Shown here: in pieces, positions 1-64,000 of the stretch
Layout of the letters: every line of letters starts with the position of its first letter
How positions within the stretch are numbered: the first letter of the stretch is position 1
Source of the DNA: Dorea sp.
Lineage (GTDB): Bacteria; Bacillota; Clostridia; Lachnospirales; Lachnospiraceae
Direction of reading: 5' to 3'
Assembly: GCA_022769185.1 (NCBI GenBank)
Contig: JALEKG010000090.1
Coordinates: forward strand, 1-64,000
DNA: 64,000 nucleotides
Translations under genes and position numbers: made by a program
Notes under the pieces: generated by a model
Told to the model about the DNA's origin: nothing
The model's database searches: none
What the model saw: only the letters and a program-made list of their open reading frames with translations

Positions 1-60
1 CATGTCCTTGCAGTCTGAAAAAGTATCTTTAAGTGAAAGCTGATGATAATTATTAGCCAT
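1..60 (-). CDS. N-terminal fragment of a probable transposase, running off the left edge
   Basis: Reverse strand reads ATG...MANNYHQLSLKDTFSDCKDM with an upstream GAGGAG RBS; the N-terminus resembles Firmicutes transposases from memory; only 20 codons visible. Confidence 0.4.
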   Translation of the reverse strand, partial: MANNYHQLSLKDTFSDCKDM

Positions 61-225
61 AAATTTTTTCTCCTCTCGTGTGTGGGATGTTTGTGTGGTT
101 ACTTATATTTTACCATGAGTGGAGAGAAAATTTATATATAAGCAACGAGAAAACCCAGTAAAATCAATGGGTTGCGGCATTTAGCAAATGCCTAAGGTAA
201 ATATAAAGTAAGGAGAACGAGATAA

Positions 226-2040
226 GTGTCAGAAATAGATCAGAGTAAAATTCGTAATTTTTGTATTATAGCCCATATTGATCATGGAAAATCCACCCTG
301 GCAGACCGGATCATTGAGATGACAGGTCTCCTTACCAGCCGTGAGATGCAGTCTCAGGTTCTGGATAATATGGAACTGGAGCGGGAACGTGGAATTACTA
401 TTAAAGCACAGACGGTACGTACCGTTTATAAGGCGAAAAATGGAGAAGAATATATTTTTAATTTGATTGATACACCGGGACATGTGGATTTTAATTATGA
501 AGTGTCCAGAAGTCTTGCAGCCTGTGATGGAGCAATTCTTGTTGTGGATGCGGCACAGGGAGTGGAGGCACAGACGCTTGGAAATGTGTATCTTGCATTG
601 GATCATGATCTGGACGTGATGCCAGTGATTAATAAGATTGATCTTCCCAGTGCAGAGCCGGAGCGTGTAAAAGAAGAAATTGAAGATGTGATCGGGCTTG
701 ATGCAGAGGATGCGCCGTTGATTTCGGCGAAGACCGGATTAAATGTCGAAGAAGTATTAGAGCAGATTGTAGAAAAGATTCCAGCACCGCAGGGAGATCC
801 GAAAGCGCCTCTGCGTGCATTGATCTTTGACTCTGTATATGATTCTTATAAGGGTGTCATTGTTTTCTGCAGAATTAAAGAAGGAGCAGTCAGAAAAGGG
901 ACACCGATTCTGATGATGGCAACCGGAGCGAAAGCAGAAGTTGTGGAGGTTGGTTATTTTGGGGCAGGACAGTTCATTCCCTGTGAGGAACTGAGCGCCG
1001 GTATGGTTGGGTATATAACAGCCAGCCTGAAAAATGTAAAAGAAACCCGAGTTGGAGACACGGTAACCAATGCGGCACATCCTTGCGCAGAGCCGCTTCC
1101 GGGGTACAAGAAAGTTAATCCGATGGTTTATTGTGGAATGTATCCGGCAGATGGCGCAAAATATCCTGATCTTCGAGATGCCTTGGAGAAACTGCAGTTA
1201 AATGATGCATCTCTTCAGTTTGAGCCTGAGACTTCTATTGCACTGGGATTTGGTTTCCGTTGTGGTTTCCTTGGGCTTCTTCATCTGGAGATTATCCAGG
1301 AACGTCTGGAAAGAGAGTATAATCTTGATCTGGTAACGACTGCACCAAGTGTTATTTATAAAGTGCACAAGACGAACGGAGATGTGATAGATCTGACCAA
1401 TCCTTCAAACCTTCCGGATCCGTCAGAAATTGAATATATGGAAGAGCCGATCGTGAAGGCAGAAATTATGGTGACTTCCGATTATATTGGCGCAATCATG
1501 GACCTGTGTCAGGAACGACGAGGGATTTATGATGAGATGGAATATATTGAAGAAACCCGTGCTGTGCTAAGATATCATTTACCGTTGAATGAGATTATCT
1601 ATGACTTCTTCGATGCATTAAAATCCAGATCCAGAGGGTATGCATCCTTTGATTATGAACTGGACGGATATGTGCGCTCTGAGTTGGTGAAATTAGATAT
1701 TCTGATCAATAAAGAACAGGTGGATGCTCTTTCCTTTATTATTCATGCAGATAATGCATATGAAAGAGGAAGGAAGATGTGTGAGAAGTTAAAGGAAGAA
1801 ATTCCGAGACAGCTTTTTGAGATTCCGATTCAGGCGGCCATCGGGGGAAAGATCATTGCAAGAGAAACGGTAAAAGCTATGCGTAAAGATGTGCTTGCCA
1901 AGTGTTATGGCGGTGATATCACGCGTAAGAGAAAGCTTCTTGAAAAGCAGAAAGAAGGAAAGAAGCGTATGCGCCAGGTCGGCAATGTAGAAATTCCTCA
2001 GAAAGCATTTATGAGCGTATTAAAGCTGGATGATAAGTAA
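226..2040 (+). CDS. lepA: Elongation factor 4 (LepA GTPase), GTG start
   Basis: N-terminal [20 protein letters not shown] GTPase motif, DTPGHVDF, LepA-specific C-terminus ([27 protein letters not shown]). Confidence 0.98.
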
Positions 2041-3146
2041 TGAGACCTTTAGAGTTATATATTCATATACCGTTTTGCGTGAAAAAATGCAGATATTGTG
2101 ATTTCCTGTCAGCACCTGCTTCGGCTGAGGAGAGGCAGAAATATGTAACGGATCTTTGCAGAAAGATCCGTTCCTATGAAGGGGTGGCGGGAAAATATCT
2201 TATTAGAAGTATATTTATTGGCGGGGGAACACCGTCGATCCTGGATGCAGGGCAGATTCGTGATATATTTGATGCAATCCGCGGGACATTTCCACTCGAT
2301 TCTGATGCGGAGATTTCTATCGAAGTGAATCCGGGAACTGTGGACCGGATGAAAATGATTTCTTATCAAAGGGCTGGAATTAATCGCCTGAGCATTGGTC
2401 TTCAGTCGGTGAATGATCAGGAACTTAAGATGCTGGGCAGGATTCATACGTTTGAGGACTTTTTGGAGACTTATACAATTGCCAGAGAAGAAGGTTTTCA
2501 TAATATTAACGTAGATCTGATGTCAGGAATTCCATTTCAGACTTTAACAGAATGGGAAAAGACACTGAAGACTGTAGCGGAATTGAGGCCGGAACATATC
2601 TCGGCCTATAGTCTGATCATTGAAAAAGGGACACCTTTTTATGAAAAATATGGAGAAGGTGAGCGGGCCGAGGCGAGAAGAAAACGAGAATTGCCGGACG
2701 AGGATACCGAGCGCCTGATGTATCAGTTTACAAAAAACATCCTTGCAGATTACGGATATCACAGATATGAGATCTCGAATTATGCAAAGGAAGGCTATGA
2801 ATGCCGGCATAATCTGGGATACTGGGACAGAATCGAATATCTGGGAATTGGAACAGGAGCGGCATCACTGATGGATAATCAGAGATGGACGGAAGGAGAA
2901 GAACCAGTAACCTTAAGTGTGGAAAACCAGATGGAGGAATACATGTTTCTAGGACTCCGTAAGATGGAAGGTGTATCCAAAAGCAGGTTTCAGAAATCAT
3001 TCGCGCGTAAGATTGAAGAAATATATGGAAAAGTTCTGATTGACATGTATGCGAAAAAGTTGTTAGAAGAATCCGGTGATTATATTAGATTGACAGAAAG
3101 AGGCATTGATGTCAGTAATTATGTTATGAGTGAATTTTTATTTTAA
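2040..3146 (+). CDS. hemW: Radical SAM HemW (coproporphyrinogen III oxidase-like) protein
   Basis: YIHIPFCVKKCRYCDF CxxxCxxC motif, IGGGTPS, downstream of lepA as is common in Firmicutes. Confidence 0.95.
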   Translation: MRPLELYIHIPFCVKKCRYCDFLSAPASAEERQKYVTDLCRKIRSYEGVAGKYLIRSIFIGGGTPSILDAGQIRDIFDAIRGTFPLDSDAEISIEVNPGTVDRMKMISYQRAGINRLSIGLQSVNDQELKMLGRIHTFEDFLETYTIAREEGFHNINVDLMSGIPFQTLTEWEKTLKTVAELRPEHISAYSLIIEKGTPFYEKYGEGERAEARRKRELPDEDTERLMYQFTKNILADYGYHRYEISNYAKEGYECRHNLGYWDRIEYLGIGTGAASLMDNQRWTEGEEPVTLSVENQMEEYMFLGLRKMEGVSKSRFQKSFARKIEEIYGKVLIDMYAKKLLEESGDYIRLTERGIDVSNYVMSEFLF

Positions 3147-3149
3147 AAC

Positions 3150-3172
3150 AGGGACTGTATCATGCAGTCCCT
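3150..3172. terminator. Hairpin between convergent hemW and chromate transporter genes
   Basis: AGGGACTG-tatcatg-CAGTCCCT, T-rich on both sides. Confidence 0.7.
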
Positions 3173-3180
3173 TGAAAATT

Positions 3181-3735
3181 TTACAATTGAAAAATGATTC
3201 CAATAACTGCACCTGCAATGATCCATATAAGCGGGTGCAGTTTTTTGAGTGGTTTGATCTGGAGGAGTAAGAATATGTTCAAACAGATCAAAACACTTAG
3301 AAGATCAATTCTTTTTTCCCCGTTTTTGGTGACAACCATGGTAATCTGTAATAATTCCCAGACTGCATATCCGATCAGTGCTGCCACAGTTGGGCGAATT
3401 CCGTAAAAGACAGCTTTTACCGTCTGGTTCTCACTGAAATTTTCCAGAAATTTTGCAATGATAATAATAATTACCAGTGCAGGAGCAGTCAGAGAAAGGG
3501 TGGCGATGATCGCACCAGGAATGCCGGCTGCTTCATAACCTGCATAAGTTGCCATATTGATACCAACTGGTCCGGGAGTACTTTCGCTGATCGCAATCAT
3601 GTTAGCCAACTCCCCTGCTGTGTACCAGTCATATTTTGCGGTTAGATCCATCAGAAATGGGATGGTGGCCATTCCGCCTCCGATGGAAAAAAGACCAATC
3701 TTGAAAAATTCATAGGCAAGAGTAAGGTAGATCAT
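3181..3735 (-). CDS. Chromate transporter half-protein
   Basis: FFKIGLFSIGGGMATIPFL and STPGPVGINMATYAGYEAAG motifs of the CHR family. Confidence 0.93.
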   Translation of the reverse strand: MIYLTLAYEFFKIGLFSIGGGMATIPFLMDLTAKYDWYTAGELANMIAISESTPGPVGINMATYAGYEAAGIPGAIIATLSLTAPALVIIIIIAKFLENFSENQTVKAVFYGIRPTVAALIGYAVWELLQITMVVTKNGEKRIDLLSVLICLNIFLLLQIKPLKKLHPLIWIIAGAVIGIIFQL

Positions 3736-4283
3736 TTCTTATACCTCCGTTTGAGGCCCTGTGCAATGGCTCCAATGATACCGGCAATTACGATAATCGC
3801 GGCTGTTGGAATTGGAGTAAAACATGCGAGAAGAAAGGATGCAGCAAAAAGAATACCGCCTAACAGGTCAATGATCCCCTTTCTGGCCATAGAAACTACC
3901 GTACTTAACATCAGTGCACATACGATGATACGAATCCCTGCCAAAGCGTGTACCACTGTTGGAAGATGGATAAAGCTCTGCAGGATGGAAGCAATCAGAC
4001 AGATGATGATGATGGAAGGGGATACAACGCCAAGGGTAGCAGCAATACTGCCCGGAAATCCGGCCTGTTTGTATCCGACATAAGTTGCGGTATTGACTGC
4101 GATTATGCCGGGTGTACATTGTCCAATTGCATACATATCCAGAATTTCTTCCTCCTTACACCAGTGATGATTCTGTACGACTTCACGCTGCAGCATCGGA
4201 AGCATTGCAAGTCCGCCGCCAAAGGTCAGCCCTCCGATTTTGCAGAAACTGATATAAAGATCTGCCATTTTCTTTAATTTCAT
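3732..4283 (-). CDS. Chromate transporter half-protein (second subunit)
   Basis: FCKIGGLTFGGGLAMLPML, CTPGIIAVNTATYVGYKQAG; start moved to 4283 (AGGAGA RBS before MKLKK). Confidence 0.92.
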   Translation of the reverse strand: MKLKKMADLYISFCKIGGLTFGGGLAMLPMLQREVVQNHHWCKEEEILDMYAIGQCTPGIIAVNTATYVGYKQAGFPGSIAATLGVVSPSIIIICLIASILQSFIHLPTVVHALAGIRIIVCALMLSTVVSMARKGIIDLLGGILFAASFLLACFTPIPTAAIIVIAGIIGAIAQGLKRRYKK

Positions 4284-4323
4284 GCTTATAAGGTCTCCTA
4301 AATGAAAACTTGATTCAAAACTG

Positions 4324-4836
4324 TTATAAAAGATCTGCCATGATCTTTGCATAGATTTCCTGATTTTTTTTGTTCCAGTTATTGGCGATTGTTTCTGCTT
4401 CTGCCTCCGTTGGGGCAGTCACAGTCAGATCAATCAATGGAGACCCATGTTCGATGACCTGACACCTTACCGAATACTCCATATTAGAATTTTTATAAAA
4501 ATCCGATTTTACCGAAACTTCATTTTTTAATTCATATTGTTTTGCTTTTAGAAATGTGTCTATATCCTCCTGGATGGCAGGAGAGATGTCGTTTCGAAAG
4601 AAATGAATTGTTTCAGCCCCTTCCTCTGTAAGGTGGTAGAAGGTACGACTGTGAGTGGATTCTTCGCGGATAAAACCAGAATCAATTAATTCGGAAATAG
4701 CCTGCTGTAATTTGAAATAGGTCGTATAACCTTCATCTAGAATAAATTCTGAGATCTGGGAATTAGTCAGAGGAAAATCAACTTTATTCAACATGTACAA
4801 TATAATTAATTTATATAGTTTGTAAGATTTTGGCAT
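4324..4836 (-). CDS. DUF4364 family protein (winged-helix-like)
   Basis: KLIILYMLNKVDFPLTNSQISEFILDEGYTTYFKLQQAI; typical DUF4364 N-terminus. Confidence 0.8.
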   Translation of the reverse strand: MPKSYKLYKLIILYMLNKVDFPLTNSQISEFILDEGYTTYFKLQQAISELIDSGFIREESTHSRTFYHLTEEGAETIHFFRNDISPAIQEDIDTFLKAKQYELKNEVSVKSDFYKNSNMEYSVRCQVIEHGSPLIDLTVTAPTEAEAETIANNWNKKNQEIYAKIMADLL

Positions 4837-5762
4837 AATGATAACTCCTTTCCCTGCCAGATGTCGTGTGTCTTGAAATATGCCTGCATCTGATTCAGTA
4901 CTTTTCGTTTATTACCTGTCCAAAGAGGTGCAATCAGAAGTGGCTTGGGCCCATCTCCTGTCAGCCGGTGTATGACAATGTCAGGACGGAGAATACAAAG
5001 GCATCTGCCAAGCAATTCAAAATATTCTTCCATGGAGGGAAGGGGGAACGGATGCTCTCGATAATAATCGGCAAGGTCAGTTCCTTTTAGTATGTGTAAT
5101 AATTGCAGCTTTACACCTTGAATGTCCTGGGTATTCAGATATTGGACAGTTTCCAGAGAATCTTTGGCTGTTTCTCCTGGAAGACAGAGAATCGTATGGA
5201 CAATAACATCGATCTTTCGAATGCGCAGTTCCCGGACTGCCTGTTCAAAAATCGGAAGATCGTAGCCGCGCCGGATAAAATCGGCAGTATGAGAGTGAAT
5301 GGTTTGAAGTCCAAGTTCAACCCATACAGGTTTGATCTGATTTAGTTCGAACAATAGATCAAGAATTTCAGGGGCAAGACAATCTGGTCTTGTGGCGATC
5401 GAAAGAATCTGAATGTCCGGGTGTATAATAGCCTCCGTAAAGATCTCTCTCAGATATTCCACAGATGCGTAAGTGTTAGTATAAGCTTGAAAATACGCAA
5501 TGTAAGAAGATCCGGTATGCTTTTTGGAGACTTTAGACTTTCCGTGTTCAATCTGCTTTGTTATGGAAAGATGACATGATTCAGCGAAATCGCCAGAGCC
5601 GCCGGCGCTGCAGAATATACAGCCCCGGCGTCCCAGAGTTCCATCACGATTGGGGCATGTCATACCGCCATTCAGTGAAATCTTATATAATTTTTCGCCA
5701 TAAGTTTTTTTTAGATAATAATCCAGAGAATAATATCTCTTTTCATCCCAGCGAACGGTCAT
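4806..5762 (-). CDS. TIGR01212 family radical SAM protein (YhcC-like)
   Basis: KISLNGGMTCPNRDGTLGRRGCIFCSAGGSGDFA motif. Confidence 0.93.
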   Translation of the reverse strand: MTVRWDEKRYYSLDYYLKKTYGEKLYKISLNGGMTCPNRDGTLGRRGCIFCSAGGSGDFAESCHLSITKQIEHGKSKVSKKHTGSSYIAYFQAYTNTYASVEYLREIFTEAIIHPDIQILSIATRPDCLAPEILDLLFELNQIKPVWVELGLQTIHSHTADFIRRGYDLPIFEQAVRELRIRKIDVIVHTILCLPGETAKDSLETVQYLNTQDIQGVKLQLLHILKGTDLADYYREHPFPLPSMEEYFELLGRCLCILRPDIVIHRLTGDGPKPLLIAPLWTGNKRKVLNQMQAYFKTHDIWQGKELSLCQNLTNYIN

Positions 5763-5763
5763 T

Positions 5764-6912
5764 TTAGATTAATTCCTTTACTGCACGGCTTACAACATCG
5801 GATACGCGTGGATCAAATGCTTCCGGAAGAATGTTATTTTCATTTAATTCTTCATCTGGGACAAGTCCTGCAATTGCTTTGGCAGTTGCAAGCTTCATCT
5901 CTTCTGTAATCTGAGTTGCACGTCCTTCCAAAGCGCCGCGGAAGATTCCCGGGAAAGCAACGACGTTATTTACCTGATTCGGGAAATCAGAACGTCCGGT
6001 ACCGACTACTTTTGCACCGGCAGCTTTTGCAAGATCCGGCATGATCTCAGGGACCGGATTGGCCATGGCAAAGATGATGGCATCTTTATTCATTGAAGCC
6101 ACCATTTCCTGTGTTACAATATTAGGAGCAGAGACTCCGACAAAAATGTCAGCGCCTTTCAGGGCATCGGCAAGTGTTCCGGTCTGATTTTCCAGATTAG
6201 TAACTTCTACCATTCTTTTCTGCATCCAGTTTAGATTCGGAGAATCTTTCCCGATGATTCCATTGATATCGCACATGGTAACATGCTTAAAACCATAGGT
6301 AAGAAGCAGTTTGGTGATTGCGACACCGGCAGATCCGGCCCCGTTAACTACAACTTTGGAATCTTCTTTGTTCTTTCCGGTTACTTTCATTGCATTCATG
6401 ATTCCTGCAAGAACAACGATCGCGGTACCGTGCTGGTCATCATGAAAAACAGGAATGTCAAGAAGTTCTTTTAAACGTTCTTCGATTTCAAAACATCTCG
6501 GAGCACTGATATCTTCCAGATTAATGCCGCCGAAAGCAGGAGCAATATTTACTACGGTTTTGATAATTTCTTCGGTATCCTGTGTATCCAGACAGATTGG
6601 TACAGCATTGACTCCTCCGAATTCTTTAAAAAGTACAGCTTTTCCTTCCATAACCGGCATTGCGGCCAATGCTCCGATGTTACCAAGACCGAGGACGGCA
6701 CTTCCATCAGATACAACGGCAATTGTGTTGGATTTTATGGTATAAGTATAAGCGGCTTCTTTATCTTTAGCGATTACTTTGCATGGTTCTGCAACACCTG
6801 GAGTATAGGCTATTGCCAGATCTTCTCGGGAATTTACATGGGATTTTGCAGTCGTCTCAATCTTTCCATGCCATTCTTCATGCATTTTAAGAGCTTTTTC
6901 ACTGTTTGTCAT
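5764..6912 (-). CDS. NAD(P)-dependent malic enzyme
   Basis: AYTPGVAEPC, SDGSAVLGLGNIGALAAMPVMEGK, FHDDQHGTAIV; start set to 6912 (RBS AGGTGG). Confidence 0.96.
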   Translation of the reverse strand: MTNSEKALKMHEEWHGKIETTAKSHVNSREDLAIAYTPGVAEPCKVIAKDKEAAYTYTIKSNTIAVVSDGSAVLGLGNIGALAAMPVMEGKAVLFKEFGGVNAVPICLDTQDTEEIIKTVVNIAPAFGGINLEDISAPRCFEIEERLKELLDIPVFHDDQHGTAIVVLAGIMNAMKVTGKNKEDSKVVVNGAGSAGVAITKLLLTYGFKHVTMCDINGIIGKDSPNLNWMQKRMVEVTNLENQTGTLADALKGADIFVGVSAPNIVTQEMVASMNKDAIIFAMANPVPEIMPDLAKAAGAKVVGTGRSDFPNQVNNVVAFPGIFRGALEGRATQITEEMKLATAKAIAGLVPDEELNENNILPEAFDPRVSDVVSRAVKELI

Positions 6913-7151
6913 TGGAATACCACCTTTTCGTAAATTTATTCTTTTTCTCTTATTTTTATAAGTATACAGATAAATAATATCATTCCTGTCAGGGCAAGTC
7001 AACAAGCCTGTTGTCTATGAAAATTGGTAAAACAGAAAACGCTTTTAAAATGTTGATATATGTAGTATAATACTTTCATGTTTCAGAGTTGTCGCTTCAG
7101 ACAAGGTTTCCCATTAAAATATAGGGCAATATGAATATGAAAGGATAGATT

Positions 7152-8492
7152 ATGATGAGAGAAAAATATGAATCATTACCTTTGGCAACGTTGAAAGACC
7201 TTGCAAAGGCAAGAGGTTTAAAAGGAATCTCTACTATGAAAAAAGCGGAGTTGATTGAACTTATGCTGGAGGAAGATGAGAAAGAGAAACGTTCTTCCAG
7301 AGAGACGGTGAAAGAAATGTCTGCAAATACAGGAGATAAAGAACTGCATGATATAGATAAGCTGGATAGTGGAGTGGTGGCACACGGCATTCTGGAAGTG
7401 CTTCCAGACGGATATGGATTTATCAGAAGTGCAAATTATCTGCCTGGTGAAAATGATGTGTATGTGTCTCCGTCACAAATTCGAAAATTTAATTTGAAGA
7501 CAGGTGATGTCCTGGAAGGGCATACGAGAATTAAGACACAACAGGAAAAATTCAGTGCACTTTTATATCTGACCAGAATTAATGCAATGGATCCGATGAA
7601 AGCAATGCGCAGAGCAAACTTTGAAGACATGACACCAATTTTCCCAGATGAGAGATTACGCCTGGAGTGTGGAAAGACAAGTACGGCAATGAGGATTGTA
7701 GACCTGCTTTCTCCAATCGGAAAAGGTCAGAGAGGTATGATCGTATCTCCGCCGAAAGCAGGAAAGACAACACTTTTAAAACAGGTGGCGCTGTCTGTAC
7801 AGAAAAATAATCCAGAGATTCATCTTTTGATTCTTCTGATCGATGAACGTCCAGAAGAAGTTACTGATATTAAAGAAACGATTGAAGGACCGAATGTGGA
7901 GGTGATTTATTCTACATTTGATGAATTACCGGAGCACCATAAACGTGTGTCAGAGATGGTGATCGAAAGAGCAAAAAGGCTGGTAGAACATAAGAAGGAT
8001 GTAATGATCCTTCTCGACAGTATTACCAGGCTCGCAAGAGCATACAACCTGACAGTACCACCATCAGGAAGAACATTATCTGGTGGTCTGGATCCTGCAG
8101 CGCTTCATATGCCGAAGCGGTTCTTTGGTGCTGCAAGAAATATGAGAGAAGGAGGAAGCCTTACAATCCTTGCAACGGCACTGGTAGATACCGGTAGTAA
8201 GATGGATGATGTTGTGTATGAAGAGTTTAAGGGAACTGGTAATATGGAGTTAGTGCTTGACCGGAAACTCTCAGAAAAACGGGTATTTCCTGCAATTGAT
8301 ATTCCTAAGTCCGGAACCAGAAGAGAAGACCTTTTGCTTACAAAGGAAGAGCAGGAAGCAGTAGATAATATGCGCCGTGCACTTAACGGTTTGCGCCCGG
8401 AAGAGGCTGTTGATAACATTTTGAATATGTTTACGAGAACACAGAATAATGCAGAGTTGATTCAAATGGTAAAAAAGACAAAATTAATCTAG
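7152..8492 (+). CDS. rho: Transcription termination factor Rho
   Basis: Rho N-terminal domain, [19 protein letters not shown] Walker [13 protein letters not shown]. Confidence 0.98.
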
Positions 8493-8518
8493 ACAAAGAG
8501 CTTTATATGTGCTACAAT
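8490..8518 (+). promoter_or_regulatory. Predicted SigA-type promoter for rpmE
   Basis: TAGACA - 17 nt - TACAAT; the -35 overlaps the rho stop codon. Confidence 0.65.
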
Positions 8519-8591
8519 AACAAAGCTGTTTAAATTAGTGAACATTATTGCACAATTTATGTATGTGACAAAATAAAGAAGTAAAGACGAG

Positions 8592-8804
8592 GTGAAAATC
8601 ATGAAAGAAGGAATACATCCAAAATATTATCAGGCAACTGTAACTTGTAACTGTGGTAATACATTCGTAACAGGATCTACAAATGAAGAAATCCACGTAG
8701 AAATCTGTTCTAAGTGTCATCCATTCTATACAGGACAGCAGAAAGCAACTCAGGCTCGTGGCCGTGTTGACAAGTTCAATAAAAAATACGGAATGGGAAA
8801 ATAA
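8592..8804 (+). CDS. rpmE: 50S ribosomal protein L31 (zinc-type, CxC...CxxC)
   Basis: [27 protein letters not shown]...[12 protein letters not shown]. Confidence 0.98.
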
Positions 8805-8818
8805 GTTAGCAAGTAATG

Positions 8819-8848
8819 GGTTGAGGTTGTTGAATCTCAACCTTTTTT
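8819..8848 (+). terminator. Intrinsic terminator after rpmE
   Basis: GGTTGAG-loop-CTCAACC followed by T6. Confidence 0.9.
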
Positions 8849-8874
8849 GCACTTCAAGACAAAAGGAGTAATAC

Positions 8875-9813
8875 ATGAAGTCATCAAATATTGGAGGACA
8901 GGCTGTTCTGGAAGGAATCATGATGAAGCATAAAGATGAGTATGCAGTGGCAGTGAGAAAGCCTGACGGAGAGATTTTTGTGCAGACGGAGACTTATCAC
9001 AGTATTGTGGGAAGATGGAGGAAACTGACAGAGATTCCATTTATCAGAGGAGTATTTAATTTTATAGATTCTATGGTGCTGGGAATTAAGACATTAATGT
9101 TTTCAGCAGAATTTTATGAGGAAGAGGAAGAAGAAAAAATACTTACAGAAAAGGAAGTAAAGAAGAAAGAGAAACAGGAAAGTTTAATGATGGGGGCGAC
9201 GGTAGCATTTTCTGTTGTGATTGCAGTCGCGGTTTTTATGATCTTGCCATACTTTCTTTCTTCACTTTTAAAGCCAGTGATTACATCCTATACATTAAGG
9301 ACAGTGATAGAAGGCTTTGTTAGAATCGGTATTTTTATTTTATATGTGCTTTTGATTTCCAGAATGGAAGATATTCAAAGAACGTTTATGTATCATGGTG
9401 CAGAACATAAATGCATTAACTGCATTGAGCACGGGCTTCCGCTTACCGTAGAAAATGTAAAGATCAGTTCCAGACAGCATAAAAGATGTGGAACCAGTTT
9501 CTTGTTTTTTGTGTTGACAATCAGTATTATTTTGCTGATTTTGATCCGTGTAGAGTCACCAGTTATGAGAGTGGTTGTCAGGATAGCATTGCTTCCTGTA
9601 ATCGCAGGAATATCTTATGAAGTGTTGAAACTGGCTGGACGCAGCGAAAATCCGCTGGTCAATCTGCTCAGTAAACCGGGATTGGCAATTCAGAAGATGA
9701 CGACCAAAGAGCCTGATGACAGTATGATCGAAGTGGCAATCCAGGCAGTGGAAGCAGTATTCGATTGGAGAGCATATGAAGAAGAAAATTTTCACACTTC
9801 AACAGATATATAA
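8875..9813 (+). CDS. DUF1385 domain-containing membrane protein
   Basis: NIGGQAVLEGIMMKHKDEYAVAVRKPDG, YHGAEHKCINCIEHG. Confidence 0.93.
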   Translation: MKSSNIGGQAVLEGIMMKHKDEYAVAVRKPDGEIFVQTETYHSIVGRWRKLTEIPFIRGVFNFIDSMVLGIKTLMFSAEFYEEEEEEKILTEKEVKKKEKQESLMMGATVAFSVVIAVAVFMILPYFLSSLLKPVITSYTLRTVIEGFVRIGIFILYVLLISRMEDIQRTFMYHGAEHKCINCIEHGLPLTVENVKISSRQHKRCGTSFLFFVLTISIILLILIRVESPVMRVVVRIALLPVIAGISYEVLKLAGRSENPLVNLLSKPGLAIQKMTTKEPDDSMIEVAIQAVEAVFDWRAYEEENFHTSTDI

Positions 9814-10624
9814 AGAGGGAATCCTGTGTCTTGAAGAAGCGGGAATTGAAGAGGCAAAGCTGGATGCCTGGTATCTTTTAGAATACGTTACCGGAATTGG
9901 AAGGGCAGCATATTATGGCAGACCGGACAGAGTGATCGAGGAAGAGATGGTCCGGAAGTACATGGAAACGATTCGAATTCGGAGTACCAGGGTTCCGCTT
10001 CAGCATATCACCGGGGAACAGGTATTTATGGGATATCCATTCCTTGTAAATGAACATGTGCTGATTCCAAGACAGGATACAGAAAGTCTGGTTGAGGAAG
10101 CTTTGAAGGTGACTACGGCCGGAATGCAGGTCCTGGATATGTGTACGGGATCAGGATGCATTTTGTTAAGCATGATGAAGAAAAAGCCGGGAATGAAAGG
10201 TATCGGCTGTGATATTTCAAAGGAAGCACTGAAAGTGGCAGAAGAAAACGCAAAGCGGCTGAAAGTAGAGACGGTATTTGTAGAAAGTGATCTGTTTGAA
10301 AATGTGACCGGGAAATTTGATGTTATTGTGTCAAATCCACCTTATATCAGAACAGATGTCATTGCCGGGCTGCAGGATGAGGTGAAGCTTTATGATCCGT
10401 TCCTTGCACTGGATGGAAAAGAGGATGGCCTGTATTTTTACAGGAAGATTATTTGCGAGAGTACTGCTTATATGAAAAACTCCGGGGTGCTTCTGTTTGA
10501 AATCGGATCTGACCAGGGAGAAGCGGTGTCAGATCTTATGAATGCCGCTGGGTATCAGAATGTGACGGTAAAAAAGGATTTGGCAGGTCTTGACCGAGTG
10601 GTGATCGGCATGTACAATATATAA
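9776..10624 (+). CDS. prmC: Peptide chain release factor N5-glutamine methyltransferase
   Basis: VLIPRQDTE, VLDMCTGSGCI, IVSNPPYI. Confidence 0.96.
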   Translation: MKKKIFTLQQIYKEGILCLEEAGIEEAKLDAWYLLEYVTGIGRAAYYGRPDRVIEEEMVRKYMETIRIRSTRVPLQHITGEQVFMGYPFLVNEHVLIPRQDTESLVEEALKVTTAGMQVLDMCTGSGCILLSMMKKKPGMKGIGCDISKEALKVAEENAKRLKVETVFVESDLFENVTGKFDVIVSNPPYIRTDVIAGLQDEVKLYDPFLALDGKEDGLYFYRKIICESTAYMKNSGVLLFEIGSDQGEAVSDLMNAAGYQNVTVKKDLAGLDRVVIGMYNI

Positions 10625-10735
10625 GATGCCAGGGGCAGAAGGTTGTGTATTTTATACTTGCGGACCCTGGATTTATATAATATTTTATAAAATACAAGAA
10701 GAAATGTATGAAGATAGATATGAGGAGGAAAAGTT

Positions 10736-11806
10736 ATGTTTGACAAATTAGAGGATCTGCTCATTCGATTAGAAGAAATCTTAAGTGAACTTCAGGAGCC
10801 AGATGTGGCAAATGATCCGAACCGGTTCCGGAAGCTGATGAAGGAACAGAATGAATTGACCCCGATTGTGGAGGCATATAAGGAATATAAGTCATGCAAG
10901 CAGACCATTGAAGAGAGTCTGGAGATGTTGGATGAAGAAACAGATGAAGATATGCGTGAACTTGCAAAAGAAGAACTGAATGACTCTAAAAAGCGTGTGG
11001 AGGAACTGGAGCAGGAGCTCAAGATTCTCTTGCTTCCCAAAGATCCAAACGATGAAAAAAACGTTATTGTTGAGATTCGAGCAGGAGCCGGCGGGGATGA
11101 AGCGGCATTGTTTGCTGCTGAAATCTACCGAATGTATTTGCATTATGCAGAAAGTAAGCATTGGAAAGTAGAATTAGTAGAATGTGAAGAAATAGGAATT
11201 GGCGGAATGAAAAATGTTACTTTTATGATTAATGGAAAAGGAGCATATTCCGTGATGAAATATGAATCTGGTGTACATCGTGTACAGCGTGTTCCAGAGA
11301 CAGAATCCGGAGGACGAATCCATACATCTACAATTACTGTTGCTGTTATGCCTGAGGCAGAGGATGTAGACATTCAGATTGATGAAAAGGATATTCGTAT
11401 CGACGTAATGCGTGCATCTGGAAATGGCGGACAGTGTGTCAATACTACTGATTCAGCTGTACGTTTGACGCATTATCCAACTGGAATCGTAATCTACAGC
11501 CAGACTGAGAAATCACAGCTTCAGAATAAAGAAAAAGCATTTGCACTTCTGCGTGCAAAACTGTACGATATGGAATGCCAGAAACGACATGATGCAGAAG
11601 CCGAAGCAAGAAAAAGCCAGATTGGTACAGGAGACCGTTCGGAAAAAATCCGTACTTATAACTTTCCACAGGGACGTGTGACCGATCACCGCATCGGATT
11701 AACATTATACAAACTCGATAAAATCATGAATGGAGACATCCAGGAAATTATCGACGCCTGCATTGCAGCCGACCAGGCCGCAAAACTCGCAAACATGAAC
11801 GAATAG
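10736..11806 (+). CDS. prfA: Peptide chain release factor 1
   Basis: [33 protein letters not shown]. Confidence 0.97.
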
Positions 11807-11919
11807 CACGAACGCGCCAGCAATAAAGAGGACGACGCAAACTCAGAAGAGCACGAACGCGCCAGTTATAAAAGAGGACGACGCAAACTTGTTTGTGTTC
11901 GTCCTCTTTTATAACTGGC
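11806..11919. repeat. Direct repeat plus very long hairpin downstream of prfA
   Basis: GCACGAACGCGCCAG...AGAGGACGACGCAAAC appears twice (11806 and 11851, offset 45 nt); the second copy is the left arm of a ~28-bp near-perfect inverted repeat (11861-11888 / 11891-11919). Confidence 0.85.
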
Positions 11920-11972
11920 AAGAGAGAAGCGGAATCGAAGTGAGTTCGTACGATTTGAGAAAGTAAAATATT

Positions 11973-13712
11973 ATGAAAGAGAAATTAAAAAAATTATTTG
12001 CATATTACAAACCGTACAAAGGATTATTCTACAGTGATATGGTGTTTGCTGTCCTGGGGGCAGTCATTACGCTGATTATTCCTCTGCTTGTGCGGTACAT
12101 TACCAATGAAGTGGTTTATTTTGAAGCGAAAGAAGCCAGGCATGCGATTGTGATGCTTGGAATTGTTATGATTATATTGGTGCTTCTTGAAATTTTCTGT
12201 AATTTCTACATTGGATATTTTGGGCATATCATGGGGGCAAAGATGGAAGCAGATATGCGTAAGGATATCTTTGGCCATTATCAGAAGCTGACATTTGCAT
12301 TTTATGATAATCAGAAGGTAGGGCATTTGCTGTCCAGGATTACCAGTGATTTGTTTGATATCAGTGAACTGCTTCATCATGGACCGGAAGATCTGGTTAT
12401 ATCGGTGATTAAGATTATAGGTTCATTTTGTATCCTTTTAATGGTCAATGTGAAGCTGGCATTGATTGCGTTTGCATTCATCCCGATTATGCTGCTGTTT
12501 GCTTTCTATTATAATGGAAAGATGAAGATTGCGTTTCGCAGGAACAGGGAAAAGATTGCGGATATTAATAGTCAGATTGAGGACAGCCTTGCAGGAATCC
12601 GAGTTGTAAAATCATTTGCCAATGAAAAAGTGGAAATGAAAAAGTTCAATGCGGGTAATAATAACTTTGTTGAGGCAAAAAAATTAAGTTACCGGTATAT
12701 GGGTATTTACAATTCCGGACTGGGTGCGATGAGTACGCTGATCACGGTAGTTGTATTGCTTGCCGGTGTTATGATGATGCTAAACGGGAAGGTAGAACTT
12801 GCGGATCTGCTTACATTTTTCTTATATATCAATAATTTTACTGATCCGGTGAAGAAACTGGTCAGTTTTACGGAACAGTTTCAGAATGGATATTCAGGAT
12901 TCGAGCGTTTTCTCGAGATCCTTTCAATTGCACCAGATATTGCGGATAAACCAGGTGCATTGTCGTTGGCAGATCCGAAAGGAGAAATTGAATTTCACAA
13001 TGTATCATTTCAATATGAAGAACAGGCAGAGAAAGTGCTTAAGAATGTGAATCTGAGAGTACAGGCAGGGGATTATGTTGCGCTGGTTGGGCCATCAGGA
13101 GTGGGTAAAACAACACTTTGTAGTCTGATTCCAAGATTTTATGAAGTATCTTCTGGATTTATTACGATTGATGGAATGGATATCCGTGATATAAAACTAG
13201 CAGATCTTAGAAATAATATCGGGATTGTACAGCAAGATGTATATCTTTTTGCAGGATCGATTATGGATAATATACGTTATGGAAGACCAGATGCAACGGA
13301 TGAAGAAGTAATCCGGGCAGCAAAGAATGCCAATGCCCATGATTTTATCGTGAGTTTTCCTGATGGGTATGATACTGACATTGGGCAGCGGGGAGTAAAA
13401 TTATCCGGAGGACAGAAACAGAGACTGTCGATTGCCAGGGTGTTTCTTAAAAATCCGCCTATTTTAATCTTTGATGAAGCAACTTCTGCTCTGGATAATG
13501 AAAGTGAGCAGGTGGTACAAAAATCATTGGAAGACCTGGCGAAAAACCGGACAACATTCGTAATTGCTCACCGTCTTACGACGATTCAGAATGCACAGCG
13601 GATTCTGGTATTGACGGAAGAGGGAATTGCGGAAGAAGGAACACATGAAGAATTGCTCGAAAAGAAGGGAATTTATGAATCTTTGTATCATAGAAACTTT
13701 TCATACAGCTGA
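11973..13712 (+). CDS. ABC transporter, fused permease/ATP-binding protein
   Basis: Six-TM N-terminal domain, GPSGVGKTTLCSLIPRF Walker A, LSGGQKQRLSIAR signature. Confidence 0.95.
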   Translation: MKEKLKKLFAYYKPYKGLFYSDMVFAVLGAVITLIIPLLVRYITNEVVYFEAKEARHAIVMLGIVMIILVLLEIFCNFYIGYFGHIMGAKMEADMRKDIFGHYQKLTFAFYDNQKVGHLLSRITSDLFDISELLHHGPEDLVISVIKIIGSFCILLMVNVKLALIAFAFIPIMLLFAFYYNGKMKIAFRRNREKIADINSQIEDSLAGIRVVKSFANEKVEMKKFNAGNNNFVEAKKLSYRYMGIYNSGLGAMSTLITVVVLLAGVMMMLNGKVELADLLTFFLYINNFTDPVKKLVSFTEQFQNGYSGFERFLEILSIAPDIADKPGALSLADPKGEIEFHNVSFQYEEQAEKVLKNVNLRVQAGDYVALVGPSGVGKTTLCSLIPRFYEVSSGFITIDGMDIRDIKLADLRNNIGIVQQDVYLFAGSIMDNIRYGRPDATDEEVIRAAKNANAHDFIVSFPDGYDTDIGQRGVKLSGGQKQRLSIARVFLKNPPILIFDEATSALDNESEQVVQKSLEDLAKNRTTFVIAHRLTTIQNAQRILVLTEEGIAEEGTHEELLEKKGIYESLYHRNFSYS

Positions 13713-13744
13713 TGAATGAATAATAGATAAGGGGAGTAAATCAG

Positions 13745-15721
13745 ATGAATGTAAGAAAAAGAATGGCTTCTGCAATGTTAATGATCATTATGATGTGCAG
13801 TCTGTGTGTATCATCAGTACTTGCAGAAGATATGAAAGAAACAGAGAATGTAACTATTTTATTTACTCATGATATGCATTCTCATATGGATTCATATAAA
13901 AGTCTCCAAAAAGACCAGACGGTAATGATCGGTGGACTTGGAAAATTGAAAACTATTGCAGATCAGAAGAAAGAAAAGAATCCGGCGACTTTTCTTCTGG
14001 ATGGCGGTGATTTTTCCATGGGGACTTTGTATCAGACAATTTATGAGACGGATGCGGCTGAACTCACAATGATGGGAAGAGTTGGTTTTGATGTAACCAC
14101 ATTTGGAAATCATGAATTTGATTATCGGAGTGAAGGATTAAGTAATATGCTGCACGCTGCCGTTCAGAATGCAAAAAATGACCCGGACTTAAATCTGCCT
14201 GCACTGGTCAGCGCAAACATCGACTGGGAAAAGAATACTTCGGAGGATAACCTTTTAGTGAAGCAGGCAATGGATGATTACGGGGTAACTCCGTATACAA
14301 TTGTAGAAAGAGGTGGAGTCCGGGCTGGTGTATTTGGTGTTATGGGAGAAGATGCTGATGACTGTGCTCCAGAGAGTGGATTGGAATTTGAAGACATTGT
14401 AGAAACATCGAAAAGTATAGTAGAGCAACTGGAAAAAGAAAATGTGGATATGATTATCTGTCTGTCTCACAGTGGAACGAATGAAGATAAGAAAAAGTCA
14501 GAAGATGAGATCCTGGCAAAAGAGGTTCCACAGATTGATGTAATTATAAGCGGACATACACATTCTACGCTGGAGGATCCGATTAAATGCGGAGACACTT
14601 ATATTGTATCGGGTGGTCCATATTGCGAAAATCTTGGTGAGCTTTGTCTGGTACAAAAGGAAGATGGACGCTGGAAACTGGAAAATTATCAGCTGAATTC
14701 TCTGGATGAAACAGTACCGGGAGATGAAACGGTAGCGAAGGAACTGGAGCAGTATAAAAATAAAGTGAATAAAGAATACTTGTCTGAATTTGGGTATGCA
14801 TTTGACCAGGTACTTGCAGAAAACGAGGTGGAATTTACACAGATGGCCCAGTTTGCCGAAGAGCATGAGGAAGATTCACTCGGTAATCTGATCGCGGATT
14901 CTTATGCCTATGCGGTTGAGAAAGCGGAAGGTAATGATTATGAAAAGGTGGATGTGGCGATTGCACCATCCGGTACGATCCGGGATACTTTCCAGAAAGG
15001 AGAATTGACGGTATCCGATGCGTTTAATGTATGTTCACTTGGAATCGGAGCAGACCGAATCCCGGGGTATCCGCTGGTTAGTGTATATCTGACGGGAGCA
15101 GAGTTAAAAACAGTGGCAGAAATCGATGTATCGGTATCTTCAATCATGACAGCGACCCAGCTGTATCCTAGTGGGCTTACCTGGACATACAATCCATACC
15201 GGCTGATTCTGAATCGTGTGACAGATGTAAAACTGGTGACGAATGTTCCATATTCTGAGGACAAAGAATGGAATGAAATTCAGGATGATCAACTGTATCG
15301 TGTAGTAGCAGGCCTTTATTCTGCACAGATGCTGGGGTCAGTGGAAGACACTTCAAAAGGAATTCTGAAAATTGTGCCAAAAGATAAAGACGGAAATGCA
15401 ATCAAGGACTTTGAACAGTATATTATTCATGATCAAAATGGTGCAGAGGTGAAGGAGTGGTATGCTCTTGCATCTTATCTGGAATCCTTTGAAAAGAACA
15501 AGGAAGGAATCCCACAGGTGCCTTCTTATTATGGAACATATGAAGGAAGAAAAACTGAGAATGCCAGTAAAAATATCATGGATATTCTCCGAAATCCCAA
15601 TAAAATTGCTGTAGTTGTGTATGTGCTGGCCTTGGCTATTATGATAATTCTGGTTCTTGTGGTCAGATTTGTCATATGCTATACTAAAAAACGTGCAATC
15701 AGAAAGAGAAAAGAAGATTAA
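13745..15721 (+). CDS. Secreted, membrane-anchored bifunctional metallophosphatase/5'-nucleotidase
   Basis: Signal peptide, TILFTHDMHSHMD, GNHEFDY, SGHTHS; C-terminal TM plus basic tail. Confidence 0.92.
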   Translation: MNVRKRMASAMLMIIMMCSLCVSSVLAEDMKETENVTILFTHDMHSHMDSYKSLQKDQTVMIGGLGKLKTIADQKKEKNPATFLLDGGDFSMGTLYQTIYETDAAELTMMGRVGFDVTTFGNHEFDYRSEGLSNMLHAAVQNAKNDPDLNLPALVSANIDWEKNTSEDNLLVKQAMDDYGVTPYTIVERGGVRAGVFGVMGEDADDCAPESGLEFEDIVETSKSIVEQLEKENVDMIICLSHSGTNEDKKKSEDEILAKEVPQIDVIISGHTHSTLEDPIKCGDTYIVSGGPYCENLGELCLVQKEDGRWKLENYQLNSLDETVPGDETVAKELEQYKNKVNKEYLSEFGYAFDQVLAENEVEFTQMAQFAEEHEEDSLGNLIADSYAYAVEKAEGNDYEKVDVAIAPSGTIRDTFQKGELTVSDAFNVCSLGIGADRIPGYPLVSVYLTGAELKTVAEIDVSVSSIMTATQLYPSGLTWTYNPYRLILNRVTDVKLVTNVPYSEDKEWNEIQDDQLYRVVAGLYSAQMLGSVEDTSKGILKIVPKDKDGNAIKDFEQYIIHDQNGAEVKEWYALASYLESFEKNKEGIPQVPSYYGTYEGRKTENASKNIMDILRNPNKIAVVVYVLALAIMIILVLVVRFVICYTKKRAIRKRKED

Positions 15722-15733
15722 AGAAGGTAAATC

Positions 15734-16645
15734 ATGAAGGAAATACAATTCAAACGTGCCCAGTTGGAAGATAGAGAAATCATTTCTCATTATTTTGAGC
15801 ATCATACCAGCAGGAGCTGTGAGAGAACATTTGCCAATGTGTATTTATGGTCCAGACAGTATCCGGTTACATGGGCCGTTGTAGAAGATACACTGGTATT
15901 TAAAAGTGAGGATGAAAATCATCTTGCATTTGCATATCCGGCGGGAGAGCCGCACAAGGTAAAGAAGACGCTGGAGGTATTGATGGAGTATAGCCGGGAC
16001 AGGGAGGTTCCGTTTCAGATGTATAATGTGACTCCGGAATATTTTGCGCAGCTTGAGGAATGGTATCCTGGAAGATTCCAGATAGAATATGTGCGGGATG
16101 ACGCAGATTATGTCTATGAAGCAGAGAAGCTTGCAACTTTATCTGGAAAAAAACTTCACGGTAAGCGAAATCACATTAATAAGTTTAAATCTACTTATGA
16201 GGATCGTTGGAGTTATGAAAAGATGACAAAGGATAATGTAGAAGATTGTTTTCAGATGGCGTTAAAGTGGCGGAATGAAAATGGATGTGAAGACGATCCT
16301 GAAAAACGGGGCGAAATCTGTGTGACATTGAATTCACTTAGACTGTTAGAGGAACTTGGGCTTACAGGAGGCGTGCTTCGGATTGACGGGGATGTCGTTG
16401 CATTTACAATTGGAGAACCAATCTGTGAAGATACTTTTGTAGTTCACATTGAAAAAGCATATGCAGATGTGCAAGGGGCTTATCCGATGATCAATCAGCA
16501 GTTTGTGGAACATGAGTGTAGGGATTATCAATATGTGAACCGAGAAGAAGATACCGGGGCAGAGGGGCTTAGAAAAGCAAAATTGTCTTATCGTCCGGTC
16601 TTTTTGGTGGAGAAGGGAACTGTGACGGAGAAAAGTGCAGTATAG
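15734..16645 (+). CDS. DUF2156 domain-containing protein (phosphatidylglycerol lysyltransferase C-terminal-like, GNAT fold)
   Basis: KKLHGKRNHINKFKSTY, YPMINQQFVEHECRDYQYVNREEDTGAEGLRKAKLSYRPV. Confidence 0.9.
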   Translation: MKEIQFKRAQLEDREIISHYFEHHTSRSCERTFANVYLWSRQYPVTWAVVEDTLVFKSEDENHLAFAYPAGEPHKVKKTLEVLMEYSRDREVPFQMYNVTPEYFAQLEEWYPGRFQIEYVRDDADYVYEAEKLATLSGKKLHGKRNHINKFKSTYEDRWSYEKMTKDNVEDCFQMALKWRNENGCEDDPEKRGEICVTLNSLRLLEELGLTGGVLRIDGDVVAFTIGEPICEDTFVVHIEKAYADVQGAYPMINQQFVEHECRDYQYVNREEDTGAEGLRKAKLSYRPVFLVEKGTVTEKSAV

Positions 16646-16669
16646 CGTATATAAGAGGAGGTAATAAAG

Positions 16670-17857
16670 ATGATAGCAGAAAAAATGAAAAACATGGTGG
16701 CAAACAGTTCAGCCATCCGTGCAATGTTTGAAGAGGGCAACCGCCTTGCAGGCATATATGGAGCGGAAAATGTGTTTGATTTCAGCCTCGGGAATCCAAA
16801 TGTACCGGCGCCGGAAACTGTAAAAAAGGCAATCATAGAATTGCTGGATGAGACAGATCCAGTTGTTCTTCATGGATATACCAACAGTAACTGTGGTTAT
16901 GCAGATGTAAGAGAGTCTGTTGCAAGTTCATTAAATGAGCGTTTTGGAACAAACTTTGCAGGAAAGAATATTGTAATGACGGTCGGGGCCGCAGGTGGGC
17001 TCAATGTTATTCTGAAATCTCTGATTAATCCAGGAGATGAAGTGATTGCATTTGCACCTTACTTTGGAGAATATCGTTCTTATACGAATAATTATGACGG
17101 GGTTCTGGTGGAGGTCTCTCCGAATACTGCAGATTTTCAGCCGAAACTAGATGAGTTCGAGCAGAAGATTACACCAAAGACGAAAGCAGTGATCGTCAAT
17201 ACTCCGAACAATCCGACAGGGGTTGTTTATTCAGAAGAGACTATTAAAAAGATGGCAGCAATCATGGAGGCAAAGGAGAAAGAATATGGAACAGATATTT
17301 TCCTGATTTCCGATGAGCCATATAGAGAGCTGGCTTATGATGGGGTAGAAGTACCATATCTTACCAAGTATTATGCCAATACAATTGTAGGATATTCTTA
17401 TAGTAAATCCCTGTCACTTCCGGGAGAGCGTATTGGATATCTTGTAATTCCGGATGAAGTAACAGACAGTGAAGAGGTACTGTCTGCGGCAAATGTGGCG
17501 ACTCGTATCCTGGGATTTGTCAATGCACCTACACTTCAGCAGAAGGTGGTTGCAAAGTGTCTGAATGAGAAGACAGATCTTTCTTTTTATAACAGAAACA
17601 GGGAAGATCTTTATAATGGACTAAAAGAGTGTGGATTTGAATGTATCAAGCCACAGGGGGCATTTTATCTTTTTGTAAAATCTCCGGTGCCGAATGAAAA
17701 AGAATTCTGTGAAGCAGCCAAGAAATACAATATTCTGATCGTGCCTGGAAGTTCATTTGCCTGTCCGGGATATGTGAGACTGGCATATTGCGTCTCTCAT
17801 GAGACCATAATCAATTCACTTCCCAAATTTAAAGAACTGGCAAAAGAGTATTTCTAG
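16670..17857 (+). CDS. Pyridoxal phosphate-dependent aminotransferase (class I/II)
   Basis: FSLGNPNVPAPETVK, SYSKSLSLPGERIGY PLP-lysine motif. Confidence 0.94.
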   Translation: MIAEKMKNMVANSSAIRAMFEEGNRLAGIYGAENVFDFSLGNPNVPAPETVKKAIIELLDETDPVVLHGYTNSNCGYADVRESVASSLNERFGTNFAGKNIVMTVGAAGGLNVILKSLINPGDEVIAFAPYFGEYRSYTNNYDGVLVEVSPNTADFQPKLDEFEQKITPKTKAVIVNTPNNPTGVVYSEETIKKMAAIMEAKEKEYGTDIFLISDEPYRELAYDGVEVPYLTKYYANTIVGYSYSKSLSLPGERIGYLVIPDEVTDSEEVLSAANVATRILGFVNAPTLQQKVVAKCLNEKTDLSFYNRNREDLYNGLKECGFECIKPQGAFYLFVKSPVPNEKEFCEAAKKYNILIVPGSSFACPGYVRLAYCVSHETIINSLPKFKELAKEYF

Positions 17858-17866
17858 GAGACTAAA

Positions 17867-18922
17867 ATGAAAGCATACGAGAAAAACATACGAAAAGTAG
17901 AGCCTTATGTGCCGGGAGAGCAACCACAGCGTAAGGTGATCAAGCTGAATACGAATGAAAATCCGTACCCACCGGCACCGGGAGTTACGAAAGCCCTCCA
18001 GGAAATGAATACGGACAGGCTAAGACTGTATCCGGATCCAACGGCGTCCTCCCTGGTGGAAGAATTGGCAAAGTTTTATCATGTGAATCCGGATCAGGTA
18101 TTTGTAGGAGTGGGATCAGATGATGTATTGTCCATGTGTTTCCTGACATTTTTCAATTCTGAAAAACCGGTCTTCTTCCCGGATATTACATATTCATTTT
18201 ATAAAGTGTGGGCGGATCTGTACAGGATTCCTTATGAATGTCAGAAGTTGGACGAGAAATTCCATCTTGTAAAAGAGGATTATTTTAAGGAAAATGGAGG
18301 AGTGATATTTCCAAATCCGAACGCTCCGACCGGAATCTATGAAGATCTGGATGTAGTAGAGGAGATTGTCGCAAAGAATCAGGATGTTATTGTAATCATA
18401 GATGAGGCTTATGTAGATTTTGCAGGACGTTCTGCAATTGAATTGATTGACAAGTATGATAATCTGATCGTAGTGCAGACGTTTTCAAAGGCAAGATCCA
18501 TGGCCGGAATGAGAATCGGATATGCAATCAGTAATCCGATTCTGATTCAGTATTTAAATGATGCAAAATATTCATTTAATTCCTATACGATGAATCAGAC
18601 TTCTCTGATTTGTGGTGTGGAAGCTGTGAAGGATAAAGCATATTTTGAAGAAGGGCTCCGTAAGATAATAGAGACCCGGGAATGGGCAAAGACAGAACTG
18701 AAAAACCTTGGTTTTCAGTGTCTGGATTCAAAATCTAATTTTATTTTTGCCATGCATCCGGATTATGATGCAAAAGAATTGTTCGAAGCACTGAAGAAGA
18801 ATGATATTTATGTAAGATTCTGGGGCAGTGAGAGAATCGAGCAATATATGCGTATTACGGTGGGTACCAGAGAAGAGATGGAAACACTATTCGCATTTTT
18901 TAGAAAGTATATGAATAAATAA
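17867..18922 (+). CDS. hisC: Histidinol-phosphate aminotransferase
   Basis: KLNTNENPYPPAPGV, VVQTFSKARSMAGMRIGY. Confidence 0.88.
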   Translation: MKAYEKNIRKVEPYVPGEQPQRKVIKLNTNENPYPPAPGVTKALQEMNTDRLRLYPDPTASSLVEELAKFYHVNPDQVFVGVGSDDVLSMCFLTFFNSEKPVFFPDITYSFYKVWADLYRIPYECQKLDEKFHLVKEDYFKENGGVIFPNPNAPTGIYEDLDVVEEIVAKNQDVIVIIDEAYVDFAGRSAIELIDKYDNLIVVQTFSKARSMAGMRIGYAISNPILIQYLNDAKYSFNSYTMNQTSLICGVEAVKDKAYFEEGLRKIIETREWAKTELKNLGFQCLDSKSNFIFAMHPDYDAKELFEALKKNDIYVRFWGSERIEQYMRITVGTREEMETLFAFFRKYMNK

Positions 18923-18934
18923 AGGGAGAATTCT

Positions 18935-19447
18935 ATGACTGAAACTTTAGTACAAAGTGTAATTGCTGCGCTCAGCGGGAGTGTCAGCAAAGAAGCAATT
19001 GTTTTTCTTATTTCCATGATTCCGATTCTGGAGCTTCGAGGCGCTCTGCTGGTCGCTGGACCGATACTGGGGGTCCCGGTATCTACAGCTATTCCGTTGT
19101 GTATCATAGGGAATATTATTCCGGTACCGTTTATCCTGTTATTGATTACACCGATTTTTAACTGGATGAAAGGTACAAAAACGCTGAAACCTATGGTGGA
19201 ACGGTTAGAGTCAAAGGCAATGAGTAAAAGTGATCAGATAGAAAAGTATGAGTTTTGGGGGCTGGTATTATTTGTAGGGATTCCTCTTCCAGGGACTGGT
19301 GCGTGGACAGGATCTCTGATTGCGGCACTTCTTGGAGTGAAATTTAAGAAAGCATTTCCAGCGGTGATGATTGGAATTTGTATGGCGACTGTGATTATGT
19401 GGTTCATTTCTTATGTGCTTCTCGGAGGAGTTCATTTACTAGGATAA
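18935..19447 (+). CDS. COG2426 small multidrug export protein
   Basis: SMIPILELRGALLVAGPILGVP, FVGIPLPGTGAWTGSLIAALLG. Confidence 0.9.
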   Translation: MTETLVQSVIAALSGSVSKEAIVFLISMIPILELRGALLVAGPILGVPVSTAIPLCIIGNIIPVPFILLLITPIFNWMKGTKTLKPMVERLESKAMSKSDQIEKYEFWGLVLFVGIPLPGTGAWTGSLIAALLGVKFKKAFPAVMIGICMATVIMWFISYVLLGGVHLLG

Positions 19448-19484
19448 TACCATTAATAGAAAAGCAAAGGATAGGGTAAAAGAG

Positions 19485-20516
19485 ATGTCAATGAAAGTAA
19501 ATAAAACACTTCCTTCTCCTGCAGAGCTTAAGAAGGAATATCCGTTATCAGACAGGTTAAAAGAAATTAAAAATAAGAGAGATGCTGAAATCCGGGATAT
19601 TTTTACCGGAAAATCAGATAAGTTCGTTGTAATTATCGGCCCATGTTCCGCAGATAATGAAGAAGCCGTATGTGAATATGTAAATCGGCTGGCAAGGCTG
19701 AATGAGAAAGTCGAAGAAAGACTGATGTTGATTCCAAGGATCTATACAAATAAACCAAGAACAACAGGAGAAGGATATAAGGGGATGCTTCATCAGCCGG
19801 ATCCAGATAAAGCTCCGGATCTTTATGCAGGAATTCTAGCAATTCGTAAGATGCATATCCGTGCGATGGAAGAAACAGGATTGACTGCAGCCGATGAAAT
19901 GCTGTATCCGGAAAACAGAAGTTATCTGGATGATATTCTTTCTTATGAAGCTGTTGGAGCAAGATCTGTGGAAGATCAGCAGCACAGACTGGTTGCTAGT
20001 GGAATGGATATTCCTGTTGGAATGAAAAATCCTACCAGTGGGGATCTGGCAGTTATGCTAAATTCTGTTGTCGCAGCACAGATGGGGCATCGTTTTATTT
20101 ACAGAGGAATGGATGTGACAACGTCAGGAAATGAACTCGCACACGTGATTTTACGAGGCGGTGTAGATAAATATGGAAAATGTATTCCGAACTATCACTA
20201 TGAAGAATGCGCAAGACTTTATGAATTATATCAGAAGAAAGAACTGAAGAATCCTGCAGCAATTATTGATGCAAATCACTCTAACTCTGATAAACAGTAT
20301 AAAGAACAGATTCGAATTGTCAGTGAAGTTCTGCATACCCGCAGGTATAATCCGGATCTGAAGAAACTGATTAAAGGAGTAATGGTAGAAAGTTATCTGG
20401 TAGAAGGAAGACAGAATATCTGTGCAGACATGGTCTACGGGAAATCGATTACCGATCCATGTATCGGTTGGGAAGATACTGAAAAATTAATTTTAAAAAT
20501 TGCAGATGAGTGTTAA
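19485..20516 (+). CDS. 3-deoxy-7-phosphoheptulonate (DAHP) synthase, class I
   Basis: VVIIGPCSADN, RIYTNKPRTTGEGYKGMLHQP, IIDANHSNSDK. Confidence 0.96.
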   Translation: MSMKVNKTLPSPAELKKEYPLSDRLKEIKNKRDAEIRDIFTGKSDKFVVIIGPCSADNEEAVCEYVNRLARLNEKVEERLMLIPRIYTNKPRTTGEGYKGMLHQPDPDKAPDLYAGILAIRKMHIRAMEETGLTAADEMLYPENRSYLDDILSYEAVGARSVEDQQHRLVASGMDIPVGMKNPTSGDLAVMLNSVVAAQMGHRFIYRGMDVTTSGNELAHVILRGGVDKYGKCIPNYHYEECARLYELYQKKELKNPAAIIDANHSNSDKQYKEQIRIVSEVLHTRRYNPDLKKLIKGVMVESYLVEGRQNICADMVYGKSITDPCIGWEDTEKLILKIADEC

Positions 20517-20533
20517 TATACTTTAAAACATAG

Positions 20534-20586
20534 AACCCCGCCTGTTCTGATTGGGACATTTCCAATTGGCAGATACAGGAGGGGTT
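20534..20586 (+). terminator. Nested intrinsic terminator after DAHP synthase gene
   Basis: AACCCCGCCTGT...ACAGGAGGGGTT enclosing an ATTGGG/TCCAAT hairpin, then TTTT. Confidence 0.75.
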
Positions 20587-20652
20587 TTGCCTTGAGAGAA
20601 GAAGCACTATGTGATAGAATATTATAAAATACGAGTATAAGGAGTAAGCATT

Positions 20653-21612
20653 ATGGAAAAGTTATATGATGTTACTGCATTGGGAGAAATGCTGATTGAT
20701 TTTACTATGAATGGGCAGAGTGAGCAGGGAAATAATCTGTTCGAAGCATGTCCGGGCGGCGCACCATGTAATGCCCTCGCTATGTTGAATAAACTGGGAC
20801 GAAAAACTGCTTTTATTGGTAAGGTAGGAGAAGATCAGTTTGGACGCTTGTTAAGAGATACCATTGATGATCTGGGAATTGAGACAAAAGGGCTGATTCT
20901 GGATAAGAAGATCCATACAACGCTTGCCTTTGTACATACATTTCCGGATGGTGACAGAGAATTTTCATTTTACCGGAAACCGGGGGCTGATATGATGCTG
21001 ACGGAAGAAGAAGTTGATTTTGATCTGATTCGTCAGTCGAAAATATTTCATTTTGGAACGCTTTCGATGACAGGGGAGCCAGTGAGGTCTGCAACGAAGA
21101 AGGCCTTAGAGATTGCCAAAGAATCTGGATGCCTGATTACATTTGATCCGAATTTACGTCCGCCGCTCTGGGATTCTCTGGATGAGGCAAAGGAGCAGAT
21201 GGAATATGGTTTCCGTTATTGTGATGTATTAAAGATTTCTGATAATGAGATTCAGTTTATATCCGGAATGGAAGACTATGATGATGGAATTCATTATCTA
21301 CAGGAAAAATATCAGATTCCGTTGATTTTTCTGACTATGGGAAAAGAAGGAAGCCGGGCATATTATAAAGATATGAGGGTGGAAAGAAAAGGATTTAAAG
21401 TAAAAGCTATTGAAACAACCGGAGCTGGAGATACTTTCTGCGGATGTGCCATTAATGGTGTGCTGACGTATGGATTGAATGGACTTAATGAAAGCGTATT
21501 AGGAGATGTTCTGACATATGCCAATGCCGGAGCTGCACTGATCACTATGAAGAAAGGTGCCATTCGTTCGATGCCTGATCCGGAAAAAGTAGAAGAATTA
21601 ATTAAAGGATAG
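20653..21612 (+). CDS. PfkB-family carbohydrate kinase (fructokinase-like)
   Basis: ALGEMLIDFT, PGGAPCNALAMLNKLG, TTGAGDTFCGC. Confidence 0.94.
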   Translation: MEKLYDVTALGEMLIDFTMNGQSEQGNNLFEACPGGAPCNALAMLNKLGRKTAFIGKVGEDQFGRLLRDTIDDLGIETKGLILDKKIHTTLAFVHTFPDGDREFSFYRKPGADMMLTEEEVDFDLIRQSKIFHFGTLSMTGEPVRSATKKALEIAKESGCLITFDPNLRPPLWDSLDEAKEQMEYGFRYCDVLKISDNEIQFISGMEDYDDGIHYLQEKYQIPLIFLTMGKEGSRAYYKDMRVERKGFKVKAIETTGAGDTFCGCAINGVLTYGLNGLNESVLGDVLTYANAGAALITMKKGAIRSMPDPEKVEELIKG

Positions 21613-21613
21613 T

Positions 21614-22960
21614 TTGCTTATGAGATTACGAAGAATGCTGGCCGTATGGGCAGCGAAAATCAGTGAAAAAGCCAGTGTACACATTTTTCACCGTCAGGGT
21701 GTAACGTGGGCAGGTAAAATTGCATTAAAAATAGATCCGGATATTCTGAAGGAACTGGCAGGACAGGTGAAAAAAGAGATTTTTATTGTGTGTGGCACCA
21801 ATGGAAAGACCACAACGAATAATATGTTGTGTGCTGCACTGGAGGAAGAAGGATATAAAGTCATCTGCAATCATACCGGTTCAAACATGTTAAATGGAGT
21901 GGTTGCCGCATTTGCATTAGGCGCAGGTTTGGGTGGCAATCTGGAGGCAGATTATGCGTGTATTGAGATTGATGAAGCTTCCACCAGAAGAGTTTTCCCG
22001 CATTTTAAGCCGGACTATATGGTACTGACCAATCTGTTTCGTGATCAGCTGGATCGCTATGGTGAAATTGATATTACGATGAATATTCTGAAAGAAGTCA
22101 TGCAAAGCGCACCGGATATGAAAGTGATAGTCAATGGAGATGATGCATTGTCTGCATATCTGGCAATGGACAGCGGCAATCCGTTTATTACTTACGGAAT
22201 CAGTGAAAAAGTAGTTGATGATAATGATTCCCATGAGATTCGGGAAGGTCGATTCTGTAAAAAGTGTGGAGCGCAGCTTCATTATAATTTCTATCATTAC
22301 AGTCAGCTTGGTGATTATTCTTGCACCGCGTGTGATTTTAGAAGACCTGAGATTCAGTATGATGCATCTGATATAGAAATCAGTGACCACCTGGCATTTT
22401 CGGTGGAAGGAAGAAGAATAGAAGCTAATTATAAAGGTTTTTATAATGTCTATAATATTCTGGCTGCCTATACTGCAGGGCGGGCGTCAGGGCTTTCTCT
22501 GGAACATTATCAGCAGATGCTAAAGAAATTTAATCCGGAAAACGGACGAATGGAACAATTCCAGATCAAAGGAACCAAGACTGTATTAAATCTGGCGAAA
22601 AATCCGGCGGGATTCAATCAGAACATCTCTGCCGTTATGCAGGATGATACATTGAAAGATGTGATCATCGTGATTAATGATAATGCACAGGATGGAACAG
22701 ATGTGTCCTGGTTGTGGGATGTGGATTTTGACCGGTTGAAAGGGGCAAATGTTAATTCCATTACAGTCAGCGGGATTCGATGTTATGATATGAGACTTCG
22801 TATGAAGTATGTGGACATCCCGTCCATGCTGGAAGCGGATGTGGAAAAGGCAATCCGTGAAAGAGTGGAAAATGGATGTAAGAATTTGTATGTACTGGTG
22901 AATTATACGGCACTTTTTAGTACCCGTAATGTATTAAAGAGACTGGAGGGAGAAGACTAA
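21614..22960 (+). CDS. murT: Lipid II isoglutaminyl synthase, MurT subunit
   Basis: Mur ligase GTNGKTTTNN motif, zinc ribbon CKKCGAQLHYNFYHYSQLGDYSCTACDF, followed by gatD. Confidence 0.95.
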   Translation: MLMRLRRMLAVWAAKISEKASVHIFHRQGVTWAGKIALKIDPDILKELAGQVKKEIFIVCGTNGKTTTNNMLCAALEEEGYKVICNHTGSNMLNGVVAAFALGAGLGGNLEADYACIEIDEASTRRVFPHFKPDYMVLTNLFRDQLDRYGEIDITMNILKEVMQSAPDMKVIVNGDDALSAYLAMDSGNPFITYGISEKVVDDNDSHEIREGRFCKKCGAQLHYNFYHYSQLGDYSCTACDFRRPEIQYDASDIEISDHLAFSVEGRRIEANYKGFYNVYNILAAYTAGRASGLSLEHYQQMLKKFNPENGRMEQFQIKGTKTVLNLAKNPAGFNQNISAVMQDDTLKDVIIVINDNAQDGTDVSWLWDVDFDRLKGANVNSITVSGIRCYDMRLRMKYVDIPSMLEADVEKAIRERVENGCKNLYVLVNYTALFSTRNVLKRLEGED

Positions 22961-23694
22961 TGGATGTAAAAGACATGAAGATTACGATCGGGCATCTCTA
23001 TCCAGATCTTTTGAACCTGTATGGGGATCGTGGGAATATAGCCTGTCTGATGCAGCGATGTATCTGGAGAGGAATTGAGGCGGAAACGATAGAATTTAAT
23101 ACCGGTGATGTAATTGATTTCTCGAAATTAGATATTGTACTCCTGGGAGGCGGTTCAGATCGTGAACAGGCTATTGTTTGCAAAAATCTTCTGGAGATTC
23201 AAAGTCAGTTCAAAGAATATGTAGAAGATGATGGAGTTGTAATTGCCGTCTGTGGAGGTTATCAGCTGTTAGGTAAGTATTATAAAACGGATGACGGAAT
23301 GATTGAGGGATTGAATCTGGTCGATATATATACCGAGCAGGAAGAAGGGCGTCTGATCGATAATATTGTTCTGGAAAGTCCCCTGGCTGATATGCCAGTG
23401 GTCGGATTTGAAAATCATGGTGGCAGGACTTATATCAATGGAAACCAGCCATTTGGAAAAGTCCTTTATGGTTCCGGAAATGATGGTAAGAGTGGATATG
23501 AAGGAGTTATCTATAAAAATGTGATCGGGACATACCTTCATGGTCCACTCCTTCCGAAAAATCCCCAGATTTGTGATTATCTGATTCAGAAAGCGCTGGA
23601 GCGAAAGTATGGTTCGGTGCAGCTGAGTCCATTAGACGATAGTCAGGAAAAAGAGGCGAATGATTATATCTACTACAGATTTGTGAAAGCATAG
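22960..23694 (+). CDS. gatD: Lipid II isoglutaminyl synthase, GatD glutamine amidotransferase subunit
   Basis: HLYPDLLNLYGDRGNI, AVCGGYQLLG, GTYLHGPLLPKNP. Confidence 0.95.
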   Translation: MDVKDMKITIGHLYPDLLNLYGDRGNIACLMQRCIWRGIEAETIEFNTGDVIDFSKLDIVLLGGGSDREQAIVCKNLLEIQSQFKEYVEDDGVVIAVCGGYQLLGKYYKTDDGMIEGLNLVDIYTEQEEGRLIDNIVLESPLADMPVVGFENHGGRTYINGNQPFGKVLYGSGNDGKSGYEGVIYKNVIGTYLHGPLLPKNPQICDYLIQKALERKYGSVQLSPLDDSQEKEANDYIYYRFVKA

Positions 23695-24039
23695 TTAAAG
23701 ATTTTCTGAACAATCACGCAGTTCCAGAAGTTTAATATATTCCAAAAGATCTTTTTTGGAACGGGAAGAAAGATGATGGTAACGGGATAGTAAGGCCTTT
23801 TCATTTGCAGATAAAACAGGTACCTGCGAAGGGGTAAGCTCAACCGGTTCGTCATCCAGGAGGTAATCTACAGAAACGTGAAAGAGACCGGCAATGGCCG
23901 TCAGCTTCTCGTGAGATGGCTGACGGTTCTTTGTTTCATATCCGGCAATCGTGGAACGTGCCACATTCAGTCGTTTTGCAACATAATCCTGTGTCATTTC
24001 GTTTTCAATACGCAAGGTTTTTAATTTTTCTGCAAATGG
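23695..24039 (-). CDS. XRE-family helix-turn-helix regulator
   Basis: FAEKLKTLRIENEMTQDYVAKRLNVARSTIAGYETKNRQPSHEKL; likely start MPFAEK (RBS AGGAGG). Confidence 0.92.
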   Translation of the reverse strand, partial: PFAEKLKTLRIENEMTQDYVAKRLNVARSTIAGYETKNRQPSHEKLTAIAGLFHVSVDYLLDDEPVELTPSQVPVLSANEKALLSRYHHLSSRSKKDLLEYIKLLELRDCSENL

Positions 24040-24081
24040 CATGGCACATACCTCCTCTTTTGTTTGGTATATTTTACCAAT

Positions 24082-24128
24082 TGTTGCGTTATACAACATG
24101 AAAAGTGCCAAATATCAACAAAGTGTTG
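24082..24128. promoter_or_regulatory. Candidate operator cluster between the XRE gene and the small divergent gene
   Basis: TGTTG-cgttata-CAACA (24082-24098) and CAACA-aag-TGTTG (24116-24128). Confidence 0.5.
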
Positions 24129-24167
24129 CACGCTTGTTGCGGGTCGGAACAATGGAAAGGGGTTAAT

Positions 24168-24401
24168 ATGAGAACAGAACGATTTAAGATGGAAAGAGAA
24201 GGATTGGTGGAAGAAGGACAAGAGGTCGTGATCAGTGAACGGAGTGCTGTGACAGGACAGTATACATATCTTGTGGAACCATCCATTGCGATGTCAGGAA
24301 TCTACCGGACACGACAGCGGATCAAGTCACGGAAAGGGATTATTAAAAAAATTGAAAAAACCGAAAGAGGTTTTTACCTTCTGGTAGAACTTGAGGAGTA
24401 G
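24168..24401 (+). CDS. Small conserved-looking hypothetical protein (77 aa)
   Basis: ATG at 24168 with AAAGGGG RBS; MRTERFKMEREGLVEEGQEVVISERSAVTGQYTYLVEPSI... Confidence 0.65.
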   Translation: MRTERFKMEREGLVEEGQEVVISERSAVTGQYTYLVEPSIAMSGIYRTRQRIKSRKGIIKKIEKTERGFYLLVELEE

Positions 24402-24442
24402 AATGTGCTCTGTAAGGAGCGGATGAAACATAATCTGAGCCG

Positions 24443-24471
24443 TTGACACTGGTGAAAAAACCACCTATAAT
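24443..24471 (+). promoter_or_regulatory. Perfect-consensus SigA-type promoter
   Basis: TTGACA - 17 nt - TATAAT; spacer contains GGTG-N7-CACC dyad. Confidence 0.85.
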
Positions 24472-24565
24472 TTAGTTTAAGGGCAGTGAATCCGGACTTA
24501 TTAAAATGAGTAAGCTGGTCCTGAACGGATACATGAAAATATAAGAAAAGTGAGGAAATGGATAG

Positions 24566-25027
24566 ATGATAATTGCGAAAAATGATGAGGCGAAAAGAAA
24601 TAAGATATGGACGATCGTAACAACGGTCTCATCTGTCCTGGTGATATTAATTGCAATTTTTCTTTTAACAAAGATGTTTACAGGCAATCCACTGGAGGGA
24701 TCGTGGGCTGATGAGGACGGCAATCTGAATCTGACCATTGAACATGATGGAGCCTTGATCGTAAATATTCCGGCAATTGGTGAAGAGGAAAGTGTTGATG
24801 TTGAGATGGAATATACGATAGATAAAGAGGAGAAGACAATCACGATCAAAGAAGATGAAGCAAGGCTTCAGGAGGCTGTGGAGCATTCAAACGGACAATA
24901 TACAGAAGAAACACTTAAAAGTGCAGTGAGTCCGATTGTAACAACATTTGATTATAGTGTGGAACAAGATCAGTTAATATTGACAGAGCGCGAATATGGC
25001 GATCAGATGATATTTATAAAAGAGTAA
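24566..25027 (+). CDS. Single-TM anchored hypothetical protein
   Basis: N-terminal TM (IWTIVTTVSSVLVILIAIFLLT) then a beta-rich extracellular domain. Confidence 0.75.
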   Translation: MIIAKNDEAKRNKIWTIVTTVSSVLVILIAIFLLTKMFTGNPLEGSWADEDGNLNLTIEHDGALIVNIPAIGEEESVDVEMEYTIDKEEKTITIKEDEARLQEAVEHSNGQYTEETLKSAVSPIVTTFDYSVEQDQLILTEREYGDQMIFIKE

Positions 25028-25036
25028 TGGAAGTAA

Positions 25037-25082
25037 GCCCCTCTATGATACACCAACTTAACAAGGTGACAGATAGAGGGGC
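25037..25082 (+). terminator. Structured hairpin / weak intrinsic terminator before ispG
   Basis: GCCCCTCTAT...CACC...GGTG...ATAGAGGGGC nested stem. Confidence 0.65.
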
Positions 25083-25114
25083 ATTTCAATGCAGAAGGGA
25101 AGAGGTGTTTATTC

Positions 25115-26170
25115 ATGCGAAGAAATGAGACAAAAAAAATACAGATCGGAAATATGTGTATCGGAGGTGGACAGCCGATTGCAATTCAGTCTATGACAAA
25201 TTCAAAAACAGAAGATGTGGAAGCAACTGTATCGCAGATCCTCGCACTGGAAAAAGCAGGATGTGAGATAATTCGGTGTGCTGTCCCAACGATGGAGGCA
25301 GCTTCCAGTATCCGTAAGATCAAAGAACAGATTCATATTCCACTTGTGGCAGATATACATTTTGATTATCGTCTGGCAATTGCAGCTATTGAAAACGGAG
25401 CAGATAAGATTCGGATCAACCCGGGAAATATTGGAGATGAAAGCAGAGTAAAGGCAGTCGTTGATAAGGCAAAAGAATATGGAATCCCAATTCGTGTAGG
25501 TGTTAACAGCGGATCTCTGGAAAAATCACTGGTAGAAAAATATGCTGGTGTGACAGCGGAAGGTCTGGTAGAGAGTGCAATGGATAAAGTGCATATGATC
25601 GAGCGGATGGGATATGACAATCTTGTGGTTAGTATTAAATCGTCGGATGTTTTGATGTGTGTAAAGGCACATGAACTGATTTCTGAACAATGTATTTATC
25701 CATTACATGTAGGGATTACTGAGTCCGGTACTTTACTCGCAGGTAATATCAAATCTTCAATCGGTCTTGGTCTGATTCTGAATCAAGGAATCGGTGATAC
25801 GATCCGTGTTTCCCTGACTGGAGATCCGGTGGAGGAAATCAAATCCGCAAAACTGATTTTAAAGACGCTTGGGCTTAGAAAAGGTGGAATCGAAGTCGTA
25901 TCCTGTCCGACCTGTGGAAGAACTAAGATTGATCTGATCGGTCTTGCAAACCAAGTAGAAAAGATGGTACAGGATATTCCGCTGGATATTAAGGTCGCAG
26001 TTATGGGATGCGTGGTAAATGGTCCGGGGGAAGCCAAAGAAGCGGATATTGGAATTGCCGGCGGAATTGGCGAGGGATTGTTGATCAAAAAAGGTGAGAT
26101 TGTAAAAAAAGTAAAAGAAGACCAGTTATTAGAGACATTGAGACAGGAGTTGTTACACTGGAATGAGTAA
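25115..26170 (+). CDS. ispG: 4-hydroxy-3-methylbut-2-en-1-yl diphosphate synthase (flavodoxin)
   Basis: IGGGQPIAIQSMTNSKTEDV, SCPTCGRT, MGCVVNGPGEAKEADIGIAGG. Confidence 0.98.
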   Translation: MRRNETKKIQIGNMCIGGGQPIAIQSMTNSKTEDVEATVSQILALEKAGCEIIRCAVPTMEAASSIRKIKEQIHIPLVADIHFDYRLAIAAIENGADKIRINPGNIGDESRVKAVVDKAKEYGIPIRVGVNSGSLEKSLVEKYAGVTAEGLVESAMDKVHMIERMGYDNLVVSIKSSDVLMCVKAHELISEQCIYPLHVGITESGTLLAGNIKSSIGLGLILNQGIGDTIRVSLTGDPVEEIKSAKLILKTLGLRKGGIEVVSCPTCGRTKIDLIGLANQVEKMVQDIPLDIKVAVMGCVVNGPGEAKEADIGIAGGIGEGLLIKKGEIVKKVKEDQLLETLRQELLHWNE

Positions 26171-29100
26171 GCCATTCTTTGAAGTATTTCCAACACTAAA
26201 ATTGAATGCTGAAATTCGTATGCTGTATGATGGAGTGGAGGTAACGAAGGTTGCCACCAATTCTACGCGTGATTTTATTAAAGTCTGTCTGTACAGCAGA
26301 CATCTAATTCAGAAGAAATATATTTACGAGACAGAGCGTATGCTAAAGCAGCAATTGTTTGGCCGAAGCCGTGTACAGGTGACGATCCACGAGCAATATG
26401 AGCTGTCAGAACAGTATACACCGGAGAATCTGATGAATGAATATTATGACAGTCTGCTTCTGGAACTGGATCAGAGAAGTGTGGTTGAGAGAAGTATGCT
26501 TCAAAGTGCAGATTATGAATTCTCGGATGGTAATATTTTGTGCCTGAAACTAGTAGATTCAATCGTAGCGCAAGGGAAAAAAGATTCTCTTTCAAGTTAT
26601 CTGACGGGAGTTTTTCAGGAACGATTTCACCGTCCGATTGAGGTCAGAGTGCTGTATGAAGAACCAAAAGACAGTAAGCTAAAATACAATGAGATCAAGC
26701 TTCAGCAGGAAGTAGATGCTATCATAGACCAATCTGTGGCTGTGCAGGAAGAAAAAGCGTTGAAGAAAAAAGAAAAGGAAGAGAAAGCAGAAGCTGCCGG
26801 AAAGGATGCAAATAAGACGACAGGAAAATCAGGTAGGAATTCTGCGGGACCGGGACCCAAGAAAGGATTTTTCGGTTCTGGGAAAAAAGAGGGATTTTCT
26901 TATAGTAAACGAACCTCGGATGATCCAAATGTAATCTATGGCCGGGAATTTGATGATGAACCGATGGAGTTAAAGAATGTTGTAGGCGAAATGGGTGAGA
27001 TTACAATCCGGGGAAAAGTAATCAGTTTTGAGACACGTGAAATCCGGAATGAAAAGACAATTATTATGTTTGCGGTCACAGATTTTACGGATACAATCAT
27101 GGTGAAAATGTTTGTAAAAAATGAACAGCTTGCGGATATCCTGGCAAGTGTCAAAATAGGAGCGTTTCTAAAAATCAGAGGAGTTACGACGATTGACAGA
27201 TTTGACGGTGAACTAACGATCGGTTCGGTTGCCGGAATCCGTAAAATCAGTGATTTTACTGTATCAAGAACGGATACTGCTCCGGAAAAACGGGTGGAAC
27301 TTCATTGTCATACTAAGATGAGTGATATGGACGGTGTTACAGATGTTAAAGATCTGTTGAAACGGGCGCATGACTGGGGACATAAAGCACTTGCTATTAC
27401 GGACCATGGTGTAGTTCAGTCTTTTCCGGATGCCAATCATTTTATAGAAGGACTGGATAAAAATGATCCGTTTAAAGTAATCTATGGAGTGGAAGGATAT
27501 CTGGTTGATGATCTGACAGATGTAGCTGTGAATGAAAAAGGACAGTCACTGGATGATACTTATGTAGTGTTTGACCTGGAAACGACGGGATTCAGTCCGA
27601 TCAAAGACAAAATTATTGAGATTGGTGCAGTAAAAGTAGAGCACGGAGAGATTACGGAAAAGTTCAGTACGTTCGTGAATCCGAAAATCCCAATTCCTTT
27701 TCAGATTACACAGCTGACAAGTATTACGGACCAGATGGTCATGGATGCGCCGGATATTGAGAATGTTCTTCCACATTTTCTGGATTTTATCGGGGATGCT
27801 GCTCTGGTGGCTCATAATGCTTCTTTTGATGTAAGCTTTATTGAGCAGAATTGCAGATATCAGGATATCCAGCCAGATTTTACGTCTGTAGATACGGTGG
27901 CATTGGCAAGAATCCTGCTTCCAACTTTATCTAAATTTAAACTAAATGTTGTGGCGAATGCTTTACATATTTCCCTGGAAAATCATCACCGTGCAGTAGA
28001 TGACGCAGGGGCAACGGCTGAAATTTTTGTGAAATTTGTTGAAATGCTGAAAGATCGTGGCATACGTAATCTGACGAAACTGAACCAGTTTGGTGCGCAT
28101 AATGCAGATGCGGTTAAGAAGCTTCCTTCTTATCACGTGATTATTCTTGCACAGAATGAAGTGGGAAGAGTGAATCTCTATACGTTGATTTCCAAATCTC
28201 ATCTGGATTACTATGCCAGAAGGCCAAGAATTCCAAAGAGTGAACTATCGAAATATCGGGAGGGGCTTCTGGTAGGAAGTGCCTGTGAAGCGGGAGAGCT
28301 TTATCAGGCTATTTTGAATGAAAAGTCGGATGAAAGAATCGCAAGGATCGTAAATTTTTATGATTATCTTGAAATCCAGCCATTGGGAAATAATCGTTTT
28401 ATGATTGCCAGCGATAAGGTGACGAAGGTTCAGAATGAAGAAGATCTGAAAGAAATAAATCGTAAAATTATCCAGCTTGGAGAGAGATTTAATAAGCCTG
28501 TAGTAGGAACCTGTGATGTACATTTTATGGATCCGGAAGATGAAGTATACCGCAGAATCATCATGGCCGGAAAAGGATTCAGTGATGCGGATGAACAGGC
28601 ACCGCTTTATCTACGTACAACGGAAGAAATGCTGGAAGAATTCGAGTATCTTGGCTCTGCAAAAGCGAAGGAAATTGTAATTGATAATCCAAACAAGATT
28701 GCAGATATGATTGAACGGATTACGCCGGTGCGTCCAGATAAATGTCCGCCGGTCATCCCGGATTCGGATAAAATGTTAAGAGAGATCTGTTACAATAAAG
28801 CACATTCTATGTATGGAGAAAATCTGCCGGAAGTTGTTACAGAGCGTCTGGAGCGTGAGCTGAATTCCATCATATCTAATGGATTTGCCGTAATGTATAT
28901 TATTGCGCAGAAGCTGGTTTGGAAATCCAATGAGGACGGTTATCTGGTTGGTTCCAGAGGTTCTGTAGGTTCTTCATTTGTTGCGACGATGGCCGGAATT
29001 ACAGAGGTTAATCCTTTGAGCCCTCATTATTATTGTAAAAAATGCCATTACAGTGATTTTGATTCGGAAGAAGTGAAGGCATATGCCGGAGGCTGCGGAT

Positions 29101-30695
29101 GGGATATGCCGGATAAGATGTGTCCGGTCTGCGGAGAAAAACTGGTGAAAGACGGATTTGACATTCCGTTTGAGACGTTCCTTGGCTTTAAGGGAAATAA
29201 AGAGCCGGATATCGACTTGAACTTCTCAGGAGATTATCAGAGTAATGCACATAAATATACCGAGGTTATTTTTGGGGCAGGGCAGACGTTCCGTGCAGGA
29301 ACAGTTGGAACACTTGCCGATAAAACGGCATTTGGCTATGTGAAAAATTATTTTGAAGAACGTGGACAGGGGAAACGAAAATGTGAAATTGACCGTATTG
29401 TTCAGGGGTGTACCGGAATCCGGCGAAGTACGGGCCAGCATCCGGGAGGCATTATTGTTCTGCCGTTGGGGGAGGAAATCAATTCATTCACTCCAGTGCA
29501 GCATCCGGCGAATGATATGACAACCGATATTGTAACAACACATTTTGATTACCATTCTATCGATCACAACCTGTTGAAGCTGGATATTCTGGGACATGAT
29601 GATCCTACGATGATTAAGACACTGGAGGAATATATCAGTTCTCCGGCGATGGATAATGAATACAATGAGACGGATCACCGTTTTGATGCAACTAAAATTC
29701 CGCTGGATGACCCGGGAGTTATCTCATTATTTCATGATACTTCTGCTCTGGGAATTACTCCGGATGATATTGGCGGCTGTCCGGTGGGGTGTCTGGGAAT
29801 CCCGGAGTTTGGTACAGATTTCGTTATTCAGATGGTTGTGGACACTAAGCCTCAGACTTTATCTGATCTGATCCGGATCTCTGGTCTGTCACATGGTACG
29901 GATGTATGGCTGAACAATGCTCAGGAACTGATCAAGAGTGGAAAGGCTACGATTTCTACTGCGATCTGTACCCGAGACGATATCATGACTTATCTGATCA
30001 ATAAAGGGATGGACAGTGAAGAATCCTTCACCATTATGGAACGAGTGCGTAAAGGAACGGTAGCAAAGGGAAAATGTAAAGAATGGCCGGAATTTAAGAA
30101 AGATATGGCAGAACACGGAGTACCGGACTGGTATGTCTGGTCTTGTGAAAAGATCAAATACATGTTCCCGAAAGCGCATGCAGCGGCATACGTTATGATG
30201 GCTTACCGGATTGCATATTGTAAGATTAATTATCCTCTGGCTTATTATGGCGCTTATTTTGGAATTCGTGCGGACGCATTTTCCTATGAAATTATGTGTC
30301 AGGGAAAAGAAAAACTGCAATATTATATTGATGACTATAACAGAAGGTCGGCGACGTTAAGTAAAAAAGAACAGGATACCATGAAAGATATGCATATTGT
30401 TCAGGAAATGTATGCAAGAGGATTTGAATTTGAACCGCTGGATATCTACAGGGCCCAGGCAACAAAATTCCTGATCGTGGATGGAAAACTGATGCCTCCA
30501 CTTTCCAGTATTGACGGCATGGGAGAAAAGGCTGCAGAGGCTGTGGCGGAAGCTTCTAAAGATGGGAAATATCTGTCGCTGGATGATTTCCGGCAGAGGA
30601 CTAAGGCAAGTAAATCGGTGATTGATTATATGGTTGAGCTGGGAATTTTGTCAGATCTTCCTGCATCCAATCAGTTGTCACTTTTTGATTTTTAA
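26163..30695 (+). CDS. polC: DNA polymerase III PolC-type (Gram-positive alpha subunit with 3'-5' exonuclease)
   Basis: PHP HCHTKMSDMDG, exonuclease VVFDLETTGFSP, GSRGSVGSSFVATMAGITEVNPL. Confidence 0.98.
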   Translation: MSKPFFEVFPTLKLNAEIRMLYDGVEVTKVATNSTRDFIKVCLYSRHLIQKKYIYETERMLKQQLFGRSRVQVTIHEQYELSEQYTPENLMNEYYDSLLLELDQRSVVERSMLQSADYEFSDGNILCLKLVDSIVAQGKKDSLSSYLTGVFQERFHRPIEVRVLYEEPKDSKLKYNEIKLQQEVDAIIDQSVAVQEEKALKKKEKEEKAEAAGKDANKTTGKSGRNSAGPGPKKGFFGSGKKEGFSYSKRTSDDPNVIYGREFDDEPMELKNVVGEMGEITIRGKVISFETREIRNEKTIIMFAVTDFTDTIMVKMFVKNEQLADILASVKIGAFLKIRGVTTIDRFDGELTIGSVAGIRKISDFTVSRTDTAPEKRVELHCHTKMSDMDGVTDVKDLLKRAHDWGHKALAITDHGVVQSFPDANHFIEGLDKNDPFKVIYGVEGYLVDDLTDVAVNEKGQSLDDTYVVFDLETTGFSPIKDKIIEIGAVKVEHGEITEKFSTFVNPKIPIPFQITQLTSITDQMVMDAPDIENVLPHFLDFIGDAALVAHNASFDVSFIEQNCRYQDIQPDFTSVDTVALARILLPTLSKFKLNVVANALHISLENHHRAVDDAGATAEIFVKFVEMLKDRGIRNLTKLNQFGAHNADAVKKLPSYHVIILAQNEVGRVNLYTLISKSHLDYYARRPRIPKSELSKYREGLLVGSACEAGELYQAILNEKSDERIARIVNFYDYLEIQPLGNNRFMIASDKVTKVQNEEDLKEINRKIIQLGERFNKPVVGTCDVHFMDPEDEVYRRIIMAGKGFSDADEQAPLYLRTTEEMLEEFEYLGSAKAKEIVIDNPNKIADMIERITPVRPDKCPPVIPDSDKMLREICYNKAHSMYGENLPEVVTERLERELNSIISNGFAVMYIIAQKLVWKSNEDGYLVGSRGSVGSSFVATMAGITEVNPLSPHYYCKKCHYSDFDSEEVKAYAGGCGWDMPDKMCPVCGEKLVKDGFDIPFETFLGFKGNKEPDIDLNFSGDYQSNAHKYTEVIFGAGQTFRAGTVGTLADKTAFGYVKNYFEERGQGKRKCEIDRIVQGCTGIRRSTGQHPGGIIVLPLGEEINSFTPVQHPANDMTTDIVTTHFDYHSIDHNLLKLDILGHDDPTMIKTLEEYISSPAMDNEYNETDHRFDATKIPLDDPGVISLFHDTSALGITPDDIGGCPVGCLGIPEFGTDFVIQMVVDTKPQTLSDLIRISGLSHGTDVWLNNAQELIKSGKATISTAICTRDDIMTYLINKGMDSEESFTIMERVRKGTVAKGKCKEWPEFKKDMAEHGVPDWYVWSCEKIKYMFPKAHAAAYVMMAYRIAYCKINYPLAYYGAYFGIRADAFSYEIMCQGKEKLQYYIDDYNRRSATLSKKEQDTMKDMHIVQEMYARGFEFEPLDIYRAQATKFLIVDGKLMPPLSSIDGMGEKAAEAVAEASKDGKYLSLDDFRQRTKASKSVIDYMVELGILSDLPASNQLSLFDF

Positions 30696-30727
30696 TTTTA
30701 AAGTACAAAAGAAAAGAGGAATGGTAT

Positions 30728-31591
30728 ATGTGGCTTTTATTTGCGGTAGGAGCATCTTTTTTCGCGGGAATTACAGCAATACTTGTAAAAATCGGTGTGC
30801 AGGATACGGATTCGCATCTTCTGACGGCACTTCGGACAATTGTGGTTTTGATCTTCTCGTGGCTGATGGTATTTTTGGTGGGATCTCAGGATACGATCCG
30901 GGATGTGTCAGCGAAGACGCTGATATTCTTATGTGCATCCGGGGTGACAACGGGTGCTTCCTGGATCTGTTATTTCCATGCTCTGCAAATTGGAAATGTG
31001 AATCAGGTGGTTCCAATTGATAAGTCCAGTGTAATCTTGACAATTCTGCTGGGTGTTATTTTTCTTAAAGAGCCAATGAATCTGATGAAAGCAGGATGTG
31101 TAGTTCTGATCGCAGTCGGGACATTTCTGATGATTGAAAAGAAAAATGTAAAAGAGACAGATGCACAAAAAAGCCGAAGCGCTTTGATTTATGCTGCTTT
31201 ATCAGCAATCTTTGCTTCTCTGACAGCACTTCTGAGTAAGATCGGTATTGTTGGGATTGAGTCGAATCTGGGAACGGCAATCCGTACGATAATTGTCCTT
31301 TTGATGGCGTGGATGATTGTTTTGGCCAGAGGAAAGCAGAAACAGATCCGAACGATTACAAAAAAGAGCTGGATTTTTATTGTATTGTCCGGAATTTCGA
31401 CTGGATTATCCTGGTTATGCTATTATCGGGCGCTTCAGGATGGACCGATCAGTGTTGTACTACCGATTGATAAATTAAGTATTCTGGTATCCATTGGTTT
31501 TGCATACGTTGTATTTGGAGAGAAACTGACTAGAAAATCGGCGGCAGGTCTGGTTCTGATCGTGGTCGGGACATTGGGAATGGTGATATAG
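30728..31591 (+). CDS. EamA/DMT-family transporter
   Basis: Two EamA repeats, ~10 hydrophobic segments. Confidence 0.92.
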   Translation: MWLLFAVGASFFAGITAILVKIGVQDTDSHLLTALRTIVVLIFSWLMVFLVGSQDTIRDVSAKTLIFLCASGVTTGASWICYFHALQIGNVNQVVPIDKSSVILTILLGVIFLKEPMNLMKAGCVVLIAVGTFLMIEKKNVKETDAQKSRSALIYAALSAIFASLTALLSKIGIVGIESNLGTAIRTIIVLLMAWMIVLARGKQKQIRTITKKSWIFIVLSGISTGLSWLCYYRALQDGPISVVLPIDKLSILVSIGFAYVVFGEKLTRKSAAGLVLIVVGTLGMVI

Positions 31592-31610
31592 GAAAGAGGT
31601 TATAGAAAGA

Positions 31611-32498
31611 ATGAGATTAAAGAAACAGTACAAAGGAATATTCTATATTGTTATATCTGCGTTTTGCTTTGCGCTTATGAGTATGTTTGTACATTTATCA
31701 GGAGATCTTCCGTCTACACAGAAGAGCTTTTTCAGAAATCTGGTGGCAGCAATGTTCGCCGGGGGGATTCTCTGGAAAGGTCAAGTGCCTTTGCGATGTA
31801 AGAAAGAGAATTTTTTGTATCTGCTTTTACGTTCTGTTTTTGGCACGATAGGAATTTTGTGTAATTTTTACGCAGTAGATCATCTGGTTCTGGCAGATGC
31901 CTCTATGTTGAATAAGATGTCTCCGTTTTTTGCGGTAGTATTCAGCTATATTATCTTGAAAGAAAGCGTAACATGGAAGCAGGCGATGATTGTGGTCGGT
32001 GCGTTTCTTGGAAGTTTATTTGTGATCAAACCAACCGTCTCGAACATGGAACTGATCCCTTCTCTGATTGGATTATTGGGCGGGATCGGAGCCGGGGCGG
32101 CTTATACAATGGTGAGAAAGCTGGGGGAACTTGGAGAAAAAGGACCGTTTATTGTGTTCTTCTTTTCTTCATTTTCCTGCCTTGTGACATTGCCATATCT
32201 CATTTTTGATTATCATCCGATGACATTGGTACAGATAGGAATGCTTCTCCTGGCTGGACTTTCTGCTGCCGGAGGACAGTTCTCTATTACAGCGGCTTAT
32301 TGTTATGCTCCTGCAAAAGAAATCTCAGTTTATGATTATTCGCAGATCATCTTTTCCTCTCTGCTGGGATTTCTGGTCTTCGGACAGGTACCGGATGCGT
32401 GGAGCTGGCTGGGATATGGTATTATTCTGGTGATGGCAGTATTGATGTTTTTGTATAATAAACGCAAAAGTGAAAAAGTGATTTTAAAAGAAGACTGA
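31611..32498 (+). CDS. EamA/DMT-family transporter
   Basis: EamA repeats, e.g. AFCFALMSMFVHLSGDLPSTQKSFFRN. Confidence 0.92.
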   Translation: MRLKKQYKGIFYIVISAFCFALMSMFVHLSGDLPSTQKSFFRNLVAAMFAGGILWKGQVPLRCKKENFLYLLLRSVFGTIGILCNFYAVDHLVLADASMLNKMSPFFAVVFSYIILKESVTWKQAMIVVGAFLGSLFVIKPTVSNMELIPSLIGLLGGIGAGAAYTMVRKLGELGEKGPFIVFFFSSFSCLVTLPYLIFDYHPMTLVQIGMLLLAGLSAAGGQFSITAAYCYAPAKEISVYDYSQIIFSSLLGFLVFGQVPDAWSWLGYGIILVMAVLMFLYNKRKSEKVILKED

Positions 32499-32515
32499 TG
32501 GCGGAGGGGAGATTG

Positions 32516-33079
32516 ATGAAGCAGTCACAGATTACCTTCTGGTGCCATGAGATTATACGGTCTCAAGCACCGACAGATGGATTTTACATCGATGCAACAA
32601 TGGGAAAAGGAAATGACACGTTATTTTTATGTGAACTTGCAGGAGAGAATGGCTATGTCTTGGCCTTTGATATTCAGGAAGAAGCAGTGTGTGTAACAAA
32701 AGAACTGCTGGAGAGAAAAGAATGTGTGGATAGGGTCAGACTTATAAGAGATGGACATGAGCACATGGATCAGTATGTGGAAGAAAAAACGGCGGATGTG
32801 ATCTGTTTTAATTTGGGATATCTTCCGGGGGGAGATCACAGAATCGCGACGAAAGCGGATACCAGTGTGGCTGCTATTGAGAAGGGACTAAAGATTTTAA
32901 AAAATGGAGGGATGATGAGCCTTTGCATTTACAGCGGAGGAGATACAGGATATGAGGAAAAAGAACGCATACTGGAATATCTGAAAGACCTTCCAGCGAA
33001 GGAATACACGGTGATCGCTAATGAATATTACAATCGGAAAAATGACCCTCCGATGCCGGTTTTTATCTTTAAGAGATAA
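32516..33079 (+). CDS. Class I SAM-dependent methyltransferase (rRNA methylase/YtqB-like)
   Basis: GFYIDATMGKGNDTLFLCELAG, FNLGYLPGGDH; start 32516 has GGAGGGGA RBS. Confidence 0.9.
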   Translation: MKQSQITFWCHEIIRSQAPTDGFYIDATMGKGNDTLFLCELAGENGYVLAFDIQEEAVCVTKELLERKECVDRVRLIRDGHEHMDQYVEEKTADVICFNLGYLPGGDHRIATKADTSVAAIEKGLKILKNGGMMSLCIYSGGDTGYEEKERILEYLKDLPAKEYTVIANEYYNRKNDPPMPVFIFKR

Positions 33080-33080
33080 A

Positions 33081-33109
33081 TTGACATTTGCAGGAAAGTG
33101 CTGTATGCT
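33081..33109 (+). promoter_or_regulatory. Predicted promoter of the mgtE leader transcript
   Basis: TTGACA - 17 nt - TATGCT. Confidence 0.7.
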
Positions 33110-33142
33110 GAAAGTGTCCAAAAATAAAAAAGAAAGGAAGGT

Positions 33143-33241
33143 ATGTTTATGGACAGTAATTCGGATCGAAGTCGAAATATGATAATCGGATATAGAAACA
33201 CCATGGGATGCCTTCCGGGATTGATTTGTAAGAGTGATTAA
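33143..33241 (+). CDS. Putative 32-aa leader peptide upstream of mgtE
   Basis: GAAAGGAAGG RBS, ATG at 33143: MFMDSNSDRSRNMIIGYRNTMGCLPGLICKSD*; too short for the supplied ORF track. Confidence 0.6.
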   Translation: MFMDSNSDRSRNMIIGYRNTMGCLPGLICKSD

Positions 33242-33279
33242 GCTTTACTTCTGTTTCCAGAAAGGTTTTATTTTGCGTG

Positions 33280-33315
33280 CTGCTATATCCGAAAGGGATC
33301 TGGCAGTTTTTTTTT
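33280..33315 (+). terminator. Intrinsic terminator between leader ORF and mgtE
   Basis: CTGCTATATCC-gaaag-GGATCTGGCAG with one mismatch and one G-T pair, then T9. Confidence 0.85.
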
Positions 33316-33348
33316 GCAAAAAGTGAATGGAAACAGGAGGTAAAGAAA

Positions 33349-34680
33349 ATGGCAAAGAACACAATTTTAAATCTTTTGGAAAAGAAAAAGTATAAAGAAT
33401 TGAAAGAAAAGATGTCTGCTTACAATCCGGTGGATCTTGCCGAACTACTAGTAGAACTGGATGATAAAGAGCTTGCGATGGTGTTCCGCATGATTGATAA
33501 AGATGATGCGGCGCAGGTATTTTCTTATATGGATGATGACCAGCAGCAGACACTTCTTAATAGTTTCACAAGTAAAGAAATCAGGTACATTTTGGATTCC
33601 ATGGCTACGGATGATGCAGTAGATCTCCTGGAAGATATGCCTGCAAATGTGGTAAATCGGCTGCTCAGTCAGGTCAGTGCAGATACAAGAGCAGATATTA
33701 ACAGATTGCTGAAGTATCCTGAAGACAGTGCGGGAAGCATTATGACGGTGGAATATATTGATCTGTCACCGGATATGACGGTTCAACAGGCACTGGATAA
33801 GATTCGGAAAGTCGGGATTCACAGCGAAACGGTATATACCTGCTATGTTGTGGTCAGAAGAAAGCTTGTGGGAATTGTGACAGCAGAAGTGCTGATGACA
33901 AATGAGAAAGATACTCTGATCCGTGATCTGATGCGTGAAAATTTCATCTATATCCGAACGAGCGATGATCAGGAAGATGCGGCAAAATTATTCCGTAAAT
34001 ATGGGCTAATCGCGATACCGGTGCTGGATGATGAAGGTTATATTGTGGGAATCGTAACTTTTGATGATGCGATTGGAGTTCTGACAGAGGAGACGACAGA
34101 AGATATTCACAAGATGGCTGCCATGTCGTCCAGTGAGGATTCTTATCTGAAGACAACGGTATTTCAGCATGCAAAGAACAGAATACCCTGGTTGCTTGTC
34201 CTGATGTTCTCTTCTGTAATCACTGGTGCAATCATTACTAGATATGAAAATGCATTTGCAGCAGTGCCGCTTCTGGTATCCTTCATGCCGATGCTGATGG
34301 ATACTGGCGGAAATTGTGGATCCCAGAGTTCTACTCTGATCATTCGTGGTCTTGCGGTGGATGAATTGCATTTGTCGAATCTGCCGTCAATTGTATGGAA
34401 GGAATTTAGAGTGTCACTGGTAGTAGGGACAGTTCTTGCAGTAGCAAATGGAATCAGAATCTATCTGATGTATCAGAATGTGGAAATGGCAGTTGTGGTC
34501 GCGATATCTTTAATTGGAACGGTTATGGTGGCAAAGATGGTGGGATGTATGCTTCCGATTCTTGCTAAACAGATGCATTTTGATCCTGCAATTATGGCAT
34601 CCCCATTGATCACAACGATTGTAGATACCTGCTCTATTATGATATATTTTCGAATTGCAACGGTGGCATTCAGACTATAA
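33349..34680 (+). CDS. mgtE: Magnesium transporter MgtE
   Basis: MgtE N domain, tandem CBS, C-terminal MDTGGNCGSQSSTLIIRGLA; start 33349 has CAGGAGG RBS. Confidence 0.96.
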   Translation: MAKNTILNLLEKKKYKELKEKMSAYNPVDLAELLVELDDKELAMVFRMIDKDDAAQVFSYMDDDQQQTLLNSFTSKEIRYILDSMATDDAVDLLEDMPANVVNRLLSQVSADTRADINRLLKYPEDSAGSIMTVEYIDLSPDMTVQQALDKIRKVGIHSETVYTCYVVVRRKLVGIVTAEVLMTNEKDTLIRDLMRENFIYIRTSDDQEDAAKLFRKYGLIAIPVLDDEGYIVGIVTFDDAIGVLTEETTEDIHKMAAMSSSEDSYLKTTVFQHAKNRIPWLLVLMFSSVITGAIITRYENAFAAVPLLVSFMPMLMDTGGNCGSQSSTLIIRGLAVDELHLSNLPSIVWKEFRVSLVVGTVLAVANGIRIYLMYQNVEMAVVVAISLIGTVMVAKMVGCMLPILAKQMHFDPAIMASPLITTIVDTCSIMIYFRIATVAFRL

Positions 34681-34718
34681 TTAGGTATAAGAGTGTATGG
34701 AAATAGGAGGATGAATCA

Positions 34719-35195
34719 ATGAGAAGAAAAGACAGGGAAGTTACAAATCCAGAGGAAATTAAGAGCGTGTTCGAAAAATGCAAAGTGTGCAGAATTGGAT
34801 TTAAGGAAGAGGACGGAGTGTATATTGTTCCAGTGAATTATGGCTATTGTTTGGAGGAAGATAAGCATACTATCTATCTGCATGGTGCAAAAGAAGGGAA
34901 AAAGATAGATCTTCTTCGAAAAGATCCGGAAGTTGGAGTGGAACTGGATTATGGACATGAATTGGTGGAAGGTGAGCTGGCATGTCAGTACAGTTATCAT
35001 TTTGTAAGTGTTATTGCAAAGGGAACGGCGGAACTGATTGAGGATCCAAAGGAAAAATTGAAAGCTCTGGGTATCATTATGAAGCATCAGACAGGGAAAG
35101 AATTTGATGAATTTGAGACAAACCCACAATTGGAAAAAACAGTTGCTGTTCTGAAAGTGGTGATTCGGGAATGCAGTTGTAAAAAACATGGATAA
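34719..35195 (+). CDS. Pyridoxamine 5'-phosphate oxidase family (NimA-like flavin-binding) protein
   Basis: CRIGFKEEDGVYIVPVNYGYCLEEDKHTIYLHGAKEGKKIDLLRKDP. Confidence 0.88.
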   Translation: MRRKDREVTNPEEIKSVFEKCKVCRIGFKEEDGVYIVPVNYGYCLEEDKHTIYLHGAKEGKKIDLLRKDPEVGVELDYGHELVEGELACQYSYHFVSVIAKGTAELIEDPKEKLKALGIIMKHQTGKEFDEFETNPQLEKTVAVLKVVIRECSCKKHG

Positions 35196-35355
35196 AACCA
35201 ATGGAAATAGAAAGGATTGTAGTCATTTCTTCTAATTAATACTTTAAAACGTAAAAGTGGTATGGTATACTATCTACAAATGGGCCTGGAAAATCAGAGC
35301 TTAAATAAGTGAATTGTTGGGGAAACACTTTACATAATATAAAGGAGGAAATGAC

Positions 35356-36666
35356 ATGATTTGGGCAAAGGAAGAAACTCTGCCGAGAGCCGAGATTGAG
35401 AAAATCCAGCTGGAGCGGTTAAAGAAAACGGTGCATTATATCTATGAAAGAGTAGAGCCCTACCGTAGAAAAATGGATGAAGCCGGGGTGAAACCGGATG
35501 ATATTCAGAGCCTGGATGATCTGAAGAGACTGCCTTATACGTATAAAAAGGATTTTAAAGACAATTATCCGATGGGACTGTTTGCGGTAGATAAGAAAGA
35601 ACTGGTACGTTTCCATGCAAGTTCTGGAACGACAGGGAAACCAACGGTAGTTGGATATACGAGAAATGATCTGGATATGTGGCTGAATAATGTGGCGCGT
35701 ATTGCCTGTATGGGGGGTGCGACTGCAGATGATGTGGCGCAGATCGCCTTTGGGTATGGTACATTTACAGGAGCACTTGGTCTTCATGGAGGACTGGAAA
35801 AGGTTGGAGCATCCGTCATTCCGATGTCTTCTGGAAATACAAAGAAACAGATCATGTTCATGCAGGATATCGGGACGACACTGCTTGTTGCGACACCGTC
35901 CTATGCACTTCATCTCGGAGAAGAAATCCGGGCAAGAGGAATTGATCCGTCAAAAGATCTGAAGGTACATATTGGTCTGTTTGGAGGAGAAGGTATGACA
36001 GAACCTATGCGTGATGAGATGCATAAGGTCTGGGGAGAGCAGTTCCTGTGTACACAGAACTATGGAATGAGTGAATTATGCGGTCCTGGAGTTGCAGGTG
36101 AATGTGAGCAATTGTGTGGTATGCATATTAATGAGGACTGGTTTATTCCTGAAGTGATTGATCCGGATACCGAAGAAGTACTTCCACCGGGTGAGCTTGG
36201 GGAGCTGGTTGTAACCTGCCTTGGAAAAGAGGCACTGCCGCTGGTACGCTACAGGACAGGAGATCTGACAAGATTGTTCTATGAGCCTTGTAAATGTGGA
36301 AGAACAACGGTACGTATGGAGAACTTGTCCGGTCGTGCAGATGATATGCTGGTAATCCGGGGAGTGAATGTATTCCCGACACAGATTGAAGAAGTGCTGC
36401 TTCAGATTCCGGAGATTGGTCCACACTATGAGATTCTGGTAGAAAGAAAGAATCGTCTGGATGTCATGACGATCACTGTGGAACTGGTGGATGACAGACT
36501 GCTTGACAGTTATACACAGTTAAGCGAATTGGAACAGAAGATTAAAAAAGGATTGAAAGCACAGCTTGGACTTGCAACACAGATTAAACTGGTTGCACCG
36601 TATTCCCTGAAACGTTTTGAAGGAAAAGCGAAGAGAGTCACAGATTTACGAAAGGATGGATTATAA
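35356..36666 (+). CDS. Phenylacetate--CoA ligase family protein
   Basis: HASSGTTGKPTVVGYT, YGMSELCGPGVAGEC, ENLSGRADDMLVIRGVNVFPTQIE. Confidence 0.95.
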   Translation: MIWAKEETLPRAEIEKIQLERLKKTVHYIYERVEPYRRKMDEAGVKPDDIQSLDDLKRLPYTYKKDFKDNYPMGLFAVDKKELVRFHASSGTTGKPTVVGYTRNDLDMWLNNVARIACMGGATADDVAQIAFGYGTFTGALGLHGGLEKVGASVIPMSSGNTKKQIMFMQDIGTTLLVATPSYALHLGEEIRARGIDPSKDLKVHIGLFGGEGMTEPMRDEMHKVWGEQFLCTQNYGMSELCGPGVAGECEQLCGMHINEDWFIPEVIDPDTEEVLPPGELGELVVTCLGKEALPLVRYRTGDLTRLFYEPCKCGRTTVRMENLSGRADDMLVIRGVNVFPTQIEEVLLQIPEIGPHYEILVERKNRLDVMTITVELVDDRLLDSYTQLSELEQKIKKGLKAQLGLATQIKLVAPYSLKRFEGKAKRVTDLRKDGL

Positions 36667-36667
36667 A

Positions 36668-38416
36668 ATGGCGGAAAAAGTGATTATGCTCGGTAATGAG
36701 GCAATTGCCCGTGGAGCTTATGAGGCTGGAGTTAAAGTGTCTGCAGCTTATCCGGGGACACCGAGTACAGAGATCAGTGAAAATCTGGTGAAATATAAAG
36801 ATGACCTTTATTGTGAATGGTCTCCAAATGAGAAGGTGGCTACAGAGGTTGCAATCGGTGCTTCCGTAGCAGGGGTGCGCGCAATGTCATGTATGAAACA
36901 TGTAGGATTTAATGTGGCAGCAGATCCGGCATATACGGTATCTTATATGGGAGTGAACGGAGGACTGGTCATTGTTGTTGCAGATGATCCGGGACTCTAC
37001 AGTTCCCAGAACGAGCAGGATACCAGAATGGTGGCTAGAGCGGCACAGCTTCCAGTGATTGAGCCTTCTGACAGTTCAGAAGCAAAAGAATTTATGAAAA
37101 TAGCATTTGACCTGAGCGAACAGTTTGACCGTCCGTTTGTATTCCGTACTACAACCAGACTGGCTCATTCCCAGGGAATTGTTGAGCTGAATGAAAGAAA
37201 AGAGATTGAAGATAAGCCTTATGTAAAAGATATTCGGAAGACCGTTATGATGCCGGGGAATGCAAAACTTCGTCATGTTGAGATTGAAAAACGAAATCTG
37301 GAGCTTGCGGAAGCTGCAAACACACTTCCAATCAACAGAGTGGAGATGAATGATACTAAGGTCGGGGTTATCACCAGTGGAATCCCGTACCAGTATGTCA
37401 AAGAAGCAATGCCGCAGGCATCAGTTTTGAAGCTGGGGATGGTTAATCCACTTCCAAGAAAACTGATTGAGGATTTTGCATCCAGAGTAGAGACTCTGTA
37501 TATTGTAGAGGAACTGGATCCTGTCATTGAAGAACAGGTGAAATCCTGGGGAGTCAAGGCAATCGGGAAAGAGATCTTTACCGTACAGGGCGAGTATAGT
37601 GCCAATATGATCCGAGCTGCTATTCTGGGACAGAAGCTGGATATTGTTGAACCGGCACAGGCACCAGGAAGACCTCCGATTCTCTGCCCGGGATGTCCAC
37701 ACAGAAGTGTTTACTATGTATTAAATAAATTAAAATTACATGCAGCAGGAGATATCGGATGTTATACACTGGGTGCAGTTGCCCCGTTAAGTGTTGTGGA
37801 TACAACAATCTGTATGGGAGCAAGTATTTCCAGTCTTCATGGAATGGAAAAAGCAAAAGGAAAAGATTATATTAAGAACTGGGTAGCGGTCATTGGAGAT
37901 TCTACATTCCTTCATACTGGAGTGAATTCTCTGATGAACATGATGTATAACAAGGCAACCGGAACGGTTATTATTCTGGACAATTCTACTACCGGAATGA
38001 CAGGACATCAGGATCATGCAGCAACCGGAAAAACGCTGCAGGGAGACCCGACTTATGCAATCAATATTCCAGAGCTTTGCCGTGCGATTGGAGTAAAGAA
38101 TGTAGTTGAAGTCAATGCATTTGATATTCAGACCTTAGAAAAAGTAGTGAAAGAAGAAATCGCAAAAGATGAAGTATCTGTCATCATTACGAAGACACCT
38201 TGTGTGTTATTAAGTAAGGCAAAGAAACCGTTATACACAGCTCATCCGGAGAAATGCAAGAAATGTGGCATGTGCATGAAACCTGGATGTCCGGCAATGA
38301 CAAAGAAAGCGGATGGAACCATTTATATCGATGATACAATGTGTACCGGATGTGGGCTTTGTGAAAGCCTGTGTAAGTTCGATGCAATCGAATTAGTGAA
38401 GGAAGGTGACAGATAA
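36668..38416 (+). CDS. iorA: Indolepyruvate ferredoxin oxidoreductase, alpha subunit
   Basis: AYPGTPSTEISE, ILCPGCPHRSVYYVL, GDIGCYTLG, two 4Fe-4S clusters at the C-terminus; start 36668 (RBS AAGGATGGA). Confidence 0.95.
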   Translation: MAEKVIMLGNEAIARGAYEAGVKVSAAYPGTPSTEISENLVKYKDDLYCEWSPNEKVATEVAIGASVAGVRAMSCMKHVGFNVAADPAYTVSYMGVNGGLVIVVADDPGLYSSQNEQDTRMVARAAQLPVIEPSDSSEAKEFMKIAFDLSEQFDRPFVFRTTTRLAHSQGIVELNERKEIEDKPYVKDIRKTVMMPGNAKLRHVEIEKRNLELAEAANTLPINRVEMNDTKVGVITSGIPYQYVKEAMPQASVLKLGMVNPLPRKLIEDFASRVETLYIVEELDPVIEEQVKSWGVKAIGKEIFTVQGEYSANMIRAAILGQKLDIVEPAQAPGRPPILCPGCPHRSVYYVLNKLKLHAAGDIGCYTLGAVAPLSVVDTTICMGASISSLHGMEKAKGKDYIKNWVAVIGDSTFLHTGVNSLMNMMYNKATGTVIILDNSTTGMTGHQDHAATGKTLQGDPTYAINIPELCRAIGVKNVVEVNAFDIQTLEKVVKEEIAKDEVSVIITKTPCVLLSKAKKPLYTAHPEKCKKCGMCMKPGCPAMTKKADGTIYIDDTMCTGCGLCESLCKFDAIELVKEGDR

Positions 38417-38985
38417 TGGCAACAAAGAATATTATGATTGTTGGTGTAGGAGGCCAGGGAACGCTTCTTACTAGCAGAATTCTGGGAGGACTTGCTATCG
38501 CAGGAGGCTATGATGTAAAACTTTCCGAGGTTCATGGTATGGCGCAGCGCGGAGGAAGTGTTGTAACGTTTGTCCGTTATGGAGAAAATGTAGCTGAGCC
38601 GATTGTCGAAGAAGGCCAGGCAGACGTTATCATCGCATTTGAGCGTCTGGAGGCGTTACGATATGCACATTTCCTGAAAAAGGATGGGGTACTGATCATT
38701 AATGACTGGAGAATTGATCCGATGCCGGTAGTGATTGGAGCAGCTGAATATCCGGAAAACATTATTGAAACTCTGAAAAAAGATTATAAAGTATATACTG
38801 TGAATGCAACAGAAGAATCAAAAAAACTCGGTAATCCGAGAGTATTTAATCTGATTGTGTTGGGAATTGCAGCTCAGCATATGGATTTTTCAAAGGAACA
38901 GTGGTATGACGTAATCGAACATACAGTGCCACCAAAAACGATTGACATAAATAAGCAGGCGTTTGATGTTGGATATCACTTATAA
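38416..38985 (+). CDS. iorB: Indolepyruvate ferredoxin oxidoreductase, beta subunit
   Basis: IMIVGVGGQGTLLTSRILGG, SEVHGMAQRGGSVVTFVRYG. Confidence 0.95.
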   Translation: MATKNIMIVGVGGQGTLLTSRILGGLAIAGGYDVKLSEVHGMAQRGGSVVTFVRYGENVAEPIVEEGQADVIIAFERLEALRYAHFLKKDGVLIINDWRIDPMPVVIGAAEYPENIIETLKKDYKVYTVNATEESKKLGNPRVFNLIVLGIAAQHMDFSKEQWYDVIEHTVPPKTIDINKQAFDVGYHL

Positions 38986-38998
38986 GGAGGTGCAATAG

Positions 38999-39418
38999 AT
39001 GATCAGACAACTATCAGTGTTTGTGGAGAATAAGCTGGGAAGTCTTATGGATGTTACATCCAGACTGACAGAAGCACATGTAAATATCCGGGCAGTTGCA
39101 GCTTTTGATACTCCAGAGTTCGGAATCCTTCGACTGGTAGTCGATAAGCCGGAAGAAGCAAAGAGTTATCTGACCGAGAGAGGTTTTGTCGTAAGAGTAC
39201 AGGAAGTCATGGGAGTAGAACTGGAAGACAAAAAAGGCAATCTCAATCAGATGCTGGCAATTCTTGCTGATGGCAAGATTAATGTAAATTACATTTATTC
39301 ATTTGTGGTCCGTGAGGAGAAGGCTCCCGTGATGGTATTTAGTACGGATGATTATATCAAAGCGGCAGAAATCCTGAAGGATGCAGGTGTAAAGATTGTG
39401 GAAGAAGATGAATTATAA
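38999..39418 (+). CDS. Tandem ACT-domain protein
   Basis: QLSVFVENKLGSLMDVTSRLTEAHVNIRA; two ACT repeats. Confidence 0.9.
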   Translation: MIRQLSVFVENKLGSLMDVTSRLTEAHVNIRAVAAFDTPEFGILRLVVDKPEEAKSYLTERGFVVRVQEVMGVELEDKKGNLNQMLAILADGKINVNYIYSFVVREEKAPVMVFSTDDYIKAAEILKDAGVKIVEEDEL

Positions 39419-39474
39419 GTAACTCCCCGTAAAAGGAGAACAAAGGAGAAAAAAAGAAAGATAGGAGTAAAAAA

Positions 39475-40806
39475 ATGGCGAGAGTATCATTGGAAAACTG
39501 GAAAGAGATGATCAGAGACCCCAAAATTGAGTGCATGAGCAGGGATGAGATGCGTGCGCTGCAAAGTGAACGCCTGGTAAAGCAGGTCAGGAACGTATAC
39601 GACCATGTTCCGTTTTATCGGAATAAGATGGATGAAATGGGGCTGGAACCCGGGGATATTAAAGGGATTGAGGATATTACCAAGCTTCCGTTTACAACCA
39701 AAGAAGATTTGAGAAATAATTATCCGTTTGGCCTCTTGGCAGTTCCACCGGAAAAGATTGCAAGAGTACAGGGGACCTCTGGAACGACAGGGAAACTGAC
39801 ATTAGCATCTTATACCCAGAAAGATGTAGATGTGTGGGGAGAATGTGTAGCGAGAGGTCTTACTATGGCAGGTCTCACTTCAGAAGACCGTATTCATGTA
39901 TGTTACGGATACGGACTCTTTACTGGAGGTATGGGTCTGGATCTTGGAGCCAGAGCACTTGGGGCTATGGCAATTCCTATGTCAGCAGGGAATACCAAGA
40001 GACAATTGATGTGTATGGAAGATTTCGGAGCTACTGCAATTGCATGTACTCCTTCTTATGCGCTGTATCTGGCTGAGGCTGCAAATGAAGCAGGAGTGGT
40101 AGACCGTCTGAAACTGAAAGCAGGTATTAATGGGGCAGAGCCGTGGACGGAAGAGATGCGCAAGAAGATTGAAGAATTGTTGAATATCAACTGTTTTGAT
40201 ATTTATGGGCTGTGTGAGATCACTGGACCGGGTGTAGCATTAGAATGTATTCATCATAATGGAATGCATGTTTACGAAGATTATTTTTATCCAGAAGTAT
40301 TAAATCCAGCAGACCAGAGTCCATGTGCAGACGGGGAGACAGGAGAACTGGTATTTACTACGCTTGCAAAAGAAGGTATGCCATTACTCAGATACAGAAC
40401 AAAAGATCTGACCAGTATTGATCATTCTACCTGCGAGTGTGGAAGAACGCTTCCAAGAATCCAGAAGTTCAAGGGACGTACCGATGACATGAAAGTTATT
40501 CGTGGGGTCAATGTATTCCCGACTCAGGTTGAGACTGCACTGTTATCCATGGGTGGCGGCGTAGCACCACATTACATGATGATCGTAGACAGAGAAAACA
40601 ATCTGGATGTTCTTACTGTAATGGTAGAAGTCGATGAGAAATATTTCTCTGATGAAATTCGTAAACTGGATGAACTGAAAAACAAAGTTGCTGCTGTTCT
40701 GAAGCAGGCTCTTGGCGTATCTGTAAGAGTAAAACTGGTAGAGCCAAAGACCATCCAGAGAAGTGAAGGAAAAGCAAAACGTGTTATTGACAACCGGAAT
40801 CTGTAA
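39475..40806 (+). CDS. Phenylacetate--CoA ligase family protein (second copy)
   Basis: VQGTSGTTGKLTLASYT, YGLCEITGPGVALEC, KGRTDDMKVIRGVNVFPTQVE. Confidence 0.95.
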   Translation: MARVSLENWKEMIRDPKIECMSRDEMRALQSERLVKQVRNVYDHVPFYRNKMDEMGLEPGDIKGIEDITKLPFTTKEDLRNNYPFGLLAVPPEKIARVQGTSGTTGKLTLASYTQKDVDVWGECVARGLTMAGLTSEDRIHVCYGYGLFTGGMGLDLGARALGAMAIPMSAGNTKRQLMCMEDFGATAIACTPSYALYLAEAANEAGVVDRLKLKAGINGAEPWTEEMRKKIEELLNINCFDIYGLCEITGPGVALECIHHNGMHVYEDYFYPEVLNPADQSPCADGETGELVFTTLAKEGMPLLRYRTKDLTSIDHSTCECGRTLPRIQKFKGRTDDMKVIRGVNVFPTQVETALLSMGGGVAPHYMMIVDRENNLDVLTVMVEVDEKYFSDEIRKLDELKNKVAAVLKQALGVSVRVKLVEPKTIQRSEGKAKRVIDNRNL

Positions 40807-40821
40807 AAAGGAGGAAGAAGT

Positions 40822-41265
40822 ATGGGAATGAGTAATACCGTACAGCAGTTATCAGTATTTTTGGAGAACAGAGAGGGACGTCTGGAAGAAGTTCTGGATG
40901 TTTTGGCAAATAATGATGTAAATATTGTAGCACTGAGCCTTGCAGATACATCTGATTATGGAATGCTCCGCATGATCGTATCTGATCCACATAAAGGGCG
41001 TGCGGCATTAAAAGAAAATGGAATCACTGCAATGCTTACAGATGTTGTGGCACTTCGTGTTCCACATGCGACAGGTTCATTGAGTAAAGCAATGCATCAG
41101 ATTGTAAGTGGAGAAGTCAATATTGAGTATATGTATGCGTTTGCAAATGGAAGTGATGCAGCAGCAGTACTAAAAAGTGATGATCCGGCTAGAGTAATCG
41201 ATATTCTGAAAGGCAGCGGATTTGATGTTTATACTGCAGATGAAGCTTATCGTGCAAATCAGTAG
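40822..41265 (+). CDS. Tandem ACT-domain protein (second copy)
   Basis: QLSVFLENREGRLEEVLDVLANNDVNIVALSLADTSDYGMLRMIV. Confidence 0.9.
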   Translation: MGMSNTVQQLSVFLENREGRLEEVLDVLANNDVNIVALSLADTSDYGMLRMIVSDPHKGRAALKENGITAMLTDVVALRVPHATGSLSKAMHQIVSGEVNIEYMYAFANGSDAAAVLKSDDPARVIDILKGSGFDVYTADEAYRANQ

Positions 41266-41330
41266 AGAAAATATGAGAGGGCAGGAAACAGATTTCCTGC
41301 TCTCATATATTAAAAAAATAAAAAAGTACA

Positions 41331-41359
41331 TTGATTTTTAAAAAATTCTGTGCTATTAT
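41331..41359 (+). promoter_or_regulatory. Predicted promoter of sortase/pilin operon
   Basis: TTGATT - 17 nt - TATTAT. Confidence 0.55.
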
Positions 41360-41370
41360 AACAGCAACTC

Positions 41371-41419
41371 GATATTACGTTCGGTAATATCAATTATCTT
41401 TTTGCAGTTTCTGCAAAAT
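41371..41419 (+). promoter_or_regulatory. Two consecutive hairpins in the sortase/pilin 5' UTR
   Basis: GATATTAC-gttcg-GTAATATC and TTTTGCAG-ttt-CTGCAAAA, both perfect. Confidence 0.6.
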
Positions 41420-41457
41420 AATCACCAATGAATCAAAATGAATAATGAGGAAAAAGC

Positions 41458-42438
41458 ATGAAAAGAAAACGAATGTCGGTATTCGTCGCTGTGTGTTTTT
41501 TTGTCTGTATCGGGATCATAGACTATCCTTTTTTGGCACGCCTTTACAATGAGCAGGTTCAGGGGCAGGTGGCATCTTCTTATGAAGAGGTATCTGAGGC
41601 AATGAACGAGGATGACAGAATGCAGATGTATCAAAAAGCAGTGGAATATAATGAGTGGCTTTTTTCTGGAAATGTCAGCTTCGGAGATATTTTAGTAAAC
41701 CGGGAGCAGTGTTTGGAGAAATATGAACAGCTATTATGTGTAGGAAATGATGAAGAAATTGCAGTTGTTGAAATTCCTGAGATCCATGTAAGACTTCCTG
41801 TTTATCATGGAACATCAGAAGATGTTCTACAGAAAGGTGCCGGACATCTGGATGGTTCGTCACTTCCAGTTGGAGGTAAGAATACGCATACCTGTATCTC
41901 TGCACACAGAGGGCTGCCAAGAAAGAAGATGTTTACGAATTTGGACAGACTAGAAAAGGGAGATATGTTTTATCTGCATGTTCTGGGGCAGACTTTGGCA
42001 TACGAAGTGTATGATATAGAAACTGTTCTGCCTGACCAGACAGAAAGTCTGAAGATTGTGAATGGGAAAGACCTGGCAACGCTGATTACCTGTACACCTT
42101 ATGGAATTAATACACATCGTCTGTATGTTCACGGAATGAGAGTCCCGTATCAGAGAGAAACAGAGGAAACAGATTCCATCAACATAAAAGAATTACTAGA
42201 AAAATATGGTTGGGTAATTTTGACGGCAGGATTACTCGGATGGATGATGCTTCTGTTATACCGTCTGAATCGAAGACCTGAAAAGAGAAGGAGGACAAGG
42301 TATGGGAAAAAGAAAGAAAAAATGGAAAAAGCCAGTTTGTGTGATTCTGGCATGTGCAGGATGCATGGGGATTCCCCGGATGAATGTAGATGCAAGTGCC
42401 GGAACGATTCAGATTATGCTGGAGGATCTGGAAGTTGA
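41458..42438 (+). CDS. Class C sortase
   Basis: N- and C-terminal TMs, HTCISAHRGLP, TLITCTPYGINTHRLYVHG active site. Confidence 0.94.
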   Translation: MKRKRMSVFVAVCFFVCIGIIDYPFLARLYNEQVQGQVASSYEEVSEAMNEDDRMQMYQKAVEYNEWLFSGNVSFGDILVNREQCLEKYEQLLCVGNDEEIAVVEIPEIHVRLPVYHGTSEDVLQKGAGHLDGSSLPVGGKNTHTCISAHRGLPRKKMFTNLDRLEKGDMFYLHVLGQTLAYEVYDIETVLPDQTESLKIVNGKDLATLITCTPYGINTHRLYVHGMRVPYQRETEETDSINIKELLEKYGWVILTAGLLGWMMLLLYRLNRRPEKRRRTRYGKKKEKMEKASLCDSGMCRMHGDSPDECRCKCRNDSDYAGGSGS

Positions 42439-42934
42439 AGGCTCGAGAAGAAATGATATACCGGTGAATCTTTACCGGGTGGGAACAGTGGATGAAGAGG
42501 GAAATCCACTTTTTGACAGTGGATATGGTATCAAAGAGATGCCAGAAGATGGTGAATCTATGAGTGAATTGTCTGAAGAAATTGCAGGGAAACTGAAAGA
42601 AGATACTGCATGTACGAAAAGAACGGATGATTCAGGAACGGTCAGGTTTGAAGGTCTGGAAGAAGGAATCTACCTGGTTATGTTTCCAGAAGAAAATGCA
42701 TATGGAGAGGTGGATCCATTTCTGGTCACGATCCCATATTATGAGTTGGTTGAAGGAAAAGTGGAAGGTCCCAAATATGAGGTGTCCGCAATTCCGAAAG
42801 CATCTCCTTCTCGGGAAGAAATGGAAGAAGTATCCGTCAAGACGGGGGATACCACACAGGCAGAAGGCTATCTGATCGCAGGAGCAGGGGCAGTGCTTAC
42901 AGCAGTTATTATAAAGGCAAAAAAAGAAAGCTGA
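42302..42934 (+). CDS. Minor pilin-like cell-surface protein with atypical sorting signal
   Basis: AAGGAGGA RBS, signal peptide, Cna-B/SpaA-like GTVRFEGLEEGIYLVMFPE, C-terminal VKTGDT-TM-KAKKES. Confidence 0.8.
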   Translation: MGKRKKKWKKPVCVILACAGCMGIPRMNVDASAGTIQIMLEDLEVEGSRRNDIPVNLYRVGTVDEEGNPLFDSGYGIKEMPEDGESMSELSEEIAGKLKEDTACTKRTDDSGTVRFEGLEEGIYLVMFPEENAYGEVDPFLVTIPYYELVEGKVEGPKYEVSAIPKASPSREEMEEVSVKTGDTTQAEGYLIAGAGAVLTAVIIKAKKES

Positions 42935-43011
42935 TTTGTCAGTAATGAGGAAACATCCCGTGAAAGGGGTTTCAATAATACATTTATTTATCAAAAGAAA
43001 GGAAGGTTTTT

Positions 43012-44595
43012 ATGAACAAGAAAAGAAAAATTAATGTAGCAACTAAAATGACAGCATTTGCTATAGCGGGAGCAGTTTGTCTGGGAAGTTCCCTCTGGAT
43101 TCCAGGAATAACAGCAAAAGCAGAAGCAATCCGGCAGGAGGGGACGGTGATTTATGGGCAGTCAGCAGGTTCTCTGACTGTCAGGAAGCATGGAGCCAGT
43201 GCAGATATCCCATTGGGAGGCGCTTCTTTCTCTGTCTATCGGATTATGGAATTGACACCGGCAGTAAACGTCGGAGACTATGCGTCTTATAAAAAAGCAG
43301 ATGAATTTGCAGAAGTTCTTGAGGGGATTACACCAGATGATCTTGGGAATTATTCATCTGTACAGATTGAAGAACTTGCGATAGATTTAAAAGCAGCAGC
43401 ATCAGAGAATGGTGTGCAGCCGGATGGTACAGCTGTAACAGGGGAAGATGGAATTTGTAATTTTACTGACCTTCCGTTAGGGTATTATCTTGTAGTGGAG
43501 ACAGAGGCTCCAGAAGGTTATGTAACAGGAAGCCCATTTCTGATTGCGATTCCTTCAACCGATAATTATAATACAGAAGATGCGGTGGGAACTTCATGGG
43601 TTTATGATGTGGAAGCAGAACCCAAAAATGCACAGGTTGGAATTGAAAAGCAGCTGGCAGGAGAAGAAGATGGTTCCGTAAAAGAAGGAGATTATGTACA
43701 GTATCTGATTACAACTGCAATACCGGGGTATCCGGACGAATATTTTAATAAAGATGTGACCTTTACAATCCGGGATATCATGAGTGATGGTCTCCAGATA
43801 CAGAACAGTACAAATTATCCAGTTGTTGTAAAGGTAGGAAATGTACAGATTCAGGAGGGAGCTGATACATACTCGGTACAGGCAGTTGAGACAAGTGGTG
43901 AAACTCCTGATCTGATGATTGATTTTGCGAAAAACTTTATTAAAGAGCATCGTTTGGAAGAAGTAACTGTAAATTATTATGCGAAAGTAACAAGTAAGGC
44001 AATTACGGGTATTGCAGGAAACAGTAATAGTGCTTCATTGGTATATAATCATAAAAATGGAGAGACATCTACTGCCGAAGGAACAGATGTGAAAGTATAC
44101 ACTTTTGAACTTGATATTTTGAAATTTACGGATGAAGAAGACGCGAAGGCCCTTTCAGGTGCAAAATTTGAGTTGTGCAGTGATCCGGAATTTAATAACC
44201 TGATTCAAAGTGGAATTTCTGATTCTGAAGGTATGATCTATTTTGAAAGACTGGATGCAGGTACCTATTATCTAAAAGAAGTACAGTCTCCAAAAGGATA
44301 TACCTTACTTGCAAATCCAATTAAAATTGAGATCATCGCAGATGAGGCGGAAGGTCAGGCTACTGGTACTTTTACGTTGAAAGTAGATGGAAAAGAAGTA
44401 ACGACGGTAAATGGAGAATATATCAGCAAAATAGATGCAGAAAATGGTATTGCGACAATTGCGGTAGAGAATCATAAGGGATTTAGTCTCCCGGCAACAG
44501 GTGGTATGGGTGTGGCTTTGTTTTTTATCATCGGGGCAGCAGGAGTTGTTACAGTATCTGTGGTTGTAACCAAAAAAATGAAAAAGAATCTGTAG
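43012..44595 (+). CDS. SpaA-type isopeptide-forming major pilin, LPATG-anchored
   Basis: Signal peptide, EPKN pilin-motif-like lysine, E-boxes YYLVVETEAPEGY and YYLKEVQSPKGY, LPATGG-TM-KKMKKNL. Confidence 0.94.
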   Translation: MNKKRKINVATKMTAFAIAGAVCLGSSLWIPGITAKAEAIRQEGTVIYGQSAGSLTVRKHGASADIPLGGASFSVYRIMELTPAVNVGDYASYKKADEFAEVLEGITPDDLGNYSSVQIEELAIDLKAAASENGVQPDGTAVTGEDGICNFTDLPLGYYLVVETEAPEGYVTGSPFLIAIPSTDNYNTEDAVGTSWVYDVEAEPKNAQVGIEKQLAGEEDGSVKEGDYVQYLITTAIPGYPDEYFNKDVTFTIRDIMSDGLQIQNSTNYPVVVKVGNVQIQEGADTYSVQAVETSGETPDLMIDFAKNFIKEHRLEEVTVNYYAKVTSKAITGIAGNSNSASLVYNHKNGETSTAEGTDVKVYTFELDILKFTDEEDAKALSGAKFELCSDPEFNNLIQSGISDSEGMIYFERLDAGTYYLKEVQSPKGYTLLANPIKIEIIADEAEGQATGTFTLKVDGKEVTTVNGEYISKIDAENGIATIAVENHKGFSLPATGGMGVALFFIIGAAGVVTVSVVVTKKMKKNL

Positions 44596-44704
44596 TATAA
44601 TAGGTTTCTTTTCTGCATGATTTTAGTGTACTTTGGTAAAGTTGTGAGGTATAATTGAGATATCGGTGCAGCCGATAGAATGATAAGAAAGGTAAGAACA
44701 TAAA

Positions 44705-45451
44705 ATGACTGCAGACAAGAAGAATACTTTTGAAAAGCTCAAGGGTGCAAAAGAAATATATGTATTGATGTCTGATTGTACAAAGATGCCCTTTGTATTA
44801 TGTGATTCAGAAACTTATGACGATGAGGTGCTTCTATTTTATACGGAAGAAGAAGCAAAAACAGAAGGGAAAAAACTTGTAGATGCGAATCATCCGATAA
44901 GGATTTTAAAAATTGTGAATCAGTATTTCTTATCCTTTTTTAGTAGTTTGTTTCCAATGGGAGTGAACTGTCTGATAATTGGGAAAGGGACGAAAGAAGA
45001 AATAAGGATACAGTTAAATGAATTAATCCGAAGACCGGATAATCCTGGAAAGTCATCAGGTGAAAAACTGATTGAAAATCCAGAATTTCTGCTGACTGCT
45101 ATTTATCTGATGCAGAATCTAAGGGGAAAAAAGAAAGATATCCCTGTTCAGGAAATAAAGGATCTGGAAGAGGAAATGATGGCCCATTACGGAAAAGGAA
45201 AATATCTGATTGCGCTGAATCCTGATAAGCAGATTCCAGTTTTGAAGAAAGAAGATGGGCAGATACTCCAGCCGCTTTTTACAGATGTACAGGAATTTTT
45301 GAAATTTCAGAATATGAATAAAAAGATCAAATATACGATTGGAACAGTTGAGGCCAAAAAAGTACCAGATATGCTATCAAAAGAAACAACAGGGATTGTA
45401 TTGAATCCAATGGGAATCAATATGCAGCTGAATATAGTACGTAAGGAATAG
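44705..45451 (+). CDS. SseB-like N-terminal domain protein
   Basis: C-terminal half resembles SseB: FLLTAIYLMQN...IALNPDKQIPVLKKEDGQILQPLFTDVQEFLKFQ. Confidence 0.6.
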   Translation: MTADKKNTFEKLKGAKEIYVLMSDCTKMPFVLCDSETYDDEVLLFYTEEEAKTEGKKLVDANHPIRILKIVNQYFLSFFSSLFPMGVNCLIIGKGTKEEIRIQLNELIRRPDNPGKSSGEKLIENPEFLLTAIYLMQNLRGKKKDIPVQEIKDLEEEMMAHYGKGKYLIALNPDKQIPVLKKEDGQILQPLFTDVQEFLKFQNMNKKIKYTIGTVEAKKVPDMLSKETTGIVLNPMGINMQLNIVRKE

Positions 45452-45462
45452 AAGAACGCAAA

Positions 45463-45493
45463 AAGGCCAGATAGACTTATGTTATCTGGCCTT
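45463..45493. terminator. Bidirectional hairpin between SseB-like gene and csp
   Basis: AAGGCCAGATA-gacttatgt-TATCTGGCCTT, T-run on the minus strand. Confidence 0.85.
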
Positions 45494-45597
45494 CGCATTA
45501 ATCTTATTTACCATGTATTACTTTTAAATATCTAAATCAAAAAATAGCATATGTTTATATAAATAAAAGGTACATCCAAACTTAGATTAGTGTGTGA

Positions 45598-45795
45598 TTA
45601 AAGTTTTGTTACATTGACAGCCTGTGGACCCTTAGCTCCTTCAGTCACATCATATTCCACTTCCTGGCCTTCTTCAAGAGTCTTGAAGCCTTCCATGTTC
45701 AGACCGGAATAGTGTACAAATACATCGTGACCTTCTGCGTCAGAAATAAAGCCGTAGCCTTTTTGGTTATTAAACCATTTTACTGTACCTTTCAT
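45598..45795 (-). CDS. Cold-shock protein (CspA family)
   Basis: [32 protein letters not shown]. Confidence 0.97.
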
Positions 45796-45825
45796 TCTGA
45801 TACCTCCATAATAATTTGATAAAAC

Positions 45826-45860
45826 AGCACGATTTATAAATATAATTTATAGATTGTGCT
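45826..45860 (-). promoter_or_regulatory. AU-rich hairpin in csp 5' UTR
   Basis: AGCAC...TATAAA-tataa-TTTATA...GTGCT nested inverted repeat. Confidence 0.5.
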
Positions 45861-45899
45861 TGGTCATATTATCATATATTGATAAATAAGTCAATGAAA

Positions 45900-45928
45900 T
45901 TTGTGAAAAAATTGTGTTTTTTCACAAA
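45900..45928. promoter_or_regulatory. 12-bp palindrome between divergent csp and ptsI promoters
   Basis: TTTGTGAAAAAA-ttgtg-TTTTTTCACAAA, perfect arms. Confidence 0.7.
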
Positions 45929-45940
45929 AACCTATTCCAC

Positions 45941-45969
45941 TTGACGAAATCTAGACAAAAGTGTAAAGT
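45941..45969 (+). promoter_or_regulatory. Predicted ptsI promoter
   Basis: TTGACG - 17 nt - TAAAGT. Confidence 0.5.
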
Positions 45970-46006
45970 ATTATTATCCAAAAGAAGTAAAGGGTATGGA
46001 AATAAT

Positions 46007-47632
46007 ATGATTACATTAACGGGGAAAAAAATATCGGAAGGAATTGCGATTGGGAAGATTTGCTTTTATAAAAGGGATGCGAAAGAGATTCGCCGCATTT
46101 ATGTAAAAGATGTGGAAAAAGAAGTCATGCGTTTTCAAAAAGCAAGGCTGAAAGGTGTTCAGGAATTGAAATCATTGTATGATTCGGCTTCTAAAGAAGT
46201 CGGGGAAGCGAATGCTACAATTTTTGAAATGCAGCAGATGATTCTGGAAGATCAGGAGTTTATCAGCCAGGTGACAGGAATTATCGTAGAGCAGAAACTG
46301 AATGCAGAATATGCTTTGAAGAATGTCGCTGAAAATTTTATATCATATGCAATCAAAAATGATAAGAATTACATACAGGGACATGAGGCAGATGTCAAAG
46401 ATGTGGTGAATCGTGTCCTTCGTATTCTATCCAGAGCATGGAAGGATAAGATGTTGACAGACGAGCCGTTTGTACTTGCAGCAGGAGAATTATATCCTAG
46501 TGAAGCAGTCCAGCTGGATAAGACGAAAGTACTCGGATTTGTTACGCGTTATGGAACGATCAATTCTCATACCGCTGTTCTTGCCAGAACGAAAGGAATA
46601 CCGGCAGTAATTGGCCTTGGTGAAGCATTAAAAAAAGAGTATGATGGTAAAACGATAATTGTTGACGGATTTGATGGGAAGATTTATATTGAGCCAGATT
46701 ATGCAACGATTACGAAGATGAGGCAGAGACAGGATGAAAATCATACACAGGTTGTGAATCTGGAGCGGCTGAAGGGGAAAGAAAATATAACCCAGAGCGG
46801 ACAGAAGATTGATGTGTGTGCCAATATCGGAGCCAGAGAAGATATTGAAAATGTCCTCCGATGCGATGCAGGCGGAATTGGTCTGTTTCGAAGTGAATTT
46901 CTTTATATGGAAAACAGAGCAAAGCTTCCGACAGAAGAACAGCAGTTCCAGACTTACAGACTGGCTGCGGAAGCAATGGGTAATAAAAAAGTAGTGATCC
47001 GGACGGCGGATCTGGGAGGCGATAAGATTGCAGAGTGTCTGGATCTGGGCGAGGAACCAAACCCGGCTATCGGGTATAGAGGAATCAGGGTATCGCTGGA
47101 TAAAGAGGAGATTTTTAAAACTCAGCTGCATGCGATACTTCGGGCATCGGCTTATGGAAATATTTCTGTAATGTTTCCTATGATTACTTCCATTGAAGAG
47201 GTCAAACAGGCAAAAAGGATTTTAGAAAAAGTAAAAAAAGAACTGAAAGAAGAAAAGATTCCGTATAATGAAGAAATACAGGTCGGTGTCATGATTGAAA
47301 CTCCTGCAGCGGTTATGATCAGCGGAGAACTTGCAAGAGAAGTGGACTTTTTCAGTATTGGAACAAATGATCTCTCACAGCTTACACTTGGAATGGACAG
47401 AACGAATCATAAACTGGAAAAATGGTATGATCCACATCATCCGGCGCTTTTGAAAATGATTCGTATTATAGCAAATAATGTTCATTTGGAAGGAAAAAGG
47501 ATCAGTATCTGCGGAGATCTGGCAGCGGATCTTGAACTTACGGAACAGTTTATCCAGATGGGAATCGATGAGTTGTCTGTAGCGCCAAATCAAGTATTGG
47601 CACTGCGTAAAAAGATTCGAGAAATACAATGA
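46007..47632 (+). CDS. ptsI: Phosphoenolpyruvate--protein phosphotransferase (PTS enzyme I)
   Basis: YGTINSHTAVLARTKGIPAVIG phospho-His domain, GIGLFRSEFLYM; start 46007. Confidence 0.97.
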   Translation: MITLTGKKISEGIAIGKICFYKRDAKEIRRIYVKDVEKEVMRFQKARLKGVQELKSLYDSASKEVGEANATIFEMQQMILEDQEFISQVTGIIVEQKLNAEYALKNVAENFISYAIKNDKNYIQGHEADVKDVVNRVLRILSRAWKDKMLTDEPFVLAAGELYPSEAVQLDKTKVLGFVTRYGTINSHTAVLARTKGIPAVIGLGEALKKEYDGKTIIVDGFDGKIYIEPDYATITKMRQRQDENHTQVVNLERLKGKENITQSGQKIDVCANIGAREDIENVLRCDAGGIGLFRSEFLYMENRAKLPTEEQQFQTYRLAAEAMGNKKVVIRTADLGGDKIAECLDLGEEPNPAIGYRGIRVSLDKEEIFKTQLHAILRASAYGNISVMFPMITSIEEVKQAKRILEKVKKELKEEKIPYNEEIQVGVMIETPAAVMISGELAREVDFFSIGTNDLSQLTLGMDRTNHKLEKWYDPHHPALLKMIRIIANNVHLEGKRISICGDLAADLELTEQFIQMGIDELSVAPNQVLALRKKIREIQ

Positions 47633-47639
47633 TTTTTTG

Positions 47640-47669
47640 ACGGACCCGTTTACTTTGCGGGTCTGTTTT
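47640..47669 (+). terminator. Intrinsic terminator after ptsI
   Basis: ACGGACCCG-tttactttg-CGGGTCTGT then T-rich. Confidence 0.85.
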
Positions 47670-47721
47670 GTTAGAATAAGATTGTTATTTTATCAATGGG
47701 AGACATGAAGGAGGAAATCAC

Positions 47722-49104
47722 ATGTTAGAAAAGTTTTTTAAACTGAGTGAAAACGGTACAGATGTGAAGACAGAAGTCCTTGCCGGTATCACAACATTCA
47801 TGACGATGGCCTATATTCTGGCGGTTAATCCGAGCATTCTTTCTGCAGCCGGAATGGATCAGGGGGCAGTTTTTACTGCTACGGCATTGGCATCTCTGAT
47901 AGGTACGCTTTTGATGGCGCTTTTTGCAAATTATCCGTTTGCACTGGCACCAGGGATGGGACTGAATGCATATTTTGCTTATACCGTTGTTCTCGGAATG
48001 GGATATAAGTGGGAAGTTGCTTTGACAGCAGTATTTGTAGAAGGTATTATTTTTATTGTATTATCTTTAACAAATGTTCGTGAAGCAATTTTTAATGCGA
48101 TTCCGATGAATCTGAAAGCTGCTGTCAGTGTGGGAATCGGTTTATTTATTGCATTTATTGGTCTTCAGAATGCGAATATCGTTGTTGGTGGTGCTACGCT
48201 TGTAGAACTCTTCACTTTAGATGGATATAATGCAGCAAATGGAGTAGAAGCTTCATTTAACAATGTTGGAATCACTGTATTGCTTGCAATCGTGGGTGTT
48301 CTTATTATCGGTATTCTCGTGATTAAAAATGTGAAAGGTAATATTTTGTGGGGGATTTTGATTACTTGGCTTCTTGGAATCCTCTGTCAGTTTGCTGGTA
48401 TCTATGTTCCAAATCCAGAACTGGGATTCTACAGTCTTCTTCCGGATTTTAGCAACGGACTCGCAATTCCAAGTATTGCACCTGTTTTTGCAAAGATTGA
48501 TTTTAAAGGAATTTTTTCGGTTGATTTTATAGTAGTAATTTTTGCATTTCTGTTTGTAGATATGTTTGATACGATAGGAACATTGATCGGTGTATCATCT
48601 AAGGCAGATATGTTGGACGAGAATGGAAAACTTCCACATATCAAAGGTGCTCTTCTTGCTGATGCGGTTGCAACAACAGTAGGTGCTGTTTTAGGAACAA
48701 CAACGACTACAACATTTGTAGAAAGTGCATCTGGTGTAACTGAAGGTGGTAGAACCGGTCTGACAGCTGTTACCACAGCAATTCTTTTTGGACTGGCATT
48801 GTTCCTGTCACCAATCTTTCTTGCAATACCATCATTTGCAACAGCACCGGCGTTGATCGTGGTAGGTTTCTATATGCTGACAAATGTTACGAATATTGAT
48901 TTCAGTGATATTTCAGAAGCTCTTCCGTGCTATATTTGTATTCTTGCTATGCCATTTTTCTACAGTATTTCAGAAGGAATTGCAATGGGCGTAATTTCTT
49001 ACGTGGCATTAAATTTGATTACAGGTAAAGCAAAAGAGAAAAAGATCAGCGTGCTGATGTATGTACTTGCAATATTGTTTATCTTGAAATATATATTCCT
49101 GTAA
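47722..49104 (+). CDS. NCS2-family (AzgA/PbuG-type) purine permease
   Basis: TEVLAGITTFMTMAYILAVNP, ALAPGMGLNAYFAYTV, TTTTTFVESASGVTEGGRTG. Confidence 0.96.
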   Translation: MLEKFFKLSENGTDVKTEVLAGITTFMTMAYILAVNPSILSAAGMDQGAVFTATALASLIGTLLMALFANYPFALAPGMGLNAYFAYTVVLGMGYKWEVALTAVFVEGIIFIVLSLTNVREAIFNAIPMNLKAAVSVGIGLFIAFIGLQNANIVVGGATLVELFTLDGYNAANGVEASFNNVGITVLLAIVGVLIIGILVIKNVKGNILWGILITWLLGILCQFAGIYVPNPELGFYSLLPDFSNGLAIPSIAPVFAKIDFKGIFSVDFIVVIFAFLFVDMFDTIGTLIGVSSKADMLDENGKLPHIKGALLADAVATTVGAVLGTTTTTTFVESASGVTEGGRTGLTAVTTAILFGLALFLSPIFLAIPSFATAPALIVVGFYMLTNVTNIDFSDISEALPCYICILAMPFFYSISEGIAMGVISYVALNLITGKAKEKKISVLMYVLAILFILKYIFL

Positions 49105-49141
49105 AATCAAGATTCGTTTGTGAGTTTGGTTATAAGGATCA

Positions 49142-49166
49142 GGGACCGGGGTTTCCGGTCCTTTTT
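49142..49166 (+). terminator. Intrinsic terminator after purine permease
   Basis: GGACCGG-ggttt-CCGGTCC-T5. Confidence 0.93.
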
Positions 49167-49208
49167 CAGTTGACTGTCGTGTATGTGATAAAAATAACAG
49201 GAGAAATA

Positions 49209-49646
49209 ATGGCAGAACTTGCATCTATCATAACAAAAATAATATTTCTTATGATTCTTATTCGGATTGCATTTCTGGATCTGAGAAATCAAAGAATTTA
49301 TAATCGTGATATTATGATCATTGTATGGTTGTCTCTGATCGGTATGTATACGATACCAGAAATTCCGGTTCTCTCAAAGCTGACTGGAGTAATAGGTATC
49401 AGTATTCCGATGCTCTTGATTGCAATTATAAGGCGGGGAGCATTTGGCGGAGGAGATATAAAACTTATGGCGGCGGGAGGATTGTTTCTTGGATGGGAAA
49501 AGATATTATCAGCAGTGGTTCTTGCTGTTTTTAGTGCAGGAATTTATTGCTGTTATCTGTTGTTTGTAAAAAAAGCAGGTCGTAAGGCAGTTTTTCCACT
49601 CGGTCCTTTTCTGTGTTTCGGAATGGCTATGGCACTGGTGATGTGA
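49209..49646 (+). CDS. A24-family prepilin peptidase (short form, no methylase domain)
   Basis: RIAFLDLRNQRIYN and RRGAFGGGDIKLMAAGGLFLG aspartyl motifs (D...GxGD-like GGGD). Confidence 0.88.
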   Translation: MAELASIITKIIFLMILIRIAFLDLRNQRIYNRDIMIIVWLSLIGMYTIPEIPVLSKLTGVIGISIPMLLIAIIRRGAFGGGDIKLMAAGGLFLGWEKILSAVVLAVFSAGIYCCYLLFVKKAGRKAVFPLGPFLCFGMAMALVM

Positions 49647-49797
49647 GAAAAAAGCAATAGTTGTTATAGCTGTTTTGCTCAGAAACAGGGATATGACCTT
49701 GCAGAGCAGGGATAAAATCAATATAATGATAGTAGTGTCAGTGTACGTCTTGTGTATGGAATACTGACTGAGATGAAAAAAGGTGAAGGATACAAAA

Positions 49798-51606
49798 ATG
49801 AACTTACTGACAATGGAGCACATTACAAAATCCTATACAGACAGGATCCTTCTGGATGATGTGGGATTTAGTATGAATGAAAAAGAAAAAATCGGAGTTA
49901 TTGGAATAAATGGAATGGGAAAGTCTACGCTTCTTAAGGTGGCAGCGGGGATTGAACCGTGTGATGCAGGGAAGATTAGTATGGGAAACCAGGTGAAGAT
50001 CTGTTACCTGCCCCAGACCCCGGTGTTTGAAGAGGGGGCGACGATTCTTCAAGCTGCAATCAAGGGAAATGTGGATGAGATGAACCAGTGGACGATTGAG
50101 GCAGATGCGAAAGCAATGTTGAATAAGCTGGGGTTTGCAGATTATGAAGAACACGTTGAACATATGTCTGGTGGACAGAAAAAAAGGATTGCATTGGTAA
50201 ATGCGCTTTTGTCACCGGCCGATATTCTCGTGTTAGATGAACCGACAAACCACTTGGATAATGCCATGTCAGAATGGCTGGAAGAATATCTGATACAATT
50301 TAAAGGTGCTATTCTTATGGTGACACACGACCGCTATTTTCTGGATCGTGTTGTGAATAGAATTGTAGAAGTAGATCAGGGAAAGCTCTATAGTTATCCG
50401 GGAAATTATTCGGAATTTATCCGGTTAAAAGAAGAACGGCAGAACATAGCACTGGCGGCAGAACGCAAGAGAAAGAGCCTTTTGAGAACGGAATTGGAAT
50501 GGTTAAACCGCGGGGCAAGGGCAAGAAGTACGAAGCAGAAAGCCCATATTGATCGAATCAGAGCGATGCAGGAAATGAAAGATATTCAGGAAGAGAAACG
50601 TGTGGTTTTGGATTCGGTAGCGTCACGTATGGGAAATAAAACGATAGAGGTACGGGGAGTTTCGAAAGCTTACGGTGATCGAAAGCTGATAAATAATTAT
50701 AGTTATATTTTTCTGAAAGATGACAGGATAGGAATTATTGGTCCTAATGGATGTGGGAAGACAACGTTACTTAAGATCATTGATGGTATTGTAAAGCCGG
50801 ATTCCGGAGATGTCGAAATCGGACAGACCATACGGATCGGATATTTTTCTCAGGAAAATGAATACATGGATGATTCCATGAAAGCGATTGATTATGTAAA
50901 AGAGGCTGGCGAATATGTGGCAACTTCGGATGGGAGAATCACAGCATCTCAGATGCTGGAAAGATTTTTATTTGACGGAGCTATGCAATGGTCAAAGAGT
51001 GAGAAACTTTCCGGTGGAGAGAAGAGAAGACTTTATCTGATGCGTGTCCTGATGGAGGCTCCAAATATATTGATTCTGGATGAGCCGACGAATGATCTGG
51101 ATATTCAGACCCTTACAATATTGGAGGATTATCTGGATCACTTTGATGGAATCATTATTATTGTCTCTCATGACAGATATTTCCTGGATCGTACAGTGAA
51201 CCGGATTTTTTCATTTGAAGGAGATGTTGTGATACGACAGTTTGAGGGCGGATATTCGGATTATCTGATCCGCAAGGAACTGGAAATACCGGAAGAACCT
51301 GATGAGAAAAGTAAGGAAAAGTCTTCCAGAATACAAAAAAACACATGGAAACAGCCATCAAAAAAACTAAGATTTACGTATAAAGAGCAGAAAGAATTTG
51401 AAACAATCGATGATGAGATTACCGGTTTAGAAGAAGAAATTGAACAGATGGACCAGAAGATTACGGAAAATGTAACGAACTCAGCCAGATTGAATGAACT
51501 TGTGAAGAGCAAAGAAGAATTAGAAGCAAAACTGGATGAAAAGATGGAGCGCTGGGTATATCTGAACGATCTGAATGAAAAAATTATGAAACAACAAGAA
51601 GGATAA
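49798..51606 (+). CDS. ABC-F family ATP-binding cassette protein
   Basis: Two soluble ABC domains (GINGMGKSTLLK, GPNGCGKTTLLK), LDEPTNHLD linker region. Confidence 0.95.
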   Translation: MNLLTMEHITKSYTDRILLDDVGFSMNEKEKIGVIGINGMGKSTLLKVAAGIEPCDAGKISMGNQVKICYLPQTPVFEEGATILQAAIKGNVDEMNQWTIEADAKAMLNKLGFADYEEHVEHMSGGQKKRIALVNALLSPADILVLDEPTNHLDNAMSEWLEEYLIQFKGAILMVTHDRYFLDRVVNRIVEVDQGKLYSYPGNYSEFIRLKEERQNIALAAERKRKSLLRTELEWLNRGARARSTKQKAHIDRIRAMQEMKDIQEEKRVVLDSVASRMGNKTIEVRGVSKAYGDRKLINNYSYIFLKDDRIGIIGPNGCGKTTLLKIIDGIVKPDSGDVEIGQTIRIGYFSQENEYMDDSMKAIDYVKEAGEYVATSDGRITASQMLERFLFDGAMQWSKSEKLSGGEKRRLYLMRVLMEAPNILILDEPTNDLDIQTLTILEDYLDHFDGIIIIVSHDRYFLDRTVNRIFSFEGDVVIRQFEGGYSDYLIRKELEIPEEPDEKSKEKSSRIQKNTWKQPSKKLRFTYKEQKEFETIDDEITGLEEEIEQMDQKITENVTNSARLNELVKSKEELEAKLDEKMERWVYLNDLNEKIMKQQEG

Positions 51607-51622
51607 AGGAGGAGAGATTCAT

Positions 51623-52348
51623 ATGTGGACACGAGAAAGATTAAAGACAAATGGTAAAATTGCATTTAAGAGAAATTACTGGCCATGCGTGGGTGCAGCA
51701 TTTATTGTGAGTCTTATCACAGCATTAGGCGGTTCTGGAAATGCAGGGAGTAATACTTCAGAAAAGGTAGATTATTATAGTGAAGGGAGCAGTATCATTG
51801 GGCATCATTATTCTTTCCCTTTGATAGGAATGCTGACGGGTAGTATTATAGTCGTACTTGCGATCCTGGGAATTTTACTTGCAGTCTTTATCGGTACTGT
51901 AGTAGAAATGGGAGGAAAACGTTTTTTTATTCTGAATAAAACAGGTATGCCTTCTGTCGGGACAGTTTTTGATGGATTCTGTTCCGGAAATTATGGAAAT
52001 ATTGTACTTACGATGTTTTTGAGAGAGCTTTATACATTGTTATGGTCTTTCCTGTTGATTATTCCGGGCGTAGTCAAGTACTATGAATATCTTATGGTTC
52101 CGTATATTCTGGCCGAGAATCCTGGAATGGATCGGAAAGAAGCTTTTACGATCAGTAAACGAATGATGAATGGACAGAAGATGGACGCGTTCCTTTTGTC
52201 ATTATCTTTTATCGGATGGGATATTCTAAGTTTGATTACCTGTGGAATCGTAGGTGTATTTTATGTAACACCATATAAAGAAGCGACTTTTGCGGAACTG
52301 TATGCGTTTAATAAGGCAACGGCATATGCGGAAGGGTATATACGATAG
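51623..52348 (+). CDS. DUF975 family membrane protein
   Basis: REELKTNGK-type N-terminus, IPGVVKYYEYLMVPYILAENPGMDRKEAFTISKRMMNGQK. Confidence 0.9.
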   Translation: MWTRERLKTNGKIAFKRNYWPCVGAAFIVSLITALGGSGNAGSNTSEKVDYYSEGSSIIGHHYSFPLIGMLTGSIIVVLAILGILLAVFIGTVVEMGGKRFFILNKTGMPSVGTVFDGFCSGNYGNIVLTMFLRELYTLLWSFLLIIPGVVKYYEYLMVPYILAENPGMDRKEAFTISKRMMNGQKMDAFLLSLSFIGWDILSLITCGIVGVFYVTPYKEATFAELYAFNKATAYAEGYIR

Positions 52349-52364
52349 ACTTAGGGAGAGTAAA

Positions 52365-53282
52365 ATGACAATCAATAAATCTATGAGAAGAGTGTTAAAG
52401 GCGCTTTCTTTTGACGGAATTGAGGTGGAGGCATCCAGACATTTGGCGAATCTCAAATCGATTGATCCAATGAAAATCTTCCATAAGACCATTGATTACA
52501 AGATCTATAATGATGATTATGAGATACCGGTGCGGCTTTATCTTCCGAGAGAGGCTGTATCGGAATCTCTTCCGGTACTTCTATTCTTTCACGGTGGTGG
52601 ATGGGTAACGGAGAGTATTGATAATTATGAGCGGATCTGTGCGAGGATGGCAGCTTCGACCAACCATATCGTTGTGTCTGTTGGTTACAGACTGGCGCCG
52701 GAATATCCTTTTCCAACCGGACTTTACGATTGCTATGAAGCGGCGAAAGCGATATATATGAATCGGTTTATTCTGAATACAGATCCGCATCGGATTACAT
52801 TGATCGGTGACAGTGCCGGCGGGAATCTGGCTGCTGCAGTATCATTGATGGCAAGAGACCGTGCGGAATTTCTTCCCCGAAAGCAGATATTGATCTATCC
52901 GGCAGTCAATAATGATTATAGTGAGAATTCTCCGTTTGAGTCCGTGGAAAAATGTGGGAGCGATTATCTTCTTACTGCAGGGAAGATGAGGGATTATCTT
53001 AATTATTATGCATCCGATGAAGAGGACAAAAAGAACAAATATTTTGCACCCTTGATGGAGACAGATTATAGTAATCAGCCAAAAACATTGATTTTGACTG
53101 CCGAGTATGATCCTCTCAGAGATGAGGGTGAGGAATATGGAAAAAGATTAAAAGAAGCAGGAAATGAAGTGGAGATTCATAGAATCAAAGACGCCCTTCA
53201 TGGATATTTTGCGTTGGGGATTAAGTATTATCATGTCCAGGAAAGTTTCGAGATTATAAATCGTTTTTTAGGGGAGGATTAA
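52365..53282 (+). CDS. Alpha/beta hydrolase (HSL-type esterase)
   Basis: FFHGGGWVTES, GDSAGGNLAAAVSL nucleophile, D and H of triad near the C-terminus. Confidence 0.94.
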   Translation: MTINKSMRRVLKALSFDGIEVEASRHLANLKSIDPMKIFHKTIDYKIYNDDYEIPVRLYLPREAVSESLPVLLFFHGGGWVTESIDNYERICARMAASTNHIVVSVGYRLAPEYPFPTGLYDCYEAAKAIYMNRFILNTDPHRITLIGDSAGGNLAAAVSLMARDRAEFLPRKQILIYPAVNNDYSENSPFESVEKCGSDYLLTAGKMRDYLNYYASDEEDKKNKYFAPLMETDYSNQPKTLILTAEYDPLRDEGEEYGKRLKEAGNEVEIHRIKDALHGYFALGIKYYHVQESFEIINRFLGED

Positions 53283-53286
53283 AACA

Positions 53287-55107
53287 TTGTTTCAGCAGAA
53301 ACGGGCATACTGGCGAAATTTAGATAATGCGGCAAAATTATTTTCCGCTGCCAGCAGTCCCAAGGACACACGTGTTTTTCGTTTTTATTGTATTTTAAAA
53401 GAAGAAGTAGAGAAAGTGCTGCTGCAGCGGGCGTTGGACCAGACCATTGAGAAGTATCCTGTATTTTTGTCGGTTATGAGAAAAGGGCTTTTCTGGCATT
53501 ATCTGGAAAAAAGTGACCTGCGTCCTGTCGTAAGAGAGGAATATAAAGAACCTTGCAGCTGTCTCTATGTAAGGGATAAGAAGAGTCTTTTATTTGAGGT
53601 AACCTATTATCATAATAGGATTAATTTTGAAGTTTTTCATGCTTTGACAGATGGAACAGGGGCAACAGAATTTCTGCGTGAACTGGTGAAAAATTATCTT
53701 TATCTGGCACATCAGGAAGAAGGACTGGAGAATGTTGAGCTTAAAGATGGATATCTTACAATCAGTGATCAGGAGGATGACAGTTTCAGCAGATATTATA
53801 ATCCGGATATGCCCAGAAGAAAAAAGAAAAAAGTTCAGGCGTATCAGATTCATAAGCAAAGAAATGAGTATGAGCCTTTGCAGGTAATGGAAAGTCAGGT
53901 ATCGGTAAAAGAGCTTTTAAAAGTTTCCAGGGAGAAAGGGGTAACCATGTCCGTACTTCTTACAACGGCATTCCTTTGCGCAATTCATGAAGATATGAGT
54001 AAGACACAGGAAAAAAGACCGGTAATCCTGATGGTACCAGTCAATCTCAGGAAGGTATTTCCCTCGGATTCTATGTTGAATTTCTTTGGTTATATTGAAC
54101 CAGGATATCAGTTTGGAAGTGGAAAGGATTCTTTTGAAGACGTGCTGGAGACTGTAAAAGAGTATTTTGAGCAAAATCTGTCGAAAGAGCAGATGGCGTC
54201 CCGGATGAATGAACTGATTGCCTATGAAAAACACAGAGTATTAAAGTGGGCACCTCTGGAATTGAAAAACCGATGTATCCGGGCGGGGGCTAAGATGGCA
54301 GAAAAAGAAGTTACAGCAGTATTGTCTAATATGAATGTGGTTAAGATGCCAAAAGCATATATGCCATATATTGAAAGGTTCGGTGTATATACCAGTACGA
54401 ATCGGACAGAACTTTGTGTATGTTCTTTTGACGATGTACTTTCTTTTAGTTTTACCTCCCGATATGACAGTTCAAATATTCAGAGAAATTTTTATAGAAT
54501 ATTAGAAGAACTGGGAATAGCGGTGAATGTAATATTACCGGAATTCCCAGAAAAGGTAAGGCCAAATTATGAAGGTAAGAAATTCTTTCAAGTTGCTTCT
54601 TTCTGTTGTATTGCGGTCGTTGTGATCAGTATTATGCTAAATGTGATTCTTTCACCGGGAAAATACTGGTACAGATTTGTGGCAGCCGGAGCATTCAGTA
54701 TGTGGATTACTGCTGCAGTGGGGTATCTGAAAAGATACAATTTATTAAAGAATGCGGCCTGGCAGATGCTGATTGTAACGATCGGTTGTGTAATCTGGGA
54801 TAAAGCAACTGGGTGGCGTGGATGGTCGGTAGATTTTGCACTTCCAAGCGCCTGCCTTCTGATACAGCTATCGATGTTGATTATCTCCAAAATTTATGCG
54901 CATTCCCCACGGGAATATATGATCTATTATGTAATGGCATCCGTGTATTCGATCCTGATTCCGTTTATTTTATTGATTACTGGAATTATTACATTTGAAG
55001 CGCCTGCGGTCCTGTGTGTAGGATGTAGTTTTTTATTCCTACTGGGGTTGATCGTGTTTAGAAAAAAAGAATTTCATGAAGAAATGTATAAAAAATTTCA
55101 TGTTTAG
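53287..55107 (+). CDS. HxxxDG condensation/acyltransferase-like domain fused to C-terminal TM region (DUF6320-like), TTG start
   Basis: FEVFHALTDGTGATEFL; ~6 hydrophobic segments in the C-terminal third; AGGGGAGG RBS before TTG. Confidence 0.75.
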   Translation: MFQQKRAYWRNLDNAAKLFSAASSPKDTRVFRFYCILKEEVEKVLLQRALDQTIEKYPVFLSVMRKGLFWHYLEKSDLRPVVREEYKEPCSCLYVRDKKSLLFEVTYYHNRINFEVFHALTDGTGATEFLRELVKNYLYLAHQEEGLENVELKDGYLTISDQEDDSFSRYYNPDMPRRKKKKVQAYQIHKQRNEYEPLQVMESQVSVKELLKVSREKGVTMSVLLTTAFLCAIHEDMSKTQEKRPVILMVPVNLRKVFPSDSMLNFFGYIEPGYQFGSGKDSFEDVLETVKEYFEQNLSKEQMASRMNELIAYEKHRVLKWAPLELKNRCIRAGAKMAEKEVTAVLSNMNVVKMPKAYMPYIERFGVYTSTNRTELCVCSFDDVLSFSFTSRYDSSNIQRNFYRILEELGIAVNVILPEFPEKVRPNYEGKKFFQVASFCCIAVVVISIMLNVILSPGKYWYRFVAAGAFSMWITAAVGYLKRYNLLKNAAWQMLIVTIGCVIWDKATGWRGWSVDFALPSACLLIQLSMLIISKIYAHSPREYMIYYVMASVYSILIPFILLITGIITFEAPAVLCVGCSFLFLLGLIVFRKKEFHEEMYKKFHV

Positions 55108-55121
55108 GGAAAATTTTTTTC

Positions 55122-55150
55122 TTACATCAGAAAAATCAGCATGATATAAT
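55122..55150 (+). promoter_or_regulatory. Predicted promoter upstream of carD
   Basis: TTACAT - 17 nt - TATAAT. Confidence 0.65.
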
Positions 55151-55198
55151 GAAATCGTAAAGAGATTATGTCAGCATAGATAGCAGAACTATAATTGC

Positions 55199-55246
55199 TG
55201 GCGTACAATCAGATGCAGAAAAGCTCAGGTTGTACGCCATTTTTTT
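55199..55246 (+). terminator. Intrinsic terminator inside the carD leader
   Basis: TGGCGTACAA...TTGTACGCCA then T7. Confidence 0.88.
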
Positions 55247-55309
55247 CCTGATGAAAGATCTTGTCTGACAGAGTTTTGTGAGAAATAGGATCAAAAACAG
55301 GAGGTAATT

Positions 55310-55816
55310 ATGTTTGCAATAGGTGATTATGTAGCACATTACAAGGAAGGTGTCTGCGAAGTAATGGATATTGGAAAGTTGAATATGAGCTGTTCTGATA
55401 AAGGAAAAGAGTATTACACGTTAAAACCTTTGTATGATACCGGGGGAACGCTGTATACACCGGTAGACAATGCAAGAAAACAGATCCGTCGCCTGATCTC
55501 GGGAGAAGAGGCAGAAAAACTGATCTGTGATATGCCAGATATTGATACTCTCTGGGTAAGTGATGAAAAGAAAAGAGAAGGATTATATCGGGAAGCCTTG
55601 TTGAAAAACCAGTGCAGAGATTGGATTGCAATTATTAAGACTTCTTATGAGCGTAAGATGAAACGCCTTTCTTCCGGGAAAAAATCCATCAATGTAGACG
55701 ACAAGTATTTGAATATAGCAGAGCATTTCCTGTATGGAGAACTGGCAGTTGCGCTGGATATGCCAAAGGAAAAAGTGAGAAATTATATCATGGAGCATTT
55801 GAAATCGAGTATATGA
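55310..55816 (+). CDS. CarD-family transcriptional regulator
   Basis: MFAIGDYVAHYKEGVCEVMDIGKL...YYTLKPLYDTGGTLYTPVDN. Confidence 0.92.
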   Translation: MFAIGDYVAHYKEGVCEVMDIGKLNMSCSDKGKEYYTLKPLYDTGGTLYTPVDNARKQIRRLISGEEAEKLICDMPDIDTLWVSDEKKREGLYREALLKNQCRDWIAIIKTSYERKMKRLSSGKKSINVDDKYLNIAEHFLYGELAVALDMPKEKVRNYIMEHLKSSI

Positions 55817-55930
55817 GGGACTTTTGGCTTTAAATGTAAGGAAGAGAATAGCAGACTGCCTAAAGAAGAAAATAATTGTAGATTGCCCGTCGACATGGTA
55901 AGGTATTAATAGAAAAAAGGGGGATAAGAG

Positions 55931-56320
55931 ATGTGGGAATTGGAAAAAGCAATCCTGATTACAAATAATGACAGAGTACATGAAAAGTATAAAGATCAGT
56001 TGGAGATTATTTTATTGCGTACTTATGAAGAAGTATTGATCAAAGTCAGAGATCTGGTTTATGACCGACATGTACTTCTTACACATCCGCAGGCATCTAG
56101 TTTAAAACCGAATCAGACACCGTATCGGTCTGTTGTAGTATATCCGAGAGGAGAAGATGATAATACCAAAGATATTATGCTGATTGAAAAGTGTCTGCAG
56201 GTATATTATGAATGGCAGAAGATTGCACCTACGCCAGAAAAATATGATGACAGGATTGCAAATGATTTTAAGACCATTGATTTATCAGTAGTAGAAAGTA
56301 TTATCCCACGTATTTGTTAA
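55931..56320 (+). CDS. grdX: GrdX-family protein
   Basis: AILITNNDRVHEKYKDQLE..., VRDLVYDRHVLLTHPQASSLKPNQTPYRSVVV; located with grdE/grdB. Confidence 0.88.
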   Translation: MWELEKAILITNNDRVHEKYKDQLEIILLRTYEEVLIKVRDLVYDRHVLLTHPQASSLKPNQTPYRSVVVYPRGEDDNTKDIMLIEKCLQVYYEWQKIAPTPEKYDDRIANDFKTIDLSVVESIIPRIC

Positions 56321-56349
56321 AGCAAAGGAGAAGTTTGGAGGCAGAAAAG

Positions 56350-57036
56350 ATGGATAATAACAAATATTTTAAAGGACTTACAAGGAAAGAGTATATTCAG
56401 AGAGTTCATGAAATCATTGAGAGGGATGGATGTAATGATATTTCTATTCGAAAGATTGCAGAGGAATTGGGCTGCTCTTCCGCTGCTCTGTATCGATATT
56501 TTGAGAATAAGTCCGAGTTGTTATATTATGTAAACCTTCAAACTCTTGAATCATATATTATCAGATTAAATCAGGAAGAGAAACACTGGAACAATCCATG
56601 GGAAGTTTATGTCGGCGTCTGGGATTGTTATTGTAAAGAAGCATTCAGTCATCCAAAGGAATACAACAGACTTTTTTTTGAGCATACAAACGAGACGTTG
56701 AATTATGCAATTCGAGAATATTATGAGATGTTTCCGGAAAACATTAAAGAAATGAATCTGAAATTTCAGGAAATGCTGAATACTCCAGATTTTCTGGGGC
56801 GTGATTATAAAATGTGTCTGCGATGTGTCGAAGCGGGAGTTCTTTCTGAGGAAAATGCGAAGCAATTGAATCGATCAGTCTGTATGCTTTTCAAAGGATA
56901 TTTTAAGACGGTGTACGATGAGAAAATCGAAAAGCACAAAATTGATGCGATGACAAGAGATGTGATAGGGGATATCGATATGATTGTGAGAACATTGGCA
57001 TCTGATTTGCAGGGATATCATGGATATTATGAATAA
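56350..57036 (+). CDS. TetR-family transcriptional regulator
   Basis: N-terminal HTH: DGCNDISIRKIAEELGCSSAALYRYFENKSELLYYV. Confidence 0.94.
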   Translation: MDNNKYFKGLTRKEYIQRVHEIIERDGCNDISIRKIAEELGCSSAALYRYFENKSELLYYVNLQTLESYIIRLNQEEKHWNNPWEVYVGVWDCYCKEAFSHPKEYNRLFFEHTNETLNYAIREYYEMFPENIKEMNLKFQEMLNTPDFLGRDYKMCLRCVEAGVLSEENAKQLNRSVCMLFKGYFKTVYDEKIEKHKIDAMTRDVIGDIDMIVRTLASDLQGYHGYYE

Positions 57037-57139
57037 AATCACTAATTGAAAATTTGTATAGTTGACGATATTTATAGATAATATTGAAAAGTGAAGAAAA
57101 GTATGTATAATAAGATTTGATGAGATAGTTATTTTGGGG

Positions 57140-57192
57140 ACTAAAGTTATCGCGATTACATAATTTTATGAACTAAAGTTATCACGATCACA
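57140..57192. promoter_or_regulatory. Tandem candidate TetR operators upstream of grdE
   Basis: ACTAAAGTTATCRCGATYACA twice, start-to-start spacing 32 nt; core GTTATCGCGATTAC is palindromic with one mismatched pair. Confidence 0.65.
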
Positions 57193-57218
57193 ATAATGTT
57201 AGAAGGAGGAAAACAAGT

Positions 57219-58505
57219 ATGAAACTTGAACTCGGCAAAATTGAAATTAAAGATATTCAATTTGCGGACAGATCGTATGTCGAGAACCATGTGCTTTATG
57301 TAAATAAAGCTGAAGTGGAGGCTCTGGTTCTGGAGGACGATAAACTTCTGGATTGTCATCTGGATATTGCAAGACCGGGAGATTCGACGAGAATTACACC
57401 GGTAAAGGATGTAATTGAACCACGCGTGAAGATAAGTGGAGGAGAAATGTTCCCGGGGGTTATAGGGAAGGTTTCTCCACAGGTTGGAAGCGGAAGAACA
57501 CACGCATTGGATGGCTGCTGTGTAGTTACAGTCGGAAGAATCGTTGGATTCCAGGAAGGTGTTATTGATATGAGCGGACCGGCAGCAGATTACTGCCCAT
57601 TTTCCAAGACTGTAAACTTGTGTGTTGTCATTGAGCCTAGGGAAGGCCTTGAGACACATGTATATGAAAGAGCAGGGCGCATGGCCGGATTAAAAGTAGC
57701 AACATATATTGGGGAACTGGCCAGAAACCTGGAGCCGGATACGGTTGAAGTATATGAGACAAAACCATTTGCTGAGCAGGCGGCTGAGTATCCAGATCTT
57801 CCGAAGGTTGGATATATTCATATGCTTCAGTCTCAAGGGCTTCTGCATGATACTTATTATTATGGAGTGGATGCAAAGCAGATTGTACCTACGATCATGT
57901 ATCCGACGGAGATCATGGATGGAGCAATTGTTTCTGGAAACTGTGTAGCTCCTTGTGATAAAGTTACGACTTATCATCATTTACATAATCCGGTTATTGA
58001 AGATTGCTATAAACATCATGGCAAGGATATTAACTTCATGGGCGTAATTCTTACGAATGAGAATGTGTTCCTTGCAGACAAAGAAAGACATTCTGATATG
58101 GTAGCCAAGCTTTGTCAGTGGATGGGCTTAGATGGTGTTCTGATCACAGAAGAGGGGTATGGCAATCCAGATACGGATCTGATGATGAATTGTCGTAAAG
58201 TTGAAAAAGCAGGAACAAAGGTATGTCTGATTACAGATGAATTTCCAGGAAAAGATGGAAAGTCTGCGTCACTTGCAGATACCTGTGAAGAAGCAACTGC
58301 ACTGGCATCCTGCGGACAGGGAAATGCAACATTACAGTTTCCTGCAATGGATAAGGTGATCGGTACCATGGAATATATTGAAAGCCAGATCGGTGGATGG
58401 GCCGGATGTGTCAATGAGGATGGTTCCTTTGAGGCAGAGCTCCAGATTATCATCGCATCTACAATTGCAAACGGCTTTAATAAGCTGGCCGCAAGAGGAT
58501 ACTAA
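57219..58505 (+). CDS. grdE: Glycine/sarcosine/betaine reductase component B, alpha/beta subunits (GrdE/G/I-type proprotein)
   Basis: IKDIQFADRSYVENHVLYVNK, DGAIVSGNCVAPCDKVTTYHHLHNPVI around the pyruvoyl-forming cysteine. Confidence 0.93.
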   Translation: MKLELGKIEIKDIQFADRSYVENHVLYVNKAEVEALVLEDDKLLDCHLDIARPGDSTRITPVKDVIEPRVKISGGEMFPGVIGKVSPQVGSGRTHALDGCCVVTVGRIVGFQEGVIDMSGPAADYCPFSKTVNLCVVIEPREGLETHVYERAGRMAGLKVATYIGELARNLEPDTVEVYETKPFAEQAAEYPDLPKVGYIHMLQSQGLLHDTYYYGVDAKQIVPTIMYPTEIMDGAIVSGNCVAPCDKVTTYHHLHNPVIEDCYKHHGKDINFMGVILTNENVFLADKERHSDMVAKLCQWMGLDGVLITEEGYGNPDTDLMMNCRKVEKAGTKVCLITDEFPGKDGKSASLADTCEEATALASCGQGNATLQFPAMDKVIGTMEYIESQIGGWAGCVNEDGSFEAELQIIIASTIANGFNKLAARGY

Positions 58506-58525
58506 GAGAGGAGTGTACGTTCGTT

Positions 58526-59845
58526 ATGGCAAAATATAAAATTGTTCATTATCTGAATCAGTTTTTCGGAGGAATTGGTGGAGAAGATAAAGCAGATTTT
58601 GAGCCTGAAGTATGGGAAAAAGTGGTAGGACCGGGGCAGGCATTAAAAGCTGGACTGGGAGAAGATTTTGAAATTGTGGCAACGGTAGTATGTGGGGATA
58701 ACTATTTCGGAGAAAATCTGGATAAAGCGACAGATACAATCGTAGAAATGGTGAGAAAATATGAACCGGATATTTTTGTGGCTGGACCTGCATTTAATGC
58801 CGGACGTTATGGTGTGGCTTGCGGAACAATCTGTAAAGCAGTAGAAGAAAGGCTCGGAATCCCGGTTATTTCCGGCATGTATGAAGAAAATCCGGGATCC
58901 GATATGTTTAAGCAGGATGTGATTCTTGTTAAGACTGGAAATTCTGCTGCAACAATGAGAAAAGCAGTTCCTACATTTGTAAACCTGATTAAAAAGATGG
59001 TAACAGGAGAAGAGATTTTTGGACCTTCCATAGAGGGTTATCTGGAACGTGGTATTCGTGTGAATTATTTTGCAGAAGAGAGAGGCTCTGAGCGTGGGAT
59101 TCAGATGCTGATCAAAAAGATGAAAGGGGAAGAATTTCAGACGGATCTTCCAATGCCGAAATTTGATCGTGTATCGCCTGCAAAACCAATCACGGATCTA
59201 AAGTCTGCTAAGATTGCAGTTGTTACCTCTGGCGGTATTGTACCAGTGGGGAATCCAGATCACATTGAATCTTCCAATGCCACGAAATTTGGAGTATATT
59301 CCATCGAAGGAATGGAGGAAATGTCGAAAGAAGATTTCATGACAATTCATGGAGGCTATGACAGACAGTTTGTGCTTGAAAATCCAAACCTTGTTATTCC
59401 GCTGGATGTTCTTCGCAAGAAAGAAAAAGCGGGAGAGATCGGAGAACTGCTTCCGTATTTTGCAAGTACGACAGGAACTGGTACTGCAACCAATTCAGCT
59501 GCGAAATTCGGAGATGAAATCGGCAAGAAATTTATCGAGGAAGGTGTAGATGGCGTGCTTCTCGTCAGCACCTGAGGTACCTGTACCCGTTGCGGTGCAA
59601 CGATGGTAAAAGGTATTGAAAAATACGGAATTCCGGTGGTTCATCTTTGTACAGTTGTTCCAATTTCCAGAACGATTGGTGCGAATAGAATCATTCCGGC
59701 AATTGGTATTCCTTATCCACTGGGCGATCCAACACAAGGAGAAGAAGAATCATACAAAATACGTGAGAAACTGGTGACAAGAGCACTGAAAGCGCTTGAA
59801 ACACCAATTAAGGATCAGACGGTTTTTGAAAAGGATGAGTGGTAA
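58526..59845 (+). CDS. grdB: Glycine/sarcosine/betaine reductase component B, selenoprotein gamma subunit (GrdB/F/H-type), 439 aa with Sec at TGA 59573-59575
   Basis: Track ORFs 58526-59575 and 59603-59845 are in one frame; junction reads LLVST-U-GTCTRCGATMVKGIEKYGIPVVHLCTVVPIS (UxxCxxC motif). Confidence 0.94.
59584..59608 (+). promoter_or_regulatory. Bacterial SECIS-like hairpin
   Basis: TACC CGTTGC-ggt-GCAACG at GGTA, 8 nt after the TGA; apical loop ~19 nt after TGA. Confidence 0.75.
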
Positions 59846-59886
59846 CAGGATATCTGAAAAAGATTGTTTCTACGGGAAATGCGAAG

Positions 59887-59927
59887 GACGGTCTATGGCT
59901 GAAAATAATGATCAGCCATAGACCGTC
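59887..59927. terminator. Bidirectional terminator between convergent grdB and SBP genes
   Basis: Perfect 16-bp inverted repeat GACGGTCTATGGCTGA / TCAGCCATAGACCGTC. Confidence 0.9.
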
Positions 59928-59946
59928 TCTTATCATTTAGTACAGA

Positions 59947-61008
59947 TTATTGAAAAGCTTTTTCAGCATATTCTGTTGTTACAAGATCTTTATAGGAAGC
60001 ACGTTTCGTAAGCTCTCCGGCCTCTTCAAGGATATCCTGAAGAAGGTCAAAGCTTTCTTCCTGGAAGATCAGATTTTCTTTCCATGTGTCTTGGTCATAG
60101 TAACGTGTGATGATCATGGTGATCGTATCAAGATCTGTTTCCTTGAACTGTGGTGCAATGACGCCGGCGATTTCTTCCGGAGTGTGCTTCTGCACATAAT
60201 CCATTCCTTTTTGAAGAGCATTGGTAAATTTCTGAATCACATCTGGATTTTGGGAAATGTAACTTTTCTTTGCTGAGAACGCAGTATAAGGAACATAGCC
60301 ACTGTCTGTTCCAAGAGAAGCAACAACATAACCTTTGCCTTCTTTTTCAAGATTGGTTGCTCCAGGTTCAAATTCAACTGTAAAATCAGCCTGACCTTCA
60401 GAAAATGCAGCAGCAGTTGAACCAAAGTCAATACTCTGGTCAATTTCCAGGTCTTTTGCAGGGTCAATGCCATTTTGTTTCAGAATATATTCAAATACCA
60501 TTTCCGGCATACCACCTTTTCGCCCACCCAGAACTTTTTTCCCTTTTAGATCATCCCAGGTGAAGTCAGGCATTTCTTCTCTGGCAACCAGGAAATTACC
60601 GGCTCTCTGTGTTAGTTGGGCAAAGTTTACGACATAATCCTTTGCACCTTCATTGTAGGTATAGATGGTTGCCTCAGAACCCATGAAGCCAATATCGGCG
60701 CTGCCAGATAAGACAGCGGTCATAGTTTTGTCGGCTCCAAATCCAGTTACGAGTTCCAGATCAATTCCTTCCTCTTCAAAATATCCTTCTTCGATCGCGA
60801 CATACATAGGCGCATAGAAGATGGAATGTGCCACTTCATTTAATATGACGTTGACAGGTTCTTTTGCATTACCGCTTTCATTTTCGCTTCCGGAAGAAGC
60901 TGTTCCGGAAGTTGATTGGTCTGCTTCTGGATTACTGGAAGAGCAGGCCGCCAGCATCGTAAGTATCATGGCAGAAACTAAAAGTACTGCAAATAAGCGC
61001 TTTTTCAT
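59947..61008 (-). CDS. ABC transporter substrate-binding lipoprotein, NitT/TauT-like
   Basis: Lipobox LAAC, VNVILNEVAHSIFYAPMYVAIEEGYFEEEGIDLELV. Confidence 0.92.
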   Translation of the reverse strand: MKKRLFAVLLVSAMILTMLAACSSSNPEADQSTSGTASSGSENESGNAKEPVNVILNEVAHSIFYAPMYVAIEEGYFEEEGIDLELVTGFGADKTMTAVLSGSADIGFMGSEATIYTYNEGAKDYVVNFAQLTQRAGNFLVAREEMPDFTWDDLKGKKVLGGRKGGMPEMVFEYILKQNGIDPAKDLEIDQSIDFGSTAAAFSEGQADFTVEFEPGATNLEKEGKGYVVASLGTDSGYVPYTAFSAKKSYISQNPDVIQKFTNALQKGMDYVQKHTPEEIAGVIAPQFKETDLDTITMIITRYYDQDTWKENLIFQEESFDLLQDILEEAGELTKRASYKDLVTTEYAEKAFQ

Positions 61009-61126
61009 AATGACCTCCTTAAAAATATCTGGTTATTGTTCCAAGAAACATTATCTAACGGTATATTATATTCATGGAGAAAGATATGGTGAAAAAGGGA
61101 AGAGGGTTATGATATAATAAAAATGA

Positions 61127-61160
61127 TATGATTCTTATAATAAAAGAGGTTAGAATCATA
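61127..61160. promoter_or_regulatory. Inverted repeat in the MATE gene promoter region
   Basis: TATGATTCT-N16-AGAATCATA, perfect 9-bp arms flanking a TATAAT. Confidence 0.6.
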
Positions 61161-61190
61161 GATTTGGTTGTCTGAAAGGGGGCTTTTGCT

Positions 61191-62600
61191 ATGATAAGAA
61201 ATATGACGGCAAAAAAGGATGAATCCAAAAATCTGATGATGAGTAATCCGATTACAGAGGGAGTGATTTGGAAACAGTTATTGATTTTTTTCTTTCCGAT
61301 CGTTGTGGGGACGCTGTTTCAACAATTGTATAACACAGCGGATGCGATCATTGTTGGAAGATTTATTGGGAAAGAAGCTCTTGCAAGTGTCGGAGGTTCT
61401 TCGGCTGTACTGACCTATCAGGTGGTTATGATCTTTACCGGACTGTCTTCGGGAGCGACAGTCGTGATCTCGCAGTTTTTTGGATCAGGGAATTCTGAAA
61501 AATTACATAAAGCGCTTCATACGGCGTATGCTTTTTCGGTGATCGTGAGTTTGATCCTGGCGTTCCTTGGATGGTTTGTGACGCCATGGATTCTTGAGGC
61601 CATGAAGACGCAGGCAGAGCTTATGAATGATTCGATTTTATATCTCAGGATTTATTTCCTGGGGATTATTTCTACTTTAATCTATAACATGGGATCCGGA
61701 ATTATGCGTGCAATCGGAGATTCGAAAAGACCACTCTATTATCTGATTGTCTGCTGTGTGTTGAATATTGTGCTCGATATTGTTCTGGTGGTCGTATTCC
61801 AGATGGGGATTTCGGGAGCGGCTCTTGCGACGGTATTGTCTCAGACCGTGAGCGCCTGTCTGGTGACACGTTCATTGATGTGTTCCTATGATTCAATTAA
61901 ACTGAGAATGAGGGATATCAAACTGGATTTTTCTATCTTAAAGGCGGAATTAAAGATTGGTCTGCCGGGGGGAATGCTGTCCTGTATGTATGGACTGACG
62001 AATATTATCATTCAGACGGCGGTCAATGGACTGGGAACGGATACAACGGCTGCGTGGGCCGCATTTGGGAAAATGGATCTGATCTTCTGGGCGGTAAGTG
62101 GTGCGTTTGGAACTGCAGTAACGACATTTTCTGGACAAAATTATGGAGCAGGGAAATTAGAACGTGTTTATAGAAGCGTGAGAGTCTCATTGGGGATGAG
62201 TCTTAGTATGTGTGGAGGAATTCTGATCATTCTTATGGCCTTTGCGAAACCATTGTTCGGAATGTTTACATCGGATGAAAATGTAATCAGCATCGGCGTC
62301 TACATTCTGCTCCGCATTACACCGAGTTATATTATCTATGTATTCGTAGAGATATTTACTGGTGCGCTTCGTGGAATCGGAGATGTATTAATACCGATGC
62401 TGATCACAACGGGTGGTGTAATTGGTGTAAGACTGCCTTGGATTCTGATCATGACTCCGATCCATAAGGATATCACGACGATCATCATCAGCTATCCGCT
62501 TGCATGGGCAGCAACTGCTTTATTTTTGATTCCGTATTATCTTTACAGGAAAAAACGGATGAACAGGGATAAGATGACATCTATACCCGGTCGTGATTGA
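61191..62600 (+). CDS. MATE-family efflux transporter
   Basis: FPIVVGTLFQQLYNTADAIIVGRFIGKEALASVGGSSAV. Confidence 0.95.
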   Translation: MIRNMTAKKDESKNLMMSNPITEGVIWKQLLIFFFPIVVGTLFQQLYNTADAIIVGRFIGKEALASVGGSSAVLTYQVVMIFTGLSSGATVVISQFFGSGNSEKLHKALHTAYAFSVIVSLILAFLGWFVTPWILEAMKTQAELMNDSILYLRIYFLGIISTLIYNMGSGIMRAIGDSKRPLYYLIVCCVLNIVLDIVLVVVFQMGISGAALATVLSQTVSACLVTRSLMCSYDSIKLRMRDIKLDFSILKAELKIGLPGGMLSCMYGLTNIIIQTAVNGLGTDTTAAWAAFGKMDLIFWAVSGAFGTAVTTFSGQNYGAGKLERVYRSVRVSLGMSLSMCGGILIILMAFAKPLFGMFTSDENVISIGVYILLRITPSYIIYVFVEIFTGALRGIGDVLIPMLITTGGVIGVRLPWILIMTPIHKDITTIIISYPLAWAATALFLIPYYLYRKKRMNRDKMTSIPGRD

Positions 62601-63573
62601 TTTCCTGATAGAAGAGACGGGCAATCTCATCCTGTTGATCTGTTTGACCAAGTACCCACATGAGTTTTGCAACAATAGACTCTGTAGTCATATCACCGGC
62701 CTGCAGGATTCCGGGATGGTCACTGTATTTTTTCCCGACCTGGTAAACCGCCAGGTCGCATCCTTCTTCTGGAACCTGTGTGGTAACAGCGATGGTTTTT
62801 CCAGAATCCACCCAGGAGAAGATTGCTTTTTCAAAAGAATCATCATATTCTGGGATTCCACCGATTCCGAAGGTTTCCAGAATGATTGCATCATAGTGTC
62901 CGTTCAGCAGTTCAAAAATGTCTGCTTTGACTTCCGGAGTCAGTTTCAGAACAAAAACACGGTCATTCAGCCGGTCGTAAGTTTTTAACGCCTCAGGAGC
63001 GGGCGGTGTCTCAGTATAGTAGCGAATGATCCTACTGTCCCGTATCACTGCAAGCTCCGGGAAATTCATACTTTCAAAGGCGTCAAAGCTTCTGGTACGT
63101 TGCTTCCGGCCTCTGGTTCCGGCGACGGCTTTCCCATTAAAGACAATGCAGACATTACAGGATGCGTTATCAGCTGCATAGAGAATGCTCTGATAAAGAT
63201 TGATCTTAGCATCTGTATACGGATTAGCCATTGGTTTTTGAGAACCTGTCAGTACGATTGGTTTTACACTGTCTTGAATCAGATAAGAAAGTGCTGCAGC
63301 AGTATAAGCCATTGTGTCCGTACCATGCAAAATCACAAAGCCATCATATGTTTCATAATGATCCATTATTGCATTACGGATCTGAAGCCATTGCCTGGGC
63401 CGCATATTCGTACTGTCAATATTCATCAGCTGAAGTACATCCAGTTTGCAGATCTCACTAAGTCCTGGTACACTGGCTGCCAGTTCTTCCCCAGTTACAA
63501 CTGGAGTCAGGCCCAGGGATCCTTCTTTGGAGGCGATGGTGCCTCCGGTTGCTATCATTAGTATTTTCTTCAT
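62581..63573 (-). CDS. Asparaginase (L-asparaginase I type)
   Basis: MKKILMIATGGTIASKEGSLGL, FVILHGTDTMAYTAAALSY; start moved to 63573 (RBS AGGTGG). Confidence 0.95.
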   Translation of the reverse strand: MKKILMIATGGTIASKEGSLGLTPVVTGEELAASVPGLSEICKLDVLQLMNIDSTNMRPRQWLQIRNAIMDHYETYDGFVILHGTDTMAYTAAALSYLIQDSVKPIVLTGSQKPMANPYTDAKINLYQSILYAADNASCNVCIVFNGKAVAGTRGRKQRTRSFDAFESMNFPELAVIRDSRIIRYYTETPPAPEALKTYDRLNDRVFVLKLTPEVKADIFELLNGHYDAIILETFGIGGIPEYDDSFEKAIFSWVDSGKTIAVTTQVPEEGCDLAVYQVGKKYSDHPGILQAGDMTTESIVAKLMWVLGQTDQQDEIARLFYQEINHDRV

Positions 63574-63669
63574 GAATACCACCTCTTTAACATACAAAAT
63601 TGCCATCTGTATATCGGCGCTATTATAAGAGTATCCATGAAATAGGAAGATGTCAAGAAAAATATCAGG

Positions 63670-63891
63670 TTACGTTTCTTGCGAGGACTTGTTTCTTGAG
63701 GAAATACTGCCGGGGCTGATGTTTACTGCGCGGCTGTCTGGGGGGAGAAAGTGATAGAGATCTTCATAAGATTCGAGTTCTGCTTCGGAGACTGGTTCAG
63801 ACGGAATCAGTCCAGTACAATCCTGGGAAGAAGCTGCATTAGAAAGATAATCGTATTCGTCGATAATCTTCGGGTTGTCTTTTCCTTTCAT
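63670..63891 (-). CDS. Small hypothetical protein (73 aa)
   Basis: GGAGGTG RBS, MKGKDNPKIIDEYDYLSNAASSQDCTGLIPSEPVSEAELESYEDLYHFLP... Confidence 0.7.
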   Translation of the reverse strand: MKGKDNPKIIDEYDYLSNAASSQDCTGLIPSEPVSEAELESYEDLYHFLPPDSRAVNISPGSISSRNKSSQET

Positions 63892-64000
63892 TTAAACACC
63901 TCCGTGAAATGATTGTTATAATTCTTTTACGTTTCTGGGGTAGAATGTGTAGAAAAAGGGAAAGCTATACTGTATAATAATTCCATAGGTATCATAGGAG

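Follow-up and report, generated by a model that had tools for sequence, protein, structure and literature searches.

The stretch of DNA analysed here, referred to below as the window, comprises 64,000 nucleotides of a Dorea sp. contig (JALEKG010000090.1) and includes the Mg2+ transporter gene mgtE together with the upstream elements collected in Table 1. An earlier note on this DNA had pointed out a promoter and an intrinsic terminator before mgtE, and both are present in the sequence as it described them. The note had also read a leader ORF of 32 codons at 33143-33241. This ORF exists; however, its start has to be moved. The Shine-Dalgarno (SD) sequence lies only 1 nt from the ATG at 33143 but 7 nt from that at 33149, and all relatives have their start at the position matching the latter, so that we take 33149 as the start of a 30-codon ORF, whose peptide begins MDSNSDRSR. 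No match was obtained in a Pfam search with the 32-residue peptide. An Rfam search at the gathering and at a relaxed threshold detected no family over the leader, which bears out the note's remark that no M-box is recognizable here. The leader folds with a z-score of -2.9.

Elsewhere in the window, an ORF at 58526-59845 requires one UGA to be translated as selenocysteine (VSTUGTCTRCG) in order to stay open, and looks like the B subunit of a glycine/betaine reductase; a match to SECIS_4 (RF01990) lies within it, at 59576-59613.

Table 1. Elements of the mgtE upstream region in the window
Element	Position	Strand	Details or basis
Promoter TTGACA-17-TATGCT	33081-33109	+	TTGACA 33081-33086, 17 nt, TATGCT 33104-33109
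SD of leader ORF, AGGAAGG	33135-33141	+	7 nt 5' of ATG 33149
Leader ORF (uORF), 30 codons MDSNSDRSRNMIIGYRNTMGCLPGLICKSD + stop	33149-33241	+	Frame conserved in 14 leaders
Conserved codons 1-8 (M-D-x-x-S-x-R-S)	33149-33172	+	Invariant CGA 33167-33169, near-invariant AGT 33170-33172
P1 5' strand (SD and start codon)	33135-33151	+	Partner 33201-33217; cross-species permutation
P1 3' strand (protector), within leader ORF	33201-33217	+	Cross-species permutation
Antiterminator segment CGGATATAG, within ORF (codons 13-16)	33187-33195	+	Partner 33283-33291; pairing and folding tests
Intrinsic terminator, hairpin CTGCTATATCCGAAAGGGATCTGGCAG then T9	33280-33315	+	Hairpin 33280-33306, T9 33307-33315; sequence and hairpin energy
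Possible second layer, segment pairable with mgtE SD region 33329-33345	33243-33257	+	Window only, minimum free energy (MFE) fold
mgtE, regulated gene, 443 aa	33349-34680	+	Pfam MgtE_N, CBS, MgtE

Homologous leaders and conservation of the leader ORF

A DNA search gave a same-genus genome match in just one case. A search with the mgtE protein led to Faecalicatena contorta (L003) and Dorea phocaeensis (L004); in both, the leader can be aligned with that of the window at the ORF. Further leaders were sought with an alignment-derived pattern and a profile built from six leaders, the downstream gene being inspected by eye. This added L084, L089, L090, L095, L096, L104, L105, L106 and L141, as well as L140 from another family of the class. 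Homologous leaders precede mgtE in at least eight other genera (Faecalicatena, Dorea phocaeensis and six further, one of which belongs to that other family). As a control, the reversed pattern matched in a single one of 397 genomes, whereas the true pattern matched in 12; two of these 12 (L136 and L137) look like chance and were discarded, as were the pattern matches L085 and L146 (the latter without inspection) and R1 matches below about 20 bits, mostly chance occurrences inside genes. Further searches for members in more relatives produced no new leader. The gene downstream is mgtE in every relative except one orphan, L138. L138/L111 (G334) shows an orphan uORF copy and a terminator-like repeat with no mgtE within about 1.2 kb downstream, and is possibly a remnant. 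G001, G340 and G162 have a second mgtE paralogue (about 51% identical), before which inspection revealed no such leader. Upstream of mgtE in L006 (1886-1974) and L007 (1887-1975), a GA-cis RNA (RF02987, function unknown) lies directly adjacent to the gene. Our genome sample is limited and only 98 mgtE loci were considered, so that prevalence can be given only roughly.

The nearest relatives L003, L084, L004 and L089 carry a matching promoter (TTGACA or TTGACT, 17 nt, TATGCT or TATACT) 39-53 nt from the uORF start, and an SD is found at the equivalent place in all relatives' leaders. Conservation of the ORF, which the earlier note had left to be checked, is clear: in 14 of 14 leaders the frame that begins at the SD-preceded start contains no stop until the P1 3' strand is complete or nearly so, while nearly all other frames contain stops. 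In L106/L141, from a single genus, ATG is replaced by TTG, which is still a start codon. A G-R-S motif occurs at codons 3-5 (L157), 12-14 (L062/L073) or 16-18 (L158), always in frame. By inspection of the aligned sequences, codons after 8-9 evolve freely except in the pairing segments. Constraint at the protein level was noticed only in the first codons, so that conservation does not extend to the whole peptide.

Alternative pairings and the predicted switch

Two helices involving the leader ORF are conserved. P1 is formed by the SD and start codon with ORF nucleotides ~53-80 and so hides the leader's own SD and start. In nine diverged leaders, P1 strands paired with their own partners total -147.6 kcal/mol, against -104 +/- 9 for swapped partners, a value reached in none of 20,000 permutations. 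The conserved competing helix is P1 and not the anti-antiterminator (33184-33190 with 33214-33222) suggested in the earlier note, which is kept only in L003. Two other candidates were rejected: ATTCGG (codons 4-6) with TCGGAT as an anti-antiterminator, for which covariation is unsupported (p=0.30), and a TTCG-GNN-CGAA hairpin, which is broken in L105, L106 and L138. No inner fold of the P1 loop was consistent across the leaders.

The antiterminator pairs ORF nucleotides ~38-58 with the 5' arm of the terminator. As the earlier note had observed, TCGGATATAG (33186-33195) and CTATATCCGA (33283-33292) are exactly complementary, and this pairing is maintained in relatives: over 13 leaders, antiterminator energy beats cross-species permutation with p=0.00085. 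Compared with codon-shuffled ORFs, it is favorable in the window alone (p=0.04) and in seven leaders (p 0.004-0.1). In the close subgroup alone the swap test is not significant (p=0.12), because the element itself is nearly invariant there. Permutation tests used one representative per group, yet related leaders, which share ancestry, were treated as independent. The leader has two of the marks of a leader-peptide attenuator: a translatable short ORF with an SD upstream of the gene, and a mutually exclusive antiterminator and intrinsic terminator, with the antiterminator within reach of the ribosome.

We modeled the effect of ribosome position by equilibrium folding with an assumed 14-nt ribosome front; these calculations do not describe kinetics. 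The predicted terminator probability in the window is 0.98 for the ribosome-free leader, 0.01 with CGA codon 7 in the A site and 0.96 with a ribosome at the stop codon, and the full switch was reproduced in 0 of 150 codon-shuffled window ORFs. When the ribosome position is scanned, the window's terminator comes on as the ribosome passes from codon 9 to codon 10. Of 13 leaders tested, 10 flip either on the first CGA itself or no more than about five codons beyond it (the window, L003, L084, L104, L106, L141, L009, L020, L066 and L171). The flip moves along to 6/7 in L066, whose CGA is codon 6. L089, L010 and L015 are terminated at the CGA at equilibrium, and the folding model gives no equilibrium switch in L089, L096, L004, L010, L015, L029 and L043; in several of these non-switching leaders, antiterminator formation is predicted to precede synthesis of the terminator 3' arm. 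The earlier note had considered the direction of control to be undetermined by sequence alone, but the folding model does predict one: a ribosome held at codons ~2-9 leads to readthrough, whereas absence of a ribosome or completion of the ORF leads to termination. P1 and the antiterminator scarcely overlap in the window, so that how P1 would block the antiterminator is not fully explained.

A long inverted repeat (the second-layer segment of Table 1 and its partner) could hide the mgtE SD after readthrough. This sequestration is strong in the MFE fold of the window but absent in L003; we therefore rejected it as a conserved element and retain it merely as a possible extra layer.

Acidic residues, CGA codons and M-boxes at mgtE loci

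Scanning about 100 mgtE loci for short SD-preceded ORFs reveals a wider family. Residue 2 is acidic in 13 of 23 mgtE uORF groups against 3 of 54 elsewhere (p=2e-6). Among the groups are peptides beginning MDTDHYRR and MDSDNYRR (Lachnospiraceae), MDPDHSRR (Faecalibacterium), MDNPRRR, MDSCDSRS, MDAGSS...GRS and MDDHIRR, and several of these leaders also have P1 and strong antiterminators. Within 750 nt upstream of mgtE, an SD-preceded M-[DE] uORF with CGA as its first Arg codon is present at 44 of 98 loci, against 1 on the reverse strand; in long ORFs at these loci, CGA accounts for 7.8% of Arg codons. Although CGA is the first Arg codon in all 38 uORFs collected, 19 of these were found mainly through a motif containing CGA. 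A cleaner figure is provided by strong-SD uORFs selected only by acidic residue 2, of which 33 of 39 have CGA first; by peptide group the count is 6 of 8 (p about 5e-6 at the 7.8% background, the grouping being crude). Exceptions use AGA (three Faecalibacterium and L042), AGG (L022 and L058) or, elsewhere, AGG/CGG. CGA is a slow codon in a bacterial his-leader assay (PMC4046918).

The window's leader lacks an aptamer matched by the M-box covariance model, and no M-box (RF00380) was found anywhere in its genome. In other leaders, M-boxes are the only Rfam family encountered, and only in some cases. In some relatives an M-box replaces the uORF leader; in others it stands in tandem with it, as at the orthologous mgtE of G009 (65% identical), where an M-box is followed by a uORF of the CGA kind. 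Two stacked control elements of this sort, M-box and CGA uORF, precede mgtE in L110 (G009, 619-1136) and L106 (G042, 1275-1600), whereas G005, G020 and G025 have M-boxes followed by uORFs without CGA. M-boxes occur before P-type ATPase genes (L142 and L144) and mgtE (L143); they are followed there by SD-preceded, CGA-less uORFs starting MTDSQSQN, MEDEWNSR and MESGSSPS in L142, L143 and L144, respectively. Since the uORF leader is both replaced by and arranged in tandem with a Mg2+ riboswitch, Mg2+ is the most likely signal. This is an inference that replacement and tandems strengthen; sensing has not been shown, and a second, different signal would also explain the tandems.

A putative leader-peptide attenuator of mgtE

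The Clostridial leader appears to work like a leader-peptide attenuator and most resembles mgtQ and MgtL; it is not an M-box, which controls mgtE/mgtA in Firmicutes and occupies the same place in relatives. Like Salmonella mgtQ-mgtB, the window has a uORF before a Mg2+ transporter gene, an acidic codon 2 and stems 1:2/2:3 overlapping the uORF; however, mgtQ affects mgtB translation in an intergenic region and does not act through an intrinsic terminator (PMC8092293). Asp2, Glu5 and a ribosome in stem region 1 of mgtQ favor mgtB expression (PMC8092293), and a ribosome in stem region 1 is likewise the state predicted to favor expression in the window. Salmonella belongs to a different phylum, and no sequence homology with mgtQ was shown. 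Enterobacterial mgtL-mgtA (MEPDPTPLPRRR...) likewise combines an acidic N-terminal leader peptide, a Mg2+ importer and premature termination, but relies on a Rho-dependent terminator and ribosome drop-off instead of an intrinsic terminator, P1 and an antiterminator (PMC11282234). The window shows one mark of the MgtL/mgtQ type, in that a leader ORF preceding a Mg2+ transporter gene has acidic residues among its first codons (D2 and D6), but lacks another, the close spacing of these residues (side by side or one apart, as in the EPDP of MgtL); a D-x-D does occur in the Lachnospiraceae and Faecalibacterium uORF groups. Faecalibacterium relatives start MDPD, a likeness to mgtL. In E. coli mgtL (L174, 2132-2185), too, the first Arg codon is CGA, which may be a coincidence.

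The trp, his and erm stalling attenuators share with the window the 1:2/2:3/3:4 alternative pairing and a stall site just upstream of the antiterminator, but the uORF lacks consecutive codons for an amino acid made or imported by the operon, and the regulated gene encodes an ion transporter. Other signals are reported for the Salmonella mgtCBR leader. The mgtCBR tandem attenuators are described as short leader ORFs of a Mg2+-transport operon that are expected to switch stem-loops, as in the window, but with two ORFs and other stems (PMC3641672). The Thioalkalivibrio mgtE motif is likewise a candidate cis-regulatory RNA before mgtE; however, it is a structured RNA including the gene's own SD and AUG, with no uORF described, and is found only in Thioalkalivibrio (PMC11109978).

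That the complementarity arose by chance, the region holding merely the upstream gene's ordinary terminator and some untranslated sequence, is hardly credible: the 10-nt complement alone is just p about 0.04 in one sequence, but conservation in relatives, P1 covariation and the switch tests contradict this reading. A riboswitch-like RNA, with a conserved loop binding a ligand and the ORF incidental, seems improbable. P1 does close a loop with near-invariant nucleotides (TGGAN..T..T...G..CGAAGT), and CGA and AGT are conserved at the nucleotide level; however, the frame is selectively open with start and SD kept, the distance of the motif from the start varies but always in frame (L157, L158 and L062), CGAAGT is replaced by CGACGA, CGACAA or CGATCA in other groups, and the P1 loop lacks a consistent inner fold. 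We hold it rather unlikely that the same attenuator responds to another signal, such as charging or supply of the tRNA-Arg reading CGA or a general slowing of translation, Mg2+ uptake being one output. Such a signal would fit the strong CGA preference (38/38 collected, 33/39 strong-SD), and tandems make sense if M-box and uORF each sense something different. Yet there are usually one or two CGA codons only, unlike in amino-acid attenuators, mgtE is the downstream gene throughout save for the orphan, and we know of no link between mgtE and arginine.

It is possible, if doubtful, that ribosome drop-off rather than pausing is what counts, low-Mg2+ ribosomes leaving within the acidic first codons by intrinsic ribosome destabilization, as reported for MgtL (PMC11282234). 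Residue 2 is acidic in nearly all leaders, and the MDPD of Faecalibacterium recalls the MEPD of MgtL. However, the ribosome-free window leader is predicted to take the terminator form (P 0.98), so that drop-off should turn mgtE off unless the antiterminator forms first; as to which event is productive, the folding model favors the pause.

A translation-coupled attenuator of mgtE had been proposed in the earlier note, and the proposal is supported: none of the computational outcomes that it had named as refuting (loss of the ORF or of the pairing in relatives, a known riboswitch over the region) was met. We consider it likely that pairing is of the trp type and that slow early elongation, most likely at low Mg2+, brings about antitermination. 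P1 would represent 1:2, the antiterminator 2:3 and the terminator 3:4. Without a ribosome, P1 would shut the leader SD and start, the terminator would form and mgtE would be off; were the whole ORF translated, the ribosome would cover the antiterminator and again leave mgtE off. A ribosome slowed in the first ~9 codons, by acidic codon 2 and the poorly read CGA codon 7, would have its front edge just short of 33187; it would thus prevent P1 from closing, and the antiterminator could take the terminator 5' arm, allowing transcription into mgtE. The likeliest signal would be low cytosolic Mg2+, slowing or destabilizing ribosomes on acidic N-termini as in enterobacterial MgtL and mgtQ; acidic early residues are known to destabilize or pause ribosomes (PMC11282234). 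The parts, their conservation and the structural logic are computed, while the pausing of a ribosome there, the productive role of that pause as opposed to drop-off and the identity of Mg2+ as the signal are inferred; the model has no expression, probing or ribosome data behind it. Only as a tentative conjecture do we suggest a codon-specific sensor in a widespread class of Clostridial leader peptides, in which an acidic N-terminus followed by CGA (read by inosine wobble) near codon 7 would make early elongation Mg2+-sensitive, so that decoding of a single codon would report cytosolic Mg2+ and gate mgtE through intrinsic-terminator attenuation, replacing or backing up the M-box.

No description of this Clostridial leader was found in the literature searched, which did not cover subscription papers, and an mgtE leader-peptide attenuator of Clostridia is apparently undescribed. 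Control of mgtE in these bacteria is usually assumed to rest on the M-box. Our results suggest that gut Clostridia, Faecalibacterium among them, have an independent and widespread form of the leader-peptide Mg2+ control known from enterobacteria. The preferred CGA sits where a paused ribosome would free the antiterminator, and thus offers a probe of ion sensing by ribosomes; the annotation of many mgtE leaders in public genomes could be revised accordingly.
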